From a virus, in the IMG/VR virus record IMGVR_UViG_3300034789_000526, positions 1 through 51,644 of that record: a stretch of DNA of 51,644 bases; one strand, written 5' to 3'. Both the position numbers and the translations under genes were made by a program. This document shows, piece by piece, positions 1-51,644 of the stretch; the stretch's first letter is position 1; each line of letters starts with the position of its first letter. A model generated the notes under the pieces. The model was not told where the DNA came from, did no database searches, and worked only from the letters and a program-made list of their open reading frames with translations.

Positions 1-211
1 ATTGAAATACTGGCACTACTCTCAGTTCTTTTCTTAATTGTTCTCTCATCTTTTTTAATTCATGCATCTCATTGCCATACTCACCCATATTCATGTAGAT
101 ACAATCCATATACCTTAGATCATCACGTTCAGCATCTACTGTCATGACATCACACCAAGCAATGATTTCATCTGGCACTTTAACTAAGTTGTAATCAATT
201 TCGATAAACAT
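1..211 (-). CDS. Hypothetical protein, 3' end cut by window edge
   Basis: An open frame starts at ATG 211 and runs off the window at position 1, so 70 residues are visible. It begins MFIEIDYNLVKVPDEIIAWC and continues as a charged, probably helical protein with a Lys/Glu/Arg-rich stretch near the visible end. The start lies 3 bases after the stop of the preceding gene, with a GGATG sequence about nine bases upstream that can serve as ribosome binding site. It is the last visible member of the operon running from about 1296. I do not recognise the family. Confidence 0.7.
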   Translation of the reverse strand, partial: MFIEIDYNLVKVPDEIIAWCDVMTVDAERDDLRYMDCIYMNMGEYGNEMHELKKMREQLRKELRVVPVFQ

Positions 212-214
212 AAT

Positions 215-556
215 TTACATCCTATTGTTCAATGGTGAATCACATAACTGATAACATAACATATCTCTTACAGCATTAATCCTATCATGTGTATACTGTG
301 CGAACTCTCCTCTCTTTTCGATCTTCTTGTAATAATGTAGAGCATTGAGTATGATTGTATAGTCCTCCATTGTCAGATGATATTCATTCGTGGCAATGTG
401 TGTGAAACAATCTGGATCAAAGAATCCTTGTTTATGTTTAACCTTGATCTTGCCGTCTATGATTGTTTCAATTGTGTATGCATGTCCGAGGATTAATTGT
501 GAATTTAATTTGTTATCTGTCGGCGTTGTGTATAGTATACGATCATGTGGTTTCAT
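215..556 (-). CDS. Hypothetical protein, 113 aa
   Basis: The protein starts MKPHDRILYTTPTDNKLNSQ. Its N-terminal half looks like a small beta domain (alternating hydrophobic residues, 'GHAYTIETIIDGKIKVKHKQG') and the C-terminal half looks helical. The frame is open further upstream, but ATG 556 overlaps the end of the preceding gene by 14 bases and has GAGG nine bases upstream, so it is the likely start. No catalytic motif is visible and the family is not recognised. It lies in a tight run of small genes on one strand, which suggests co-translation. Confidence 0.75.
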   Translation of the reverse strand: MKPHDRILYTTPTDNKLNSQLILGHAYTIETIIDGKIKVKHKQGFFDPDCFTHIATNEYHLTMEDYTIILNALHYYKKIEKRGEFAQYTHDRINAVRDMLCYQLCDSPLNNRM

Positions 557-770
557 TGGTGTTGTCCTCAATGGAGTTCTTTTTGTTGTACTCTTCCCAC
601 ATCTCAGCAACCATATCTACTGGTTCAACTGTTCTTGTATGAAAGTCTTGTTTATTTGCTTGCCATTTGTCTATTTCTTCTTGCGTGGGAATGTTGAGTC
701 TTAACGGCGTACCTTCTTCAATGAACTCTTCGTTCATTTTCTTGTACGTATCTGGTGTAATTTTGTCCAT
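543..770 (-). CDS. Hypothetical acidic protein, 75 aa
   Basis: A small charged protein (MDKITPDTYKKMNEEFIEEG at the N terminus, Asn/Glu/Thr-rich at the C terminus) with no membrane segment. ATG 770 has AAGG about eight bases upstream but lies 53 bases inside the end of the preceding gene. A second in-frame ATG (the M of MNEEF) would shorten the overlap to under 20 bases, so the start is uncertain. The frame also overlaps the next gene by 14 bases. No family recognised. Confidence 0.65.
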   Translation of the reverse strand: MDKITPDTYKKMNEEFIEEGTPLRLNIPTQEEIDKWQANKQDFHTRTVEPVDMVAEMWEEYNKKNSIEDNTNETT

Positions 771-1107
771 ACAATTTACCTTCTACAATAGTGAGTACAA
801 TGCGTGGATAAGGTGCATAATGGGCATCCCATTTAGCTGGATAGACTTCGATCTCCCTGGTTAGATTAGTAGCACGGACTTTACCATGACAACCATTCTT
901 TTCCCAGGTTAATCTCTCATATGGATAGATATCCTCTTTCTGCAATACCCATGATTGCGTACCAGAGAAATCTAATTCGTACAATTCTCCACTTGGCGAT
1001 AACCAATACTCCATCATCTGTTTATACAGCGATTTGGTTTGTAGTGATCGATTGTGGAAACTTGGTCCTAAATCATAGGAGCAGTGAATTGTATCGAAAT
1101 ATCCCAT
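718..1107 (-). CDS. Conserved-looking hypothetical protein, 129 aa
   Basis: The protein begins MGYFDTIHCSYDLGPSFHNR and contains 'LQTKSLYKQMMEYWLSPSG' followed by a beta-rich segment 'GELYELDFSGTQSW'. This opening resembles a small-protein family I associate with marine T4-type cyanophages; that match is from memory and no function is known to me. There is no signal peptide, membrane segment or obvious metal site. It starts 18 bases after the 56-aa gene and its 3' end overlaps the next frame by 53 bases, so the end of this gene probably carries the ribosome binding site of its neighbour. Confidence 0.75.
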   Translation of the reverse strand: MGYFDTIHCSYDLGPSFHNRSLQTKSLYKQMMEYWLSPSGELYELDFSGTQSWVLQKEDIYPYERLTWEKNGCHGKVRATNLTREIEVYPAKWDAHYAPYPRIVLTIVEGKLYGQNYTRYVQENERRVH

Positions 1108-1125
1108 ATGATCAATCCATTTTCT

Positions 1126-1296
1126 TTATGTATCCTTTCGGGAATGATTGTATTCTATCACATATTTCTCATGTTGGGTAGTCTTATCTGAACAAATGTA
1201 ATGTTTGACTTCAGCATTCAACAACTGTCCAACGCTTTTGAGTAGATTATTTGCGATATTCTGATTGGTGATGTTCACTTTGAGTTTTTCTTGCAT
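1126..1296 (-). CDS. Hypothetical protein, 56 aa
   Basis: The frame could begin upstream, but the upstream part runs through a non-coding stem-loop region, so ATG 1296 (MQEKLKVNITNQNIANNLLK) is preferred. The protein is short and polar with a His/Tyr-containing C-terminal half. No Shine-Dalgarno sequence is obvious. It appears to be the first gene after a break in the operon (1297-1381 contains no gene) and is followed closely by three further small genes. Function unknown. Confidence 0.6.
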   Translation of the reverse strand: MQEKLKVNITNQNIANNLLKSVGQLLNAEVKHYICSDKTTQHEKYVIEYNHSRKDT

Positions 1297-1330
1297 TTCT
1301 AGAGGGGAGCAGGGTGCAATGGGTCGAAAC

Positions 1331-1363
1331 GAGGGAAAATATGGAAAAAACACGTTTTCCCTC
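1331..1363 (-). terminator. Stem-loop between small genes
   Basis: A 9-bp inverted repeat (GAGGGAAAA / TTTTCCCTC) encloses a T-rich 15-base loop, just downstream of the 47-aa membrane protein gene. There is no clean T-run after the stem, so it could be a weak terminator, a processing site, or a hairpin with another role. Confidence 0.35.
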
Positions 1364-1381
1364 TAGTGGTGGACTGGGTTC

Positions 1382-1525
1382 TCAGGTGAAGCTGGTCAGT
1401 GACTTGTAGACCGCAGCAACGGACATGTGACCGTGCTTGTAACCTAGAAAAATCACACCGATCGTCATCAGGAAAATGACAATCAGTGCAATCACTTGTG
1501 GATATGGTTTATCCTCAGTCTTCAT
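1382..1525 (-). CDS. Small single-pass membrane protein, 47 aa
   Basis: ATG 1525 overlaps the end of the GIY-YIG/ParB-like gene by 11 bases, indicating coupled translation. The protein has a short polar N terminus (MKTEDKPYPQ) and one strongly hydrophobic segment at residues 11-29, then a positively charged, His-containing tail. This predicts one membrane helix with the tail probably on the cytoplasmic side (positive-inside rule). It may act at the host membrane, but no specific function can be assigned. The longer frame starting upstream is rejected because it lies inside the preceding gene. Confidence 0.65.
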   Translation of the reverse strand: MKTEDKPYPQVIALIVIFLMTIGVIFLGYKHGHMSVAAVYKSLTSFT

Positions 1526-2750
1526 CAGGAACGTCCCACATATCCATCTCAATGAAGTTGAAGTCATACTGACTCATTACGAAACGCAGTTGCTTCAACC
1601 ATTGTGGTTGAATGTTCTCTTTCCACTTCCTCTCTTGTGCAACACATGGGTGGTGGATGACAACATTTACAATCTTGATATCATCATTGCGGTTTGCATA
1701 CAATGAATCAACAATGCGTTCGAGACTGAACTTTGCAGATGACATATACAATGCAATCGCATTGTCTTGGGCCATCAATCTTTGAGTCCTTGCAGTCATC
1801 TCTTTGAGATACTTACCAGACTTATAGTTCTTGAATACAGAACCATTCTTTTCCTTCTCTTTTTCTTCTGTCAGTTCTTGTTCCGCACCATCCAAAATAC
1901 GAGTGGTTTCACCTTTAGTGAATCCCATCATCTGCAGAGCTTTAACCAGTTCTGCATCACGAAGTTCTGCACCATTGTACACCCAACTCTTGACGTGTTT
2001 GATACCATCTGCAACGTTACATGGTTTCTTGACAATATCAGGTCGTGCGTTCAACAGATCCGCAACAGTCTCCATTTCCAGATCAGTGAGGTGCAAACCC
2101 TCCTGATATGAGACACGCATGATCTTAATTTCAACCGTATGTTTTGACGCTAATGCACCATAGAACGTGTGGTTTCCATCAATACGACAATCTCCACCTT
2201 TCTTTCCGCGTCCTTCAAATACAACAATCGGATTGCATTTATCAACCGATCCACCAGCATCATCTAGTTTCTGAGTGATCAACTTTTGCAGTTTATCATC
2301 ATCCTGATAACGAACCTGAAGACGTTCCATGTCAACGTGTTCGTTCTTATCTTCATAAGTGATAGGAAACTTCTTCGCCTGGATCATTTCAACCATTTCA
2401 CGGCATGATTCCAGGTCTGGTGTCATATACTGTTGCACACCATTAGTTTTGTTGAAATACTGAGGATTGTCCTTAGCATTTACTTCTTTCAACAACTTGT
2501 GTTCGAGATTTAACATCTCACGAAAAGTTCCATATGAAATAACTTCGTACTTCAGTCGAGATGCAGGGTCTTGAAAGATTTTGTTGAATTCAGCATTTCT
2601 AGACGAATGCTTGTATGAATCAGTGACACAACCTTTGTGGACACCAATATACTTGCGATCAGTATCTAGATCAGTATATTCATATGTGTACCCTTGATAT
2701 TGATTGGGTGATTTTGCAAAAACTTCTTCGACGATGTTTGTTTGAGTCAT
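1515..2750 (-). CDS. GIY-YIG-like nuclease domain fused to ParB/Srx-like domain
   Basis: A 411-residue protein with two recognisable parts. Residues 20-105 resemble the GIY-YIG nuclease type common in phages: YTYEYTD at 21-27, KYIG at 33-36, the 'DSYKHSS' segment where relatives have a D-x-Y-x-G-S pattern, the expected metal-binding Glu83 in NLEHKLL, and YFN at 98-100. Residues 145-215 carry a ParB/Srx-like pattern, IVVFEG then RIDGNHTFYGA with D191-G-N-H194. The rest is helical and charged. ATG 2750 is chosen because the longer frame opens at TTG without support. The promoter at 2851-2879 leaves a leader of roughly 95 bases. It follows the SF2 helicase gene, so a DNA-processing role is likely. 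A pure homing nuclease is less likely given the fusion. No experimental function is known to me. Confidence 0.7.
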   Translation of the reverse strand: MTQTNIVEEVFAKSPNQYQGYTYEYTDLDTDRKYIGVHKGCVTDSYKHSSRNAEFNKIFQDPASRLKYEVISYGTFREMLNLEHKLLKEVNAKDNPQYFNKTNGVQQYMTPDLESCREMVEMIQAKKFPITYEDKNEHVDMERLQVRYQDDDKLQKLITQKLDDAGGSVDKCNPIVVFEGRGKKGGDCRIDGNHTFYGALASKHTVEIKIMRVSYQEGLHLTDLEMETVADLLNARPDIVKKPCNVADGIKHVKSWVYNGAELRDAELVKALQMMGFTKGETTRILDGAEQELTEEKEKEKNGSVFKNYKSGKYLKEMTARTQRLMAQDNAIALYMSSAKFSLERIVDSLYANRNDDIKIVNVVIHHPCVAQERKWKENIQPQWLKQLRFVMSQYDFNFIEMDMWDVPDED

Positions 2751-2850
2751 GATAGTGTGGAAATAAAGAACATCAATTAACCTTGGAATCAACCAAAACT
2801 AACTGAGTGATCTGTGTGCAAGTGTGAGAGGTGTTCCTCTCAACATAGCC

Positions 2851-2879
2851 AATATACCCTGACTTGGGGTTGGAGTCAA
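2851..2879 (-). promoter_or_regulatory. Sigma-70-type promoter, shared-leader family (site A)
   Basis: TTGACT (2874-2879), a 17-base spacer and TATATT (2851-2856) form a well-spaced host-type promoter. The transcript would begin near 2844 with the leader GGCTATGTTGAGAGGAACACC, closely similar to the other sites of this family. The leader folds into a 6-bp hairpin (GAGAGG-AACA-CCTCTC). Confidence 0.75.
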
Positions 2880-2889
2880 GGGGTTGAAA

Positions 2890-2905
2890 CCAGTTCGTAA
2901 ACTGG
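2890..2905 (-). terminator. Stem-loop after helicase gene
   Basis: CCAGTT-TACG-AACTGG, a 6-bp stem with a four-base loop, begins 2 bases after the helicase stop codon and is followed by TTTC. The T-run is weak. Together with the promoter just downstream it forms a stem-loop/promoter cassette. Confidence 0.5.
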
Positions 2906-2906
2906 A

Positions 2907-4145
2907 TCAGGCAAATGCCTCAACCGCCTTACCTTCCTTGAAGATAGCATCAACAACACGTTGCAGTCGTTTCGCAACAGCACCACCGTAGTTTTTATGA
3001 ACTGGGACAGTCACAAAACCAGTGGACTTGCGATAGAGTTGACACTGACCTGCGGGAATCTTACCAGATTGAATATCTTTGATATCGTCAATATGCAGAC
3101 GGATAACACGACCGATGGTCTGTGCCATCTCAATCAGTGGAAGATTACGCAGCAAAATGCAGTGAGTCAGACCAGGTACGTTGATACCCTCAGACAGAAT
3201 GGAATAGTGGAAGAGAAGAAACTTTTTGTTCTCGTCCTTACCATACTGGGTCAGAGTGTCAAAGAACACTTCACGACTCACTTTGGTTTTGTTCACATAT
3301 GCACCGTGTTTGGAGGTGATATGCAGGATCTCAAAACCACGATCTGTGAGTTGTTGGATCACATCAGATTGTGTCAACATGTTCCACAGAACACGAGTAG
3401 ATGGTGCAGCAACAAGAACTTTTGCAGCGTTGGTCTCATCGAGAGTGTCAAGAATACTCAGGACAGTCTCACTATCGATCATTGCAGCAGTATCCTTCTG
3501 ACGGACAATATCAGTCTCATGAGTATGGATAGTGGGAGGAATGATCGAACCAGACTCAATCAGTTCTTGTGCAGGTACTCTCTCAATCACATCACCATAT
3601 ACAAGAGTATTATTCATACCGTTTGCATGTGGGTTGCGGTGATTACGCGGAGTTGCGGTGAAGTAATAAGAACGTTCCGCAATCATGGACGCAGATGCAA
3701 CAGATTTGAAGAAATCTCTGCGGGTAGAGTTGTGTGCTTCATCACAATACATGATATCGATGTCAATACCTGCACTCACAATCTTGTTCAAAGAGTTGTA
3801 AGTAGTGAAGATGATGCAGGACTCGGATGCAGCACGCGCAACGTTGTTGAACATTGCGATCTTATGAGATTTAGTGGTAGAGAAATACTCAGTCTCACCA
3901 CTGTGAACATGACAAACGTGCGTCCATGTGTGAGAGATTTGTTCCATGAACTCACTGCAAAGTTGGTTTGCAAGGAGAATACGTGGAGCAACAACTACGA
4001 TGGTTTTGGGACCACTCTTGAGAGCATTGATTGCATCAACAATCATGCAGAATGTCTTACCACCACCAGTAGGAACAAGGATACGACCCTTGTTAGTTTC
4101 TTGCATCTTGGTAACGATGCGGGACTGGTGTGAACGAAGATTCAT
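2907..4145 (-). CDS. Superfamily 2 DEAH-type helicase, UvsW-like
   Basis: A 412-residue ATP-driven nucleic-acid translocase. Helicase motifs appear in order: Walker A PTGGGKT (25-31), DEAH (135-138), TATPR (163-167), SEGINVP (318-324) and QTIGRVIR (342-349) with its arginine fingers. T4 UvsW, which remodels recombination and replication-fork DNA, is the nearest functional model, but this protein is much shorter and begins only about 24 residues before Walker A, so the UvsW N-terminal domain is missing. ATG 4145 is preferred to longer starts because those codons overlap the promoter at 4168-4196; the leader is then about 16 bases. It is followed by its own hairpin and by the GIY-YIG/ParB-like gene. 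The SF2 call is firm; the exact role is inferred. Confidence 0.88.
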   Translation of the reverse strand: MNLRSHQSRIVTKMQETNKGRILVPTGGGKTFCMIVDAINALKSGPKTIVVVAPRILLANQLCSEFMEQISHTWTHVCHVHSGETEYFSTTKSHKIAMFNNVARAASESCIIFTTYNSLNKIVSAGIDIDIMYCDEAHNSTRRDFFKSVASASMIAERSYYFTATPRNHRNPHANGMNNTLVYGDVIERVPAQELIESGSIIPPTIHTHETDIVRQKDTAAMIDSETVLSILDTLDETNAAKVLVAAPSTRVLWNMLTQSDVIQQLTDRGFEILHITSKHGAYVNKTKVSREVFFDTLTQYGKDENKKFLLFHYSILSEGINVPGLTHCILLRNLPLIEMAQTIGRVIRLHIDDIKDIQSGKIPAGQCQLYRKSTGFVTVPVHKNYGGAVAKRLQRVVDAIFKEGKAVEAFA

Positions 4146-4167
4146 GCGTGTGCGTCTCAATATGGCT

Positions 4168-4196
4168 AATATACAGGAAAACCCCCTTGGGGTCAA
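4168..4196 (-). promoter_or_regulatory. Sigma-70-type promoter, shared-leader family (site B)
   Basis: TTGACC (4191-4196), a 17-base spacer and TATATT (4168-4173), followed by AGCCATATTGAGACGCACAC up to the helicase ATG. The -35 box lies within the hairpin that ends the previous unit, so terminator and promoter share bases. Confidence 0.8.
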
Positions 4197-4203
4197 GGGG
4201 GTT
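4180..4203 (-). terminator. Intrinsic terminator overlapping promoter B
   Basis: Perfect 10-bp stem AACCCCCTTG / CAAGGGGGTT with a 4-base loop, followed on the minus strand by TTTTCC. It closes the unit ending with the 77-aa gene (stop at 4218) and contains the -35 box of the helicase promoter. Confidence 0.65.
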
Positions 4204-4217
4204 GTGACAGTTCACCA

Positions 4218-4451
4218 TCAGTCCATCAGGTGTCGATAATTGTTTAAATCTTCCATCCACATCATATTGTAATCTTCTCCCTGTTCAGTTTGTCCCCATT
4301 CTCTATACTCTTGTACCAGCGCAAGGATATCACGCCACCTATCTTTCCTCTCTAGTTTCTTCATACGCTTCTCGATATCATCGAGATGATTATCAATCAC
4401 TTTACCTGCATTTGTTTCCAGGTCAGCGAATAGTTCAATGTTTTTGTTCAT
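4218..4451 (-). CDS. Hypothetical helical protein, 77 aa
   Basis: ATG 4451 overlaps the preceding stop as ATGA, so translation is probably coupled to the membrane protein gene; the longer frame upstream lies inside that gene. The product (MNKNIELFADLETNAGKVID at the N terminus) is rich in Lys, Arg, Asp and Glu and looks like one or two long helices, possibly a coiled coil around residues 15-50. It is the last gene before the terminator at 4180-4203. Family not recognised. Confidence 0.7.
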   Translation of the reverse strand: MNKNIELFADLETNAGKVIDNHLDDIEKRMKKLERKDRWRDILALVQEYREWGQTEQGEDYNMMWMEDLNNYRHLMD

Positions 4452-4765
4452 TTCTTGAAGATTTTGTAAAGACCATAAATGATGCCGCCGATCAGGAAGA
4501 TAGGCCACATGGAGATGACTAGAAAGAGACCAACACCGACAGCAGCGAGAGATAACCAAGCAAAAGTATCAGAAATACTTCCACTACTAGAATCGTCATC
4601 ATCGTCATCATCGTTGTCTACACCATTGAACCTGGTTTGTAGTACTTTACCATCATACATCTGTTCTGCTTGAGAACGTGCCTCAGCATGTGTGATGCAT
4701 CCTGGTACAGACAACCATTGAATTCTTCCGTTCTTTTGAATTAGAACATCGTAGTTTTTAGACAT
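4448..4765 (-). CDS. Membrane protein with Asp-rich linker, 105 aa
   Basis: Three parts are visible: an N-terminal soluble domain of about 45 residues (MSKNYDVLIQKNGRIQWLSV...), an acidic linker DNDDDDDDDSSSGS near residues 50-63, and a hydrophobic C-terminal half (about 66-101) that can form two membrane helices around a central proline, ending in KIFKK. Such a protein would sit in the host inner membrane with a small sensing or binding domain on one side. The start overlaps the preceding stop by one base (TGATG) and its stop overlaps the next start (ATGA), giving a tightly coupled set of genes. Function unknown. Confidence 0.75.
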   Translation of the reverse strand: MSKNYDVLIQKNGRIQWLSVPGCITHAEARSQAEQMYDGKVLQTRFNGVDNDDDDDDDSSSGSISDTFAWLSLAAVGVGLFLVISMWPIFLIGGIIYGLYKIFKK

Positions 4766-5016
4766 CAGAGAGTACCTGCGTTGTTAATGAACTCTTTAGC
4801 ATCACTTACAGTAGTGAAATTACCAACAAAATTATACTCGGGCCCACTATCGGTTTCAACAATTTTTTTAATCGAGAAACCACCATTCTCTTTATCTTCG
4901 TAGATAGCACCGATGATTTCGCCATTGTTGTAAACTACCTCATTGTAAAGGACAAAGTTGAGATTACGATGGTATTTGATACCAGTCGTGTTCTGAATGT
5001 GCATCATGTCAAACAT
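4765..5016 (-). CDS. Hypothetical beta-rich protein, 83 aa
   Basis: A small soluble protein that reads as a beta-sheet domain (LNFVLYNEVVYNNGEIIGAI...) with a final helix and the C terminus FINNAGTL. The start at ATG 5016 overlaps the previous gene by 8 bases; in-frame Met codons at residues 4 and 5 are alternative starts, and no Shine-Dalgarno sequence distinguishes them. It belongs to the three- or four-gene unit begun by promoter C at 5298. No family recognised. Confidence 0.7.
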   Translation of the reverse strand: MFDMMHIQNTTGIKYHRNLNFVLYNEVVYNNGEIIGAIYEDKENGGFSIKKIVETDSGPEYNFVGNFTTVSDAKEFINNAGTL

Positions 5017-5275
5017 ACTGAAGAGAAGGAATGTTCAGGGAAACTTTGAAATTGTTGTTTTCTACTCTCTCAATCGAGTGATTGGTAGGAGGAAGAATAC
5101 TGAACTGATCATACACAACCCATGCATCTTCGTTCTCTGAGATAACAGCAAAACCAAAGACTCCTGCAGTTGGCATCATGTAGAGTCCGTGTTTTTCTGC
5201 CTGTTTGAGTGATGAAAACCCACGAGCAGTGATTGTCCAGTCATCACCGAAGTAAGCGCAGATGAAGTCAGTCAT
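5009..5275 (-). CDS. Hypothetical protein, 88 aa
   Basis: MTDFICAYFGDDWTITARGF begins a small protein with alternating hydrophobic residues typical of a mixed alpha/beta domain; Trp and Phe are frequent and there is no membrane segment. ATG 5275 is preferred. A longer in-frame start (MLRRTP at 5293) would be encoded by the conserved promoter leader itself and would leave only four bases after the -10 box. First gene of the unit driven by site C. Function unknown. Confidence 0.7.
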   Translation of the reverse strand: MTDFICAYFGDDWTITARGFSSLKQAEKHGLYMMPTAGVFGFAVISENEDAWVVYDQFSILPPTNHSIERVENNNFKVSLNIPSLQYV

Positions 5276-5297
5276 TGGTGTTCGTCTCAACATGGCT

Positions 5298-5303
5298 AAT
5301 ATA
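5298..5303 (-). promoter_or_regulatory. -10 box and conserved leader (site C)
   Basis: TATATT followed by AGCCATGTTGAGACGAACAC up to the ATG at 5275. No good -35 hexamer is present at the expected distance, unlike sites A and B. Two hairpins lie immediately upstream (5304-5344). Confidence 0.6.
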
Positions 5304-5344
5304 CATCAGATCAGGGTCTGATGGGGAACTGGTGGACAGTTCCC
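5304..5344 (-). terminator. Double stem-loop upstream of site C
   Basis: In transcript order, GGGAACTG-TCCAC-CAGTTCCC (5324-5344, 8-bp stem) is followed directly by CATCAGA-CCCTGA-TCTGATG (5304-5323, 7-bp stem). They lie just after the stop of the 55-aa gene and end at the -10 box. There is no long T-run, so termination strength is uncertain. Confidence 0.5.
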
Positions 5345-5351
5345 TGACTGG

Positions 5352-5519
5352 TCACCAGATCTCTGTGAATCGTTTGTGTGTTGCCTTGGTCATTCTACCT
5401 TGGTTGAGCATGTTATCACACACTCTAACGAAGACTTGAAACTTTTCTTCACGAGTGAGAGTGTCTGCCCCATCACAATCTTTCATGATTCGGAGCATTT
5501 GTGCTTTTGAGGTAATCAT
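5352..5519 (-). CDS. Hypothetical protein, 55 aa
   Basis: A short frame found by reading between the longer ones: MITSKAQMLRIMKDCDGADT at the N terminus, ending RFTEIW. It is helical and charged, with two widely spaced cysteines. Its ATG overlaps the stop of the preceding 62-aa gene by one base (TGATG), the same coupling seen elsewhere in this region, and it fills an otherwise empty gap ending at hairpins. This supports a real gene. Function unknown. Confidence 0.65.
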   Translation of the reverse strand: MITSKAQMLRIMKDCDGADTLTREEKFQVFVRVCDNMLNQGRMTKATHKRFTEIW

Positions 5520-5707
5520 CAGTCGAGAATAGAAATGTCGTAGGATGTGAAGTTAGGGTACTGTTTTTCTACCCACTTCGATAGTTTGTTGTTCTGTGAT
5601 TTGATGCCCTTAGATGTTTTTGGTTTGGTTGGCATCACTTTGAGGAACGACAAGTGTCCCTCATCTGTTGTCACTTGGATCCGATAAGTTGCAGTGGTTG
5701 TTTCCAT
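5519..5707 (-). CDS. Hypothetical basic protein, 62 aa, possibly leaderless
   Basis: METTTATYRIQVTTDEGHLS begins a small Lys-rich protein ('KPKTSKGIKSQNNKLSKW' in the middle) with an aromatic C-terminal part. The in-frame upstream extension runs back through the promoter and into the hydroxylase gene, so ATG 5707 is the likely start. Only six bases separate the -10 box from this ATG, so the transcript may begin at or next to the start codon. It is coupled to the 55-aa gene by a one-base overlap. Family not recognised. Confidence 0.65.
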   Translation of the reverse strand: METTTATYRIQVTTDEGHLSFLKVMPTKPKTSKGIKSQNNKLSKWVEKQYPNFTSYDISILD

Positions 5708-5713
5708 GTGGCT

Positions 5714-5741
5714 AATATACACCAGATCCAACCCCATACAA
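5714..5741 (-). promoter_or_regulatory. Promoter of shared-leader family (site D, divergent)
   Basis: TATATT (5714-5719) followed by AGCCAC and then the ATG. A possible -35 box TTGTAT (5736-5741) lies 16 bases upstream. The leader is much shorter than at the sister sites and only partly matches them. Confidence 0.5.
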
Positions 5742-6299
5742 CTAGCCTTGTGACAGTTCGTGATGTGGATTGGATTGGTTGTGTGGTACGTCAAAAACTA
5801 AAGAGATTCTATCCACGTCTCCAATGTTTATAGCACCGTGTGGTATTTTGTTATTGAACCAGAAGAATGTGCCTGGTTCAACAACCATAGTCTCATCACC
5901 AACATAATACTGATAACGAGATTGTAATGACAAATGATATCTATCTTTCTTCAAATAATATGTTCCTTCATCAATATGCATACCCACAGAATCACCCGGT
6001 TTCAATCTAAAGAATGCAGCACGCCCTGTGCGTTTGATGTTATTCTCACGCAGAAACTTTCTCACCTCACTGTAGTGTGAGTACAGAGGAGTTTCTTGCT
6101 GTTTGTCTACATTCTTTGGATTCTCTCCAGATCCTACCTTTGCCCATACAAGTGGTAAGAAACCATAAGGATCTTTGTCACCACCAATCTTATTAGGATT
6201 GAGAGATGATACCCAATCCCAATCGTCATAGTTATCATAAACCTGATTTAAGATTGGTTTAGGATCTATACCAGTTTTTATGATAACTATATTATTCAT
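5742..6299 (-). CDS. 2-oxoglutarate/Fe(II)-dependent hydroxylase (Asp/Asn beta-hydroxylase-like)
   Basis: A 185-residue enzyme of the double-stranded beta-helix oxygenase fold. The iron ligands are visible as His108-x-Asp110 (GMHIDEG) and His154 (KIPHGAIN), and Arg164 in DRISLVFD is placed to bind 2-oxoglutarate. The order RxxxGxxxxxHxD, then a DRYHLSLQ-type strand, then a WFNN-x4-H turn matches aspartyl/asparaginyl beta-hydroxylases. The substrate could be a host or phage protein, or a small molecule; sequence alone does not say. Such oxygenases are common accessory genes in marine T4-type phages. ATG 6299 overlaps the preceding stop as ATGA, so it is expressed from the unit of the 52-aa gene. 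Confidence 0.85.
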   Translation of the reverse strand: MNNIVIIKTGIDPKPILNQVYDNYDDWDWVSSLNPNKIGGDKDPYGFLPLVWAKVGSGENPKNVDKQQETPLYSHYSEVRKFLRENNIKRTGRAAFFRLKPGDSVGMHIDEGTYYLKKDRYHLSLQSRYQYYVGDETMVVEPGTFFWFNNKIPHGAINIGDVDRISLVFDVPHNQSNPHHELSQG

Positions 6300-6454
6300 G
6301 AGCGTAGAACTTTATCGTAGAGTCTATCAAATACTTCTTTGTCATAACTGGCATGACCCTTGTCAATACCAAATTCCCAAACATCAATCATAATCTCTTG
6401 CAGAAGAACAAGTTCTTCATACTCTAGATTAGATACAGAGAGTGTAGTTGTCAT
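6296..6454 (-). CDS. Hypothetical protein, 52 aa
   Basis: The start at ATG 6454 (MTTTLSVSNLEYEELVLLQE) is chosen because GGAGA stands seven bases upstream; earlier in-frame Met codons have no ribosome binding site. The product is a short acidic, probably helix-loop-helix protein ending FDRLYDKVLRS. It resembles small proteins I recall from other marine T4-type phages, without known function. Its stop overlaps the start of the hydroxylase gene, so the two are probably translated together. Confidence 0.65.
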   Translation of the reverse strand: MTTTLSVSNLEYEELVLLQEIMIDVWEFGIDKGHASYDKEVFDRLYDKVLRS

Positions 6455-6501
6455 TGGTTCATTCTCCAAATAATAAAGGTACTGTTTAATAAAAGACATA
6501 C

Positions 6502-6729
6502 TCAACAAGCAGCAGGCATATAGGACTGAGGTTCGGTCAGGAAATCTGTTACCTCGTAACCATGAATATCCAGACGAGAATTAACAGTCTCAATCATCTC
6601 TTTTTTGGAGAAAAGACGCATGGACTGTGCATCACCTTTGAATTTCAAGGTATAAACAAATTTGTCCGTCAAGATGTTGTGGGGACGGAACTCAACAACC
6701 ATGGAGTGACGCTTTGAAGTGAGTTGCAT
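6502..6729 (-). CDS. Hypothetical protein, 75 aa
   Basis: MQLTSKRHSMVVEFRPHNIL starts a small soluble protein that looks alpha/beta, with strands around residues 9-30 and a helix near 43-53; it ends MPAAC. It is the first gene after promoter site E (-10 box at 6753-6758), with a leader of about 17 bases. Function not recognised. Confidence 0.7.
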   Translation of the reverse strand: MQLTSKRHSMVVEFRPHNILTDKFVYTLKFKGDAQSMRLFSKKEMIETVNSRLDIHGYEVTDFLTEPQSYMPAAC

Positions 6730-6752
6730 GTGGTGTTTGTCTCAACATGGCT

Positions 6753-6758
6753 AATATA
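6753..6758 (-). promoter_or_regulatory. -10 box and conserved leader (site E)
   Basis: TATATT followed by AGCCATGTTGAGACAAACAC and the ATG at 6729; the leader differs from site C at one base in its first 20. No clear -35 hexamer 17 bases upstream. A strong hairpin precedes it at 6777-6799. Confidence 0.6.
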
Positions 6759-6776
6759 CCACCGCCTAAGGGGTCT

Positions 6777-6799
6777 GGAAGCGTCTGTGTGACACTTCC
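6777..6799 (-). terminator. Stem-loop upstream of site E
   Basis: GGAAGTGTC-ACACA-GACGCTTCC, a 9-bp stem with one G-T pair, begins nine bases after the stop of the 64-aa gene (6809). No long T-run follows; it forms the stem-loop half of a promoter cassette. Confidence 0.5.
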
Positions 6800-6808
6800 T
6801 TACCTGTC

Positions 6809-7003
6809 CTATGCATCAGGAGTCAGAGAGTCGTCTGTAACCAGAGAATCAGTAACATTTTCTCTCACATAATCAGAAAGCATTTTACTAATCTCTTCTT
6901 CAGTCATGCTATTTAACCATGACCATCTTTCATCATCTGGATTCCATTCAATAGAGAATGATCCATCTTCATTCTGAATAACATTCAAACTATCTTTCAT
7001 CAT
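6809..7003 (-). CDS. Conserved-looking hypothetical protein, 64 aa
   Basis: MMKDSLNVIQNEDGSFSIEW begins an acidic protein containing 'WNPDDERWSWLNSMTEEEI', a pattern I recall in small cyanophage proteins (from memory, not searched). A short beta hairpin followed by one helix is likely. The ATG overlaps the preceding stop (ATGA), so translation is coupled to the 101-aa gene. Last gene before the hairpin at 6777-6799. Function unknown. Confidence 0.75.
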   Translation of the reverse strand: MMKDSLNVIQNEDGSFSIEWNPDDERWSWLNSMTEEEISKMLSDYVRENVTDSLVTDDSLTPDA

Positions 7004-7305
7004 AATTTAACACCGGATGTTGTATTCACTCTACGAGTGTAGTTTTGTAGTGTACCTTCTTGCAAACATTTAAGATGCCAACGTGTAATTTTTAAACATC
7101 CTTCATACTCTAGAGCAGTAATGAAGTTAGCACCAAGGGGTTCTTTAAGAATACTAGTATGCAACCCAAATCTAGTTTTTTTAATGTAAAACGCATCATC
7201 AATCCATTCAACATCTTCTGGAATGTTTTGTTCAATTGTGGGATTAGATCCAAGAGAGTCCTGTAACGTTGGTATTCTTTCAGTTGTCTTCTGTTGTTCC
7301 ATCAT
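7000..7305 (-). CDS. Conserved-looking hypothetical protein, 101 aa
   Basis: The N-terminal 30 residues are polar and probably disordered; the rest contains strands and a helix including 'RWHLKCLQEGTLQNYTRRVN'. This core is reminiscent of a small protein found in cyanophages, without assigned function (recollection only). ATG 7305 is preferred since AGGA lies about six bases upstream; ATG 7311 and ATG 7302 are in-frame alternatives. The 5' end overlaps the 74-aa gene by 26 bases. Confidence 0.7.
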   Translation of the reverse strand: MMEQQKTTERIPTLQDSLGSNPTIEQNIPEDVEWIDDAFYIKKTRFGLHTSILKEPLGANFITALEYEGCLKITRWHLKCLQEGTLQNYTRRVNTTSGVKL

Positions 7306-7504
7306 CTTCATCCTTTTTGTTGAATCCAAATGGTCCTTCTTTTTCTTCTAGTGCAATCTTCAATGCAACACCACCGACTGCTTCCATAACTTTCAGAATG
7401 TCTTCTGCCTTTGCATCTTCACCAAGTTCTTTAGCGATGTACCAATACTTAGGCCAGAAAGTTTCCCCTGCCTTTTGATAATCTTCAAGTGTTAGTAGTT
7501 TCAT
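7280..7504 (-). CDS. Conserved-looking hypothetical protein, 74 aa
   Basis: ATG 7504 follows a perfect AGGAGG at the right distance, which settles the start against a longer frame. The protein (MKLLTLEDYQKAGETFWPKY) has a Trp/Tyr-rich segment, a predicted helix with AKAEDILKVMEAVGGVAL, and an acidic C terminus (KKDEDDGTTEDN). The pattern 'TFWPKYWYIAKELGEDAKAE' looks like a family I associate with marine T4-type phages, with no known function. It overlaps neighbours on both sides. Confidence 0.78.
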   Translation of the reverse strand: MKLLTLEDYQKAGETFWPKYWYIAKELGEDAKAEDILKVMEAVGGVALKIALEEKEGPFGFNKKDEDDGTTEDN

Positions 7505-7625
7505 TGTTCCTCCTAATAGTTTCGTGCAATCGTGCAACAGCAGCAGTTACTTCAGGAGTTTCTTCCCACTCCCAAATTTCTTCACGTCCTTTCTTATCAG
7601 TCTTTTTGTTTGTTTTTTTCACCAT
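7485..7625 (-). CDS. Hypothetical basic protein, 46 aa
   Basis: A short frame, MVKKTNKKTDKKGREEIWEW, with a Lys-rich N terminus and then 'EWEETPEVTAAVARLHETIR'. It overlaps the next gene by 20 bases and the AGGAGG used by that gene lies within it. It overlaps the preceding 58-aa frame by 29 bases. Compact overlap and continuous coverage suggest it is real. Function unknown. Confidence 0.55.
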   Translation of the reverse strand: MVKKTNKKTDKKGREEIWEWEETPEVTAAVARLHETIRRNNETTNT

Positions 7626-7773
7626 GAGTCAGTAAACTAAGTTGTCTGTGTAATTCTACATGAACACTGTTTAAATGTCCATAGATATAGTTCTTCCATT
7701 CATTATTGCGTGTCAGACTAACAACGTTTTCTATTTGTTGTATAGCAAGAATTAATCTAGTCCTTTCGTCCAT
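7597..7773 (-). CDS. Hypothetical protein, 58 aa
   Basis: MDERTRLILAIQQIENVVSL begins a helical, charged protein ending in KNKQKD. Its ATG lies 17 bases inside the end of the small membrane-protein gene. No strong Shine-Dalgarno sequence is visible. The frame fills the only gap in this cluster and has no better competitor on either strand. Function unknown. Confidence 0.55.
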   Translation of the reverse strand: MDERTRLILAIQQIENVVSLTRNNEWKNYIYGHLNSVHVELHRQLSLLTHGEKNKQKD

Positions 7774-7987
7774 TCATTTTCTCGCGATGTTTTCTTAATG
7801 CTCTTTGAAATCTCCATTTATCAAACATCATACTAGGATACATTGTTGTCAAAATCCATAGTCTCCTGATATTGACATAGATCAGTCTAAGTCTAAGATC
7901 AACATATGCAGAGATATTTGGATCTGTTATCATTAGTGCTGCAATTAAACCAAATATAGTTAACAACACATAATAATACAGCATCAT
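7757..7987 (-). CDS. Small membrane protein, 76 aa
   Basis: The N terminus MMLYYYVLLTIFGLIAALMI forms one membrane helix (about residues 3-21) followed by 'TDPNISAYVDLRLRLIYVNI' and a very basic C-terminal tail (RFQRALRKHREKMNGRK). By the positive-inside rule the tail would face the cytoplasm, where it could touch the membrane or nucleic acid. The arrangement resembles a small single-helix protein I recall from cyanophages. The start overlaps the previous stop as ATGA. Confidence 0.72.
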   Translation of the reverse strand: MMLYYYVLLTIFGLIAALMITDPNISAYVDLRLRLIYVNIRRLWILTTMYPSMMFDKWRFQRALRKHREKMNGRKD

Positions 7988-8187
7988 GAATAAAACTCCT
8001 GATTCCGTCGTTCATCAAGATAAGTGATAATTTCTTGTCTCCACTCCATCAGTTCATGATAACATTCTTGATCATGAGCATACAATCTCAACTCAGAATC
8101 AGGTTTTAATACACTCTCATAGAAAATGAAGAATGCATCTTTACGTTTTTGTAGTTTAGTGTCAGTCATAGTTAATTGTGTGTTCAT
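7984..8187 (-). CDS. Hypothetical protein, 67 aa
   Basis: The frame starts MNTQLTMTDTKLQKRKDAFF; the second Met at residue 7 is an equally plausible start as neither has a clear ribosome binding site. The protein is helical and rich in charged and aromatic residues. It lies 11 bases after the 58-aa gene and its stop is coupled to the membrane-protein start. Not recognised. Confidence 0.65.
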   Translation of the reverse strand: MNTQLTMTDTKLQKRKDAFFIFYESVLKPDSELRLYAHDQECYHELMEWRQEIITYLDERRNQEFYS

Positions 8188-8198
8188 ACCATAATAAT

Positions 8199-8375
8199 TT
8201 AGGTGGAATTCTTTTTGTCTTTTTTCCTGAATTTCTTCAGAATTGCATAACCACTCTTAATCCTCTGATATGCTTCTTCAGAACTAATTTTATCACCAAT
8301 TTCCATATTTACTGCAGTAATTACTACCATTTCAAATTTTCTGAGTTGGTGGTCATACTCATCAAAGTTATACAT
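8199..8375 (-). CDS. Hypothetical helical protein, 58 aa
   Basis: A short frame preceded by a perfect AGGAGG five bases from ATG 8375, so it is almost certainly translated. MYNFDEYDHQLRKFEMVVIT begins two predicted helices, and the C terminus is very basic (KKFRKKDKKNST), which may bind nucleic acid. It is the first gene after the terminator at 8402-8427; a weak TAATAT in the gap might be its -10 box. Function unknown. Confidence 0.75.
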   Translation of the reverse strand: MYNFDEYDHQLRKFEMVVITAVNMEIGDKISSEEAYQRIKSGYAILKKFRKKDKKNST

Positions 8376-8401
8376 CTAATCCTCCTTGATCTATATTAGC
8401 T

Positions 8402-8427
8402 ATAAAAAACCCTCCATAAGGAGGGTT
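8402..8427 (-). terminator. Rho-independent terminator
   Basis: 8-bp perfect stem AACCCTCC / GGAGGGTT with TTAT loop, followed on the minus strand by a T6 run. It ends the unit that begins at the promoter 8907-8935. The stretch 8428-8527 holds no gene that I can support. Confidence 0.85.
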
Positions 8428-8527
8428 GGAAGACTATGAAGTTGGTGGTGAGACTTTTTTAATCTCAAAATATCCAATTAATAAGTGTATTCAATCGAAT
8501 ACTGGGTAACTAAACCTCTCGCTGGAT

Positions 8528-8707
8528 CTCACCACTCATCGGTATCAAAATCAGGGGAATGTTGACGATTCCACCTCTTTTTACCAGAAATCTTGTAACC
8601 TGTTAACTGTTCTTCAAACTCACATTCTGCATTAATTGCATCATTGATCTTGTCATGTCGATCGTTCCGGTTACGGACACTGGAATACTTTCGATGTGTT
8701 CTTGCCA
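8528..8707 (-). CDS. Hypothetical protein, 59 aa
   Basis: MARTHRKYSSVRNRNDRHDK starts a protein with a strongly basic, Arg/His-rich N terminus and an acidic C terminus (DFDTDEW). ATG 8707 has AAGGAG about five bases upstream. The basic half would suit nucleic-acid binding, but no known motif is present. It lies 15 bases after the 52-aa gene and shares its promoter. The unit ends at the terminator 8402-8427. Confidence 0.7.
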
Positions 8708-8722
8708 TTTTCTCCTTAGTAG

Positions 8723-8881
8723 TTAATCGTAGTAGGACTCAAAAACATAGTCAGTTTCAATTAGGTCATCACAGAAATCAAGTTCATTGAGAAGTTTGTT
8801 CTTCTCAAAACGACGATAGTAATCGTCAAGTTGAAGATCATCTCTGATTTCGTCAATAATTGACCGTTCTGTAGAGATCAT
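8723..8881 (-). CDS. Hypothetical acidic protein, 52 aa
   Basis: MISTERSIIDEIRDDLQLDD begins a very acidic helical protein ending in FESYYD. The open frame extends upstream, but that part contains the -35 and -10 boxes at 8907-8935, so ATG 8881 (with AGAGG upstream) is preferred. First gene of a two-gene unit. Small acidic early phage proteins often bind and redirect host enzymes or mimic DNA; that is only a general possibility here. Confidence 0.7.
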   Translation of the reverse strand: MISTERSIIDEIRDDLQLDDYYRRFEKNKLLNELDFCDDLIETDYVFESYYD

Positions 8882-8906
8882 TGTGATTCCTCTGATGGAC
8901 TGTACC

Positions 8907-8935
8907 ATAGTAAGGGATCCACCGACATTTGTCAA
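8907..8935 (-). promoter_or_regulatory. Strong sigma-70-type promoter
   Basis: Consensus TTGACA (8930-8935), exact 17-base spacer, TACTAT (8907-8912). Expected to be read early by host RNA polymerase and to drive the 52- and 59-aa genes. Confidence 0.8.
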
Positions 8936-8952
8936 GTGGCTCTAGGTAATCA

Positions 8953-9096
8953 CTATTTATCAGTCATCAACATACTAATCCATTCATCGAATTCTTCTCC
9001 AATAGAGATCGCATCTTCAAATCGTCCCTGATCGATAAGGAACTCTAGCCTTTCTGTTCTCTCTTTGAGAATTTGTTCAATGAATTCTTCACCCAT
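8953..9096 (-). CDS. Hypothetical protein, 47 aa
   Basis: MGEEFIEQILKERTERLEFL begins a short, fully helical acidic protein (residues 1-45). Its ATG is inside the end of the zinc-ribbon gene (8-base overlap), suggesting coupled translation. The stop codon is embedded in a late-type octamer. Function unknown. Confidence 0.65.
   Translation of the reverse strand: MGEEFIEQILKERTERLEFLIDQGRFEDAISIGEEFDEWISMLMTDK
8954..8961 (-). promoter_or_regulatory. Possible late promoter GATAAATA
   Basis: A T4-type late octamer overlapping the TAG stop of the 47-aa gene, 72 bases upstream of ATG 8881. It would give the 52-aa gene a second, late start site besides its sigma-70 promoter. Confidence 0.45.
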
Positions 9097-9358
9097 TATA
9101 CGCAGTCCATTTTCCTAGAGGACATGATGCTTTTTTTAATCTGGTTTTAGCAGACATAAAACATCCGCACTGTCTACATTGAGATGTTGTATTAACAAAC
9201 TCGGAACAAGCATTACAAGTCGATAATCTCTCGTTAACAATATTATTAGGGCAGAATACGTTTCTACCCTTAGACATATCTCCAACAGTATCTACAACAG
9301 TATTAGATAATCCCTGCAACTGTTGTAGAACTCTGTTTTTGAGGTCTTGTTCGTTCAT
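9089..9358 (-). CDS. Zinc-ribbon protein, 89 aa
   Basis: The C-terminal half has the cysteine pattern C48-x2-C51-x9-C61-x2-C64-G-C66 with further cysteines at 36 and 79 (SCPLGKW), which should bind one zinc ion as a ribbon. The N-terminal 30 residues are helical (MNEQDLKNRVLQQLQGLSNT). Proteins of this type recur near fibre genes in marine T4-type phages, without known role; protein or nucleic-acid binding are the likely functions. ATG 9358 overlaps the previous stop by one base (TGATG); the TTG codon just before it is rejected as start. Confidence 0.75.
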   Translation of the reverse strand: MNEQDLKNRVLQQLQGLSNTVVDTVGDMSKGRNVFCPNNIVNERLSTCNACSEFVNTTSQCRQCGCFMSAKTRLKKASCPLGKWTAYNG

Positions 9359-9594
9359 CAATCAAGCACTGCAGCAACTGCTTCTGCTGAAGCTTCAGGT
9401 TCTGGTGCTGGTGCAGTTTCTTCGGTTGTTTCTTCTTCTGGTGCAAGGATACCGAGTCCTTCGATTGCACCTTGGAGTTTAACGTAAAGTTCTTTCTTCT
9501 GTGCCAATTCAGTGTCAAGTTTACGAAGTTCTTCAGCAACTGTTGCTTGCTGTTCTTTAAAGTTCTTGAGAAGGTCTTCAGGAGTCATTGTCAT
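9358..9594 (-). CDS. Coiled-coil protein, 78 aa
   Basis: MTMTPEDLLKNFKEQQATVA begins an amphipathic coiled coil (about residues 5-48), followed by an Ala/Pro/Glu-rich disordered tail (APAPEPEASAEAVAAVLD). A similar small coiled-coil protein is, to my memory, a regular neighbour of fibre genes in cyanophages, perhaps as assembly factor. It is the first gene after the fibre block and has its own strong sigma-70 promoter. A second Met at residue 3 is a possible start. It is coupled to the zinc-ribbon gene. Confidence 0.75.
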   Translation of the reverse strand: MTMTPEDLLKNFKEQQATVAEELRKLDTELAQKKELYVKLQGAIEGLGILAPEEETTEETAPAPEPEASAEAVAAVLD

Positions 9595-9624
9595 TTTAGT
9601 TACCTATAAAATAGTAATGTGGTA

Positions 9625-9653
9625 ATCATAGAATATTTAGTCAGTTTTGTCAA
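9625..9653 (-). promoter_or_regulatory. Strong sigma-70-type promoter
   Basis: TTGACA (9648-9653), 17-base spacer, TATGAT (9625-9630), one base from perfect consensus. Its -35 box is one arm of the inverted repeat TGTCAA-CCCC-TTGACA (9648-9663). It marks the start of the accessory region that follows the fibre cluster. Confidence 0.85.
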
Positions 9654-9692
9654 GGGGTTGACAGTAATAACCGAACCCAGTAAACTAACTCT

Positions 9693-9735
9693 GCCAGGGT
9701 TCAAAAGGAACCTATTAAGGTTTTGTAAGTTATAC
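9693..9735 (-). terminator. Possible terminator after last fibre gene
   Basis: Within the 164-base gap after the S74 fibre gene, AACCT-TAAT-AGGTT followed by CCTTTTG, and then GAACCC...GGGTTC (wide loop), could end transcription of the fibre block. Stems are short, so the call is tentative. Confidence 0.35.
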
Positions 9736-9758
9736 AATAGTGTCTAAATTTTGATTTA

Positions 9759-12518
9759 TCATCCTTCAAGAGAAGAGATGCGTTCTTCAAGAGTTTCAAT
9801 GCGTTCCATTGCCTCTTGAAGTGCCTTCATTGCCTTCATCCAGACAATAGAATACTTGACGTTCTTATACTCAGGATCAGTTACTCCATTCTCTTTGTCT
9901 TCTTTGGTCTGTGCATTAATTTCTACAAGACCGGGTGAGATAGTTTCAACTTCTTGTGCAATCAGACCCAGATAAGTTTTTCCATCATTATTTCCACTGT
10001 CTTCTTTCCACGTAAAGTTTCTAAACTTAAGTGCCTTGACATCATCCCATTGTGAATTAGCATCGACAATGTTTTCTTTTAATCTTTGATCTGAAATTGA
10101 AGCAACTGTTGTATTAGTAGCATAGATGGTTCCGGTACTAGCAACTCTAAATTTCCAATTAACAGCGTCAGTAACTCCAAGGCAGTAAGAACTAGAAGTT
10201 CCATCGCCACGAACGTACATGCCGTAGTCATTAGAATCGCTATATTCGCAATTAACTACAAGTCCCCAATCATTATTATTAGATTTTCTGATATAAACTG
10301 TACTATCGAGTGGTTGATTGCCAGTATGACCATCAATAAACACACCCATACCTGCACCACCGGTAAATTGACTAACTGACATATCAAGTCTTTTAGTAGT
10401 GCCTACTATAAATTTGAATCCTTTACTAGGGGAATAATTATCATATTCAATGTAACCATTATCATAATCATTGGTGTCACCCATCATTAGGTAACTAGAA
10501 TAGTTGGCAGTAGCGTATAGACTAAGTTCAGGATTAGCACCACGTATTGTAAATTCTGCATTTGAAGGAGGTGCATCAGTACCTTGAGCTATATTTCCAT
10601 TATTTAATATACGAAGTTTTGCAGAATAAGCTGATGCACCAGTACCAAATACGAGATCTCCAGTTGCACCGGACGATATTCCAAAATCGTCGTTATTTAA
10701 TCCATTAACAGCAAAAGCACCTGTTCCAATATATCCATAAGTGGCATTTGATAAACCTCTACTGAATCCCATGCCAGTAGTGCCAGTATCATTATTCAGT
10801 CCAAGAGTTCCATCTATAAGAACTGTTCTACCAAAACTAGCAGTATTTGTGTAGTTACCACCAATTGCAATCTTGCCATCATTTGCCATACGGAGTCTTT
10901 CTGTGGCATTTGTAAAAATTCTTAAATTAGAATTTTCCATCTGAGCAATCTCAGCATGACCATCACTTCCTACTTTCAGTTGGAAACCTTGAGAATCATT
11001 GGATTCTCCAGTGCCTGCATTTGTCATCTGGAATCCAACAGTTGCTGATGCTGGTTCATGAATATGAAAATGTCTACGAGGACTTCCAGTTCCCAATCCC
11101 ATAAAACCACCAAATGGATTTATTGCTAAGGGATTAGCACTATCATTTGAAGTATCGTATGCTTGAATACCAGTAGAACCACCAGAAGAACCAATAGAAC
11201 CAAGAGCAATTCCTTTTGTTTGTCCTTGTCTTGTCTGATTAATATTGAGTGCTAATTTAGTAGTATTACATTCTGCTAAATTAGATGCGGTCCAACTTTC
11301 AGAACACTTTATTCTATGTCCGCCTGATGAATCTATACGAAGTCGTTCTGCATTGGTTGTAGAAAATGTTATATTGCCATTTTCTCTAAGGTAAAGTAAT
11401 GCGTTATTACCGTTCTGAATAATATTGAAACCATTAGACGCACCATTACTTCCCGTGGTGCTATTAGTCAGTGCTAAATGAGTTACTGTTGAAGAAGGGG
11501 AGTGAATTTCTAATGCAATTCTATTCGTACCAAAGTTAGAAGGTGTTACCCCAAGACCCATCCTGCCAGCAGAATCTATACGAAGTCTTTCTGGTGTACT
11601 CGTATCACCTGGATTAGTGCTAAATCGCAGTCCACATGGCATTGCATTATTTGCAGGAGTTCCCTCAACAACTGCTTCAATTTTTGCACCTCTAATAAAT
11701 TGATCTCCATCCCAACCTTTGAAGTGGATATCACCCAACCAATAATTAGCAGGAAGAACATTACCGTTGGGGAACTTCTTCCTTATTTCAAGACCACCAT
11801 TAGCATTATAAGAAGTATACTCTTCTATTACTAGTTTCTTGTTAGCAACTGTAGATATACAATATGGAAAATCTTCACCTGTAAATGTTGCTAAACCATT
11901 AGACGCTATACGGAATCTTTCTGTTGATCCTGTTCTTACTCTGAATATATTTGCAAGACTGCCATGACTAGCACCATATAGATTGATGTTTGCTCCAGTA
12001 TTAGATGCAGTATCACCACTAACTGTAAATGAACTATCACTTACATTTCTTCTTAGTGTGCCATTAGTTGATACCAATTCACCAGTTGTTGTGATGCGAA
12101 GTCTTTCACCAACTCCACCATAATCACAGAAAATTAAATCAGCAGAAGAACCTGAAGATGCATTCGCACCAGCTTGAATATATACAAGGTTTCCAGTAGC
12201 AACTAAACGTCCAGTACCACCAGTACCAGTGCTTTCTGTGCGACCAAAAACAATATCTTTGCCATCACCAGCAACAGTTAATCTTCCTACTACATTCGAT
12301 GTTGTACCATTGATTACAACACTACCATCCGTATGTATGGTAAGCGCATTCTGTTTGCCACTAGTACTAAGTCCAATAGCACCAGTACTAGGTGAGAACA
12401 TACCAGTGCCGGCATTATCACTGAATTTTAATCCTGGTGCTGCGGCAGTACCTGAGCTCAAGGGCAAAGCACCTTGTGCTTCCATAAAACCAGATTGTAC
12501 TTTAGTTAGTGATGGCAT
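9759..12518 (-). CDS. Tail fibre with self-cleaving S74 chaperone domain, 919 aa
   Basis: A long fibre made of repeating beta units, many containing (T/A)ERLRI-S/D-x-G, which probably trimerise into an elongated shaft. The last 111 residues form an intramolecular chaperone of the endosialidase type (Peptidase_S74): SDQRLKENI begins at Ser809, the expected cleavage serine, followed by a Lys-rich beta part with YLGLIAQEVE, and a C-terminal coiled coil (MKALQEAMERIETLEERISS). In this family the chaperone drives trimer folding and then cuts itself off. The N terminus (MPSLTKVQSGFMEAQGALPL) probably attaches to the tail. A late octamer lies 21 bases upstream of ATG. It ends the fibre block. Confidence 0.88.
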   Translation of the reverse strand: MPSLTKVQSGFMEAQGALPLSSGTAAAPGLKFSDNAGTGMFSPSTGAIGLSTSGKQNALTIHTDGSVVINGTTSNVVGRLTVAGDGKDIVFGRTESTGTGGTGRLVATGNLVYIQAGANASSGSSADLIFCDYGGVGERLRITTTGELVSTNGTLRRNVSDSSFTVSGDTASNTGANINLYGASHGSLANIFRVRTGSTERFRIASNGLATFTGEDFPYCISTVANKKLVIEEYTSYNANGGLEIRKKFPNGNVLPANYWLGDIHFKGWDGDQFIRGAKIEAVVEGTPANNAMPCGLRFSTNPGDTSTPERLRIDSAGRMGLGVTPSNFGTNRIALEIHSPSSTVTHLALTNSTTGSNGASNGFNIIQNGNNALLYLRENGNITFSTTNAERLRIDSSGGHRIKCSESWTASNLAECNTTKLALNINQTRQGQTKGIALGSIGSSGGSTGIQAYDTSNDSANPLAINPFGGFMGLGTGSPRRHFHIHEPASATVGFQMTNAGTGESNDSQGFQLKVGSDGHAEIAQMENSNLRIFTNATERLRMANDGKIAIGGNYTNTASFGRTVLIDGTLGLNNDTGTTGMGFSRGLSNATYGYIGTGAFAVNGLNNDDFGISSGATGDLVFGTGASAYSAKLRILNNGNIAQGTDAPPSNAEFTIRGANPELSLYATANYSSYLMMGDTNDYDNGYIEYDNYSPSKGFKFIVGTTKRLDMSVSQFTGGAGMGVFIDGHTGNQPLDSTVYIRKSNNNDWGLVVNCEYSDSNDYGMYVRGDGTSSSYCLGVTDAVNWKFRVASTGTIYATNTTVASISDQRLKENIVDANSQWDDVKALKFRNFTWKEDSGNNDGKTYLGLIAQEVETISPGLVEINAQTKEDKENGVTDPEYKNVKYSIVWMKAMKALQEAMERIETLEERISSLEG

Positions 12519-12539
12519 TTATCTCGGTACTCTTTTAGA

Positions 12540-12547
12540 TATTTATG
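12540..12547 (-). promoter_or_regulatory. Late promoter CATAAATA
   Basis: T4-type late octamer, four bases after the stop of the 54-aa gene and 21 bases from the ATG of the S74 fibre. Confidence 0.65.
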
Positions 12548-12551
12548 ATCA

Positions 12552-12716
12552 TTATTCTGGATATGAAATCCATTCTTCATTTTCATACTTAAAACGATAA
12601 CCTTTATCGCCTTCTGGTGGTCCACCTGGATACCAGGCAATATCACCTTCCTCTACTGCGGGGAAGGGAAGAGTTTTAATAGCTTCGAGTGCTTGTTCGA
12701 GTGTAAGATTTTCCAT
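12552..12716 (-). CDS. Small hypothetical protein between fibre genes, 54 aa
   Basis: A frame between two fibre genes: MENLTLEQALEAIKTLPFPA starts a short helix, followed by 'WYPGGPPEGDKGYRFKYENE' and WISYPE. Every other fibre in this block is followed by a small gene, so by position this may be an assembly factor of the 1031-aa fibre. The start is 13 bases after that fibre's stop. No family recognised. Confidence 0.65.
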   Translation of the reverse strand: MENLTLEQALEAIKTLPFPAVEEGDIAWYPGGPPEGDKGYRFKYENEEWISYPE

Positions 12717-12729
12717 TTTTTATCAAAAA

Positions 12730-15700
12730 TTAAATGTTGCTGTTACCATAGGTTGCTGATGTTACAGTAATATCTTGTGAAGGATACCAAGCGTGTTGAA
12801 TTAAATCAATAACATAACCATAATAAGAACCATTTGCTAACCTAAGAGTTACGTATCCATCAGAAGATGTATATACAGTATTACCTGGATTCCAATTACC
12901 AAAATGAGAACGATCATAACCAGGATAACTGCCGCTCCAGTTGTGGAACATTATACGTTCTGTACTACATGCAGATCCAGTGTTATATCTATATCCTTCA
13001 ATCAAGAACCCACCCATTATATATTGAGTATTTCCATTCGGAGATCCACCAGCCCACAAACTTGTCTTAAGATGCAGATATGTACCACCACTGCTACTGT
13101 AAGAGGTTATATACCATCCTTTAACATATCTACCTCCTGCTCCTCCATCACTATGATTACTTTTTGGTCCAATAGAAAGACCACCACCAGCAACCATTAC
13201 TGCAGCATCAGCCCTAGTACAACTGTTCAATCTAGCATATGCTCCGGGACCCATTACTATTTTTTTATCGGATCTAACATATTGTGCAACATTACCAGAG
13301 TTAGAAGAATTACCGACGAGAATTCCTAATCCATGAACGCTACCAGAATTTGAATATAAGTTCCAGTTAGCATCTGAAACACAAATAGACATCCCAGTAA
13401 CACTATTTGTAGTACCACCTGATGCCACACTTGTTAAATTAATAGCAGGATAACCACCACCTCCACCATTATTGACGATTGACAACGCCATATTGGTAGA
13501 TGCTGAAGCAAAATGGGATGTAGGAGAGATGCATACTTTACCAGTGCTGTCTATTTTAAGTCTATTGTTAGAACTACCACTTCCATCGTTAGTACTAAAC
13601 ACCATATGTCCAGTGTTTGCTGCAGTTCTCTGCATGAAAATATCACCAATTTGTTCAGTACCGTTCATATCGGTAAATCCAAAATAAGCATAATCATTTT
13701 GCGATGCTCTCATTCCTAATGAGATACCCCAAGCACCTCCACCTGCTCTTAACTTAAGGTGTGAACCAGAAGCAACTGAAGGGGTCATGGGATAATTATT
13801 CAAATGCATTTGCCCACTGGTATTAATTTTTATATTTTCTGCACCAGCATATCCAAATGATAATTGTTGACTATTATTTGCCATAATGTTGAAATAATCA
13901 CCACCAGTAAAATCACCATTGGCACCATCCATCCAAATTACTGCACCACCATTAATTTCATTGAGTTGGATAGAAGAATTGCCTGAATTAACATCAAGTT
14001 TACCTCTAATACGTACTCCATCAGATGTCATTCTGGTGATAACATCAGTATCAGTAGTACCCCAAGTAGAATTACTGGAACCAATAGAGAAATCTAACGC
14101 ACCCCATGCCATATCATCATTTCTTATTCTCCAATTTCTTGATTCGGCAGTAGTAGTAAGTGCAGTAAATGCTATACCCCTACTATTTTGAATATGAATA
14201 CCACCAGTATTTCTAGTATCAACTGGAGTAATATTACCAATAGAAAGATTACCATCGGCATGTAGCTCCATTCTTATATTTCCAGAAGCAGCAGTATCCA
14301 TGTAACTATTTGTATACCACAAATGTCTTGTGGCAGGTCTAGATGCACTTCCCCAACCACCACCATAATAAATGGTCATTGATGAATTATTATCCCAAGA
14401 ACCTAAAAGACTAAATGGTAATCTTGAAGAATTTTTTGCCCTACTAACAATTTGAGAACCAGTGTCATTTCCAGAAGCAACGTTGGTTCCTATCTCAATT
14501 GATTTATACATGTGCGTACCAGAAGTAGGCACATAGGAAACAATAGCACCATGATGACTAGTATTGATTGGTGCATTTCCTTGCGTATAAAGACCTCCAG
14601 TATCAGTTATACGAAGTTTTTCTGCATTACCAGAGCCTGAAAAAATATGATCACCAATACATTGGTAATGCATTTGATTTTCACTAACATAATAATCAAA
14701 TCTAGAACCTATATTACCTGACCCATCAATAACTCTTAAACCACCATAACCATCATTGGGTACGTATACTCCATAGTATGCTTCGGCATCATCCTCAATA
14801 ATACAATGATACCTATTATCGTAAGATGATACTCCAGAAGCAGCTTCTCTAATGTGTAGTTTTACTGTTGGATTATTAACACCAATACCCACATCACCAT
14901 TAGAAGTTATACGAAGTCTTTCAGCCATAGCACTGGCACTATGATTACGAGTTGAGAATGTTAATGCACCATCATATCCACTTCCACTATAAGTATTAAA
15001 TCCACCAATCTTTGCAATGACACCCTGTGTTCCATTGCTACTATCTGCTCTAAAATCAATAATTGCACCTGCGCCAGTATAATTATTTTTTACAGTTAAT
15101 TGACCTATATTATAATCATTTGGTCCAAGATTGGAATCTGTGGTAAATACTCCAGCACCAATAACATCAAGTTTGTATGAGGTATCAGGAGTTGCATTAT
15201 TAATTCCTACAGTTCCATCAAAAGTTATACGCATCCTCTCGGCACGATTTCCAGTTCTGAATACTAGAGGAATATGAGTTACACCTTGCCAAGTTCCAAG
15301 AATATATTCGAGATTACCACTAGCATCACTAAACAATCCAAGTTCAGCATTCCCTCCTTGGAACCAAAGTTTCTGTGATGTATTATGAGTCAATGCGGCA
15401 AGAGCTCCATTACCCTGCCTAATCATTACTGCTTGATCTTGTCCTGTTACAACTAAGTGATAATTCGGATCAGCATCACCGATGCCAACATTGCCACCGT
15501 TAGGATTTAATAGTAATGGATAGTTTGTTGCATTATTAGTTGCATCTTGTGCCTGTATCCAAGAACTCCATGGTGCTGCATTAGAAACACCCATGAACAT
15601 ACCATGGGTTGAACTACTCCCCTTATCTCTTAATGTAAAATGTCCTGTTGGTGTAGAACCGGATGAAGATGGAAGACCATTTACTCCATTTACATGTAAT

Positions 15701-15825
15701 GTTAAATCTGGTTCTGTGTGCCCAATGCCTACTTTATTGCCTTCGGCGTCTAGTGATAACGTACTAACGTCCATCACTACGTCACCAACGACTGGTCCTA
15801 ATAATTGTGCTTTAGTTTGAGCCAT
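12730..15825 (-). CDS. Tail fibre with repeat shaft and unique tip, 1031 aa
   Basis: The shaft is a series of beta repeats carrying (A)E(R/K)LRI-T-x-x-G motifs between residues about 150 and 830. The N terminus (MAQTKAQLLGPVVGDVVMDV) differs from the other fibres. From about residue 870 the sequence changes to a Gly/Ser/Tyr/Trp-rich tip (GGFLIEGYRYNTGSACSTER, then HNWSGSYPGYDRSHFGNWN), which is the likely receptor-binding part. No S74 chaperone is present, so folding may need the small proteins encoded next to it. A late promoter overlaps the stop codon of the preceding gene and lies 13 bases from the ATG. Confidence 0.85.
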   Translation of the reverse strand: MAQTKAQLLGPVVGDVVMDVSTLSLDAEGNKVGIGHTEPDLTLHVNGVNGLPSSSGSTPTGHFTLRDKGSSSTHGMFMGVSNAAPWSSWIQAQDATNNATNYPLLLNPNGGNVGIGDADPNYHLVVTGQDQAVMIRQGNGALAALTHNTSQKLWFQGGNAELGLFSDASGNLEYILGTWQGVTHIPLVFRTGNRAERMRITFDGTVGINNATPDTSYKLDVIGAGVFTTDSNLGPNDYNIGQLTVKNNYTGAGAIIDFRADSSNGTQGVIAKIGGFNTYSGSGYDGALTFSTRNHSASAMAERLRITSNGDVGIGVNNPTVKLHIREAASGVSSYDNRYHCIIEDDAEAYYGVYVPNDGYGGLRVIDGSGNIGSRFDYYVSENQMHYQCIGDHIFSGSGNAEKLRITDTGGLYTQGNAPINTSHHGAIVSYVPTSGTHMYKSIEIGTNVASGNDTGSQIVSRAKNSSRLPFSLLGSWDNNSSMTIYYGGGWGSASRPATRHLWYTNSYMDTAASGNIRMELHADGNLSIGNITPVDTRNTGGIHIQNSRGIAFTALTTTAESRNWRIRNDDMAWGALDFSIGSSNSTWGTTDTDVITRMTSDGVRIRGKLDVNSGNSSIQLNEINGGAVIWMDGANGDFTGGDYFNIMANNSQQLSFGYAGAENIKINTSGQMHLNNYPMTPSVASGSHLKLRAGGGAWGISLGMRASQNDYAYFGFTDMNGTEQIGDIFMQRTAANTGHMVFSTNDGSGSSNNRLKIDSTGKVCISPTSHFASASTNMALSIVNNGGGGGYPAINLTSVASGGTTNSVTGMSICVSDANWNLYSNSGSVHGLGILVGNSSNSGNVAQYVRSDKKIVMGPGAYARLNSCTRADAAVMVAGGGLSIGPKSNHSDGGAGGRYVKGWYITSYSSSGGTYLHLKTSLWAGGSPNGNTQYIMGGFLIEGYRYNTGSACSTERIMFHNWSGSYPGYDRSHFGNWNPGNTVYTSSDGYVTLRLANGSYYGYVIDLIQHAWYPSQDITVTSATYGNSNI

Positions 15826-15837
15826 GGGTGTTTCTAA

Positions 15838-16203
15838 TTATTTATTGTTGAGGTCTTCTATTGCTTTATCTTGTCTTTTTTTAAGTTCGTCAGCATCCAT
15901 AGTTTGTTTTGGATACTTTTCTTTAATAGCTTTAATTTGTGTTTTCCACGCATTTACACCACTATGATATATTTTATCAAATTGATCAGCATAAGAAGGA
16001 TATTCAGCAGCACGTTGTCTCTGATATTCATTGATTTCTTCTTGGTATTCTAGTTCAGCAATTTTTTGAACTACTTCTTCTTCTGTTGGTTTTGTTTGAC
16101 CATCTTCTGATTCTAACCAATTTAAATTAGAATAAACATTGCCAGTTATAATCCATTTAGATCCTGGTCTAAGAATTTCTATCGCATCTGAAATATTAAT
16201 CAC
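15838..16203 (-). CDS. Tail-fibre assembly chaperone-like protein, 121 aa
   Basis: The C-terminal half contains 'RAAEYPSYADQFDKIYHSGV' followed by NAWKTQIKAIKEKYPK, a pattern typical of the small chaperones encoded beside phage tail-fibre genes. The N-terminal half (INISDAIEILRPGSKWIITG) is a beta domain. It probably helps fold or mount the fibre encoded before or after it. Translation appears to start at GTG 16203, whose last bases overlap the TGA stop of the preceding gene (GTGA). This is a family-pattern call made from memory. Confidence 0.72.
   Translation of the reverse strand: MINISDAIEILRPGSKWIITGNVYSNLNWLESEDGQTKPTEEEVVQKIAELEYQEEINEYQRQRAAEYPSYADQFDKIYHSGVNAWKTQIKAIKEKYPKQTMDADELKKRQDKAIEDLNNK
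15839..15846 (-). promoter_or_regulatory. Late promoter AATAAATA
   Basis: Late octamer overlapping the TAA stop of the chaperone-like gene, upstream of the 1031-aa fibre. Confidence 0.6.
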
Positions 16204-16754
16204 TGTTTTATCTCCTGAATAGAAATACTAAATCCTGCACTATGTCTTCCGATGGTACATGTAGAACTGGATGAATTATCTACTCTTAGAGTAAGATAAT
16301 GTTTCATTGTTCCATAAACTGGAACATCTCTATACATGAATGATTGTGTAGTAATATCTTGAGCACCTGTTCCTCTTTTATTTAAATATAAAATTCCATT
16401 TTTTCCACGGTCATTTGTTCCAGTGTTAGAATTGCTATCTAATCTATTATTCTCACTATAAGTACTTGATGTTCCCCACCATACTTGTATACTAGTATAG
16501 TTATCAGTTCCTCCAGTAACATTTCTAAGATTAAAATCCATCAATAACCTTGAGGTAGAAAGTTTTGGATTAAATACCATATTATTTGCAATAATGCCGG
16601 CAAGGTTTCCACCAACGCTGATTTCGGCGAACAGTTTTGTTTCAACTGAAATTACACTACCAAGAGGCATTTTCTCATAAGGAACATTCCCATAATCAAG
16701 TTCTGAGAGTTTCTCTCTGATATTAAATGCTGATTTATTAACTCTAACTGTCAT
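16200..16754 (-). CDS. Short fibre or tip protein, 184 aa
   Basis: The N terminus MTVRVNKSAFNIREKLSELD looks like a conserved attachment module of phage tail proteins; the rest is beta-rich with many Ser, Thr, Asn and Gly and ends in a strand SAGFSISIQEIKQ, as in small jelly-roll tips. At 184 residues it lacks a repeat shaft and could be a tip or short adhesin placed on another fibre. Its ATG overlaps the stop of the 794-aa gene (TAATG) and it runs into the chaperone-like gene, so the three form one unit from the late promoter at 19161. Confidence 0.7.
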   Translation of the reverse strand: MTVRVNKSAFNIREKLSELDYGNVPYEKMPLGSVISVETKLFAEISVGGNLAGIIANNMVFNPKLSTSRLLMDFNLRNVTGGTDNYTSIQVWWGTSSTYSENNRLDSNSNTGTNDRGKNGILYLNKRGTGAQDITTQSFMYRDVPVYGTMKHYLTLRVDNSSSSTCTIGRHSAGFSISIQEIKQ

Positions 16755-19138
16755 TATTGCTCCGCTATAAATCCATTAGATGCTGATATAGCAGTAGTTA
16801 CTGCTGTTGTCGTATTATTTATTCGACATAATCCCTGGAAATCACTACGTCCTAATGATGTTCCTGCATAAAGAAGATTGGTTGAGTCATCATAAGCAAT
16901 AGCAGTTACATTATTAGAAGAACCATATAAGGTTGCCTTTGCATTATCTTGGAAGAGCATCTTCTCGTCCGCATACATTTTTTTAATTTGTTCTTCTGAT
17001 GGTGCTGAACCAGAGATGCGAACTAATGCTATTGAACCACTAAATGGATACTGATTACTTACAGTTTTACCCAGGTAAAGGTCAGAATCAGTACTAGTTA
17101 CACTTTGTGGATTACTAGCACCTGATGCAAGTTTTCCATCGATATACCCATAAACATTACCACTTCTTCGTACCATAACAATTTGATGCCAATTGGTGCT
17201 GTTTCCTATATTACCAAATGCATTTGTTCCTACACCTCCACAAGAAAATCTTATATCGTTTACATTACTTATGTAGAGATAAAAAACATTTATTGATCCG
17301 TTACCTCTTTCTAATATAACTTGTGTGCTGGTATTACTTTTTTTAGTCCATAAAGCAATACAAAAATCACCAGTTCCCAAATCAAATTCAGAGTTATAAG
17401 ATTGTACCAAAAAGTTAGAAGTAGTCCATCCACTATACCCAACCAAGTCTGCACCAGTCGCCACAGGAGTCTTGGTGATTGTTCCGTATACTCGGAGTCC
17501 TTTATCAACAACCGATCTATCTTTTTCTAATGTTACCGAAACTCTATCATAGGCACTGGTTCCTCCGCTAGTACTCTTTGCATATAGAAGGATATAAGTA
17601 GTGGTTGCTGTTGCAGTAAAAGTATTCCAATATGTTTTACCATCTTGACTAGTTCCTAAATCTGCATAAAATAATGCACCAGCAACTGTATTTGAAGAAT
17701 CATTTCTAACATTTATTCTACCATCAACAGTTCCTCTATCATAGTGGAGTTCAACTTTATATGTTTTACCAATTTCTGTTGTAATTGCTTGATATACATA
17801 TCCCCAACTTGAACCGCTACTTGGAGCAGTTATCAGTAATCTATTAGAACTTAACGTTGCCGTTGTTCCAGTACTTCCAATAGTCCAACTACTTACATCA
17901 CTATTAAAATATCCATTCTGAACATATTCAATAGCATCTGTAGTATCAGTATCAGACAGGAAAGCACCTTTGATGTCTCCGATAATATATCCAGTGTTGT
18001 AATCTGTAGAAATATCTACCATCTCAAAATTATCAATACTACCACTAGAATTAACATCTCCAGTTACATTATATAAATTCAAGTGCCCTTTATTATCAGT
18101 TCCGCTTAAAGACAAAACAGTTCTATCTTTGGTGCGAACAACATCTTGTAAATTGCCCTTAATAAGGGTTGGTTTGACTGCATTATTCACACCTGCCTGA
18201 TTAACAGCAATATTTACGGATGGTTCAGCACTACTATTTCCTGCTGGTAAATCTACTTCATGGAAGTAAATTCCAGCAGCCGTTGATTCTCTAGTGCTCC
18301 AATATATTCTACCAGTAGAATCAATGTCTATCATTCTTACAACATTATTTGTTGATTCTTGATATGTTAAGTCAACAACAGTTCCATCATCCTTAATGAC
18401 ACACACACCACCATCAGTCGCAAGAGCAACAGTAGGAACAGGAAGTTCAGTAAAAGTATCAATCGGTGCATTTGGTAGCACAGTCATTGCTATGTCATTT
18501 ACTCTAGCATTAACAAGTCCAGCTGTACCAAGATAAGCAATATATCCGTGCGGAAGATTCCTTTCGGCAATTAAGTTTTTTACTTGTCTGTAAATAACTG
18601 CACTTGTCCAATACCAACCTTGAGAATCGGACAAGAAATTAATACGACTGATTCCCCAACCATTAACAGACGGAAATCCAACACATAAGTCACCATTTAG
18701 CATGGAAATGGACGATAGTGTTTGTCCTGAGACTGATAGAAAATTTGCGTTGGTATTAGGTGATACATTGAACACCATCCACATTGGAAGGTCTGGATCA
18801 TCGCCATCGTAAATGGTTACTTTATTGGGATTTGATTCTGCAACAATAACAGCAACAGCAGGGAACTCTTTTCTAGTTCCTCTAGTTGATGTTCCTAAGG
18901 TCTCATTATACCAGGATTTATCCTGAGTTTTCTTTCTCCAGGCACCACCATCAGAGTCCTTGCGAGTATCATAGACAAAGATATCAACAGCAGTATCAGA
19001 AATCTCAGAGTTAATCTGTGAAAGATTCTTAAGATCTAAGTCCTTAATAGAAGCGTGCTCAGGATCTTGATATGCCAATCCACCCAACATACTGTTGGTT
19101 GGCACTTGATTCAAACCAGTTCCTACTAAATTAGGCAT
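16754..19138 (-). CDS. Structural protein with LamG-like lectin domain, 794 aa
   Basis: This protein lacks the ERLRI repeats of the fibre genes. Residues about 30-400 contain beta-propeller-like segments (repeated strands such as 'GDLCVGFPSVNGWGISRINF' and 'IDIDSTGRIYWSTRESTAAG'), followed near 405-530 by a carbohydrate-binding-module-like beta sandwich (NGYFNSDVSSWTIGS...). Residues about 560-720 form a concanavalin A/LamG-like domain: FDLGTGDFCIALWTK, NWHQIVMVRRSGNVYGYIDG and FSGSIALVRISG, ending with SEEQIKKMYADE. Such domains bind sugars, so this is a probable adhesin for cell-surface polysaccharide. It shares a late promoter with the next two genes. Confidence 0.78.
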   Translation of the reverse strand: MPNLVGTGLNQVPTNSMLGGLAYQDPEHASIKDLDLKNLSQINSEISDTAVDIFVYDTRKDSDGGAWRKKTQDKSWYNETLGTSTRGTRKEFPAVAVIVAESNPNKVTIYDGDDPDLPMWMVFNVSPNTNANFLSVSGQTLSSISMLNGDLCVGFPSVNGWGISRINFLSDSQGWYWTSAVIYRQVKNLIAERNLPHGYIAYLGTAGLVNARVNDIAMTVLPNAPIDTFTELPVPTVALATDGGVCVIKDDGTVVDLTYQESTNNVVRMIDIDSTGRIYWSTRESTAAGIYFHEVDLPAGNSSAEPSVNIAVNQAGVNNAVKPTLIKGNLQDVVRTKDRTVLSLSGTDNKGHLNLYNVTGDVNSSGSIDNFEMVDISTDYNTGYIIGDIKGAFLSDTDTTDAIEYVQNGYFNSDVSSWTIGSTGTTATLSSNRLLITAPSSGSSWGYVYQAITTEIGKTYKVELHYDRGTVDGRINVRNDSSNTVAGALFYADLGTSQDGKTYWNTFTATATTTYILLYAKSTSGGTSAYDRVSVTLEKDRSVVDKGLRVYGTITKTPVATGADLVGYSGWTTSNFLVQSYNSEFDLGTGDFCIALWTKKSNTSTQVILERGNGSINVFYLYISNVNDIRFSCGGVGTNAFGNIGNSTNWHQIVMVRRSGNVYGYIDGKLASGASNPQSVTSTDSDLYLGKTVSNQYPFSGSIALVRISGSAPSEEQIKKMYADEKMLFQDNAKATLYGSSNNVTAIAYDDSTNLLYAGTSLGRSDFQGLCRINNTTTAVTTAISASNGFIAEQ

Positions 19139-19160
19139 TTTTTATGTCTCTGTATACTTT

Positions 19161-19168
19161 TATTTATT
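19161..19168 (-). promoter_or_regulatory. Late promoter AATAAATA
   Basis: Late octamer that includes the TAA stop of the 850-aa fibre gene, 22 bases before the ATG of the 794-aa gene. Confidence 0.65.
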
Positions 19169-21716
19169 GCTGGGTGAGACCCTGTAATTGAGCATTAGGT
19201 AGTCTCTTGGGATAGTAACTCAGATGACGAATAGTTGATTTTAATACATCATAAGCACCACCATGACGACTTCCAATCATCATTCTACCAACAGTTGGCA
19301 TTGTTCCAGAAGTATCAGTAACTGGTGTTGCACTATTCAGTGAGACTGCAAAATCATTTGTTTTGAATGCAAATGCTACTTTATTAACACCACCCACAGT
19401 TGGAGTTCCATTATCTAAACTTGCCTGAGTTGAGTTACCAGTTTCCACAAATCCTTGATATGCTGAATAATTTACAAGTCCAATTCTATCATCACCTGGT
19501 GTAGCACTATTTTCGAGTTGAGCAATATAATTATCATCAACTGTTGAATAATAATGTGCTACTAAAGTTCCCTCAGTTTGATTATAAAAATCTGTGAAGT
19601 TTGTTCCTGTAATTTTTGCGATGTCTTGACCCCGAGTCACTGCGCTTCCGTTGGTGGGAATAAGGGAAGTTGCATAAGAACCTGCTTCTATTTGTGCTCC
19701 CCAACATAAAACAGAATACGCTTGACTTAGAGTGGCAGGTCCAGAACCTCTATTGGAAATTCCAAATTCCATAGAAGTAGCATTAGCAGGACAAGTGTAA
19801 CTTACAGAAAATCTTTTCCACTCATCAGTCAAAACATCACTAGCATTTTGACCAGAAACTAAATCTGGAAAAGCATAACTAGTAAGAGTAGATCCATTAT
19901 TACTCCAACAAACAAGAAAACCAAAATAATCTAATAGAGTATCAACAGAAGTTGGATCTTTTTTCAAATAAATTGAAAACGTATATACTGTTCCAGCAGT
20001 AGCAGAAAATCTCTCTACTACAGAAGAAGATGCTGTAGAAAAAGTACTTCTATCACCTTCTGTTAGACCATCTGGAGATACTGCTACATTACCAGTTCTA
20101 GAGGCAGCATTCCAGTTTCCATAAACAGGGGCATCACTAATTGTTAAATCAGAACTATTTTCCCATAAATTAGTCCTACTTTCCTCAATCATCAATCCAA
20201 GACTTTCTCTAGTAATTGGATCGTGATCAAATCTTGGAACATTATTAGAAGCATATTTAATCAATCCATCTTCACCAACATAAGTTCCAACACCATTTCT
20301 GGTGAAAGTAATTCTGCTGTCTAGTGTTTTCGTTGCCGCAAAGTTGAGATCTAATGTTGGTCTGATGGTTGGATATTCTTGTGAGACAGCAAGAGAACCA
20401 AATACCTGTACACCAGTATTTTGGGTTCTAAATTTCTCAGAATTATTATAATAAAGTTCTACTCTACCACCACCAAGAATATTTACGCCGTTGTTTCCTC
20501 CTTGTGGATTGAGGAAAATATCATCCGTAGATTGGACAATAATATCATCACCAGAACCTGTGCATTGAAGATACAGATCACCTGTGGTATTTTCAATATA
20601 AGAATTAGTTGCATTATGATAAAGCACTAAGTCATCACTAGTACCAATATTTAATCTTCCTACATTAGCACCTGTACTATCATCAAGATTTATATTAGCA
20701 TCCGTTGAAATATTACCATTTACTGTTAAACTTGTACCATTTAATAACTGAAAACTATCACTCCTAAATCTTGCAGCAATATTATTTGAACCTGCCTTTC
20801 GGAGCATGAATTCAAGTATTCCATCCTCAGTTCCATTACTGGCATCTAAAATTTTACCACTAATTTTAGCATAATTTACAGTTCCACCACCATCTTGTTT
20901 ACCTGTAAATTTGATTTGTCCGAGATAATCTCCATCAGCTGGCGATGCACTATCTCTAAAAATATCTATTTCTGGTGAAGCAGTACTTCCAGTATTAGTT
21001 GAGGTAATTTTAAAATTACCAGTACCATTTATATCTCCAGTTACACTTATACCTTGAGCGGTAGTTTCAAACTTTTTGTTATTACCAAAAAATAGAGATA
21101 CATCTCCATTACTTTCATTAGCCTCAAGATATCTCATCTCTGCTGCTGATGAAGCTCTTAAAGTTAAATCTGTTCCTTCAATAAAAAGACTACCAGTTCC
21201 AGAGTCTCTAATAAAACTATCGGATCCAGTATGATAAATTTCTAAATCATTATCAGCACCAAATTTTGCCCTTTCATTATCTTCCCAAAATAATCCGTTA
21301 GTACCTGCATTAAAAGAACCAGTAACATTTAAGTCACCAGAGATAGTTACGTTACCTGATGAGTTCCATACTGGTCCACCAGTTGATAGTTTTATTGGTG
21401 AAATGACTCCATCATTAACACCAATAATTCTCTGGACACCATACATTTTTCTAATATGTATGGTTAGATTACTTACTGGTGCAGTAGTAAATGTTATTGT
21501 ACTACCGCTGGTTGTATAGTCAACACCTGGTTTTTGTGTAATACCACCAAGAATAACTAATAATGCTCTTTCATGAACAGCAAATACAGCATCACCGCGA
21601 GAGTCTTGTAAGTTAAATGTAACTGTCGTTCCATCAAAATTAGCACCAAGGTTCACAATCTGAACATTAGTTGTTAAATTCTCTAGTTTAGATTGTGGTA
21701 CTCCTAAGTATGCCAT
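19164..21716 (-). CDS. Tail fibre with lectin-like C-terminal region, 850 aa
   Basis: The first 120 residues (MAYLGVPQSKLENLTTNVQI..., LVILGGITQKPGVDYTTSG, KMYGVQRIIGVNDG, KLSTGGPVW) form a module shared with the 229-aa protein at 31022, probably the tail-attachment part. The middle repeats resemble part of the 1311-aa fibre (DYLGQIKF, NGTEDGI, NNIAARF, LQLLNGT-like units). From about residue 450 comes a module common in phages (LDLNFAATKTLDSRITFTRN, PRFDHDPITRESLGLMIEES), then a carbohydrate-binding-like sandwich and a LamG-like end. It is a likely polysaccharide adhesin under its own TATAAATA late promoter. Confidence 0.82.
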   Translation of the reverse strand: MAYLGVPQSKLENLTTNVQIVNLGANFDGTTVTFNLQDSRGDAVFAVHERALLVILGGITQKPGVDYTTSGSTITFTTAPVSNLTIHIRKMYGVQRIIGVNDGVISPIKLSTGGPVWNSSGNVTISGDLNVTGSFNAGTNGLFWEDNERAKFGADNDLEIYHTGSDSFIRDSGTGSLFIEGTDLTLRASSAAEMRYLEANESNGDVSLFFGNNKKFETTAQGISVTGDINGTGNFKITSTNTGSTASPEIDIFRDSASPADGDYLGQIKFTGKQDGGGTVNYAKISGKILDASNGTEDGILEFMLRKAGSNNIAARFRSDSFQLLNGTSLTVNGNISTDANINLDDSTGANVGRLNIGTSDDLVLYHNATNSYIENTTGDLYLQCTGSGDDIIVQSTDDIFLNPQGGNNGVNILGGGRVELYYNNSEKFRTQNTGVQVFGSLAVSQEYPTIRPTLDLNFAATKTLDSRITFTRNGVGTYVGEDGLIKYASNNVPRFDHDPITRESLGLMIEESRTNLWENSSDLTISDAPVYGNWNAASRTGNVAVSPDGLTEGDRSTFSTASSSVVERFSATAGTVYTFSIYLKKDPTSVDTLLDYFGFLVCWSNNGSTLTSYAFPDLVSGQNASDVLTDEWKRFSVSYTCPANATSMEFGISNRGSGPATLSQAYSVLCWGAQIEAGSYATSLIPTNGSAVTRGQDIAKITGTNFTDFYNQTEGTLVAHYYSTVDDNYIAQLENSATPGDDRIGLVNYSAYQGFVETGNSTQASLDNGTPTVGGVNKVAFAFKTNDFAVSLNSATPVTDTSGTMPTVGRMMIGSRHGGAYDVLKSTIRHLSYYPKRLPNAQLQGLTQQ

Positions 21717-21735
21717 ATATCTTACTACTTTTAGT

Positions 21736-21743
21736 TATTTATA
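21736..21743 (-). promoter_or_regulatory. Late promoter TATAAATA
   Basis: Exact T4 late consensus, 19 bases upstream of the 850-aa fibre ATG. Confidence 0.75.
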
Positions 21744-21755
21744 TTTGGAATATAA

Positions 21756-22019
21756 TTATTCTTCTTTATCTATTAAATCGTCTCTATCCGCTGCTTTATC
21801 AATGACACCAAGTTCTAATGCTTGAGCAACTTGTGCATCTTTACCAACTGCAATCGCAATGGAGTTTTCATTGCAATGATTAGCATTCAATACAATAATT
21901 TCATCAATAGCAACACGAGCACGATTTTTTGCTGAATTGGTAATCCACTCATCAACATCATAAGCAATATATTCCAGTGCCGTTTTCTCGGTATCGGTTA
22001 ATGTAATTGTATAATCCAT
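21756..22019 (-). CDS. Small protein of fibre cluster, 87 aa
   Basis: MDYTITLTDTEKTALEYIAY begins a helical acidic protein with 'DEWITNSAKNRARVAIDEII' and an Ala/Val-rich second helix. The DEWI-x-N-x3-NRA pattern is one I have seen in small proteins beside marine phage fibres; no function is established to my knowledge. It follows the C1q-tipped fibre and precedes the 850-aa fibre, so a role in fibre assembly is reasonable. A TATAAATA late promoter lies 23 bases upstream. Confidence 0.75.
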   Translation of the reverse strand: MDYTITLTDTEKTALEYIAYDVDEWITNSAKNRARVAIDEIIVLNANHCNENSIAIAVGKDAQVAQALELGVIDKAADRDDLIDKEE

Positions 22020-22042
22020 AATTTTCTGGTTGAGTTTAATTG

Positions 22043-22050
22043 TATTTATA
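22043..22050 (-). promoter_or_regulatory. Late promoter TATAAATA
   Basis: Exact late consensus starting right after the stop codon of the C1q-tipped fibre (TAA at 22051-22053). Confidence 0.75.
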
Positions 22051-24177
22051 TTACCCTACAAGGAATCCACACATATTCCATTGAGAACCATAAGCATTAA
22101 CTCCAGTATTGCTACCTCTGTTAATCCTTAATTCTGCATAATCATTAGCATTCATAGACATCATAATAGTACCAGATCTTGACGTATGACTATTACTGTC
22201 TGCTCCACCTTGAATTAAGTGACCATATTGAGCTCCATTTCTAGAATAATAAATGTTGCAAACACCAGAAGCATGTGGATATAAAAGACCCCAGAAAGAG
22301 AAGTGATAGATTCCATCTATCGGTGCAGTAAATCTTCCATTAGAAGTGCTGTAGCAACTTCCATTATTGAATTCAGTACCAGAACCTACAATAATAGTAT
22401 TAGTATTATTTACCAATGCGGTTCCACCCTTTGCAAGGAAAGCAGGAACTTTTGGATGACGAACCATTCCATTTGGATATGCTTCAATAGCAAGGTTACC
22501 TGGATTTGAGTTACCAGTTGTTCCACTGTTCATCCACAGGTTAAAACGATCCCGTTCCTGTCCTGGAGTATCATGAAGTGCAGCACCCATCCACATTTGA
22601 GCACCTTCACCATAATTAGATCCCCAAGAACCGTTATTAGGATCTAAGTGTTGCCAAGCAATACCACCAGTTAAAGTGCCTGTAGTAGTGCTTCTAGATC
22701 CAACGGGATATATTTTAATAGCACTAGTTCTATTCGTTGGCGAAACATCACCCCCAGCATAACCTGCTCTAATACTTACATTATTATACGTATCACGAGC
22801 AGCATCTGTAAAATCAGTTACATCATTTGAACCATGGAATATTGAACCATTATGAGTCCATTTATGCCCAGCAGAAGTTATAGCAGCTCTTAGAGATGAC
22901 GATGCACCATCAGTATTTCCTGTATAGAATTCCAGTTGACCATTGGAACCTCTTATTTCAAGATCATTACCCCTTAGTTGGAATAATGCCATATATTGAT
23001 TACCATCATTAAGTCTTATTGAAGGAGTATCGTCATCACGAATTTCAAGTGTCCTTCCACCATTAGAACTTGGAGTGGTAGTTCCTATACCAAAATCACC
23101 ACCATTAAACCAACTATCACCACCAGTGTTCAATACGATATCATCATTATCACCAGCATCCTTCATTATGAGTTTTGCCTCATCTACTCCCTGAGTAGTA
23201 AATCTAAATGTTTCATGAGATGCACTATTGACATGCATCGTGGTTGCACCGCCACTTTCTACCTTAAGTTTTACTGTATTATTTGTGGTAATTGCAAATG
23301 AATTACTCTGGTGTTCATATTGTATTCTACCAATTCCAGTTTCACCCGTACCATTCGCAAAGAATATATTACCAATATCACTAGTACCGCTATTAACAAT
23401 TGTTATACCACCATTAGAACCAGCAGGAGTAGTAACAACTAAATCATCCGCAGCACTACTCATATTGTCACTAGTATAACTAGCTAAATTTGCTCCTAAA
23501 GATACCCTACCATCAGGAAAGATACGAAGTCTTTCTGTAAGGGTCATCGCAGCACCAGCGCCGGATGAGTTTGCTGGTGCAGTACTAAAATGAATATTTC
23601 CATCTGCCAGATAGATTCTGCCAGCATTTCCATTAGCAATATACTTTTCGGCAGAACCAGTATGGTAATAGTTTACTGCTATTCCACCTCTATCCTCATC
23701 ACCACTACCTCTTCCAAATAAGGAAGCACCCTTTACTTGTAACCCTGTGAAATCTCCATTTGCTGCCCAAGCACTAGGTGTAACACCCAGTCCCATATGC
23801 CCATTAGCAGCTATATGAAGTCTTTCTAAACCATTTACAAATGCTACAAGATTATCTGCAACTGCACCAATGCGAACAGTTGAACTTGCTGTTGTTCCAC
23901 TTGCTTGGAAAGATATGTAAGAATCTGTCTGATTAGTCTCAAATAAACCAGCAATGGTTGAACCGCCAGTTTCATTAGAATGAAATTTAAAGTCTGGATT
24001 ATTAGTTCCAATACCAAGTTTACTATTCTTTAATGTGAGTATATCAGTAACACTTCCAGCATTGCCATAACCTAACCTTACCGTACCATCTGGTGATGCT
24101 GGTTGATAAAGTGTATAGTTATTAGCTGCGGTCCCATCTTGACCAACTTGTAAATTGTTAACCTTTAATGTGCTCAC
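22051..24177 (-). CDS. Tail fibre with C1q-like tip, 708 aa
   Basis: The N terminus MSTLKVNNLQVGQDGTAANN is followed by beta repeats with ERLHI/ERLRI units (to about residue 480). The last 130 residues form a C1q/TNF-like jelly roll: SNGRFTAPIDGIYHFSFWGL, then CNIYYSRNGAQYGHLIQGG, SRSGTIMMSMNANDYAELRI and a closing WNMCGFLVG strand. C1q-like domains trimerise and bind ligands, so this is the probable receptor-binding tip. The start is GTG at 24177 (GTG AGC ACA), with no strong Shine-Dalgarno sequence. A late octamer overlaps the preceding stop codon, 20 bases upstream. Confidence 0.85.
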   Translation of the reverse strand: MSTLKVNNLQVGQDGTAANNYTLYQPASPDGTVRLGYGNAGSVTDILTLKNSKLGIGTNNPDFKFHSNETGGSTIAGLFETNQTDSYISFQASGTTASSTVRIGAVADNLVAFVNGLERLHIAANGHMGLGVTPSAWAANGDFTGLQVKGASLFGRGSGDEDRGGIAVNYYHTGSAEKYIANGNAGRIYLADGNIHFSTAPANSSGAGAAMTLTERLRIFPDGRVSLGANLASYTSDNMSSAADDLVVTTPAGSNGGITIVNSGTSDIGNIFFANGTGETGIGRIQYEHQSNSFAITTNNTVKLKVESGGATTMHVNSASHETFRFTTQGVDEAKLIMKDAGDNDDIVLNTGGDSWFNGGDFGIGTTTPSSNGGRTLEIRDDDTPSIRLNDGNQYMALFQLRGNDLEIRGSNGQLEFYTGNTDGASSSLRAAITSAGHKWTHNGSIFHGSNDVTDFTDAARDTYNNVSIRAGYAGGDVSPTNRTSAIKIYPVGSRSTTTGTLTGGIAWQHLDPNNGSWGSNYGEGAQMWMGAALHDTPGQERDRFNLWMNSGTTGNSNPGNLAIEAYPNGMVRHPKVPAFLAKGGTALVNNTNTIIVGSGTEFNNGSCYSTSNGRFTAPIDGIYHFSFWGLLYPHASGVCNIYYSRNGAQYGHLIQGGADSNSHTSRSGTIMMSMNANDYAELRINRGSNTGVNAYGSQWNMCGFLVG

Positions 24178-24197
24178 AGTATTACCGCTTTATTGAT

Positions 24198-24205
24198 TAT
24201 TTATC
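24198..24205 (-). promoter_or_regulatory. Late promoter GATAAATA
   Basis: Late octamer formed partly by the TGA stop of the 98-aa gene (TGATAAATA). Confidence 0.65.
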
Positions 24206-24500
24206 ACTCTTCTGGTGCTGGTGGTTTATTAGCAATCAAATATGCTTTATATGCATCTTTCACTGCTTGTGTCCATACAGCATTGCAGACTACTTGAACA
24301 TCAGCATCTTCTCCACTGATGTCTGTATCTACCAGTTCATCACTCTCATTAAGTGTTCCACAATCGAGTGCATGACGTTGAAAAGAACGTGTAAGTTCTA
24401 CACCATCTTTCTCGATGATAGTTGCTTTACGTACTTGTATTGCTTTGTATGTACCAACGATTTCAATCTTATCGTTTTCAAATCTTTCAGTAAGTGCCAT
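24204..24500 (-). CDS. Small protein of fibre cluster, 98 aa
   Basis: MALTERFENDKIEIVGTYKA begins a beta-rich protein with 'IQVRKATIIEKDGVELTRSF' and 'QRHALDCGTLNESDELVDTD', then a helix with CNAVWTQAVKDAYKAYL. The pattern V-R-x-A-T-x-I-x-x-D-G-x-E with R-x-F-x-R-H recurs, as I recall, in small proteins beside marine phage fibres. It lies between the 1311-aa and 708-aa fibres. Function is inferred from position only. GGAGG lies about a dozen bases from ATG, and a late promoter lies 37 bases upstream. Confidence 0.75.
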   Translation of the reverse strand: MALTERFENDKIEIVGTYKAIQVRKATIIEKDGVELTRSFQRHALDCGTLNESDELVDTDISGEDADVQVVCNAVWTQAVKDAYKAYLIANKPPAPEE

Positions 24501-24537
24501 TAGGGAAGTCCTCCGAACTAAACAGGTTTAGGCGTAT

Positions 24538-24545
24538 TATTTATG
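24538..24545 (-). promoter_or_regulatory. Late promoter CATAAATA
   Basis: Late octamer containing the TAA stop of the 1311-aa fibre gene; upstream of the 98-aa gene. Confidence 0.6.
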
Positions 24546-27500
24546 ATACCCTAAATGTTATTTGATATTCAAGCCATTTAGTTGTAGCGTTACCAGTTGA
24601 ATTCACCGTAGCAGCATTACCAACTATATATGCTCTAACGTTAGCACCATATGATGGATATGCATAAAGTCCTTGACCCAATCCTTGACTATTACTGGTC
24701 ATTGATGCATTAGTGAAGTAAATAGAACCCATAGATCTAGCATCAGTGTCAGAAGATCCTCCTGGTGTAAATGGAATACTTAATTGAATCTGATTGCTAG
24801 CACTGGTTCCAGAGAATTGTATGCTGCCACTAGCGGTCACCAAACTTCCTATTTTTATATACCATCCAACTTGATTTTGATAGGTAATATTAGTCCAACC
24901 TTGAACAATTGTTGGATCCCAAGTGCCTTCTTCATACTCATCTATTGTATTAGCTGATGCATTTCCACCAATAGCAACACTACCACTAAACCATGCTGAT
25001 CCATTGCTACCATTAAGTGCAATGTTGTTAGTGCCAGCTAAATTACCTCCCAAATAGAGATCACCATCTGTTTGTAATCCAGAGTGCCAAGTATTTGATG
25101 ATGAATTTTTAGCTGCCCAAACATAAGGATAAGAGGCTATACTAGTTCCAGTTTGGAACCAAGATGAAGTGGCAGAGTTCTGTAAGTTAACCCCTGTTGC
25201 TTGTATTGAACCCTCAGTTATAATGTTTCCATTACCAGAATCAATGGAACATCTAGCATTCGATATAAGTTCACCTGATGTTGCAACTAAAAGAGAACCA
25301 TATTGACTAATTCTTGTATCAAGACCAGAAGGTCTATTTTTACCTTTAAACTGTGCGCTACCATTAAAATCTACAGTAAGTACGTTTGTTGTCCTAATTG
25401 TAAAATTATAATTTTCAGCTCTAAATTGAGCACCCGCCCATCCATCAGTAGTAATAGATCTTAAAACAATATTTTCTTGAGTACCACTTCCGCGAGACAG
25501 TACATTAAGAGCAGCAGTACCTCCAGCAGATGGCACAACAGCATTTATCGTTGCAAATGCTGCTTTAGCATCTGCTATACTTGATGTGCCTGCATCTCCA
25601 TAAGCACGAATATGACCATCAGAATCTATGCGAAGTCTTTCTGTTGGTGAATCACCATCACTACCATCATTAGTTCTAAACATCAAAACGCCTTTTTCAT
25701 CATCGGCAGTACCCTCATGATGTGACCCAATACTAGCAAGGGTGGTTCTTTCACCACCACTCTGTCTTCCAGAGAATAATAAATTACCACTTCTTGCACC
25801 AGCAGAATCATCAGCTGTTGAATTAATTATTGCGAGGTCATTAGCAGAATTTCCTTTATAGATTTCAAGTGCAGAACTACTAATTCTATCAGTTAGACCA
25901 TTATGACCGATCAATATTTTTCCGTCTGCATCAATAGCAAACCTTTCCGCCATATTGACATAGGTTGCCATTCTATTGTCACTAAATTGATACACAATGT
26001 ATCCGGCCAAGGAATCAAAGAATGATGTTCCCTTTGAGAATGCTAAGCGAGCATCTTGATTACTTGCAGCAGCAATAGTGATACCACCTCTATGTCCTGA
26101 ACCAGTATGACCAACAACTAGATCATCAGCATTTGCATTTCCGTAGACAGTAGAACCACCACCCATAATTACTCGGCCATCAGAGAGAATACGCATTCTC
26201 TCTGTTCCTTCTGTAGTTACCTTAAAGTGACCATCAGAACCTGTATCTACTACTTCTGCTTCAGTATTACCTTCAGAAATCTTATCCGATGAACCACCGC
26301 CACCGCCACTGGATACTGTTGCCCAAGATAAATTTCCTGATCCATCAGTCTGTAATACCTGATTGGCATTTCCATCATCATCTGGGAGAGTTAATGTATA
26401 ACTTGCAGCTGCACTATGTGGAGGTGATTTAATTTTTACACCATGACTATTTGCAGAACAATTAAGTTGTAGTATTCCATCATTACCGCCAGCACCTTTA
26501 ACCTCCACAACACCAGTTCCATTTGGTGTGAGTTTGATATTACCATTAGTTGTGCTTGTGTTAATCTCACTAGCTTGCACATCAAGATTTCCACCAAGTT
26601 GTGGTGTTGTATCTTCAACGACATTAGAGATTCCTGATCCGCCACCACCAGTACTAACAGAACCATCTGCCATCAAATATTGAGAAGATGTTCCGCCAGA
26701 TTTAACAAAAGAAGTAGCAGTTAGTGCTCCTGTGAGTGTAGCACCAGCATAAGTGGTTTCAAGTCTCTTGGTATTATCGTAATAAAGTTCTACTCCACCA
26801 TTTGCTTGAGCAACAACACTATTTTCGCCAGATGGAGATTGTATTCTTAAATTACTTCCATTAGCACCACGAATGTAAAAATCGCCGGTAGTATTATCAA
26901 TATATGAACCACCACTAGCATGATATAGTTGTAAGTCATCACCAGTACCAACTTTAATCTTCTGATCATCACCAAGACTCAGTTCAGTTCCATTGATAAG
27001 TTGAAGTTCATCTTGATTCCATCTAGCACTAATGTTGTTAGATCCATTCTTTCTGTGAGCGATCTCAATAATACCATCTTCAGAACCATTGGTGGGGTCA
27101 CCAATCTTACCTGTAATTTTGGCATAAAGACGAGTCGCACCGGTACTGCTTTCACCTTGAAACTTAATCTGTCCAATATAATCGGCATTAGCAGGTGAAG
27201 AACTATTTCTGTATAGAGAAAGTTCTGGACCTGCAGAATTTCCACTATCCGTAGAAGTGATAGTAGCATTACCAGTAATATCAATATTACCAGTTCCAGT
27301 TATATTTTTACTATTAATATCTAAATTGCCACCAAGTTGTGGACTAGTGTCATCGACAAGATCGGAGAGACCTCCACCTCCTCCACTGCCAGTTTGATCT
27401 GCAACCCAAGCATAATCAGAACCATTCCAACTTAAAATTTGACCAGAAGAAGCTCCACCAGTATTAAGATGGTTATCTACATCAGAGTTTCCATAGGAAC

Positions 27501-28476
27501 CACCTCCACCTGATATTGTTGTCCAAGTGGGAGCAGCACCAGAACCGCCAGATGTTAATACTTGACCAGCAGTACCATAATTAGCACCACCAAGACCAAT
27601 TTGTCCAGAAGGACCAATACGAAGTCTTTCATTTCCGCCATTAGTTCTAAATAAAATTGGGGTTGATGTTCTTGTGGTTAAATACAATCCACTAGTGGCG
27701 GCAAAGATATCACCAATAAGTGTTCCATTTGCTTCAAGATCAATTTCTCCACCATTTGTTCCATTAATAGTAAGTGTAGTGTAGTTGGTGTAACTATTGG
27801 GAGAAGGTGTTCCCAATGACACGTTACCAACAGAATCTATACGAAGTCTAGTTAAAGTTTCACTTCCATTCTGTGAATATACTCTGAAACCTCCGTGAGA
27901 TGTATTATTTCGAGTTACGATATAAGAATCACCACCATTATGTGCCAACATAACATGCTGGTTTGTCCCATCCGTATCACTTATTTGTAATGTTGGGTCT
28001 CCTGAACCCGACATATGAAAACCAATTCCACTGAAATTGGTTTGTTGGATTTGACCAGTAGAAGTTATACGAAGTCTTTCATCACCTTCTGTAGTTACCT
28101 TAAAGTGACCATCGGAACCTGTATCTACTACCTCTGCTTCGGTATTACCCTCAGACATCTTATCTGAGACTCCTCCGCCTCCTCCACTGGAATTATTAGT
28201 CCAACTTAAATTTCCTGATCCATCAGTCTGCAATACTTGTCCACTACTACCAGCTGTACCTGGAAGTGTGAATGTAACGTTACCAATAAAGTCACTGTGA
28301 GGAGGTGCTTTTAAAGATGCATAATGAGCATTACTCGATTCACAAAATAAACGCATTTCTGACTGAGCACCGGTATTTTTAATACCAAGTACTCCACTAG
28401 ATACCGCTAAGATATCAGTTCCGTTTATCTGTAGATAACCGTCGTTAGCTTGTCCAGCTCTAAATCCTGCGCTCAT
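24541..28476 (-). CDS. Long tail fibre with duplicated shaft module, 1311 aa
   Basis: The longest of the repeat fibres. The shaft has many (E)RLRI/ERMRI units separated by Gly/Ser-rich linkers (SSGGGGG, ISGGGG, GSGGGG), and a module of about 35 residues (SEGNTEAEVVDTGSDGHFKV) occurs twice, near residues 107 and 735. A central part is related to the 850-aa fibre (DYIGQIKF, NGSEDGI, NNISARW, LQLINGTEL). The C-terminal 115 residues begin EYEEGTWDPTIVQGW and read as a beta-sandwich tip; the 'YEEGTW-x-P-T' opening is a frequent C-terminal tip start in aquatic phages. A late promoter overlaps the preceding stop codon. Confidence 0.85.
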   Translation of the reverse strand: MSAGFRAGQANDGYLQINGTDILAVSSGVLGIKNTGAQSEMRLFCESSNAHYASLKAPPHSDFIGNVTFTLPGTAGSSGQVLQTDGSGNLSWTNNSSGGGGGVSDKMSEGNTEAEVVDTGSDGHFKVTTEGDERLRITSTGQIQQTNFSGIGFHMSGSGDPTLQISDTDGTNQHVMLAHNGGDSYIVTRNNTSHGGFRVYSQNGSETLTRLRIDSVGNVSLGTPSPNSYTNYTTLTINGTNGGEIDLEANGTLIGDIFAATSGLYLTTRTSTPILFRTNGGNERLRIGPSGQIGLGGANYGTAGQVLTSGGSGAAPTWTTISGGGGSYGNSDVDNHLNTGGASSGQILSWNGSDYAWVADQTGSGGGGGLSDLVDDTSPQLGGNLDINSKNITGTGNIDITGNATITSTDSGNSAGPELSLYRNSSSPANADYIGQIKFQGESSTGATRLYAKITGKIGDPTNGSEDGIIEIAHRKNGSNNISARWNQDELQLINGTELSLGDDQKIKVGTGDDLQLYHASGGSYIDNTTGDFYIRGANGSNLRIQSPSGENSVVAQANGGVELYYDNTKRLETTYAGATLTGALTATSFVKSGGTSSQYLMADGSVSTGGGGSGISNVVEDTTPQLGGNLDVQASEINTSTTNGNIKLTPNGTGVVEVKGAGGNDGILQLNCSANSHGVKIKSPPHSAAASYTLTLPDDDGNANQVLQTDGSGNLSWATVSSGGGGGSSDKISEGNTEAEVVDTGSDGHFKVTTEGTERMRILSDGRVIMGGGSTVYGNANADDLVVGHTGSGHRGGITIAAASNQDARLAFSKGTSFFDSLAGYIVYQFSDNRMATYVNMAERFAIDADGKILIGHNGLTDRISSSALEIYKGNSANDLAIINSTADDSAGARSGNLLFSGRQSGGERTTLASIGSHHEGTADDEKGVLMFRTNDGSDGDSPTERLRIDSDGHIRAYGDAGTSSIADAKAAFATINAVVPSAGGTAALNVLSRGSGTQENIVLRSITTDGWAGAQFRAENYNFTIRTTNVLTVDFNGSAQFKGKNRPSGLDTRISQYGSLLVATSGELISNARCSIDSGNGNIITEGSIQATGVNLQNSATSSWFQTGTSIASYPYVWAAKNSSSNTWHSGLQTDGDLYLGGNLAGTNNIALNGSNGSAWFSGSVAIGGNASANTIDEYEEGTWDPTIVQGWTNITYQNQVGWYIKIGSLVTASGSIQFSGTSASNQIQLSIPFTPGGSSDTDARSMGSIYFTNASMTSNSQGLGQGLYAYPSYGANVRAYIVGNAATVNSTGNATTKWLEYQITFRVS
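26207..28157 (-). repeat. Duplicated 73-bp segment inside fibre gene
   Basis: Copies at 26207-26279 and 28085-28157 are nearly identical, with the few differences seen falling at third codon positions. The flanking ATCCATCAGTCTG-type segment also recurs (about 26339 and 28218). This is a duplicated shaft module rather than a mobile element. Confidence 0.75.
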
Positions 28477-28497
28477 TTTATTACTTCTTTATAGTTG

Positions 28498-28505
28498 TAT
28501 TTATC
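28498..28505 (-). promoter_or_regulatory. Late promoter GATAAATA
   Basis: Late octamer sharing its first base with the TAG stop of the 103-aa gene, 21 bases before the 1311-aa fibre ATG. Confidence 0.65.
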
Positions 28506-28816
28506 TATGGTTTAACTGGCCAGGTTACATTACCCAAACCATTTGCTGTATCCCAAGTTGGATTAGGATTGTCTTGTGGGACATCACGTAATGATTGACG
28601 ATATGTTTTCCACTTATCTCTGGTTGCCTTGGGGACATCAGGATTCTGAGTCCAGTCAGTTTCTGCTAACTTTTTGTCTCTAACCGCTCTCAACCATGCC
28701 ATTGGTTTTTCATCATCATATGACCATTCGACAGTTATATCGCTGAATTGTGCTATATTATGCGGAACCAGATCTTTTTGTGCTTCGATTTCTGCTTGTA
28801 GTTCTTCCTCTGTCAT
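28505..28816 (-). CDS. Phage tail assembly chaperone, 103 aa
   Basis: The central stretch WLRAVRDKKLAETDWTQNPD, followed by VPKATRDKWKTYRQSLRDVP, is the hallmark of the small tail assembly chaperone family (Phage_tail_APC type): R-x2-K/L-L-A-x-T-D-W-T-Q and W-x-x-Y-R-Q-x-L-R-D-x-P. The N terminus is a helix (MTEEELQAEIEAQKDLVPHN). These proteins assist the folding or attachment of the fibre encoded beside them. AGGAGAG stands upstream of ATG. The family call is strong; which fibre it serves is inferred from position. Confidence 0.85.
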   Translation of the reverse strand: MTEEELQAEIEAQKDLVPHNIAQFSDITVEWSYDDEKPMAWLRAVRDKKLAETDWTQNPDVPKATRDKWKTYRQSLRDVPQDNPNPTWDTANGLGNVTWPVKP

Positions 28817-28833
28817 TTTAACTCTCCTATTAA

Positions 28834-31020
28834 TTAAGGTGTAGTTCTGTCTACAGTAACGTTATTAATACCACCTCTTGGCATATTTATTCTAAAGTGG
28901 CACATAGAAGTACTAGAATATGCAATATTAGATAACTTGAACAGAACATCAGTAGTTCCGCCACCATGAGACCAACTAGGAGTTGCGCCACCATACGCTG
29001 ATTGATGATTAGTGCCAGTATATAATGTATTTCCGTTTGCTGAGTAGAATGATATGTATGCAACACCAGAAACTCCATGGTCCACTTGGTATCCACCACC
29101 ACTAAAATAATCAATGCTTATTGAAGGAGCATTAGAACTTCTAGAAAATTTCAATTGTATTGAAGTATTTGTAGAGTGTTGATAAAATTCACAGGAAAAC
29201 TCAAGGTAATAACGTGTCCTGACCATTGCTCCTACGAACATAGCGGCAGATCCCGCAACAGTGATACCATATGGAATACTTTGGTCTTCTATAATATCAA
29301 GTTTAGTTTTAGGAGTTCCATATGATGCCGCCCCCATTCTTACATCACCATTGGATGCAATATTAACTTTTTCAGTATGAGCTGTACCAAGTCTCAGACT
29401 ATCATTGTTATGATAATACTCAATATATCCTTCATATCTGTCGTTACCTGATCCATCTGCACTATCACCAAAAGCAACAGTTCCAAAAGCACCAGTTCCG
29501 CTTGAGATAGTAATACCTCTATTTCCATTGCCATCTCCTACTTGTATGTCATCCATATTAGGATGAGCAGCTAAAGATGATTTGCCAACAAGTAATTGAC
29601 CTGTATTTAACAGTCGCATTCTCTCGCCCCATCCACCATTATAAGTTTCAAAGGCAAGATTACCACTTGCAGTTCTAGTACCAATAACTGCTGTATTTTC
29701 ATTGGTTCTTGTACCAATCCATAATCCTGCAGCAGAATTATTACTGGTAAGCGCACCGATAATACTGACTACTGAACGAGTATTTGATATTCCGTGTCCA
29801 TTATGTCCTTCACCTTGAATATAAAGTGTCTCATTACCAGCATTTGCTGACATACTTCCAGCAGTTACTATAGCAAGACCAGCATCTGCAGTCAGACGCA
29901 TTTTTTCTGTTCCACCAGTTGTAGTAGTGTTTGTGGCAGTATAGAACGATAACTGTGTTGCAGCATTTACTAAAGAAGTACCACCCCCCATGTGGAGTTC
30001 ATTGGCACTTGATCCAGATGTGCATCTAATAATACCAACAGGTTCTTCTGCATTTACATAGTGGGCACCAGCAAATCGTCCGTCTTTATTTGCATTATTT
30101 GCCCTGTTTCCATTTCCATCACTACCTCCCATTATAATAGCCCAATCATTATTGGGAACATCAATACCTGCATAACCACATTTAGGAGTAGCAATTGCAC
30201 CAGGTCCAACTAATATTCGCCCATTAGCATCTATACGAAGTTTTTCAGTAATATTTGTTTCACTACTACCAGCATTTGTATAAAAAGAAAGAGCACCATG
30301 CCAGTTAGCACCCTTTCTGATACCTGTTATTTGTGCAGTTGTCCAAGTGGGGTAATTGCCATGGAACTGACCAAAAGATATAGCGGGACCTGCATTAGAT
30401 GAATTACTAGATGAGTAAGTTCCAAGTGTGGTTAATCTTAATGCTTCATTGACTGCACCATTTGAATGTGTTGACTGTGAGATAAGTTTACCAGTAGAAT
30501 CTATACGAAGTCTTTCCGAACCAGTGGTTCTAAATGCAAGTTGTGAAGCAGATTGATCTGCTGCAATGTAACCGATTGCCTCTCCACCATCTATCCATAA
30601 TTCTAATCTCTTATTACCAGATTCTTGACTTTGTAATCTTATTTTTGGATCTGTTGCAGATTGTATTTCTAATTCAGTCTGTGGACTATCAGTGCCGATG
30701 CCAACATGACCATTAGCACCATCAAAGGTTGCAACCTCAGCACCCCTTGCATAAATTTGTGTTTTATTTAAAGTAGTAGATCCAGTTGAACCAAGTCTTG
30801 CTGCATAACCTCCTGTAATTGTTGCATAACCAACTACTGGGTGTCCTGCTACTTTAAGTCCTGTATCAGATTGAATTTCTCCAGCAACATCTAATGGCGT
30901 TCCAGGACTGCTAGTTGCAATACCAACACGGTTATTTACTGCATCAACTGTTAAAGTTGTACCATCAATTCCAATATCTGGTGCAAGAATACCAGTCGTT
31001 CCGTTAATAGTTACTGCCAT
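28834..31020 (-). CDS. Tail fibre, 728 aa
   Basis: The N terminus MAVTINGTTGILAPDIGIDG is followed by repeat units (ERLRIDSTG, EKLRIDANG, EKMRLTADA, ERMRLLNTG) through about residue 560. The C-terminal 140 residues are a different, beta-rich tip with Tyr, Ser and Gly (RYYLEFSCEFYQHSTNTSIQ..., HFRINMPRGGINNVTVDRTT) and are probably the receptor-binding part. There is no S74 chaperone; the 103-aa assembly chaperone follows directly. It starts one base after the 229-aa gene, so it belongs to the unit from the late promoter at 32330. Confidence 0.85.
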   Translation of the reverse strand: MAVTINGTTGILAPDIGIDGTTLTVDAVNNRVGIATSSPGTPLDVAGEIQSDTGLKVAGHPVVGYATITGGYAARLGSTGSTTLNKTQIYARGAEVATFDGANGHVGIGTDSPQTELEIQSATDPKIRLQSQESGNKRLELWIDGGEAIGYIAADQSASQLAFRTTGSERLRIDSTGKLISQSTHSNGAVNEALRLTTLGTYSSSNSSNAGPAISFGQFHGNYPTWTTAQITGIRKGANWHGALSFYTNAGSSETNITEKLRIDANGRILVGPGAIATPKCGYAGIDVPNNDWAIIMGGSDGNGNRANNANKDGRFAGAHYVNAEEPVGIIRCTSGSSANELHMGGGTSLVNAATQLSFYTATNTTTTGGTEKMRLTADAGLAIVTAGSMSANAGNETLYIQGEGHNGHGISNTRSVVSIIGALTSNNSAAGLWIGTRTNENTAVIGTRTASGNLAFETYNGGWGERMRLLNTGQLLVGKSSLAAHPNMDDIQVGDGNGNRGITISSGTGAFGTVAFGDSADGSGNDRYEGYIEYYHNNDSLRLGTAHTEKVNIASNGDVRMGAASYGTPKTKLDIIEDQSIPYGITVAGSAAMFVGAMVRTRYYLEFSCEFYQHSTNTSIQLKFSRSSNAPSISIDYFSGGGYQVDHGVSGVAYISFYSANGNTLYTGTNHQSAYGGATPSWSHGGGTTDVLFKLSNIAYSSTSMCHFRINMPRGGINNVTVDRTTP

Positions 31021-31021
31021 T

Positions 31022-31711
31022 TTACACTACCGTCCATGTTGTTCCGTTAGGAATGGTTACCGTTGCACTATTATTTATTGTGATGGGTCCTGCCGACATG
31101 GCATTTTTGTTAGTTGTAATTGTATAGTTCGTTGTCACATTAATATCATTCTCGTAAAATACAGAGTCTCCACCAGCACCAGAAGCACCGCCTAGACTAC
31201 CCCAACTACTACCGTCATATCCTTCATATCTATTGAAGTTGGTATTGAAACGCAACATTCCAGTATTCGCTGAACCTGGTCTTTGTGCAGTCGTACCAGC
31301 AGGAATGTCAACATATCCATTACCATTGATACTTAAATTACCAGCTGCATCCCATGTTGGACCGGGTGCTGCAATCTTTGCAGATGTTACTGATCCATCA
31401 GCAGCAGTACCGATATCAAGAACATGACCATATGAAATTATAAAACAATTCGTTCCAGCTGACGGCGCAACAGCAAAAATAATTTGATTGCCATTAATAT
31501 AAAATCCTGTATTGCCAGTTCTATCAGGTTCTTGAAGAACACCACCAAGAGATACTATTAAGTGTTCTGATGATATAGCATAAAAATCTTGATCTACACC
31601 GTTTACTGTTCGGTGAAGATCAAAAGTATCTGTAGAACCATTGAAACCCGATTCAATATTTTTTAATACTATTACCTCACCAAACGATGGTGTCCTTCCA
31701 ATATATGCCAT
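31022..31711 (-). CDS. Fibre base or short tail-fibre protein, 229 aa
   Basis: The first 120 residues (MAYIGRTPSFGEVIVLKNIE..., HLIVSLGGVLQEPDRTGNTG, IIFAVAPSAGTNCFIISYGH, KIAAPGPTWDAAGNLSINGN) share order and motifs with the N terminus of the 850-aa fibre, so they are probably the same tail-attachment module. Next comes a linker PAGTTAQRPGSANTGMLRFN with NRYEGYDGSSWGSLGG, a short repeat common in phage tail tips, and a beta C terminus. It could be the base on which a fibre is mounted. It is in one operon with the 72-, 108- and 728-aa genes. Confidence 0.75.
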   Translation of the reverse strand: MAYIGRTPSFGEVIVLKNIESGFNGSTDTFDLHRTVNGVDQDFYAISSEHLIVSLGGVLQEPDRTGNTGFYINGNQIIFAVAPSAGTNCFIISYGHVLDIGTAADGSVTSAKIAAPGPTWDAAGNLSINGNGYVDIPAGTTAQRPGSANTGMLRFNTNFNRYEGYDGSSWGSLGGASGAGGDSVFYENDINVTTNYTITTNKNAMSAGPITINNSATVTIPNGTTWTVV

Positions 31712-31719
31712 TACTTACC

Positions 31720-32046
31720 TCAGGTTTGTTCTAGGACACTGACAATAACATCTACGCTTGATGCTGTGTCTGAGACTATTTTTATTGCATCTCCTGTCTG
31801 CAAAACGAATTTATTCCCAGCATTAAATTCAAAAGATGCTCCGTTGGGAATTGGAATATTTTTTACTAGAAAAACATCATCTCCAGATGCTTTATCAACT
31901 TTTAAATCAACGTTTATTTGATTACCTGTGATATTGGCAACGTTCAAACCAATAACAACTGCAACAGTAGCAGAAGGGACAGTATATGCTGTCGCTTCAG
32001 ATGTACCTACACCAGTATCTGTAAAACTTTTAAATATATTTGCCAT
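31720..32046 (-). CDS. Small virion structural protein, 108 aa
   Basis: MANIFKSFTDTGVGTSEATA begins a compact beta-sandwich-like protein (YTVPSATVAVVIGLNVANIT, KASGDDVFLVKNIPIPNGAS, VLQTGDAIKIVSDTASSVDV). Short proteins of this appearance accompany fibre genes in marine T4-type phages and are likely virion components, but I cannot name a T4 counterpart. It lies between two structural genes with spacings below ten bases. Confidence 0.7.
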   Translation of the reverse strand: MANIFKSFTDTGVGTSEATAYTVPSATVAVVIGLNVANITGNQINVDLKVDKASGDDVFLVKNIPIPNGASFEFNAGNKFVLQTGDAIKIVSDTASSVDVIVSVLEQT

Positions 32047-32050
32047 GTTC

Positions 32051-32269
32051 TTATCCTAATGCGATTGCAAGAGCAAGAGCATCATTTACTGCAGTATTTG
32101 TCGCTTGTCCACCTACATCTATGACGGTATCACTATTACTTCCATCACCTTTTCTAATATAAATTTTTCCGTCAGCAGTATTGATTGCCAACTCTCTTAG
32201 AGATAAGTTGCTTAAAGAAGGTACTGCACTAGCAGTAGCACTAGACTTTAATTTGATTGTTGTTGCCAT
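32051..32269 (-). CDS. Small fibre-type protein, 72 aa
   Basis: MATTIKLKSSATASAVPSLS followed by NLSLRELAINTADGKIYIRK and GDGSNSDTVIDVGG matches the short N-terminal domain common to many phage receptor-binding proteins (K-L-K-x-S-x5-VP-x2-x-L-x-L-x-E-LAIN-x-x-DGK-I-Y). Here the domain stands nearly alone, so it may be a capping or mounting piece for a larger fibre. First gene of the unit started by the late promoter at 32330-32337, with a leader of about 55 bases. Confidence 0.75.
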   Translation of the reverse strand: MATTIKLKSSATASAVPSLSNLSLRELAINTADGKIYIRKGDGSNSDTVIDVGGQATNTAVNDALALAIALG

Positions 32270-32302
32270 TTAGCTCAACTCCGAATAAAGGTATATACCT
32301 AC

Positions 32303-32328
32303 AAAAAAGAGGGATATATATCCCTCTT
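32303..32328 (-). terminator. Rho-independent terminator at end of giant-gene unit
   Basis: Perfect palindromic stem AAGAGGGATA / TATCCCTCTT followed by a T-run on the minus strand. It closes the unit of the 4261-aa and 195-aa genes. The next late promoter ends just before it, so new transcripts would start inside the stem. Confidence 0.8.
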
Positions 32329-32329
32329 C

Positions 32330-32337
32330 TATTTATT
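32330..32337 (-). promoter_or_regulatory. Late promoter AATAAATA
   Basis: Late octamer including the TAA stop of the 195-aa gene; likely source of the 72-108-229-728-aa unit. Confidence 0.65.
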
Positions 32338-32920
32338 GATTTAAATTTGCTTCTATTTCAGCAATTTGTTCATCACTTAGATCTAATGCTTCCATTTCAG
32401 CATCATCTGGAATAATAGTTTCATTAACTGAATTTTCATTTTGAATAAACTCATCAACACTAGAAACACCCATTTCATCTAAGACAGATTGTGGTGGCCC
32501 ACCATAATTAGCAACAACTTCTTCAGTTGTAATCTCTGCCGGCATAGTTTCAAGTTCAACATCATCAGTAAATGTTGTATCTTCTGGTATAGATTCCTGT
32601 TGTAAAGCATTAATACCAGCAGCATCTAAATTAATGTCATCTCTAGCTGGATCACACAATGCTACTGATTTATTAGTCAAATGATGATGGGCATAAATTC
32701 TATTTCCATCACTACATGGTGTAAATGAAATCGTATAGTATCCTACGATTGGATCAAAAGCAGGCAAAGGACTATCTGATTCAACTGACTTCTTTACTAT
32801 TTCAGCTAGATCGTCGGGGAGCATCCTAGATTCTAGTTGCTCCTCGCACATTTTTCTATTCTCTTCGTCTAGAAATAAATTCAATTCATCTTCTTGCGAA
32901 TCTGTTAAAAAGAATGACAT
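32333..32920 (-). CDS. Acidic hypothetical protein after giant gene, 195 aa
   Basis: ATG 32920 (MSFFLTDSQEDELNLFLDEE) has GGAGA about six bases upstream; the longer frame upstream lies inside the giant gene. The protein is very acidic. Residues about 60-95 look like a small beta domain (FDPIVGYYTISFTPCSDGNR, IYAHHHLTNKSVALCD), and the C-terminal 100 residues are mostly disordered Asp/Glu/Pro-rich sequence ending LSDEQIAEIEANLNQ. It could accompany the giant protein during assembly. Family not recognised. Confidence 0.7.
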   Translation of the reverse strand: MSFFLTDSQEDELNLFLDEENRKMCEEQLESRMLPDDLAEIVKKSVESDSPLPAFDPIVGYYTISFTPCSDGNRIYAHHHLTNKSVALCDPARDDINLDAAGINALQQESIPEDTTFTDDVELETMPAEITTEEVVANYGGPPQSVLDEMGVSSVDEFIQNENSVNETIIPDDAEMEALDLSDEQIAEIEANLNQ

Positions 32921-32933
32921 ATTCAGTCTCCAT

Positions 32934-35900
32934 TTAGATATTAATTTGAGATCCAACGACAGAAATAGAACGTTCAATATGAGTCTTAGGATTAAGTCTC
33001 GTAACAGCTACATTCATAAGTTGTCCTTGGAACTCCGATAAATCACCAATTCTAGGTAACATAACTTTGTTAGCAGATGTTGGACCATCAACCGGAGTGA
33101 TCTCTCCTCTGGTATTTAGTAGAGGAGTTTGGTTGTATGTTCTCTTCTGGATTCTGAAAGCAAAGTTATATTTATCAAAACCTGCCACAGCAGATTTGAT
33201 AACATTGTTACCAGGAGTATCAAAGGCATTAGATATTCTATTTGCAAGAACACCACCATTAGTAATTGTCAAACCGGATGCTTGTGAATTACCAGAGAAA
33301 ATAAGTGATTGGTTAGGAGCATTAATTCCTGCTTGTTTAACTCTACTGGAAATAACACCCCATGTAGAGGTATTAGTAACAGTAACAGCAGCATTTGCTT
33401 CTAGTGTCAGTGAACTACCACTTTCGATAGAAGCAATTGTTCCAACCCAAGTAGGATTTGTAACGTTTCCGCCACCAGCAGAACTATAGAGTTGATCACC
33501 TGGCATTAAATGTTGGGTAAATGTAGCACCGCCACTTGGTTTTGAAACAGTTTTACTACTAGTAGAAGTAGTTATATTCAAAGATGCCGTATTAGAATTT
33601 AATGCAAAACTTGCACCAGAATCCATAGAAGGCCATCCAATTGGTTTATAATGTTGTACATGACTGATGATTAATCCTTCAGTAACTCTAGATCCAGATC
33701 CACCAGCACTAATACTACCATCAGATGTATCAACAACACCATCCTGAAGACCAATTTCTAACTTAGTAGAAGATGGTGACCATTGATATTGAGCGGTATC
33801 ATATGCACCGGCATAACCAAATGCAGTGTTTGCGGTGTTTAGACCAGCATACAGACTACCACATGTTAAGTGACTGTGGTTGATTGGATAGAATGCAGTG
33901 TTATCACTACCAGAACCTTCAAAATTAGGTGTAGTTTTTCTAGTGGTCATCCAATCTTCAATACTTGCATTACTTTGGATCTGCATCATCAAGTTAGAGA
34001 AATCTGTTTTACTAGAATAGCGATCATCATAATTAACCCATCTTGGGGTTGTTGGGTGTGCAGCCAACCATACACCAGTGTTGTATTGTCTACCCCACTG
34101 AATTGCAGAAGCACCACCTAATCCAAGACCACCTACTTTCTTACCAGTAGAAGATAATGCGAAGTTACCAACCCAACCAGCACGTCCTGTGATACCATTC
34201 GTAATACTAATGTAGTTATTAATATTTTCATACCACATACGATATTCACCAAATGTCATCTTAAGACCAGTATCACTGAAGATAAACGAATCCATCACAG
34301 GACCATTAGTAACAAAGTTACCTGTTCTATGACTTATGAAGATATCTCCAATACTCAACCACTGTTGTTTATGAGTATGACCAGTATATAAGATATGAGG
34401 AGATGAGAGAGTAACTGTGGAATAACCATTAGATACTGCTGATACATTAATAATTTGAGCACTATAGTTTACAACTTCAGGTGTTGCTTCCTTTTCAGTT
34501 GAAGATACATCATCTTCATATGAATATCTAATAGTATCACCGGGCTGAATTCTTCCTGCTCTATTTGGAAGTAACAATTGGGTGTTAGTAGATCCAGGAG
34601 CAGCGTTGTTTGCACGGAAAGTTGAACCTCCCTGTGAAGGATATGTCCAACCACCATAGTTAACAAACAGGAATCCAAGATTTCTATGATTAGCATCAGA
34701 GGAATAATCTTCTGGTAGTGGATCAGCAAGATAAAGATTAAGACCACCGCTTCCTTCATCACCAATGTCTATAATTCTAGACTTAAATACTTTCGCTAGA
34801 TTTGTTTGTCCTCTAGTCTTAGTAAGGTTCCAAGACAGTTTAAATTCATTTCCTGCTTGACCAGCAGTTGTTTGACAATCCTGAAGAAGTGCTTTGTCTA
34901 GTGCAAGAACAACATTATCTTCAGATGCACCATAGAAGTACATCAAGATAGAACCACCACTAAATGTATTAGAAGTAGTACTATTAAAGGTTAGAGTTGT
35001 TTTACCATTACTAGAATTATATTGTTTGTTCGTAACCCTTCTCTGCCAGTATCCAGTTTGACCAGGATAGTAGACTGCATAGTCTTGACCACTAGCAGGT
35101 TTAGTACCGGTTACGGTAGTACTACCAGCAGTAGTAGATGTTACAGCACCAGCAACACTAACAACATAAGTACCAGTACCACCTCTACCAGTCAATGCAA
35201 CTCCAGATGGTTCATTGTAACCAGCATATCCAGAAATATAAGCATTTGCAGGAATACCAGTACCAGAAATTGATTGACCTAAGAATAAACCACCACTAGT
35301 CATAGAAGTAACATTTAAGATACCACCAGATCCTAGCGTTGCAGTATATTCACCCTCAGTCTGGATATACATAGTATCTCCACTACTAATAACAACATCA
35401 GAACTACCTGCGGTTACCTGAGCAGAATCTAGAGAGTACCATCTATAACCATAGAATCTAATACCATTAGATGTCATGTAATAACCAGCACCAGATAATC
35501 TATTTCTTCCACCAGGTGACCAGTAAATCTTCGTAGTTGCGAGGGAACTTACAGCATTATAAATCGCTGCATTATCTCTAGTATTGTTAAGAATGTGATA
35601 TCTATACCAATAATTAAAATACTTAAGAGTGGAACTAGTCAATTTACCACTAATTCTGAGGTCACCTGCACGGTTTGTAGATACGTTAGAACCAGGTTCA
35701 CCTAAAGCAGGACCAATTTTAAAACTAGCAGTGTTGAATGGTGAATAACTATAGTTAACACCCAAATCAACATAAGGCATATGTACTACCTGACCGATAG
35801 ATAGTTTTTCTCTCGCAATATTGCGATCAGAGTCAGCTTCAATATTGATCCGTGCAACTTGAGTATTGTACTTTCCGTCAGGAGCAATATATGCATTAGG

Positions 35901-38900
35901 TACACTAACATTCTCTACCACCTGTGCATTCTTACCAGCAATTCTCTTAAGACCAGTGCATGTAACATCAACTGGATCAGCAAGTTTTAGTGATGTTGGA
36001 ATGAAAGAACCAACAGTAACGTCTTGCGCCAAACTCTCAAGTGGATCTAGACCTTCCCAGTCACGAATATATGATGGGAAGTATTGTTCCATTTCTCTTT
36101 GTAGAGTAATAGTATAACCAGTATTTGATGTAGGATCTCCAGTCTTAGCAAAATCGCATAGTTCTAGATCACCAATCATTACCTTACCTTTTTCAGGCCA
36201 GTAATCTAATACATTATCATTATCAAAGATATCAAATCTAGTGTTAGATCCATAAGTTGGTTGATATTCAACATCTTCGAGCATAACAACTAGGTTTGCA
36301 CGAATATCAGCGGTGTTATTTTCATTTACATACTTATACACACCGAGATAAGGTTTGTTTGGATATGATTGATCATCCTCAGCAATCTTATAATAAGTAC
36401 TTCCAAGAAGGACATAACTTCCTGGTTTAAATAATGTTTTCGCTTTCTTGAGTGCAGTTACCAAGTTAGCAGTACTTGGGTTATTGATACTATTAAGAAC
36501 AAAACAGTTAGATGGTAGAACACCAATCATTTCACCGGGTTCAAACATTTCAATGTTATCAGTTAGGTTTCTAACTGCTGTTAATGTAATACCACTTGTA
36601 ACTACGGCAGATCCAGCACTTGATGTTTGTCTGACTGTAAATACATCTGACTCAAGATGACCGGAACCATAGGTAATAAAGTCAAGTGAAGTAATATTTC
36701 CTGAACCATTCGTTGTCAAATATGCTTGAGCTGGTGTTGATCCTACTCTACCAGAATGTAGATAAACTATAGCACTTCTAGTTAGATTTGTTGTAGGTGT
36801 TCCAGTTTTTTCAACTTTAATGTCAGCATGAATTTCATACTGAGTTCCACTTTCGATTAGGTTAAGATTGGAGTGACCCTGATAATTAACCTTTGCATAT
36901 CTAGAAGTTGTAGTCGTAGTGTACTTATATCTATTTGTAGTTAAGTAACTTGTTAAGAACAATAGATTAGAACCGTCAGCAGTTGAAAGTGGAATTGAAC
37001 CACTATATCTAATTCTTGCAAGTCTATAGATACCACCACCAGTTGCAACACCAGCATCATTGTATGCTGTAGTTGGTAATGTAACATTAGTTACAGTTGC
37101 GTAACAAGTGTCAATGTTTGTTGTTTTAACAATCTTGGATGCAAATGCACCAACGAAGATATTCTTAACAAATTCGGCATCATTAACAGGATATAAGAAT
37201 GTCAATTCTTTGGAGGAAATAGAACCACCAACAGAACTTCCATTGGAAACAGTGGATCCACTATTATTCCATCTTAGTCTAAATGCAGATGCATCACCAC
37301 TAGTATATCCTGAATTTAAATCATTATATCTAACTGGTTTTGGTGTCAAGAATCTTTCATTGATTGAAGTTCTTGTTAGAAGTCCTCCTGCAGGGATAGT
37401 AACTGCAGGGAAGATTTGAACTCCATTAGAATCATCTACTTGTGGGAATGTAACTGATGCACCTTGGTTAAATCTTCTAATTGCCTGATAACTAGAAATC
37501 GGGAATGTTCTTGCATCAGCGTCAGCTAAATCTCCATACGGAGTCTTAGATGGTTCTAAGAACAGAGTTTGATCTGTATTGAAACCAGAAACTCTTTGGA
37601 AATCTTCGTCATCTCTTGCAACACCAAGTCTCCTTGCATTTGTTCCACCCAAAGCTTGTAATGAATTCTCATCTTCCATCTGTAGTAGTTCTACAGAGTG
37701 TCCATATGTGAATGAACCACCAGCACGTGAACTACCAGTATACATCAATCCAGTCCAGTCAAGAGATAGGTTACCTCTAATTCTTAGACCACTGAGTGAT
37801 AGATTTGAACCTCTTGCACGAATTAGTCCACCACCATATCCACCACCAAATCTATTTGCGAGAGGATCCGATGGGGACTGACCACCGATTGTACAATTTG
37901 CAAGTGAGAATGGAACATTTGAACCAGGAATTGCATCAACATTAATAAGTGGTGAAGTAAAGTTACCAGTACATGGGAGAACAGCTGCCTTAAATCTTTT
38001 TCTTAAAGCTCTATGGTTGAACGGCCAGTTAAGGTAAATGTTCTTACCAATAGCATTATCTCTAGTAGTACCAGAATCTAGATATGGACAAACAGGAGCA
38101 AGTAGGTTGGATTTAGCAACTGCAATAAATTGTTCATCATTGGCGAAACTGGTAGCAGAAGTACTAACAGCAGTACCATTAACGTCAATGAAACCTCTAC
38201 CATCTTCAATAAGTGCAGTAAACGTTCCATTGTATTGCGTACTGATAGTACCACTTACGGAGAAAGAAACAATTCCATAACCAGAAGCTTCACTTCTGTT
38301 TACAGAAATATTTGCACCAACACCAGTTGCACCTCCCTGTGGAATTAGAATTACTTTAGCACGAGAGTTGTAACCAGTACCATTAGATGCTAATGCTGAA
38401 TCCAGTGCTGCTTTAATTTTAGCGGTGGTATCAGCACTAGAGAATGTAACTTGACCACTAGAGAATGCAGCACCAGTACCATCAGCACCAGCTGCACCTA
38501 GAGCAAATGGTGTAAATCCACCAAATCTACCCATGATACCAGAGTTAATACCAGCATTATCTACATATGAACTAGCATTGCCTTCTGGACTTTCAACAGC
38601 ACCTACACTATCTCCAGAACTGTATAGTTCATTTGGAGAAACTTGTAGTAGTACAAATCTGTTAGATGTAGTACCAGTAATTCTCTTAAATCCATTGAAT
38701 TTATAAGGAAGAGTTACACCACCATCTTCATTAGTGTCACTTCTTAGTTGCAGAATCATAGCAACATAAGAATAGAAATCCGAGTGAGGATATGGTCTAA
38801 TAGAACTATCAATTTCTACACTTGGATTCAAGTCGATAACGAGGTTAATTGTTCCTCTATCATAACCATTAATAATACCAAAGATTTCTGGAGTATCAAA

Positions 38901-41900
38901 CTTGGCAATTTCATTACCAAAATCATCTGATTGTGTAAATGATACTTTAGTGTTTGCAGTGATTATTGCAGTTGTAGCATCACTTAATCCAATCTCAGTT
39001 GAACTATTGACAGTAATTGTAGTACCAGTTGCAATACCTGGACCAAAAATAATATCACCATCTTTCAATGTTGTTGTATCATTTAATGATAATACCAAAA
39101 CACCAGAAGCAGCTTGAGCAGGAACTGTCTTAATAATCGCACCTTGATAACCACCAGCCCACGCAAATCCTTTTGGTAGGACTTGTCTTCTTCTTGCAAG
39201 ACACCAGTTATATGCAAGAGTTGTAAATTCGTCACCATCTCTGTTAACGAATACCATGTTTGCATTATTACTATTAACATAGGTACTCAAATCTAAATCT
39301 TCAGTGGTATTTGTAAATGATCCACTGTTACCATCATTGGTATTAGTACCACCAACTCTGGAGACTGAAACTAGAATTACAATTTTTTCGGAGTTAGCAC
39401 CAGTTTGCCAATTAGCAGGATTTTCTTCAATAGTTCTATTAACGTATCTAACGTTAATAACTTTAGCAGAAGGAGTGGAATTTGTTACATCATCAGAAGT
39501 GTTCTGCAACCAGTACATTGTTGTACCAGGAATAATATAATTTCTTGCCCAGATAAATCTCTGTGCATCAGAAGGTGATCCAGAAGTTGATGTAAATTGA
39601 GCTGCATCAAGCGTTATAGTCATATAACGAGCATTTTGTGTTAGATCAAGATCTGTGCCAGGGAAATTTGTTCCACCTGGATTTAGAATACAGTCATCAC
39701 CACTACCAGTTAGACTTTCAGCTGTAGCAAGTTTTGCAACTAAGAAGTCATCACTGTGAATGTATGGATCTAGTTTTGCATTACCAGTAGCAGTTGCACT
39801 CTGTTTTCCGGTAAACATTAGTCCACCAGCAACACCTTTTGTAGATGCAGGGAATCCAGCACTAGTTTTAATGTACCATGCTTTTCTTACAAGTTTTCTA
39901 GACTCAGATGTCTTGCTATCAGATGAATAAGTTTCATCAAGAATTTCGTTCTTGGTGATAGCATCATTTATACCCAAGAAGTGAACATTATTTAAACTAA
40001 AACCACCTTTAGAAGTTAGACCACCAGAAACACTTGAATAGAATGAGTCACTATTTCTACCATATTGATCATAGAATGATGGAGCACGATATAGATAGAT
40101 ACTATCTCCTCTCTTAACGGTAGACTCTAGGAATCCACCCATCCTACCAGCGGATGTACCAGTTTGTTCTTTACCAGCGTAAATATTACTCTTAGTAAGA
40201 CCAGTACCATTAATGGTAAGTTGACATGGGAATGAAGCACCATCTAGTTTGTAATAACCTGGTTTGAGTAGAAGTTCAACATTATCTTGTAGACCAAAAC
40301 CAGATATTTCACACCAAGTTTGAGCCTGTCGGAATGTTGCTAATGGTGAGAACTTCTTAACAGCTTGTCTGTTCTGTAAGTTAACACCAAGTGCTTTAGC
40401 ACTGAATGGGTTTGGTAGAGAATTATCAACGAAACTCTCATCAATTTCACCAGTATAAGCATCAACTTTTTCTGGAACTGTATATAGAGTTGCAGACTCT
40501 AGATCAACATCCTCAGAAATAGACTCAACAGAAGGAATGAATGGTTCTTCTTTTGCCCATCTATCATAGAAGGAAACTGTAGTTGTACAACCGGAGAAGA
40601 ATACGTTCTTACTTGGTACACCAGCTAGTTGGTTATTATAATTGGTCATATATGTATGACCAGTATCATTAGCAGAAGCATTAGGTACTTTTCTTACAAG
40701 AACGAGGTTTCCAGAAGAACTTGACTTATAGTAAATATAAGTCGAATATCTATATGTTCCATTAGCTGGATTTTCACGTAATGTTACAGCACCACGATCT
40801 GGGAAATTATTCCAATCACTAGCTACAATTGATATTGTAACGGGAGATGCAGGCGTTGGGTTACCAACACTATCAACATCTACGTTTGATGTAAGAACTG
40901 ATCTTAGATACTTAATATCTTTTTCACTAGCACTAGCACCATCATCAATTGGGTTTGACCAATGTTTGATAATATTTGAATAAGCACCTGTACCTAGAAC
41001 ATCTTCTAGATATGATTGTCTATTCTTATAGTTTTGAGTTGAACTTAGTGTAATTGTATTGGTCGTGTAGTCAATACCAGTATAATAAAGTGATACTAAA
41101 ATTTGAGGATTTAAATACGTATCTGTACTTCCAACTGTCTTAAAGTCATTAGATTCAACATACTTAAGTTGCATACCAACGTCAACAATACCAAATGATG
41201 GAATACCAGATGCTTCCTTAACTTTAACTGAAGTAGATGTAGAGGTTAGAGCAACAGATCCTGCTGCACTATTATCCATTAGAGTTCTACTCAATGGTTG
41301 GATATAAATTCTGTTATTATCTAGTGTAACGTTAGAAGCAGAGATAAGTTGTCTCTTAATTCTCCAAGCATCGAGGAATTTAGGAGAAACATAGAGTCTA
41401 TCGTTAGTATCAGTTGAGATGTAACCAGTTTTTTCTGGTCTTGCACCTTTTACAAAACCATATGCTTCCTGGTTTGCTTCTGGGAATTTCTCTCCATTAG
41501 CAATTCTAGTACTTGCAATAAACAATCTTTCATTAACAATAAGGTTTTGAATAGTTGCTCTATCAGTAACACTAAGTTTCGCAGTATTAAAGAAGTTAGA
41601 TAGTGCTTTAAGTGCAGACTGACCAGCACTGTTCTTAGCGGTTGTTGCAGTAACGTTAACAACTGCGTTAGAAATTCTGTTCTCTAGGTTAGTGATGTCA
41701 ACATAGTTAGATTCAGAAGACTTACGAACTTTAGGAACGTTTAGTGTAACTGTAGAAGTACCACCTGCTTGTACAACCTGCGAACCAATATAGAAGTCAC
41801 CGTTAGAGTTTGTACCAGAAGATGCAACGAAACCACCTGCGTTTTCATAACCCTGTGCAATAAACTGTTCGTAGGGCTTAAGAACTCTGGTCTGTAGGTT

Positions 41901-44900
41901 GGGGAAACCAGTTGAGTAGTTACCAGAACCAAGACCGACATATTCCCAAGTGTGTGAAGATGCACGTAGGATAGATGGTCTGAATAGAGGAACCGTTGGT
42001 GATGCATTAGTCATCGAAACTGTATTAGTTTCAGATGGTGCAGTGTAACTCTTATTTCTTTCTACAACAACAATTCTTCTCTCATTTGCTTCACCATTAA
42101 TACCAAATATATTTTGATTAACAGTAGAAGAAATACCTGATAACAAACCATTGTTACCACGACGATAGGAACCAGAACCGTAAACATTTACATTAGATGT
42201 TGTGTGATCACTGTAACTACTTCTGGAATCCCAAGAAACAACCGGAGCGATAACAGGTGTAGCATTAGCAGATGATGTTGGTCCAGCGTAACTCAAATCT
42301 AGTGACTGTACAAGTCTATGACATGCTTCAGCAGTCACAGAAGTCATAGATGGAACTTCTTTAAATGGTGTGGTAGTAACTCCAGAATAGAAGTAAGCTG
42401 CGTTAGGAACAGATAAATCCTTGACTCTCTTACCACCACCAATAGCTTCAACTAGAACACGGGAATCTGCCTGTGGTGGGTTCCAGATTCTTCTAATATC
42501 ATAAGTAGGACCTTCCTCGTTAACGGATGGATATAGGTAGTTAATATTGGAAGATACTCTACAGTCCTTATCGAACAAGTTAAGACCTTCGATTTTATTA
42601 ACTGTGAATGATGCAGAATTGTTTTCTAGAGGTCTTCTAGTAATTGTTTCTGAATTATTGTTAGTACCATACATGAAGGTATTAACGTCAGATCTAATAA
42701 TAGTTAGATAATAAACACCGTCTCTTACGTTAGATTCCCATGAAGTGACTTCTTCAACATCAAATACCTGGAATCTGAAATCCGTATATGGCATTCCAGT
42801 ACCATCATTATCCAACCTAGTACCCTTAATGATAAATCTCTTTTCTGGTGGTTTTGGAATAGTTTGAGATGACTTAGGAATAGTATATTCAACTCTCCAT
42901 AATAGATCAGATGGTGATGAAGCACGACCATCAATAAACTTAGAAGTTTGTAGAGTTGATGGGAAACCATCGAAGTACTGTAGAACCGTAATATCACTTG
43001 TTCCAGTAACAATCGAGATAGAACCATCTGGATTTGTTACTTCATTTGTAGTAAATACCGCTTCAGTTGTTGTTGCAAATATAAAGTTTGTTAGGAAAGA
43101 ATCAGTTGCTGCATCACTAGCATTTACTTTTATATAAACTTTATTTACAGTTGGATCCCAGAAATAACCTTGTCTTTCTGCGTTTTCACCAGTAGTTTCA
43201 CCCGTTGTTACACCATTGAGAGAAATTCTTGCTGTATAATTGGTTGTACCACCATCTTCTGTTTCAACAATAGTTTGAATTTGGGCTTCAGAAGAAGGAG
43301 CAACACCAGTAGTACTATAATAATCTCTGAAAAGATTATAGTTGTTGTTACTACCAAAGTTTAGGAATCTCTTAGTTACTGTTGAGTTAGTCGTATAGTC
43401 AAATGCATCAACAATAAGTTCTGGAATGTCTTTTTCTGAGTTTAGACCACCAATATCAAGATATAATCTAAATTGGTTTTGGTTAGATGTAAACGTAGCT
43501 ACAAAACCAGCATTATAGTTTTTGTCACCCTGACCATTTTTCTGCCAAGTTGTATTATAGTCAATTGCATAGAATTCTGCAGTAGATTCCGTAGAAGAAA
43601 TACCTCTAGGTGGAATAATAGCAGTAATCTTACCTTGTGCTGCAGGAGCAAATGATTGAGCCTGTGATCCTTTTGCACGAAGTGAAATTTGACCAAAGTT
43701 GGAGTTAGAGTTGGTGATCGACATGTCACCACCACTTTCAGACAAGAACTGGTCTGCATAACCAACTGCGAAGACCGAAACTACCTGAATGAAAGCGCCG
43801 TCTGTTGCCTTAATGTGGAAGTGTCTCCAAGATGGACGATATTGTGCATCTGGGTCAGCATAGATTGGTGGGTTAGTAACACCATTCGGATCATTGAAGC
43901 TTGTATTGTTTGGATCACCTTCTGCGTCTTTTGGTTGCCAGAATGCGTTATTATCTCTCTGGAGTGAAATACCCGTAAACTGTGCAACAACCATGGATTT
44001 AAAGCTCTTCTCAGAGACTTTACTACCATCAGTGTGCATACCACAAAGTCCGAAGACAGAACGTAGCGAGCAGTTAAAGATATAAGGAGAACAACCGTTA
44101 ACGGTATCAATAGTTGTACTTAGAGTTCTATCACCAACAATCTCAAATTCTTCTCTTCTTGCTGCTCTTGCATTACCACCATCAAGGGTTGTATCCCAAT
44201 GGTCAATCTTCTTATAGTATGTCGCAAGTTCACCATCAACAGTTCTTTGATCTGCGTATGTGAATGAGACAACTCTATGGTGTGAATACGCAGCACTAGC
44301 AGCAGTTGCGAATGTTGGAACACCACCTGAATAAGTTACACCGTTTGCAGGAGCAGTTTTTGCATCCTTAAAGGTCATCTGCCAGAAGTAGCAACCACCA
44401 GTTACTTTGAAGATTGCAGTTCTCTCATATACACCAGGAGTCTTCTCAACTAATTCAGTGTAAGTATTTGGGTTGTTAAGGATAATTGCAAAAACACCAT
44501 CTGAAGATACTGAAGAAGGTCCACTAACAGCACCACCAAGTGCTGCAAGACCAGTGTCAATACTTGAACAATCACCAGCAGACTGATATTCTACACCAAC
44601 CGTATATGTTGGTTGTGCAACTGTACTACCAGCAACTGATGTATGAGTATAACCAGAACCAAATGCATGAGCAGCTTTAATAGCAACTGTCATCGCATAG
44701 TCAATTGCCCATAAAGTAGCAGCTTTTTCGTTAGTTCCAGTAATGTGTTGCAGAGCAGTACCGTTTGTATATCTTTCACCAGCAACAAACGTATTTGCGT
44801 TACCACCTTCACGAAGGTCAGCAATCCATGCATCAACAACAATACCAATATCTCTCTTACACTTAGAATTGATCTTGAGTACAGATGGGAACTGTGTATC

Positions 44901-45719
44901 AGCAGCAACGAAAGCTTGATCTACAATATATCCACGAGCTTTCTCAATCATATTTGCAGCATCAAGAGTCGTAGAATTCGACTGATATGCTGCTCCAACC
45001 TGATCACCAGTATCTGCGCCCAGAGTCGATGATGGGTTAGGAACGAATTTTGGTCTAATAACAGTTTTTCTTAAATCATAACCAACAATGGAAGTACCGC
45101 GAGGAACGATAATACCACCATTCTTAGGGTTGAACTTATAAAGTTCCTCTTCAAATGTACCGAAAGTTAGGTTTGAATTACCAATAACACCTGGTCTGTT
45201 ATCAACAGTGTAATCACCAGGCATAACCATAATGGTATATGCTTCAAATCTGTCATTTTCGTGATCACCACCAGATCCGGGGATACTACTTCCTGTATCC
45301 GCTACATAACTTCTCCTAGCGGCTTCAAGAAGTGCTCTTTCAATCGTTTTGAATGGACTATTAACGTTACCACCATTATTACCAATCGAGTCAGTCGCAT
45401 TCAAGTCAGACTGATTAACATACAACATGATATTTGTTGCATTATCAAAGTCGGGGTTTGTACCACCAACAATACTACCGTCAGTATCAGATGCATCTCT
45501 ATATGTCTTTAGTTTACCATCTGCACCAATGGTAAATCTCTTAATTCCTGCAGTAGCAAATGAAATTTCATTTGCAGCAGATTGGTACATACCAGTGTCA
45601 GTGTCCCCATTAAAGCTGATAGCAGGTAAGTTACCTGTCATCTTAGGTTCATTCTGTGCATTAAATTTAATTTCAACACCAGGTGCAATTCCACCTGAAG
45701 TTACTCTTGTTAGAGCCAT
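32934..45719 (-). CDS. Giant virion structural protein, 4261 aa
   Basis: A single uninterrupted frame of 12.8 kb. Residues 1-75 form a fibre-type cap (ISFNGDTDTGMYQSAANEIS, RFTIGADGKL). Residues 117-140 (NGGNVNSPFKTIERALLEAA) look like the start of a right-handed beta-helix of the pectate-lyase type; a second one starts near residue 1795 (TFRQAQTWCEISGFGLQ, ELLLKPGYYKLDGASF), and a Gly-rich beta-helix-like stretch lies near 2620-2690. Serine, threonine, asparagine and glycine dominate throughout and no catalytic motif is evident. It is probably a baseplate-attached fibre or spike mediating cell contact. Very large structural genes are known in marine T4-type phages, but I cannot match this one to a T4 gene. 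Two late boxes lie upstream and GGAG precedes the ATG. Confidence 0.8.
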   Translation of the reverse strand: MALTRVTSGGIAPGVEIKFNAQNEPKMTGNLPAISFNGDTDTGMYQSAANEISFATAGIKRFTIGADGKLKTYRDASDTDGSIVGGTNPDFDNATNIMLYVNQSDLNATDSIGNNGGNVNSPFKTIERALLEAARRSYVADTGSSIPGSGGDHENDRFEAYTIMVMPGDYTVDNRPGVIGNSNLTFGTFEEELYKFNPKNGGIIVPRGTSIVGYDLRKTVIRPKFVPNPSSTLGADTGDQVGAAYQSNSTTLDAANMIEKARGYIVDQAFVAADTQFPSVLKINSKCKRDIGIVVDAWIADLREGGNANTFVAGERYTNGTALQHITGTNEKAATLWAIDYAMTVAIKAAHAFGSGYTHTSVAGSTVAQPTYTVGVEYQSAGDCSSIDTGLAALGGAVSGPSSVSSDGVFAIILNNPNTYTELVEKTPGVYERTAIFKVTGGCYFWQMTFKDAKTAPANGVTYSGGVPTFATAASAAYSHHRVVSFTYADQRTVDGELATYYKKIDHWDTTLDGGNARAARREEFEIVGDRTLSTTIDTVNGCSPYIFNCSLRSVFGLCGMHTDGSKVSEKSFKSMVVAQFTGISLQRDNNAFWQPKDAEGDPNNTSFNDPNGVTNPPIYADPDAQYRPSWRHFHIKATDGAFIQVVSVFAVGYADQFLSESGGDMSITNSNSNFGQISLRAKGSQAQSFAPAAQGKITAIIPPRGISSTESTAEFYAIDYNTTWQKNGQGDKNYNAGFVATFTSNQNQFRLYLDIGGLNSEKDIPELIVDAFDYTTNSTVTKRFLNFGSNNNYNLFRDYYSTTGVAPSSEAQIQTIVETEDGGTTNYTARISLNGVTTGETTGENAERQGYFWDPTVNKVYIKVNASDAATDSFLTNFIFATTTEAVFTTNEVTNPDGSISIVTGTSDITVLQYFDGFPSTLQTSKFIDGRASSPSDLLWRVEYTIPKSSQTIPKPPEKRFIIKGTRLDNDGTGMPYTDFRFQVFDVEEVTSWESNVRDGVYYLTIIRSDVNTFMYGTNNNSETITRRPLENNSASFTVNKIEGLNLFDKDCRVSSNINYLYPSVNEEGPTYDIRRIWNPPQADSRVLVEAIGGGKRVKDLSVPNAAYFYSGVTTTPFKEVPSMTSVTAEACHRLVQSLDLSYAGPTSSANATPVIAPVVSWDSRSSYSDHTTSNVNVYGSGSYRRGNNGLLSGISSTVNQNIFGINGEANERRIVVVERNKSYTAPSETNTVSMTNASPTVPLFRPSILRASSHTWEYVGLGSGNYSTGFPNLQTRVLKPYEQFIAQGYENAGGFVASSGTNSNGDFYIGSQVVQAGGTSTVTLNVPKVRKSSESNYVDITNLENRISNAVVNVTATTAKNSAGQSALKALSNFFNTAKLSVTDRATIQNLIVNERLFIASTRIANGEKFPEANQEAYGFVKGARPEKTGYISTDTNDRLYVSPKFLDAWRIKRQLISASNVTLDNNRIYIQPLSRTLMDNSAAGSVALTSTSTSVKVKEASGIPSFGIVDVGMQLKYVESNDFKTVGSTDTYLNPQILVSLYYTGIDYTTNTITLSSTQNYKNRQSYLEDVLGTGAYSNIIKHWSNPIDDGASASEKDIKYLRSVLTSNVDVDSVGNPTPASPVTISIVASDWNNFPDRGAVTLRENPANGTYRYSTYIYYKSSSSGNLVLVRKVPNASANDTGHTYMTNYNNQLAGVPSKNVFFSGCTTTVSFYDRWAKEEPFIPSVESISEDVDLESATLYTVPEKVDAYTGEIDESFVDNSLPNPFSAKALGVNLQNRQAVKKFSPLATFRQAQTWCEISGFGLQDNVELLLKPGYYKLDGASFPCQLTINGTGLTKSNIYAGKEQTGTSAGRMGGFLESTVKRGDSIYLYRAPSFYDQYGRNSDSFYSSVSGGLTSKGGFSLNNVHFLGINDAITKNEILDETYSSDSKTSESRKLVRKAWYIKTSAGFPASTKGVAGGLMFTGKQSATATGNAKLDPYIHSDDFLVAKLATAESLTGSGDDCILNPGGTNFPGTDLDLTQNARYMTITLDAAQFTSTSGSPSDAQRFIWARNYIIPGTTMYWLQNTSDDVTNSTPSAKVINVRYVNRTIEENPANWQTGANSEKIVILVSVSRVGGTNTNDGNSGSFTNTTEDLDLSTYVNSNNANMVFVNRDGDEFTTLAYNWCLARRRQVLPKGFAWAGGYQGAIIKTVPAQAASGVLVLSLNDTTTLKDGDIIFGPGIATGTTITVNSSTEIGLSDATTAIITANTKVSFTQSDDFGNEIAKFDTPEIFGIINGYDRGTINLVIDLNPSVEIDSSIRPYPHSDFYSYVAMILQLRSDTNEDGGVTLPYKFNGFKRITGTTSNRFVLLQVSPNELYSSGDSVGAVESPEGNASSYVDNAGINSGIMGRFGGFTPFALGAAGADGTGAAFSSGQVTFSSADTTAKIKAALDSALASNGTGYNSRAKVILIPQGGATGVGANISVNRSEASGYGIVSFSVSGTISTQYNGTFTALIEDGRGFIDVNGTAVSTSATSFANDEQFIAVAKSNLLAPVCPYLDSGTTRDNAIGKNIYLNWPFNHRALRKRFKAAVLPCTGNFTSPLINVDAIPGSNVPFSLANCTIGGQSPSDPLANRFGGGYGGGLIRARGSNLSLSGLRIRGNLSLDWTGLMYTGSSRAGGSFTYGHSVELLQMEDENSLQALGGTNARRLGVARDDEDFQRVSGFNTDQTLFLEPSKTPYGDLADADARTFPISSYQAIRRFNQGASVTFPQVDDSNGVQIFPAVTIPAGGLLTRTSINERFLTPKPVRYNDLNSGYTSGDASAFRLRWNNSGSTVSNGSSVGGSISSKELTFLYPVNDAEFVKNIFVGAFASKIVKTTNIDTCYATVTNVTLPTTAYNDAGVATGGGIYRLARIRYSGSIPLSTADGSNLLFLTSYLTTNRYKYTTTTTSRYAKVNYQGHSNLNLIESGTQYEIHADIKVEKTGTPTTNLTRSAIVYLHSGRVGSTPAQAYLTTNGSGNITSLDFITYGSGHLESDVFTVRQTSSAGSAVVTSGITLTAVRNLTDNIEMFEPGEMIGVLPSNCFVLNSINNPSTANLVTALKKAKTLFKPGSYVLLGSTYYKIAEDDQSYPNKPYLGVYKYVNENNTADIRANLVVMLEDVEYQPTYGSNTRFDIFDNDNVLDYWPEKGKVMIGDLELCDFAKTGDPTSNTGYTITLQREMEQYFPSYIRDWEGLDPLESLAQDVTVGSFIPTSLKLADPVDVTCTGLKRIAGKNAQVVENVSVPNAYIAPDGKYNTQVARINIEADSDRNIAREKLSIGQVVHMPYVDLGVNYSYSPFNTASFKIGPALGEPGSNVSTNRAGDLRISGKLTSSTLKYFNYWYRYHILNNTRDNAAIYNAVSSLATTKIYWSPGGRNRLSGAGYYMTSNGIRFYGYRWYSLDSAQVTAGSSDVVISSGDTMYIQTEGEYTATLGSGGILNVTSMTSGGLFLGQSISGTGIPANAYISGYAGYNEPSGVALTGRGGTGTYVVSVAGAVTSTTAGSTTVTGTKPASGQDYAVYYPGQTGYWQRRVTNKQYNSSNGKTTLTFNSTTSNTFSGGSILMYFYGASEDNVVLALDKALLQDCQTTAGQAGNEFKLSWNLTKTRGQTNLAKVFKSRIIDIGDEGSGGLNLYLADPLPEDYSSDANHRNLGFLFVNYGGWTYPSQGGSTFRANNAAPGSTNTQLLLPNRAGRIQPGDTIRYSYEDDVSSTEKEATPEVVNYSAQIINVSAVSNGYSTVTLSSPHILYTGHTHKQQWLSIGDIFISHRTGNFVTNGPVMDSFIFSDTGLKMTFGEYRMWYENINNYISITNGITGRAGWVGNFALSSTGKKVGGLGLGGASAIQWGRQYNTGVWLAAHPTTPRWVNYDDRYSSKTDFSNLMMQIQSNASIEDWMTTRKTTPNFEGSGSDNTAFYPINHSHLTCGSLYAGLNTANTAFGYAGAYDTAQYQWSPSSTKLEIGLQDGVVDTSDGSISAGGSGSRVTEGLIISHVQHYKPIGWPSMDSGASFALNSNTASLNITTSTSSKTVSKPSGGATFTQHLMPGDQLYSSAGGGNVTNPTWVGTIASIESGSSLTLEANAAVTVTNTSTWGVISSRVKQAGINAPNQSLIFSGNSQASGLTITNGGVLANRISNAFDTPGNNVIKSAVAGFDKYNFAFRIQKRTYNQTPLLNTRGEITPVDGPTSANKVMLPRIGDLSEFQGQLMNVAVTRLNPKTHIERSISVVGSQINI

Positions 45720-45754
45720 GTGTGTTATCTCCGAGCGCTTGGATATCCTGGATT

Positions 45755-45762
45755 TATTTATA
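45755..45762 (-). promoter_or_regulatory. Late promoter TATAAATA
   Basis: Exact late consensus 35 bases upstream of the giant gene's ATG. Confidence 0.75.
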
Positions 45763-45767
45763 CAAGC

Positions 45768-45793
45768 AAAACCCTTTATTTATAGGGTTTTTT
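45768..45793. terminator. Bidirectional terminator after tRNA-Leu, with late box in loop
   Basis: Stem AAAACCCT / AGGGTTTT with 8-base loop and A/T runs on both sides, so it can stop transcription of the tRNA unit (minus strand) and any opposing transcript (plus strand, T6). The loop and one stem base form TATAAATA on the minus strand. Confidence 0.7.
45777..45784 (-). promoter_or_regulatory. Second late promoter TATAAATA, inside terminator loop
   Basis: Exact late consensus located in the loop of the terminator hairpin, 57 bases upstream of the giant gene. Transcripts from it would start after the hairpin's first arm. Confidence 0.55.
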
Positions 45794-45828
45794 CCGTGTA
45801 TATAACCCGATATTTACGGAGTACAAAA

Positions 45829-45913
45829 TAGGACGAGAGGGACTTGAACCCTCATGAGCGTAATGCTCGACAGATTTTAAGTCTGGTGTGTCTACCAATT
45901 CCACCACCGTCCC
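45829..45913 (-). tRNA. tRNA-Leu (anticodon UAA)
   Basis: An 85-nt class II tRNA. Acceptor stem GGGACGG pairs with TCGTCCT (two G-T pairs), D-arm TGGTGGAATTGGTAGACACA, anticodon stem-loop CAGAC-TTAAAAT-CTG with anticodon TAA, a variable arm CGAGCATTACGCTC with stem, T-arm GAGGG-TTCAAGT-CCCTC, and discriminator A as expected for leucine. The 3' CCA is not encoded. It decodes UUA/UUG, codons favoured by A+T-rich phages. It is preceded by a consensus sigma-70 promoter at 46012-46040 and followed by a terminator. Confidence 0.95.
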
Positions 45914-45914
45914 G

Positions 45915-46001
45915 AAAAAGGCCTACAGTCAATTTTGGCCTGGAATTTTTTTCCCGACTTTTTGGTAAACAAAGCCGGAATTTCACTGAGGTTTTGACCT
46001 C
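45915..46001 (-). ncRNA. Structured leader or small RNA upstream of tRNA-Leu
   Basis: Between the promoter and the tRNA lie three stem-loops in order: GAGGT-CAAA-ACCTC (45988-46001), CCGGCTTT-9 bases-AAAGTCGG (45954-45978) and AGGCC...GGCCT followed by T's (45915-45941), the last shaped like a terminator. No open frame fits here. It may be a small RNA of about 90 nt, a tRNA precursor leader, or the relic of another tRNA. Confidence 0.4.
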
Positions 46002-46011
46002 TTACCTATAC

Positions 46012-46040
46012 ATTATACACTGTGTTCCGTGCGTTGTCAA
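46012..46040 (-). promoter_or_regulatory. Perfect-consensus sigma-70 promoter before tRNA-Leu
   Basis: TTGACA (46035-46040), 17-base spacer, TATAAT (46012-46017): a match to the consensus at all 12 positions. The TGA of the -35 box is the stop codon of the 61-aa gene. Confidence 0.88.
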
Positions 46041-46222
46041 TAAGTATACTCTATCATATCATCGGTCAAAGATTCATTGATAAAGGTACACATTTGTACA
46101 AATTCATTAGCAGTATTGTTCTCAACCTCCACTGTCTCTCCATCATGACCTATCAAAGTTACGACTCTTGTTAACATATTAACTTTGACTGATTGTAAAG
46201 TTGAATCGGGTCTTACTTCCAT
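46037..46222 (-). CDS. Small hypothetical protein, 61 aa
   Basis: MEVRPDSTLQSVKVNMLTRV begins a small beta-strand-rich protein (VVTLIGHDGETVEVENNTAN) with a C-terminal helix (EFVQMCTFINESLTDDMIEY). ATG 46222 follows AGGAG at eight bases, which rules out the longer frame. It has its own sigma-70 promoter at 46246-46274, so it is probably expressed early although it sits among late genes. Similar small proteins occur, to my recollection, near the same place in cyanophages. Function unknown. Confidence 0.75.
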   Translation of the reverse strand: MEVRPDSTLQSVKVNMLTRVVTLIGHDGETVEVENNTANEFVQMCTFINESLTDDMIEYTY

Positions 46223-46245
46223 GGAGCTTCTCCTGTGTTGATACA

Positions 46246-46274
46246 AGTATAATATAAAACCTATCAGGTGTCAA
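46246..46274 (-). promoter_or_regulatory. Strong sigma-70-type promoter
   Basis: TTGACA (46269-46274), 17-base spacer, TATACT (46246-46251), one base from perfect consensus. The TGA in the -35 box is the stop codon of the gp5-like gene. Confidence 0.85.
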
Positions 46275-48703
46275 GTGGTGATGGTGAGTGGTGCGTTAAA
46301 GAAGTTGATAGCAGCTGAATTAGTAAACTTGAGACCTTGAGCAGCATCTGAAAATATTCCAGTGGTGTTAGTAAATTTAGCACCAACAATTGAATCAACA
46401 TATGCAGAAGCTTTGGTGTATGATGACACACCCAAAGTACTTTTTTGATCTGCTGATAATTTGTTCTCACTCCAAATTCCAGTACCAATCTCTGTGAATG
46501 TACCACCATACCAATCTTGTTCAGTTCCAAGTTGGGTTTTATTCTGACTTCCAATACCAATCTCAAATGATGTTCCAATTCTATTCAAGATATTGTTACC
46601 AACAATTTGAGTAAAGTTATTGAGACCTACATGTTTGTTATAGAAAGTAGTAATTATATTATAAGAACCAATACAAATATTATTTGCCTCATTGACCCAC
46701 TGAGTAGAAACTGGAGCAAATAATTCATACTGACCAGATGCAGATAGTCCAAGTTTAGAAGCAGTTAGTGCTAATCCATTTGTAGCTTCTATTCTGGAGT
46801 CATTTTTAAATATCGATTTATGTTCTCCATAGTATGTTGCTTTACTTTCTTTATTAACAGACAAATTATAATGACCTAGAACTTCTAAGTGATAGTCCTT
46901 ACCAACTTTTAAATGGTAGTTACCATCAACCATCATGTTTACATTTCCATGCACAATGATGTCATTATCTTTAACTACAACTTCTGTTTTTCTCTGTGCA
47001 TTAGTAATTCTAACATCACCGTTGTCTGAAATATGAATACCAGATTTACTAGGACCATGTTCAATAACAAGTCTAGTATTATATGGAGTGTCATCCATCA
47101 ACACCATCGTGCCAGTTTCAGAAAACTGTCCCAGGATTCTTGTGTACTGTGGATTTAATCTACCTTTGATTCCAGTAATTGATGCACCAACACCCTTTCC
47201 ACCACCAATACCACAATCTAAAGCAAAACCAATTGCACAAGAATCAAACGATATTGCATATGGATCTGCAGTATCTTTGTAACAACCAATCTTCAAGAGT
47301 TGGAAGATAAATTCTAGAACACTAGTTACATTAAGTTGTGCTAAACTAGATAGATTTTCTATATCAATACCACCAATACCAGCTGCAATATCATTAACTG
47401 TACTGATTACTTGCTCAACTAGATCTGTGATATTGAAGATGGTTTCAAAGATTGCATCAAATACGCACTGAACAGAGTCAATGATGTCCATTGCAGTATT
47501 GAGTAGTGTGTTGATAGCATCTTCAATGATGCCAAACAAACTATCAATAAGTGAAGTGTCAAATGTACATGCAATCTGTCTAATGATAAACATGATTGCT
47601 TCTGTGATAGTCTTGGTTACACCAGGACCAGGTGATGGAACTGAATATCCAAGAGTGTTCATGATTTGAGTTGCTTGACCCATCAACCAAGATTTAATTT
47701 GATTGACAAGCCAATACAATGAGTTCCTAATCATCTCAAGATTGTCATCTACAATTGATTGGAGGTCAATTATAGTATCTGTAAAAGTTCCTAGGAGTTC
47801 ACCTTTCTTTTTATTTCCATCTTCATCCTTATCAACTCCTAAGTATTCACTTTTTGTTATCAACTTAACTTTAGTTCCAGGTTCATGAGCTATTGCTTTT
47901 GTTCCATCTCCACCCCTAACAACTGATACAAATTTTCCTTCATCCTTATTAGTATAAGATACTTTCTCACTACCTACTTGCAACCATCCATTCCATGGAA
48001 AGTCTTGTGTATCTTTTACAAATAAAGTTTGATCTTCTGTATCAGTATCAACGGTAATTTCAGTTTCTGCTTTGTCGATCTTTCTTGCTTGTGCTATTGC
48101 TGTTGCAACAGCTGTTACAGCATAAGAAAGATTACTATCTAGTGTTTTAGCTCCTGCATTTTTTCCATCAGCGAGAGGAACTTTTGAAACTTTACCAGAT
48201 GGATTAGCAGCAGAGTATTCTGCTACTGCAGCAGCTTCTGAAGTGGATGATCTTTCTTGCGGTGGAGTTGCTGCTTCGTTAACTCCACTCTCAGATGTGT
48301 TTTGTTTTTTAATAACATTGTCAACACCCCTAAAGTAATCAAACGCTTCCTGACTCTTAGGATCGATTACTGGTTTGATTTTACTTAGGAGTGTACCTAA
48401 GACAATAGGTTGTTGACAGTCTGGATAGTCAAGAAAAAATCCTATAACAAAACTTCCAGCTTTTAATTGAGCTCCAGCAGATCCAGCGCCATGAACACCC
48501 GGAGATGTCGTGGGACCGGCTACAATAGCCCACGGTAAGTTAGATGGTTTCTCTCCTGGTTTATGGTATCCAAGGATGTTTACTTTAACTCTACCGAGTT
48601 TTGCATCCTTGTCATCAGCATTCTTTACTGTACCCAACCACCACTTGAAATCATCATTACCTATGAAACTGGTAGAAGGTTGTGTAGGATTATATGTTGA
48701 CAT
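46271..48703 (-). CDS. Baseplate central spike, gp5-like, without lysozyme domain
   Basis: An 810-residue protein. Residues about 15-115 form the OB-fold domain of gp5/VgrG spikes (WWLGTVKNADDKDAKLGRVK, PWAIVAGPTTSPGVHGAG, GSFVIGFFLDYPDCQQPIVL). Residues about 235-285 form a small beta domain. Residues about 310-490 are unusually hydrophobic and helical (IRNSLYWLVNQIKSWLMGQA...), where T4 gp5 has its lysozyme; no lysozyme active-site pattern is seen. From about residue 549 the needle begins (GPSKSGIHISDNGDVRITNA, then repeats like DIIVHGNVNMMVDGNYHLKV), typical of the triple-stranded beta-helix. It forms the membrane-piercing spike under the gp27-like hub encoded two genes upstream. The start overlaps the CP12-like gene's stop by one base. 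Confidence 0.85.
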   Translation of the reverse strand: MSTYNPTQPSTSFIGNDDFKWWLGTVKNADDKDAKLGRVKVNILGYHKPGEKPSNLPWAIVAGPTTSPGVHGAGSAGAQLKAGSFVIGFFLDYPDCQQPIVLGTLLSKIKPVIDPKSQEAFDYFRGVDNVIKKQNTSESGVNEAATPPQERSSTSEAAAVAEYSAANPSGKVSKVPLADGKNAGAKTLDSNLSYAVTAVATAIAQARKIDKAETEITVDTDTEDQTLFVKDTQDFPWNGWLQVGSEKVSYTNKDEGKFVSVVRGGDGTKAIAHEPGTKVKLITKSEYLGVDKDEDGNKKKGELLGTFTDTIIDLQSIVDDNLEMIRNSLYWLVNQIKSWLMGQATQIMNTLGYSVPSPGPGVTKTITEAIMFIIRQIACTFDTSLIDSLFGIIEDAINTLLNTAMDIIDSVQCVFDAIFETIFNITDLVEQVISTVNDIAAGIGGIDIENLSSLAQLNVTSVLEFIFQLLKIGCYKDTADPYAISFDSCAIGFALDCGIGGGKGVGASITGIKGRLNPQYTRILGQFSETGTMVLMDDTPYNTRLVIEHGPSKSGIHISDNGDVRITNAQRKTEVVVKDNDIIVHGNVNMMVDGNYHLKVGKDYHLEVLGHYNLSVNKESKATYYGEHKSIFKNDSRIEATNGLALTASKLGLSASGQYELFAPVSTQWVNEANNICIGSYNIITTFYNKHVGLNNFTQIVGNNILNRIGTSFEIGIGSQNKTQLGTEQDWYGGTFTEIGTGIWSENKLSADQKSTLGVSSYTKASAYVDSIVGAKFTNTTGIFSDAAQGLKFTNSAAINFFNAPLTITT

Positions 48704-48915
48704 CAGTCCTCATAGATACGACATTCGTCTGCTTCAGGCCATTCTTCACAATAAAGTTCTAGATCTGTTGGATCATGATGATCTTCTGGATGTGCTTCTT
48801 GATATTTTTCTAATTGATTTAGTTGACCTTCGATGTGACGACGCATCTGAGGTGATGTTGTAGGGTTGTCCAGGATCTCTTTATCCTTTTCAATATGCTT
48901 TTCGATGTTTTCCAT
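48703..48915 (-). CDS. Small protein with CP12-like C terminus, 70 aa
   Basis: The C terminus LELYCEEWPEADECRIYED closely follows the end of CP12, the small redox protein that binds GAPDH and phosphoribulokinase in cyanobacteria: two cysteines (C56 and C65) eight residues apart, Pro-x-x-x-E-C and R-x-Y-E/D-D. The N-terminal half (MENIEKHIEKDKEILDNPTT, MRRHIEGQLNQLEKYQE) is helical but lacks the CP12 N-terminal cysteine pair. The gene sits between the two hub genes in a late operon, start 2 bases after the gp27-like stop. It may be a CP12-derived regulator of host carbon metabolism or a structural or assembly protein with a CP12-like tail. Confidence 0.72.
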   Translation of the reverse strand: MENIEKHIEKDKEILDNPTTSPQMRRHIEGQLNQLEKYQEAHPEDHHDPTDLELYCEEWPEADECRIYED

Positions 48916-48917
48916 TT

Positions 48918-50249
48918 TTAGTTAGTACCGTCTAAGTTTGTTCGATTCTCTGATCGTTTTGTGTCAGGCATAGGACTTCCGCCATAGGAATCCCTAGATA
49001 ATGTGATGTTAGTACGAAGTTCACTTCTATTTAGAATAGTATGTTTAATAGAAGTGACTAGATACCTACCACTAGCTCTCTTGTCTGGTTTGACACTAGT
49101 TGAGGATGATTCAGCAGGAGATGGAATATCTATACTAACTACATTACCAGCTCTATTTTCTAAATCACCAGGAACAGCTATGTCAATAGTATTATACTGC
49201 ATGAAATAGTATCTGTAAAATGCCTTCTCGAAGTTTTTGTTCATATCATCAATATTGTCTTTCTCGGCATCACTCTGGTTGTTATCCCAATCTCCAAATG
49301 TACTGATAGTAGATGGTCTATAGATAAATCTACTGCCTCTATCTAGCATTTGAAGTTGACCATTGCTTAAATAAGGTTTTGCTTTTTCTAAATGAGAACT
49401 CTTATCCCAAAACTCATCCGCATTAGTTTTAAATACACGGTAGGTTGCTCTGTTCACATCTAGATAAATTGCTTGGTGACAGAAAGCACCTGCTCTTAAG
49501 TCATCATACACATCAAATACTTTAGGAAAATTAAAGTTCATTATTCTATATCTATCAGCTGCTGATGTTGATGTTGTAGTAGCATTCGCTTGGGAATACT
49601 TATAACTGATATCTGGTGCAGGATATTGTGTTTGATCTATTAGTTTGTCGATAGATTTGAATCTATAACCTTCAAATGTTTCATAGAAATAGAATCCAAT
49701 TGAATCTTTTTTATAGTCTGGAACAGACCTAGTTGATAACCAATTAAATAAATCAAAGACTCTCCAATTAGGAACATACATGTCAAATGGAAATACTGAA
49801 GTGTCTTTTACAAAAGGTTTTGTAGAAAAACTATTTCTTCTCAATACATCTTCGATAACTGTCTCAGAATTCTTTCCATCTATTCTCTCACATATTCTAA
49901 AGTTTTCATTCCTTAGTCCCTCAATAGAAACAGCGTGCATAATATATGTCTGGTCTTTTTCAATAATTGTGCGTGCATCTATTTTATAAATGTAATAATT
50001 TAAATCATATAATTTACTTCTACTCGAAATTTTTATATTAATTCTTTCCTGTCCAACAATTGGCATACTACTAATCAAATTCTGACCAATATCTTGAATC
50101 AAAATTTCAGCCTGTAGTGCTGAGGACATAACACTCTCATATAAATTAATCTCCAACACGAGATTCTTTATATCAGTTGGATTAGTATTGTATACACTAT
50201 ACAGAGTTACTTCTTTTAAGGAGAAGTCTCCAGAAAATTGATTCGCCAT
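48918..50249 (-). CDS. Baseplate hub subunit, gp27-like
   Basis: A 443-residue protein with the features of the hub ring that joins the tail tube to the spike: an N-terminal part MANQFSGDFSLKEVTLYSVY with LVLEINLYESVMSSALQAEI and INIKISSRS (tube-like beta fold), a middle domain with the VPNWRVFDLFNWLSTRSVPD helix, and a C-terminal part with 'ASGRYLVTSIKHTILNRSEL' and TNITLSRDSYG, the usual closing pattern of gp27/gpD-type hubs. T4 gp27 is somewhat shorter. It lies directly upstream of the spike gene, as expected for partners. Its ATG overlaps the stop of the lysozyme-domain gene by one base. Confidence 0.78.
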   Translation of the reverse strand: MANQFSGDFSLKEVTLYSVYNTNPTDIKNLVLEINLYESVMSSALQAEILIQDIGQNLISSMPIVGQERINIKISSRSKLYDLNYYIYKIDARTIIEKDQTYIMHAVSIEGLRNENFRICERIDGKNSETVIEDVLRRNSFSTKPFVKDTSVFPFDMYVPNWRVFDLFNWLSTRSVPDYKKDSIGFYFYETFEGYRFKSIDKLIDQTQYPAPDISYKYSQANATTTSTSAADRYRIMNFNFPKVFDVYDDLRAGAFCHQAIYLDVNRATYRVFKTNADEFWDKSSHLEKAKPYLSNGQLQMLDRGSRFIYRPSTISTFGDWDNNQSDAEKDNIDDMNKNFEKAFYRYYFMQYNTIDIAVPGDLENRAGNVVSIDIPSPAESSSTSVKPDKRASGRYLVTSIKHTILNRSELRTNITLSRDSYGGSPMPDTKRSENRTNLDGTN

Positions 50250-51644
50250 TATAACCTACTAAGGATTTGATTAACAGACTTCTTATCTTTATTTAGAATG
50301 AGACCAGTGGTCTGTACTCCTACGTTTTCTTCTTTAATGTTGTTTATAACAATTGGTTGTTCACTAACAACACTATGTTTTATTTTTTCATTGATGGTAA
50401 ATTCAGCACTCATAGATGGCATATACATATTCTTCACTGGGTTTCTCTTCATTTTGGCAGCGGGTTTAAATACTCCAGATCCACCACCTTGACCAAGACT
50501 CTTATTATATACCGCTTGTAATGTTTCAAAACTTTTCACTGGTTGATTATATCTACTCCTACCATTCATCATAGGAAGAGAAGCCCATACAGGTGCCATC
50601 TTTGCAATCTGTTCCCTGTTAATTGGAGCATCAATTTCTGCCCTGGACATCCTTGCTTGACCCATCATGTAACCAGCAATTGCCATTTTATCCTGAACTT
50701 CAGGAGTAAATTTAGTTGTTGCTGGATCGAATCCTGCTTTTACAGCGAACACCTCAGGTTCCATCATCTGATATGCACCCACAGCAGCAGATGTATAACT
50801 TCCATACGTCGCTTCACCGTTACGAAGTCTTCTTTTTTGTTCCTCTACTACTTCATTAATTGTCATGGATGTTAAGTCCATGTCAGTCCTACCACCAAAC
50901 CAAGTGTTGTAACCCTCTGCGTGAGATGTTCCCTCAGCAAACCTAATAGTATTCAATAATGCTTTTGCATTTGTCCCTGCTGATGGAACTTGACCAGTAT
51001 ATCCTCCACCACTTGTCTGTGGATTTGCAGTCCCATCTCCACCACTCGCTTCTTGTTCATCTTTCTTCGGATCATCTGGATTGTGACCACTACCAAACCA
51101 TGCATCATACAACCATCCACCCGCTTCACTACCAACCCATCCACCGATGATAGCTCCTATCGGACCACCAAGCATACCAACAGCACCAAGTAGTGCTCCA
51201 CCTATTGCTTTAAATGCAGACCTAGCAGGAGGTTGTTTAAACAAGAACACATCCATGAAGAACTGTAGGAGAGCACCAATAAATGGAACTCTACTTATAA
51301 TTTTTACAAATCCTCTACCAACTGCTCCTAATAATTTAAATAAACTTTTACCACCAACTTGAATAATAAATCTTCTAAATGGTTTGAAGATAGCACTCTT
51401 AAACAATTTACCCAAAGTCTTGTTCAAAGCTTTTTGAACAAAATTCTGAATCATTCTAATTGGTTTTCGTAAAATTTTATTTACAAATTTACCAAACTTA
51501 CTAAAGATTTTAAATATCTTTTTAAGATCTTTGACTATTTTAAATGGATTTTTTAACCACCTAAGTACAAAGAAACTTCCTATTAATTTAAGTGCTCCAC
51601 TAAATCTTTCACCAATACTTCTATCAGGTCCAAGCAGCTGTGCT
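50249..51644 (-). CDS. Tail/baseplate protein with lambda-R-like lysozyme domain (5' end missing)
   Basis: The frame is open to the window edge, so the true start is outside; ATG 51454 is internal. Residue numbers here count from that Met. Upstream and up to residue 75 the sequence is basic and hydrophobic (FKIVKDLKKIFKIFSKFGKF). Residues 82-118 form a Gly-rich membrane-like helix pair (GGALLGAVGMLGGPIGAIIG). Residues about 163-320 match the fold of lambda R transglycosylase: TIRFAEGTSHAEGYNTWFGG with catalytic Glu174, SAAVGAYQMM, FTPEVQDKMAI and PVWASLPMMNGRSRYNQ. It probably degrades peptidoglycan during tail penetration. The C-terminal 70 residues are polar. It could also be described as a tape-measure-like protein with enzyme cargo. 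Confidence 0.8.
   Translation of the reverse strand, partial: AQLLGPDRSIGERFSGALKLIGSFFVLRWLKNPFKIVKDLKKIFKIFSKFGKFVNKILRKPIRMIQNFVQKALNKTLGKLFKSAIFKPFRRFIIQVGGKSLFKLLGAVGRGFVKIISRVPFIGALLQFFMDVFLFKQPPARSAFKAIGGALLGAVGMLGGPIGAIIGGWVGSEAGGWLYDAWFGSGHNPDDPKKDEQEASGGDGTANPQTSGGGYTGQVPSAGTNAKALLNTIRFAEGTSHAEGYNTWFGGRTDMDLTSMTINEVVEEQKRRLRNGEATYGSYTSAAVGAYQMMEPEVFAVKAGFDPATTKFTPEVQDKMAIAGYMMGQARMSRAEIDAPINREQIAKMAPVWASLPMMNGRSRYNQPVKSFETLQAVYNKSLGQGGGSGVFKPAAKMKRNPVKNMYMPSMSAEFTINEKIKHSVVSEQPIVINNIKEENVGVQTTGLILNKDKKSVNQILSRL

Follow-up and report, generated by a model that had tools for sequence, protein, structure and literature searches.

The 70-codon open reading frame lodged between two baseplate hub genes in the window, the 51,644-nt stretch of viral DNA analyzed here, is a standard, already known cyanophage cp12 gene in its commonest place. 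It is very likely an ordinary cyanophage auxiliary metabolic gene, with a product that would dock host GAPDH and lower Calvin-cycle flux, a function that we infer from the CP12 family. The locus comprises the following features:

46271–48703, minus strand: gp5-like baseplate hub and tail lysozyme gene (Pfam Gp5_OB, E = 4.3e-6; PHROG 694, baseplate hub/tail lysozyme, E = 2.1e-38)
48703–48915, minus strand: cp12, 70 codons encoding 70 aa (Pfam PF02672, E = 3.5e-12; PHROG 627, E = 4.3e-32; 362 phage records)
48703–48765, minus strand: putative GAPDH-docking hairpin, residues 51–70 (C-x3-P-x4-C), plus the stop codon; matches the CP12 of 3zdf and 6gfo; helix 51–58 and a turn in the model
48793–48906, minus strand: N-terminal half, residues 4–41, a predicted helical hairpin (helices 4–16 and 22–41) lacking the N-terminal cysteines and AWD_VEEL, with conserved RRHIEgeL..LE.Y
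48918–50249, minus strand: gp27-like baseplate hub/tail protein gene (PHROG 350, tail protein, E = 2.3e-91), ending 2 nt before cp12

The gene is tightly packed between its neighbors, starting 2 nt past the stop codon of the gp27-like gene and ending in a TGATG in which its own stop codon overlaps the ATG of the gp5-like gene. The encoded protein, MENIEKHIEKDKEILDNPTTSPQMRRHIEGQLNQLEKYQEAHPEDHHDPTDLELYCEEWPEADECRIYED (70 aa), contains only two cysteines, C56 and C65, spaced C56-x3-P-x4-C65, and thus carries the CxxxPxxxxC motif near the C terminus (C56-EEW-P-EADE-C65). C56, P60, and C65 are invariant in an alignment of 40 sequences, and exactly two cysteines are present in all 56 distinct sequences. 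The N-terminal cysteine pair of the canonical (N/C type) CP12 is missing, and the AWD_VEEL core of the canonical protein is absent as well, with RRHIEGQLNQLEKY in its place. The N-terminal half is also highly conserved, with the invariant positions H7, D11, R25, R26, H27, L32, and L35. The coordinates, the C-terminal two-cysteine pattern, the lack of the N-terminal pair, and the gp27-like and gp5-like neighbors were all given correctly in an initial annotation made from the sequence alone.

The CP12 likeness proposed in that annotation is borne out by profile searches, with one correction: it had been confined to the last 20 residues, whereas the protein matches over its whole length. The Pfam CP12 (PF02672) match spans residues 2–69 with a score of 47.4 bits, compared with the curated cut-off of 22.7 bits, and was also obtained for all 37 diverse relatives tested. 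A profile built from the relatives matched the GAPDH-bound cyanobacterial CP12 in 6gfo across the entire length (E = 1.5e-7). It also detected the CP12 peptide in 3zdf, which is 23 aa long (E = 1.7e-6), and hhalign against the 6gfo CP12 sequence yielded 97.7%. Given the Pfam, PDB-profile, and hhalign matches, the similarity extends well beyond the two cysteines, and, as judged by these comparisons, the product is a true CP12 homolog in which the cysteine pattern did not arise by chance. The AlphaFold2 model of the protein alone (mean pLDDT 92.9) consists of helices 4–16, 22–41, and 51–58 followed by a turn and a tail, so that a C-terminal helix-turn hairpin is predicted. The top two PDB fold matches of the model are CP12 chains of GAPDH-CP12 complexes; with E values of 0.08 and 0.31, these weak matches do not reach significance by themselves and are consistent with the CP12 identity rather than proof of it.

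A tblastn search identified 362 matching phage records, several of which are annotated as CP12 or carbon metabolic regulator. All but one of these records (361/362) are named Synechococcus, Prochlorococcus, or cyanophage, the remaining one being named 'Marine'. The initial annotation was right to treat this gene as a host clue, the hosts indicated being marine picocyanobacteria. A search for a host CP12 in genome contigs returned one match, a short coiled-coil in a Flavobacterium bin, which was judged to be false.

The position of cp12 was compared across 68 IMG/VR loci with sufficient flanking sequence that were selected by CP12 similarity. The gp27-like gene lies directly upstream and the gp5-like gene downstream of cp12 in 58 of the 68, and in 39 the gp5-like gene is the immediate next gene. 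Among named phages, the gp27-like/cp12/gp5-like order recurs in S-T4, again without an intervening gene, whereas syn9 and S-ShM2 carry cpeT in the same gap, and S-SZBM1, which otherwise shares the order of the window, carries both a 2OG-Fe(II) oxygenase and cpeT there. In S-TIM5, cp12 is found near talC, ptoX, gnd, and zwf, away from the hub genes, and the gp27 and gp5 genes of P-HM2 overlap, with nothing between them; cp12 was not found in the first 40 kb of S-RSM4. A previous survey located talC and cp12 in the vicinity of either psbA or gp5, frequently next to tRNAs, with 'near gp5 with tRNAs' being a gene hot spot (Sullivan et al. 2010, PMC3037559). The initial description of cp12 as not residing with metabolic genes holds for its location in the window but not for relatives, where the same gap accommodates cpeT and the 2OG-Fe(II) oxygenase. 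Taken together, the gene orders across phages show that the hub junction is the favored parking place for this metabolic gene, and the position is no indication that the protein is a baseplate component. Just past the gp5-like gene, the window encodes a tRNA-Leu (anticodon TAA; 45829–45913, minus strand), which fits the hot spot near gp5 described for cyanomyoviruses. An ORF of 4261 aa (32934–45719, minus strand) probably encodes a very large tail-fiber or virion structural protein.

The cp12 gene is under purifying selection: compared with the nearest nonidentical relative among the loci (L008), dN is 0.030 and dS is 0.415, with dN/dS of about 0.07. In the same comparison, DNA identity is 92% for cp12, 79% for the gp27-like gene, and 74% for the gp5-like gene, and protein identity is 93% for CP12 (positions 6001–6210 of L008), 80% for the gp27-like protein, and 76% for the gp5-like protein. 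The contrast widens across the relatives, with median identities in the same loci of 69% for CP12, 25% for the gp27-like protein, and 34% for the gp5-like protein; selecting the loci by CP12 similarity somewhat inflates the CP12 value, although the gap is still large. Hence, CP12 does not covary with the hub proteins. Identity of about 70% for CP12 against 25–34% for the baseplate proteins, a modest new quantitative point, is what one would expect if a conserved host target constrains the regulator, or if phage lineages exchange cp12, rather than if CP12 coevolved with the virion.

This contrast bears directly on two alternatives to a metabolic role that were raised in the initial annotation. 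Under one of these, CP12 would be packaged into the virion along with the hub proteins, and its injection would shut off GAPDH as infection begins. The tight placement in the hub operon, with the 2-nt gap and the TGATG overlap, and the gene order maintained in 58 of the 68 loci are in line with such an effector. However, the conservation of CP12 greatly exceeds that of the flanking baseplate proteins, and in S-TIM5 cp12 sits beside talC, ptoX, and gnd, away from the hub genes. Furthermore, the list of 30 proteins identified by mass spectrometry in S-SZBM1 virions includes the gp27-like protein (_65) and gp5 (_61) (PMC9146016). CP12 (_64) is missing from this list, on which another small protein of 87 aa was detected, although small proteins can be missed by this approach (PMC9146016). 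Delivery with the virion is accordingly not supported, and we regard it as very improbable.

The other alternative, that the protein is a baseplate hub assembly or structural component that merely borrowed a CP12 tail, appears more improbable still. The location between gp27 and gp5 is compatible with it, as is the confident prediction of a helical hairpin in the N-terminal half, compared with the flexible N terminus of free CP12. These points are outweighed by the coverage of the whole protein by the CP12 match, the disparity in conservation between CP12 and the two hub proteins, the overlapping gp27 and gp5 of P-HM2, the separate location in S-TIM5, and the lack of CP12 among the proteins found in S-SZBM1 virions. 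The conservation gap, the low dN/dS, and, as an indirect point, the S-SZBM1 virion list all favor a metabolic over a virion role.

The most likely function is that of an inhibitor of the CP12-C type, with the cysteine hairpin docking on host GAPDH. By analogy with the family, CP12 would be produced inside the infected cell, and its oxidized C-terminal hairpin (C56–C65, ending in ECRIYED) would dock into host GAPDH (Gap2), lowering the NADPH-using activity of Gap2. As envisaged in the CP12 literature, Calvin-cycle flux would then decrease and carbon would be directed into the pentose phosphate pathway, which would yield NADPH and pentoses for phage nucleotides. Phage CP12 is termed a Calvin-cycle inhibitor in the literature; none of the publications examined was found to assay the action of a phage CP12 on GAPDH biochemically. 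The metabolic reading has to accommodate the absence of the N-terminal cysteine pair and of AWD_VEEL, as well as the position of the gene in a structural, late-type operon. Both missing sequence elements are needed by canonical CP12 for the GAPDH/CP12/PRK complex. The 'trimmed metabolic regulator' envisaged in the initial annotation is supported, given that reviews liken the cyanophage proteins to the C-terminal part of CP12 and describe cyanophage CP12s as having the C-terminal cysteines only (PMC3906501, PMC9406205).

A tentative refinement of the CP12-C-type reading, which we consider possible though rather doubtful, is a bifunctional inhibitor that would bridge GAPDH and PRK through the helical N-terminal half, with charge contacts replacing the N-terminal disulfide. 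The high conservation and predicted helicity of this half, together with the full-length alignment to CP12 from cyanobacterial GAPDH-CP12 structures, point in this direction, whereas the missing N-terminal cysteines and AWD_VEEL core speak against it.

The timing of cp12 expression at the hub locus might differ from that reported elsewhere. When P-HM2 infects cells in the light, cp12 ranks with talC among the genes with the highest expression and belongs to the middle class (PMC5082946), but this timing is not transferable to the hub locus because the gp27–gp5 junction of P-HM2 contains no gene. In the window, all 16 ATAAATA motifs, corresponding to the T4-type late-promoter core, are on the minus strand, that is, the gene strand, between positions 8954 and 45783, and many are located ~15–60 nt upstream of the starts of long or structural ORFs (for example, 12540, 15839, 19161, 21736, 24198, 28498, and 45755); the total count of the motif is no higher than expected by chance. 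No ATAAATA was found between 45783 and 51644, so that cp12 is probably read through from a hub-operon promoter outside the window or transcribed from an internal promoter. One weak candidate for the latter was identified:

49191–49219, minus strand: candidate sigma-70-like site TTTACA-N17-TATAAT, within the gp27-like gene, with cp12 beginning ~276 nt downstream

Such sites are no more common in the window than in shuffled sequence, and among the cp12 loci this one is retained at the same position only in three near relatives (L006–L008). Given the fixed place of cp12 within the hub operon in many cyanomyoviruses, late expression is conceivable there, so that these phages would hold GAPDH off until lysis or match the dose of CP12 to virion output, unlike phages such as P-HM2, in which cp12 is a middle gene located elsewhere; we consider this scenario unlikely, with an own internal promoter in the gp27 gene as the alternative.

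Comparison with known systems places the window protein among the phage CP12s. With the canonical CP12-N/C bound to GAPDH (PDB 6gfo, 6ghr, 3b1j, and 3zdf), it shares the C-terminal hairpin and the ECRIYED/ECRIYDD end but not the N-terminal cysteine pair or the AWD_VEEL core. The cyanobacterial CP12-C class of Stanley et al. (2013), compared here through its description in the literature as cited in PMC3906501, likewise has the C-terminal pair only. The classical N/C CP12 is missing in marine picocyanobacteria, an exception among cyanobacteria (PMC3906501, PMC9406205), and CP12 is encoded by 15 of the 16 cyanomyoviruses surveyed by Sullivan et al. (2010, PMC3037559). The closest counterparts are the cyanophage CP12s (T4-GC 337/63; PHROG 627), exemplified by syn9 gp17, S-ShM2 CP12, S-T4 AXQ70438, and S-TIM5 AEZ65639, with 73–77% identity to the S-TIM5, S-T4, and syn9 proteins and 65% to that of S-ShM2, and a common length class of 70–75 aa, two C-terminal cysteines, and the RRHIEgeL core. 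Unlike in syn9 and S-ShM2, the gap between the gp27-like and gp5-like genes of the window lacks cpeT. The gp27-like neighbor is <30% identical to its best matches in isolate phages, so that the phage lineage appears to be uncultivated. The sequence itself, from this apparently uncultivated lineage, is the only new element, the gene and its place being already known, and the window adds one more case of a known, ecologically important trick whereby phages of marine cyanobacteria turn off carbon fixation.
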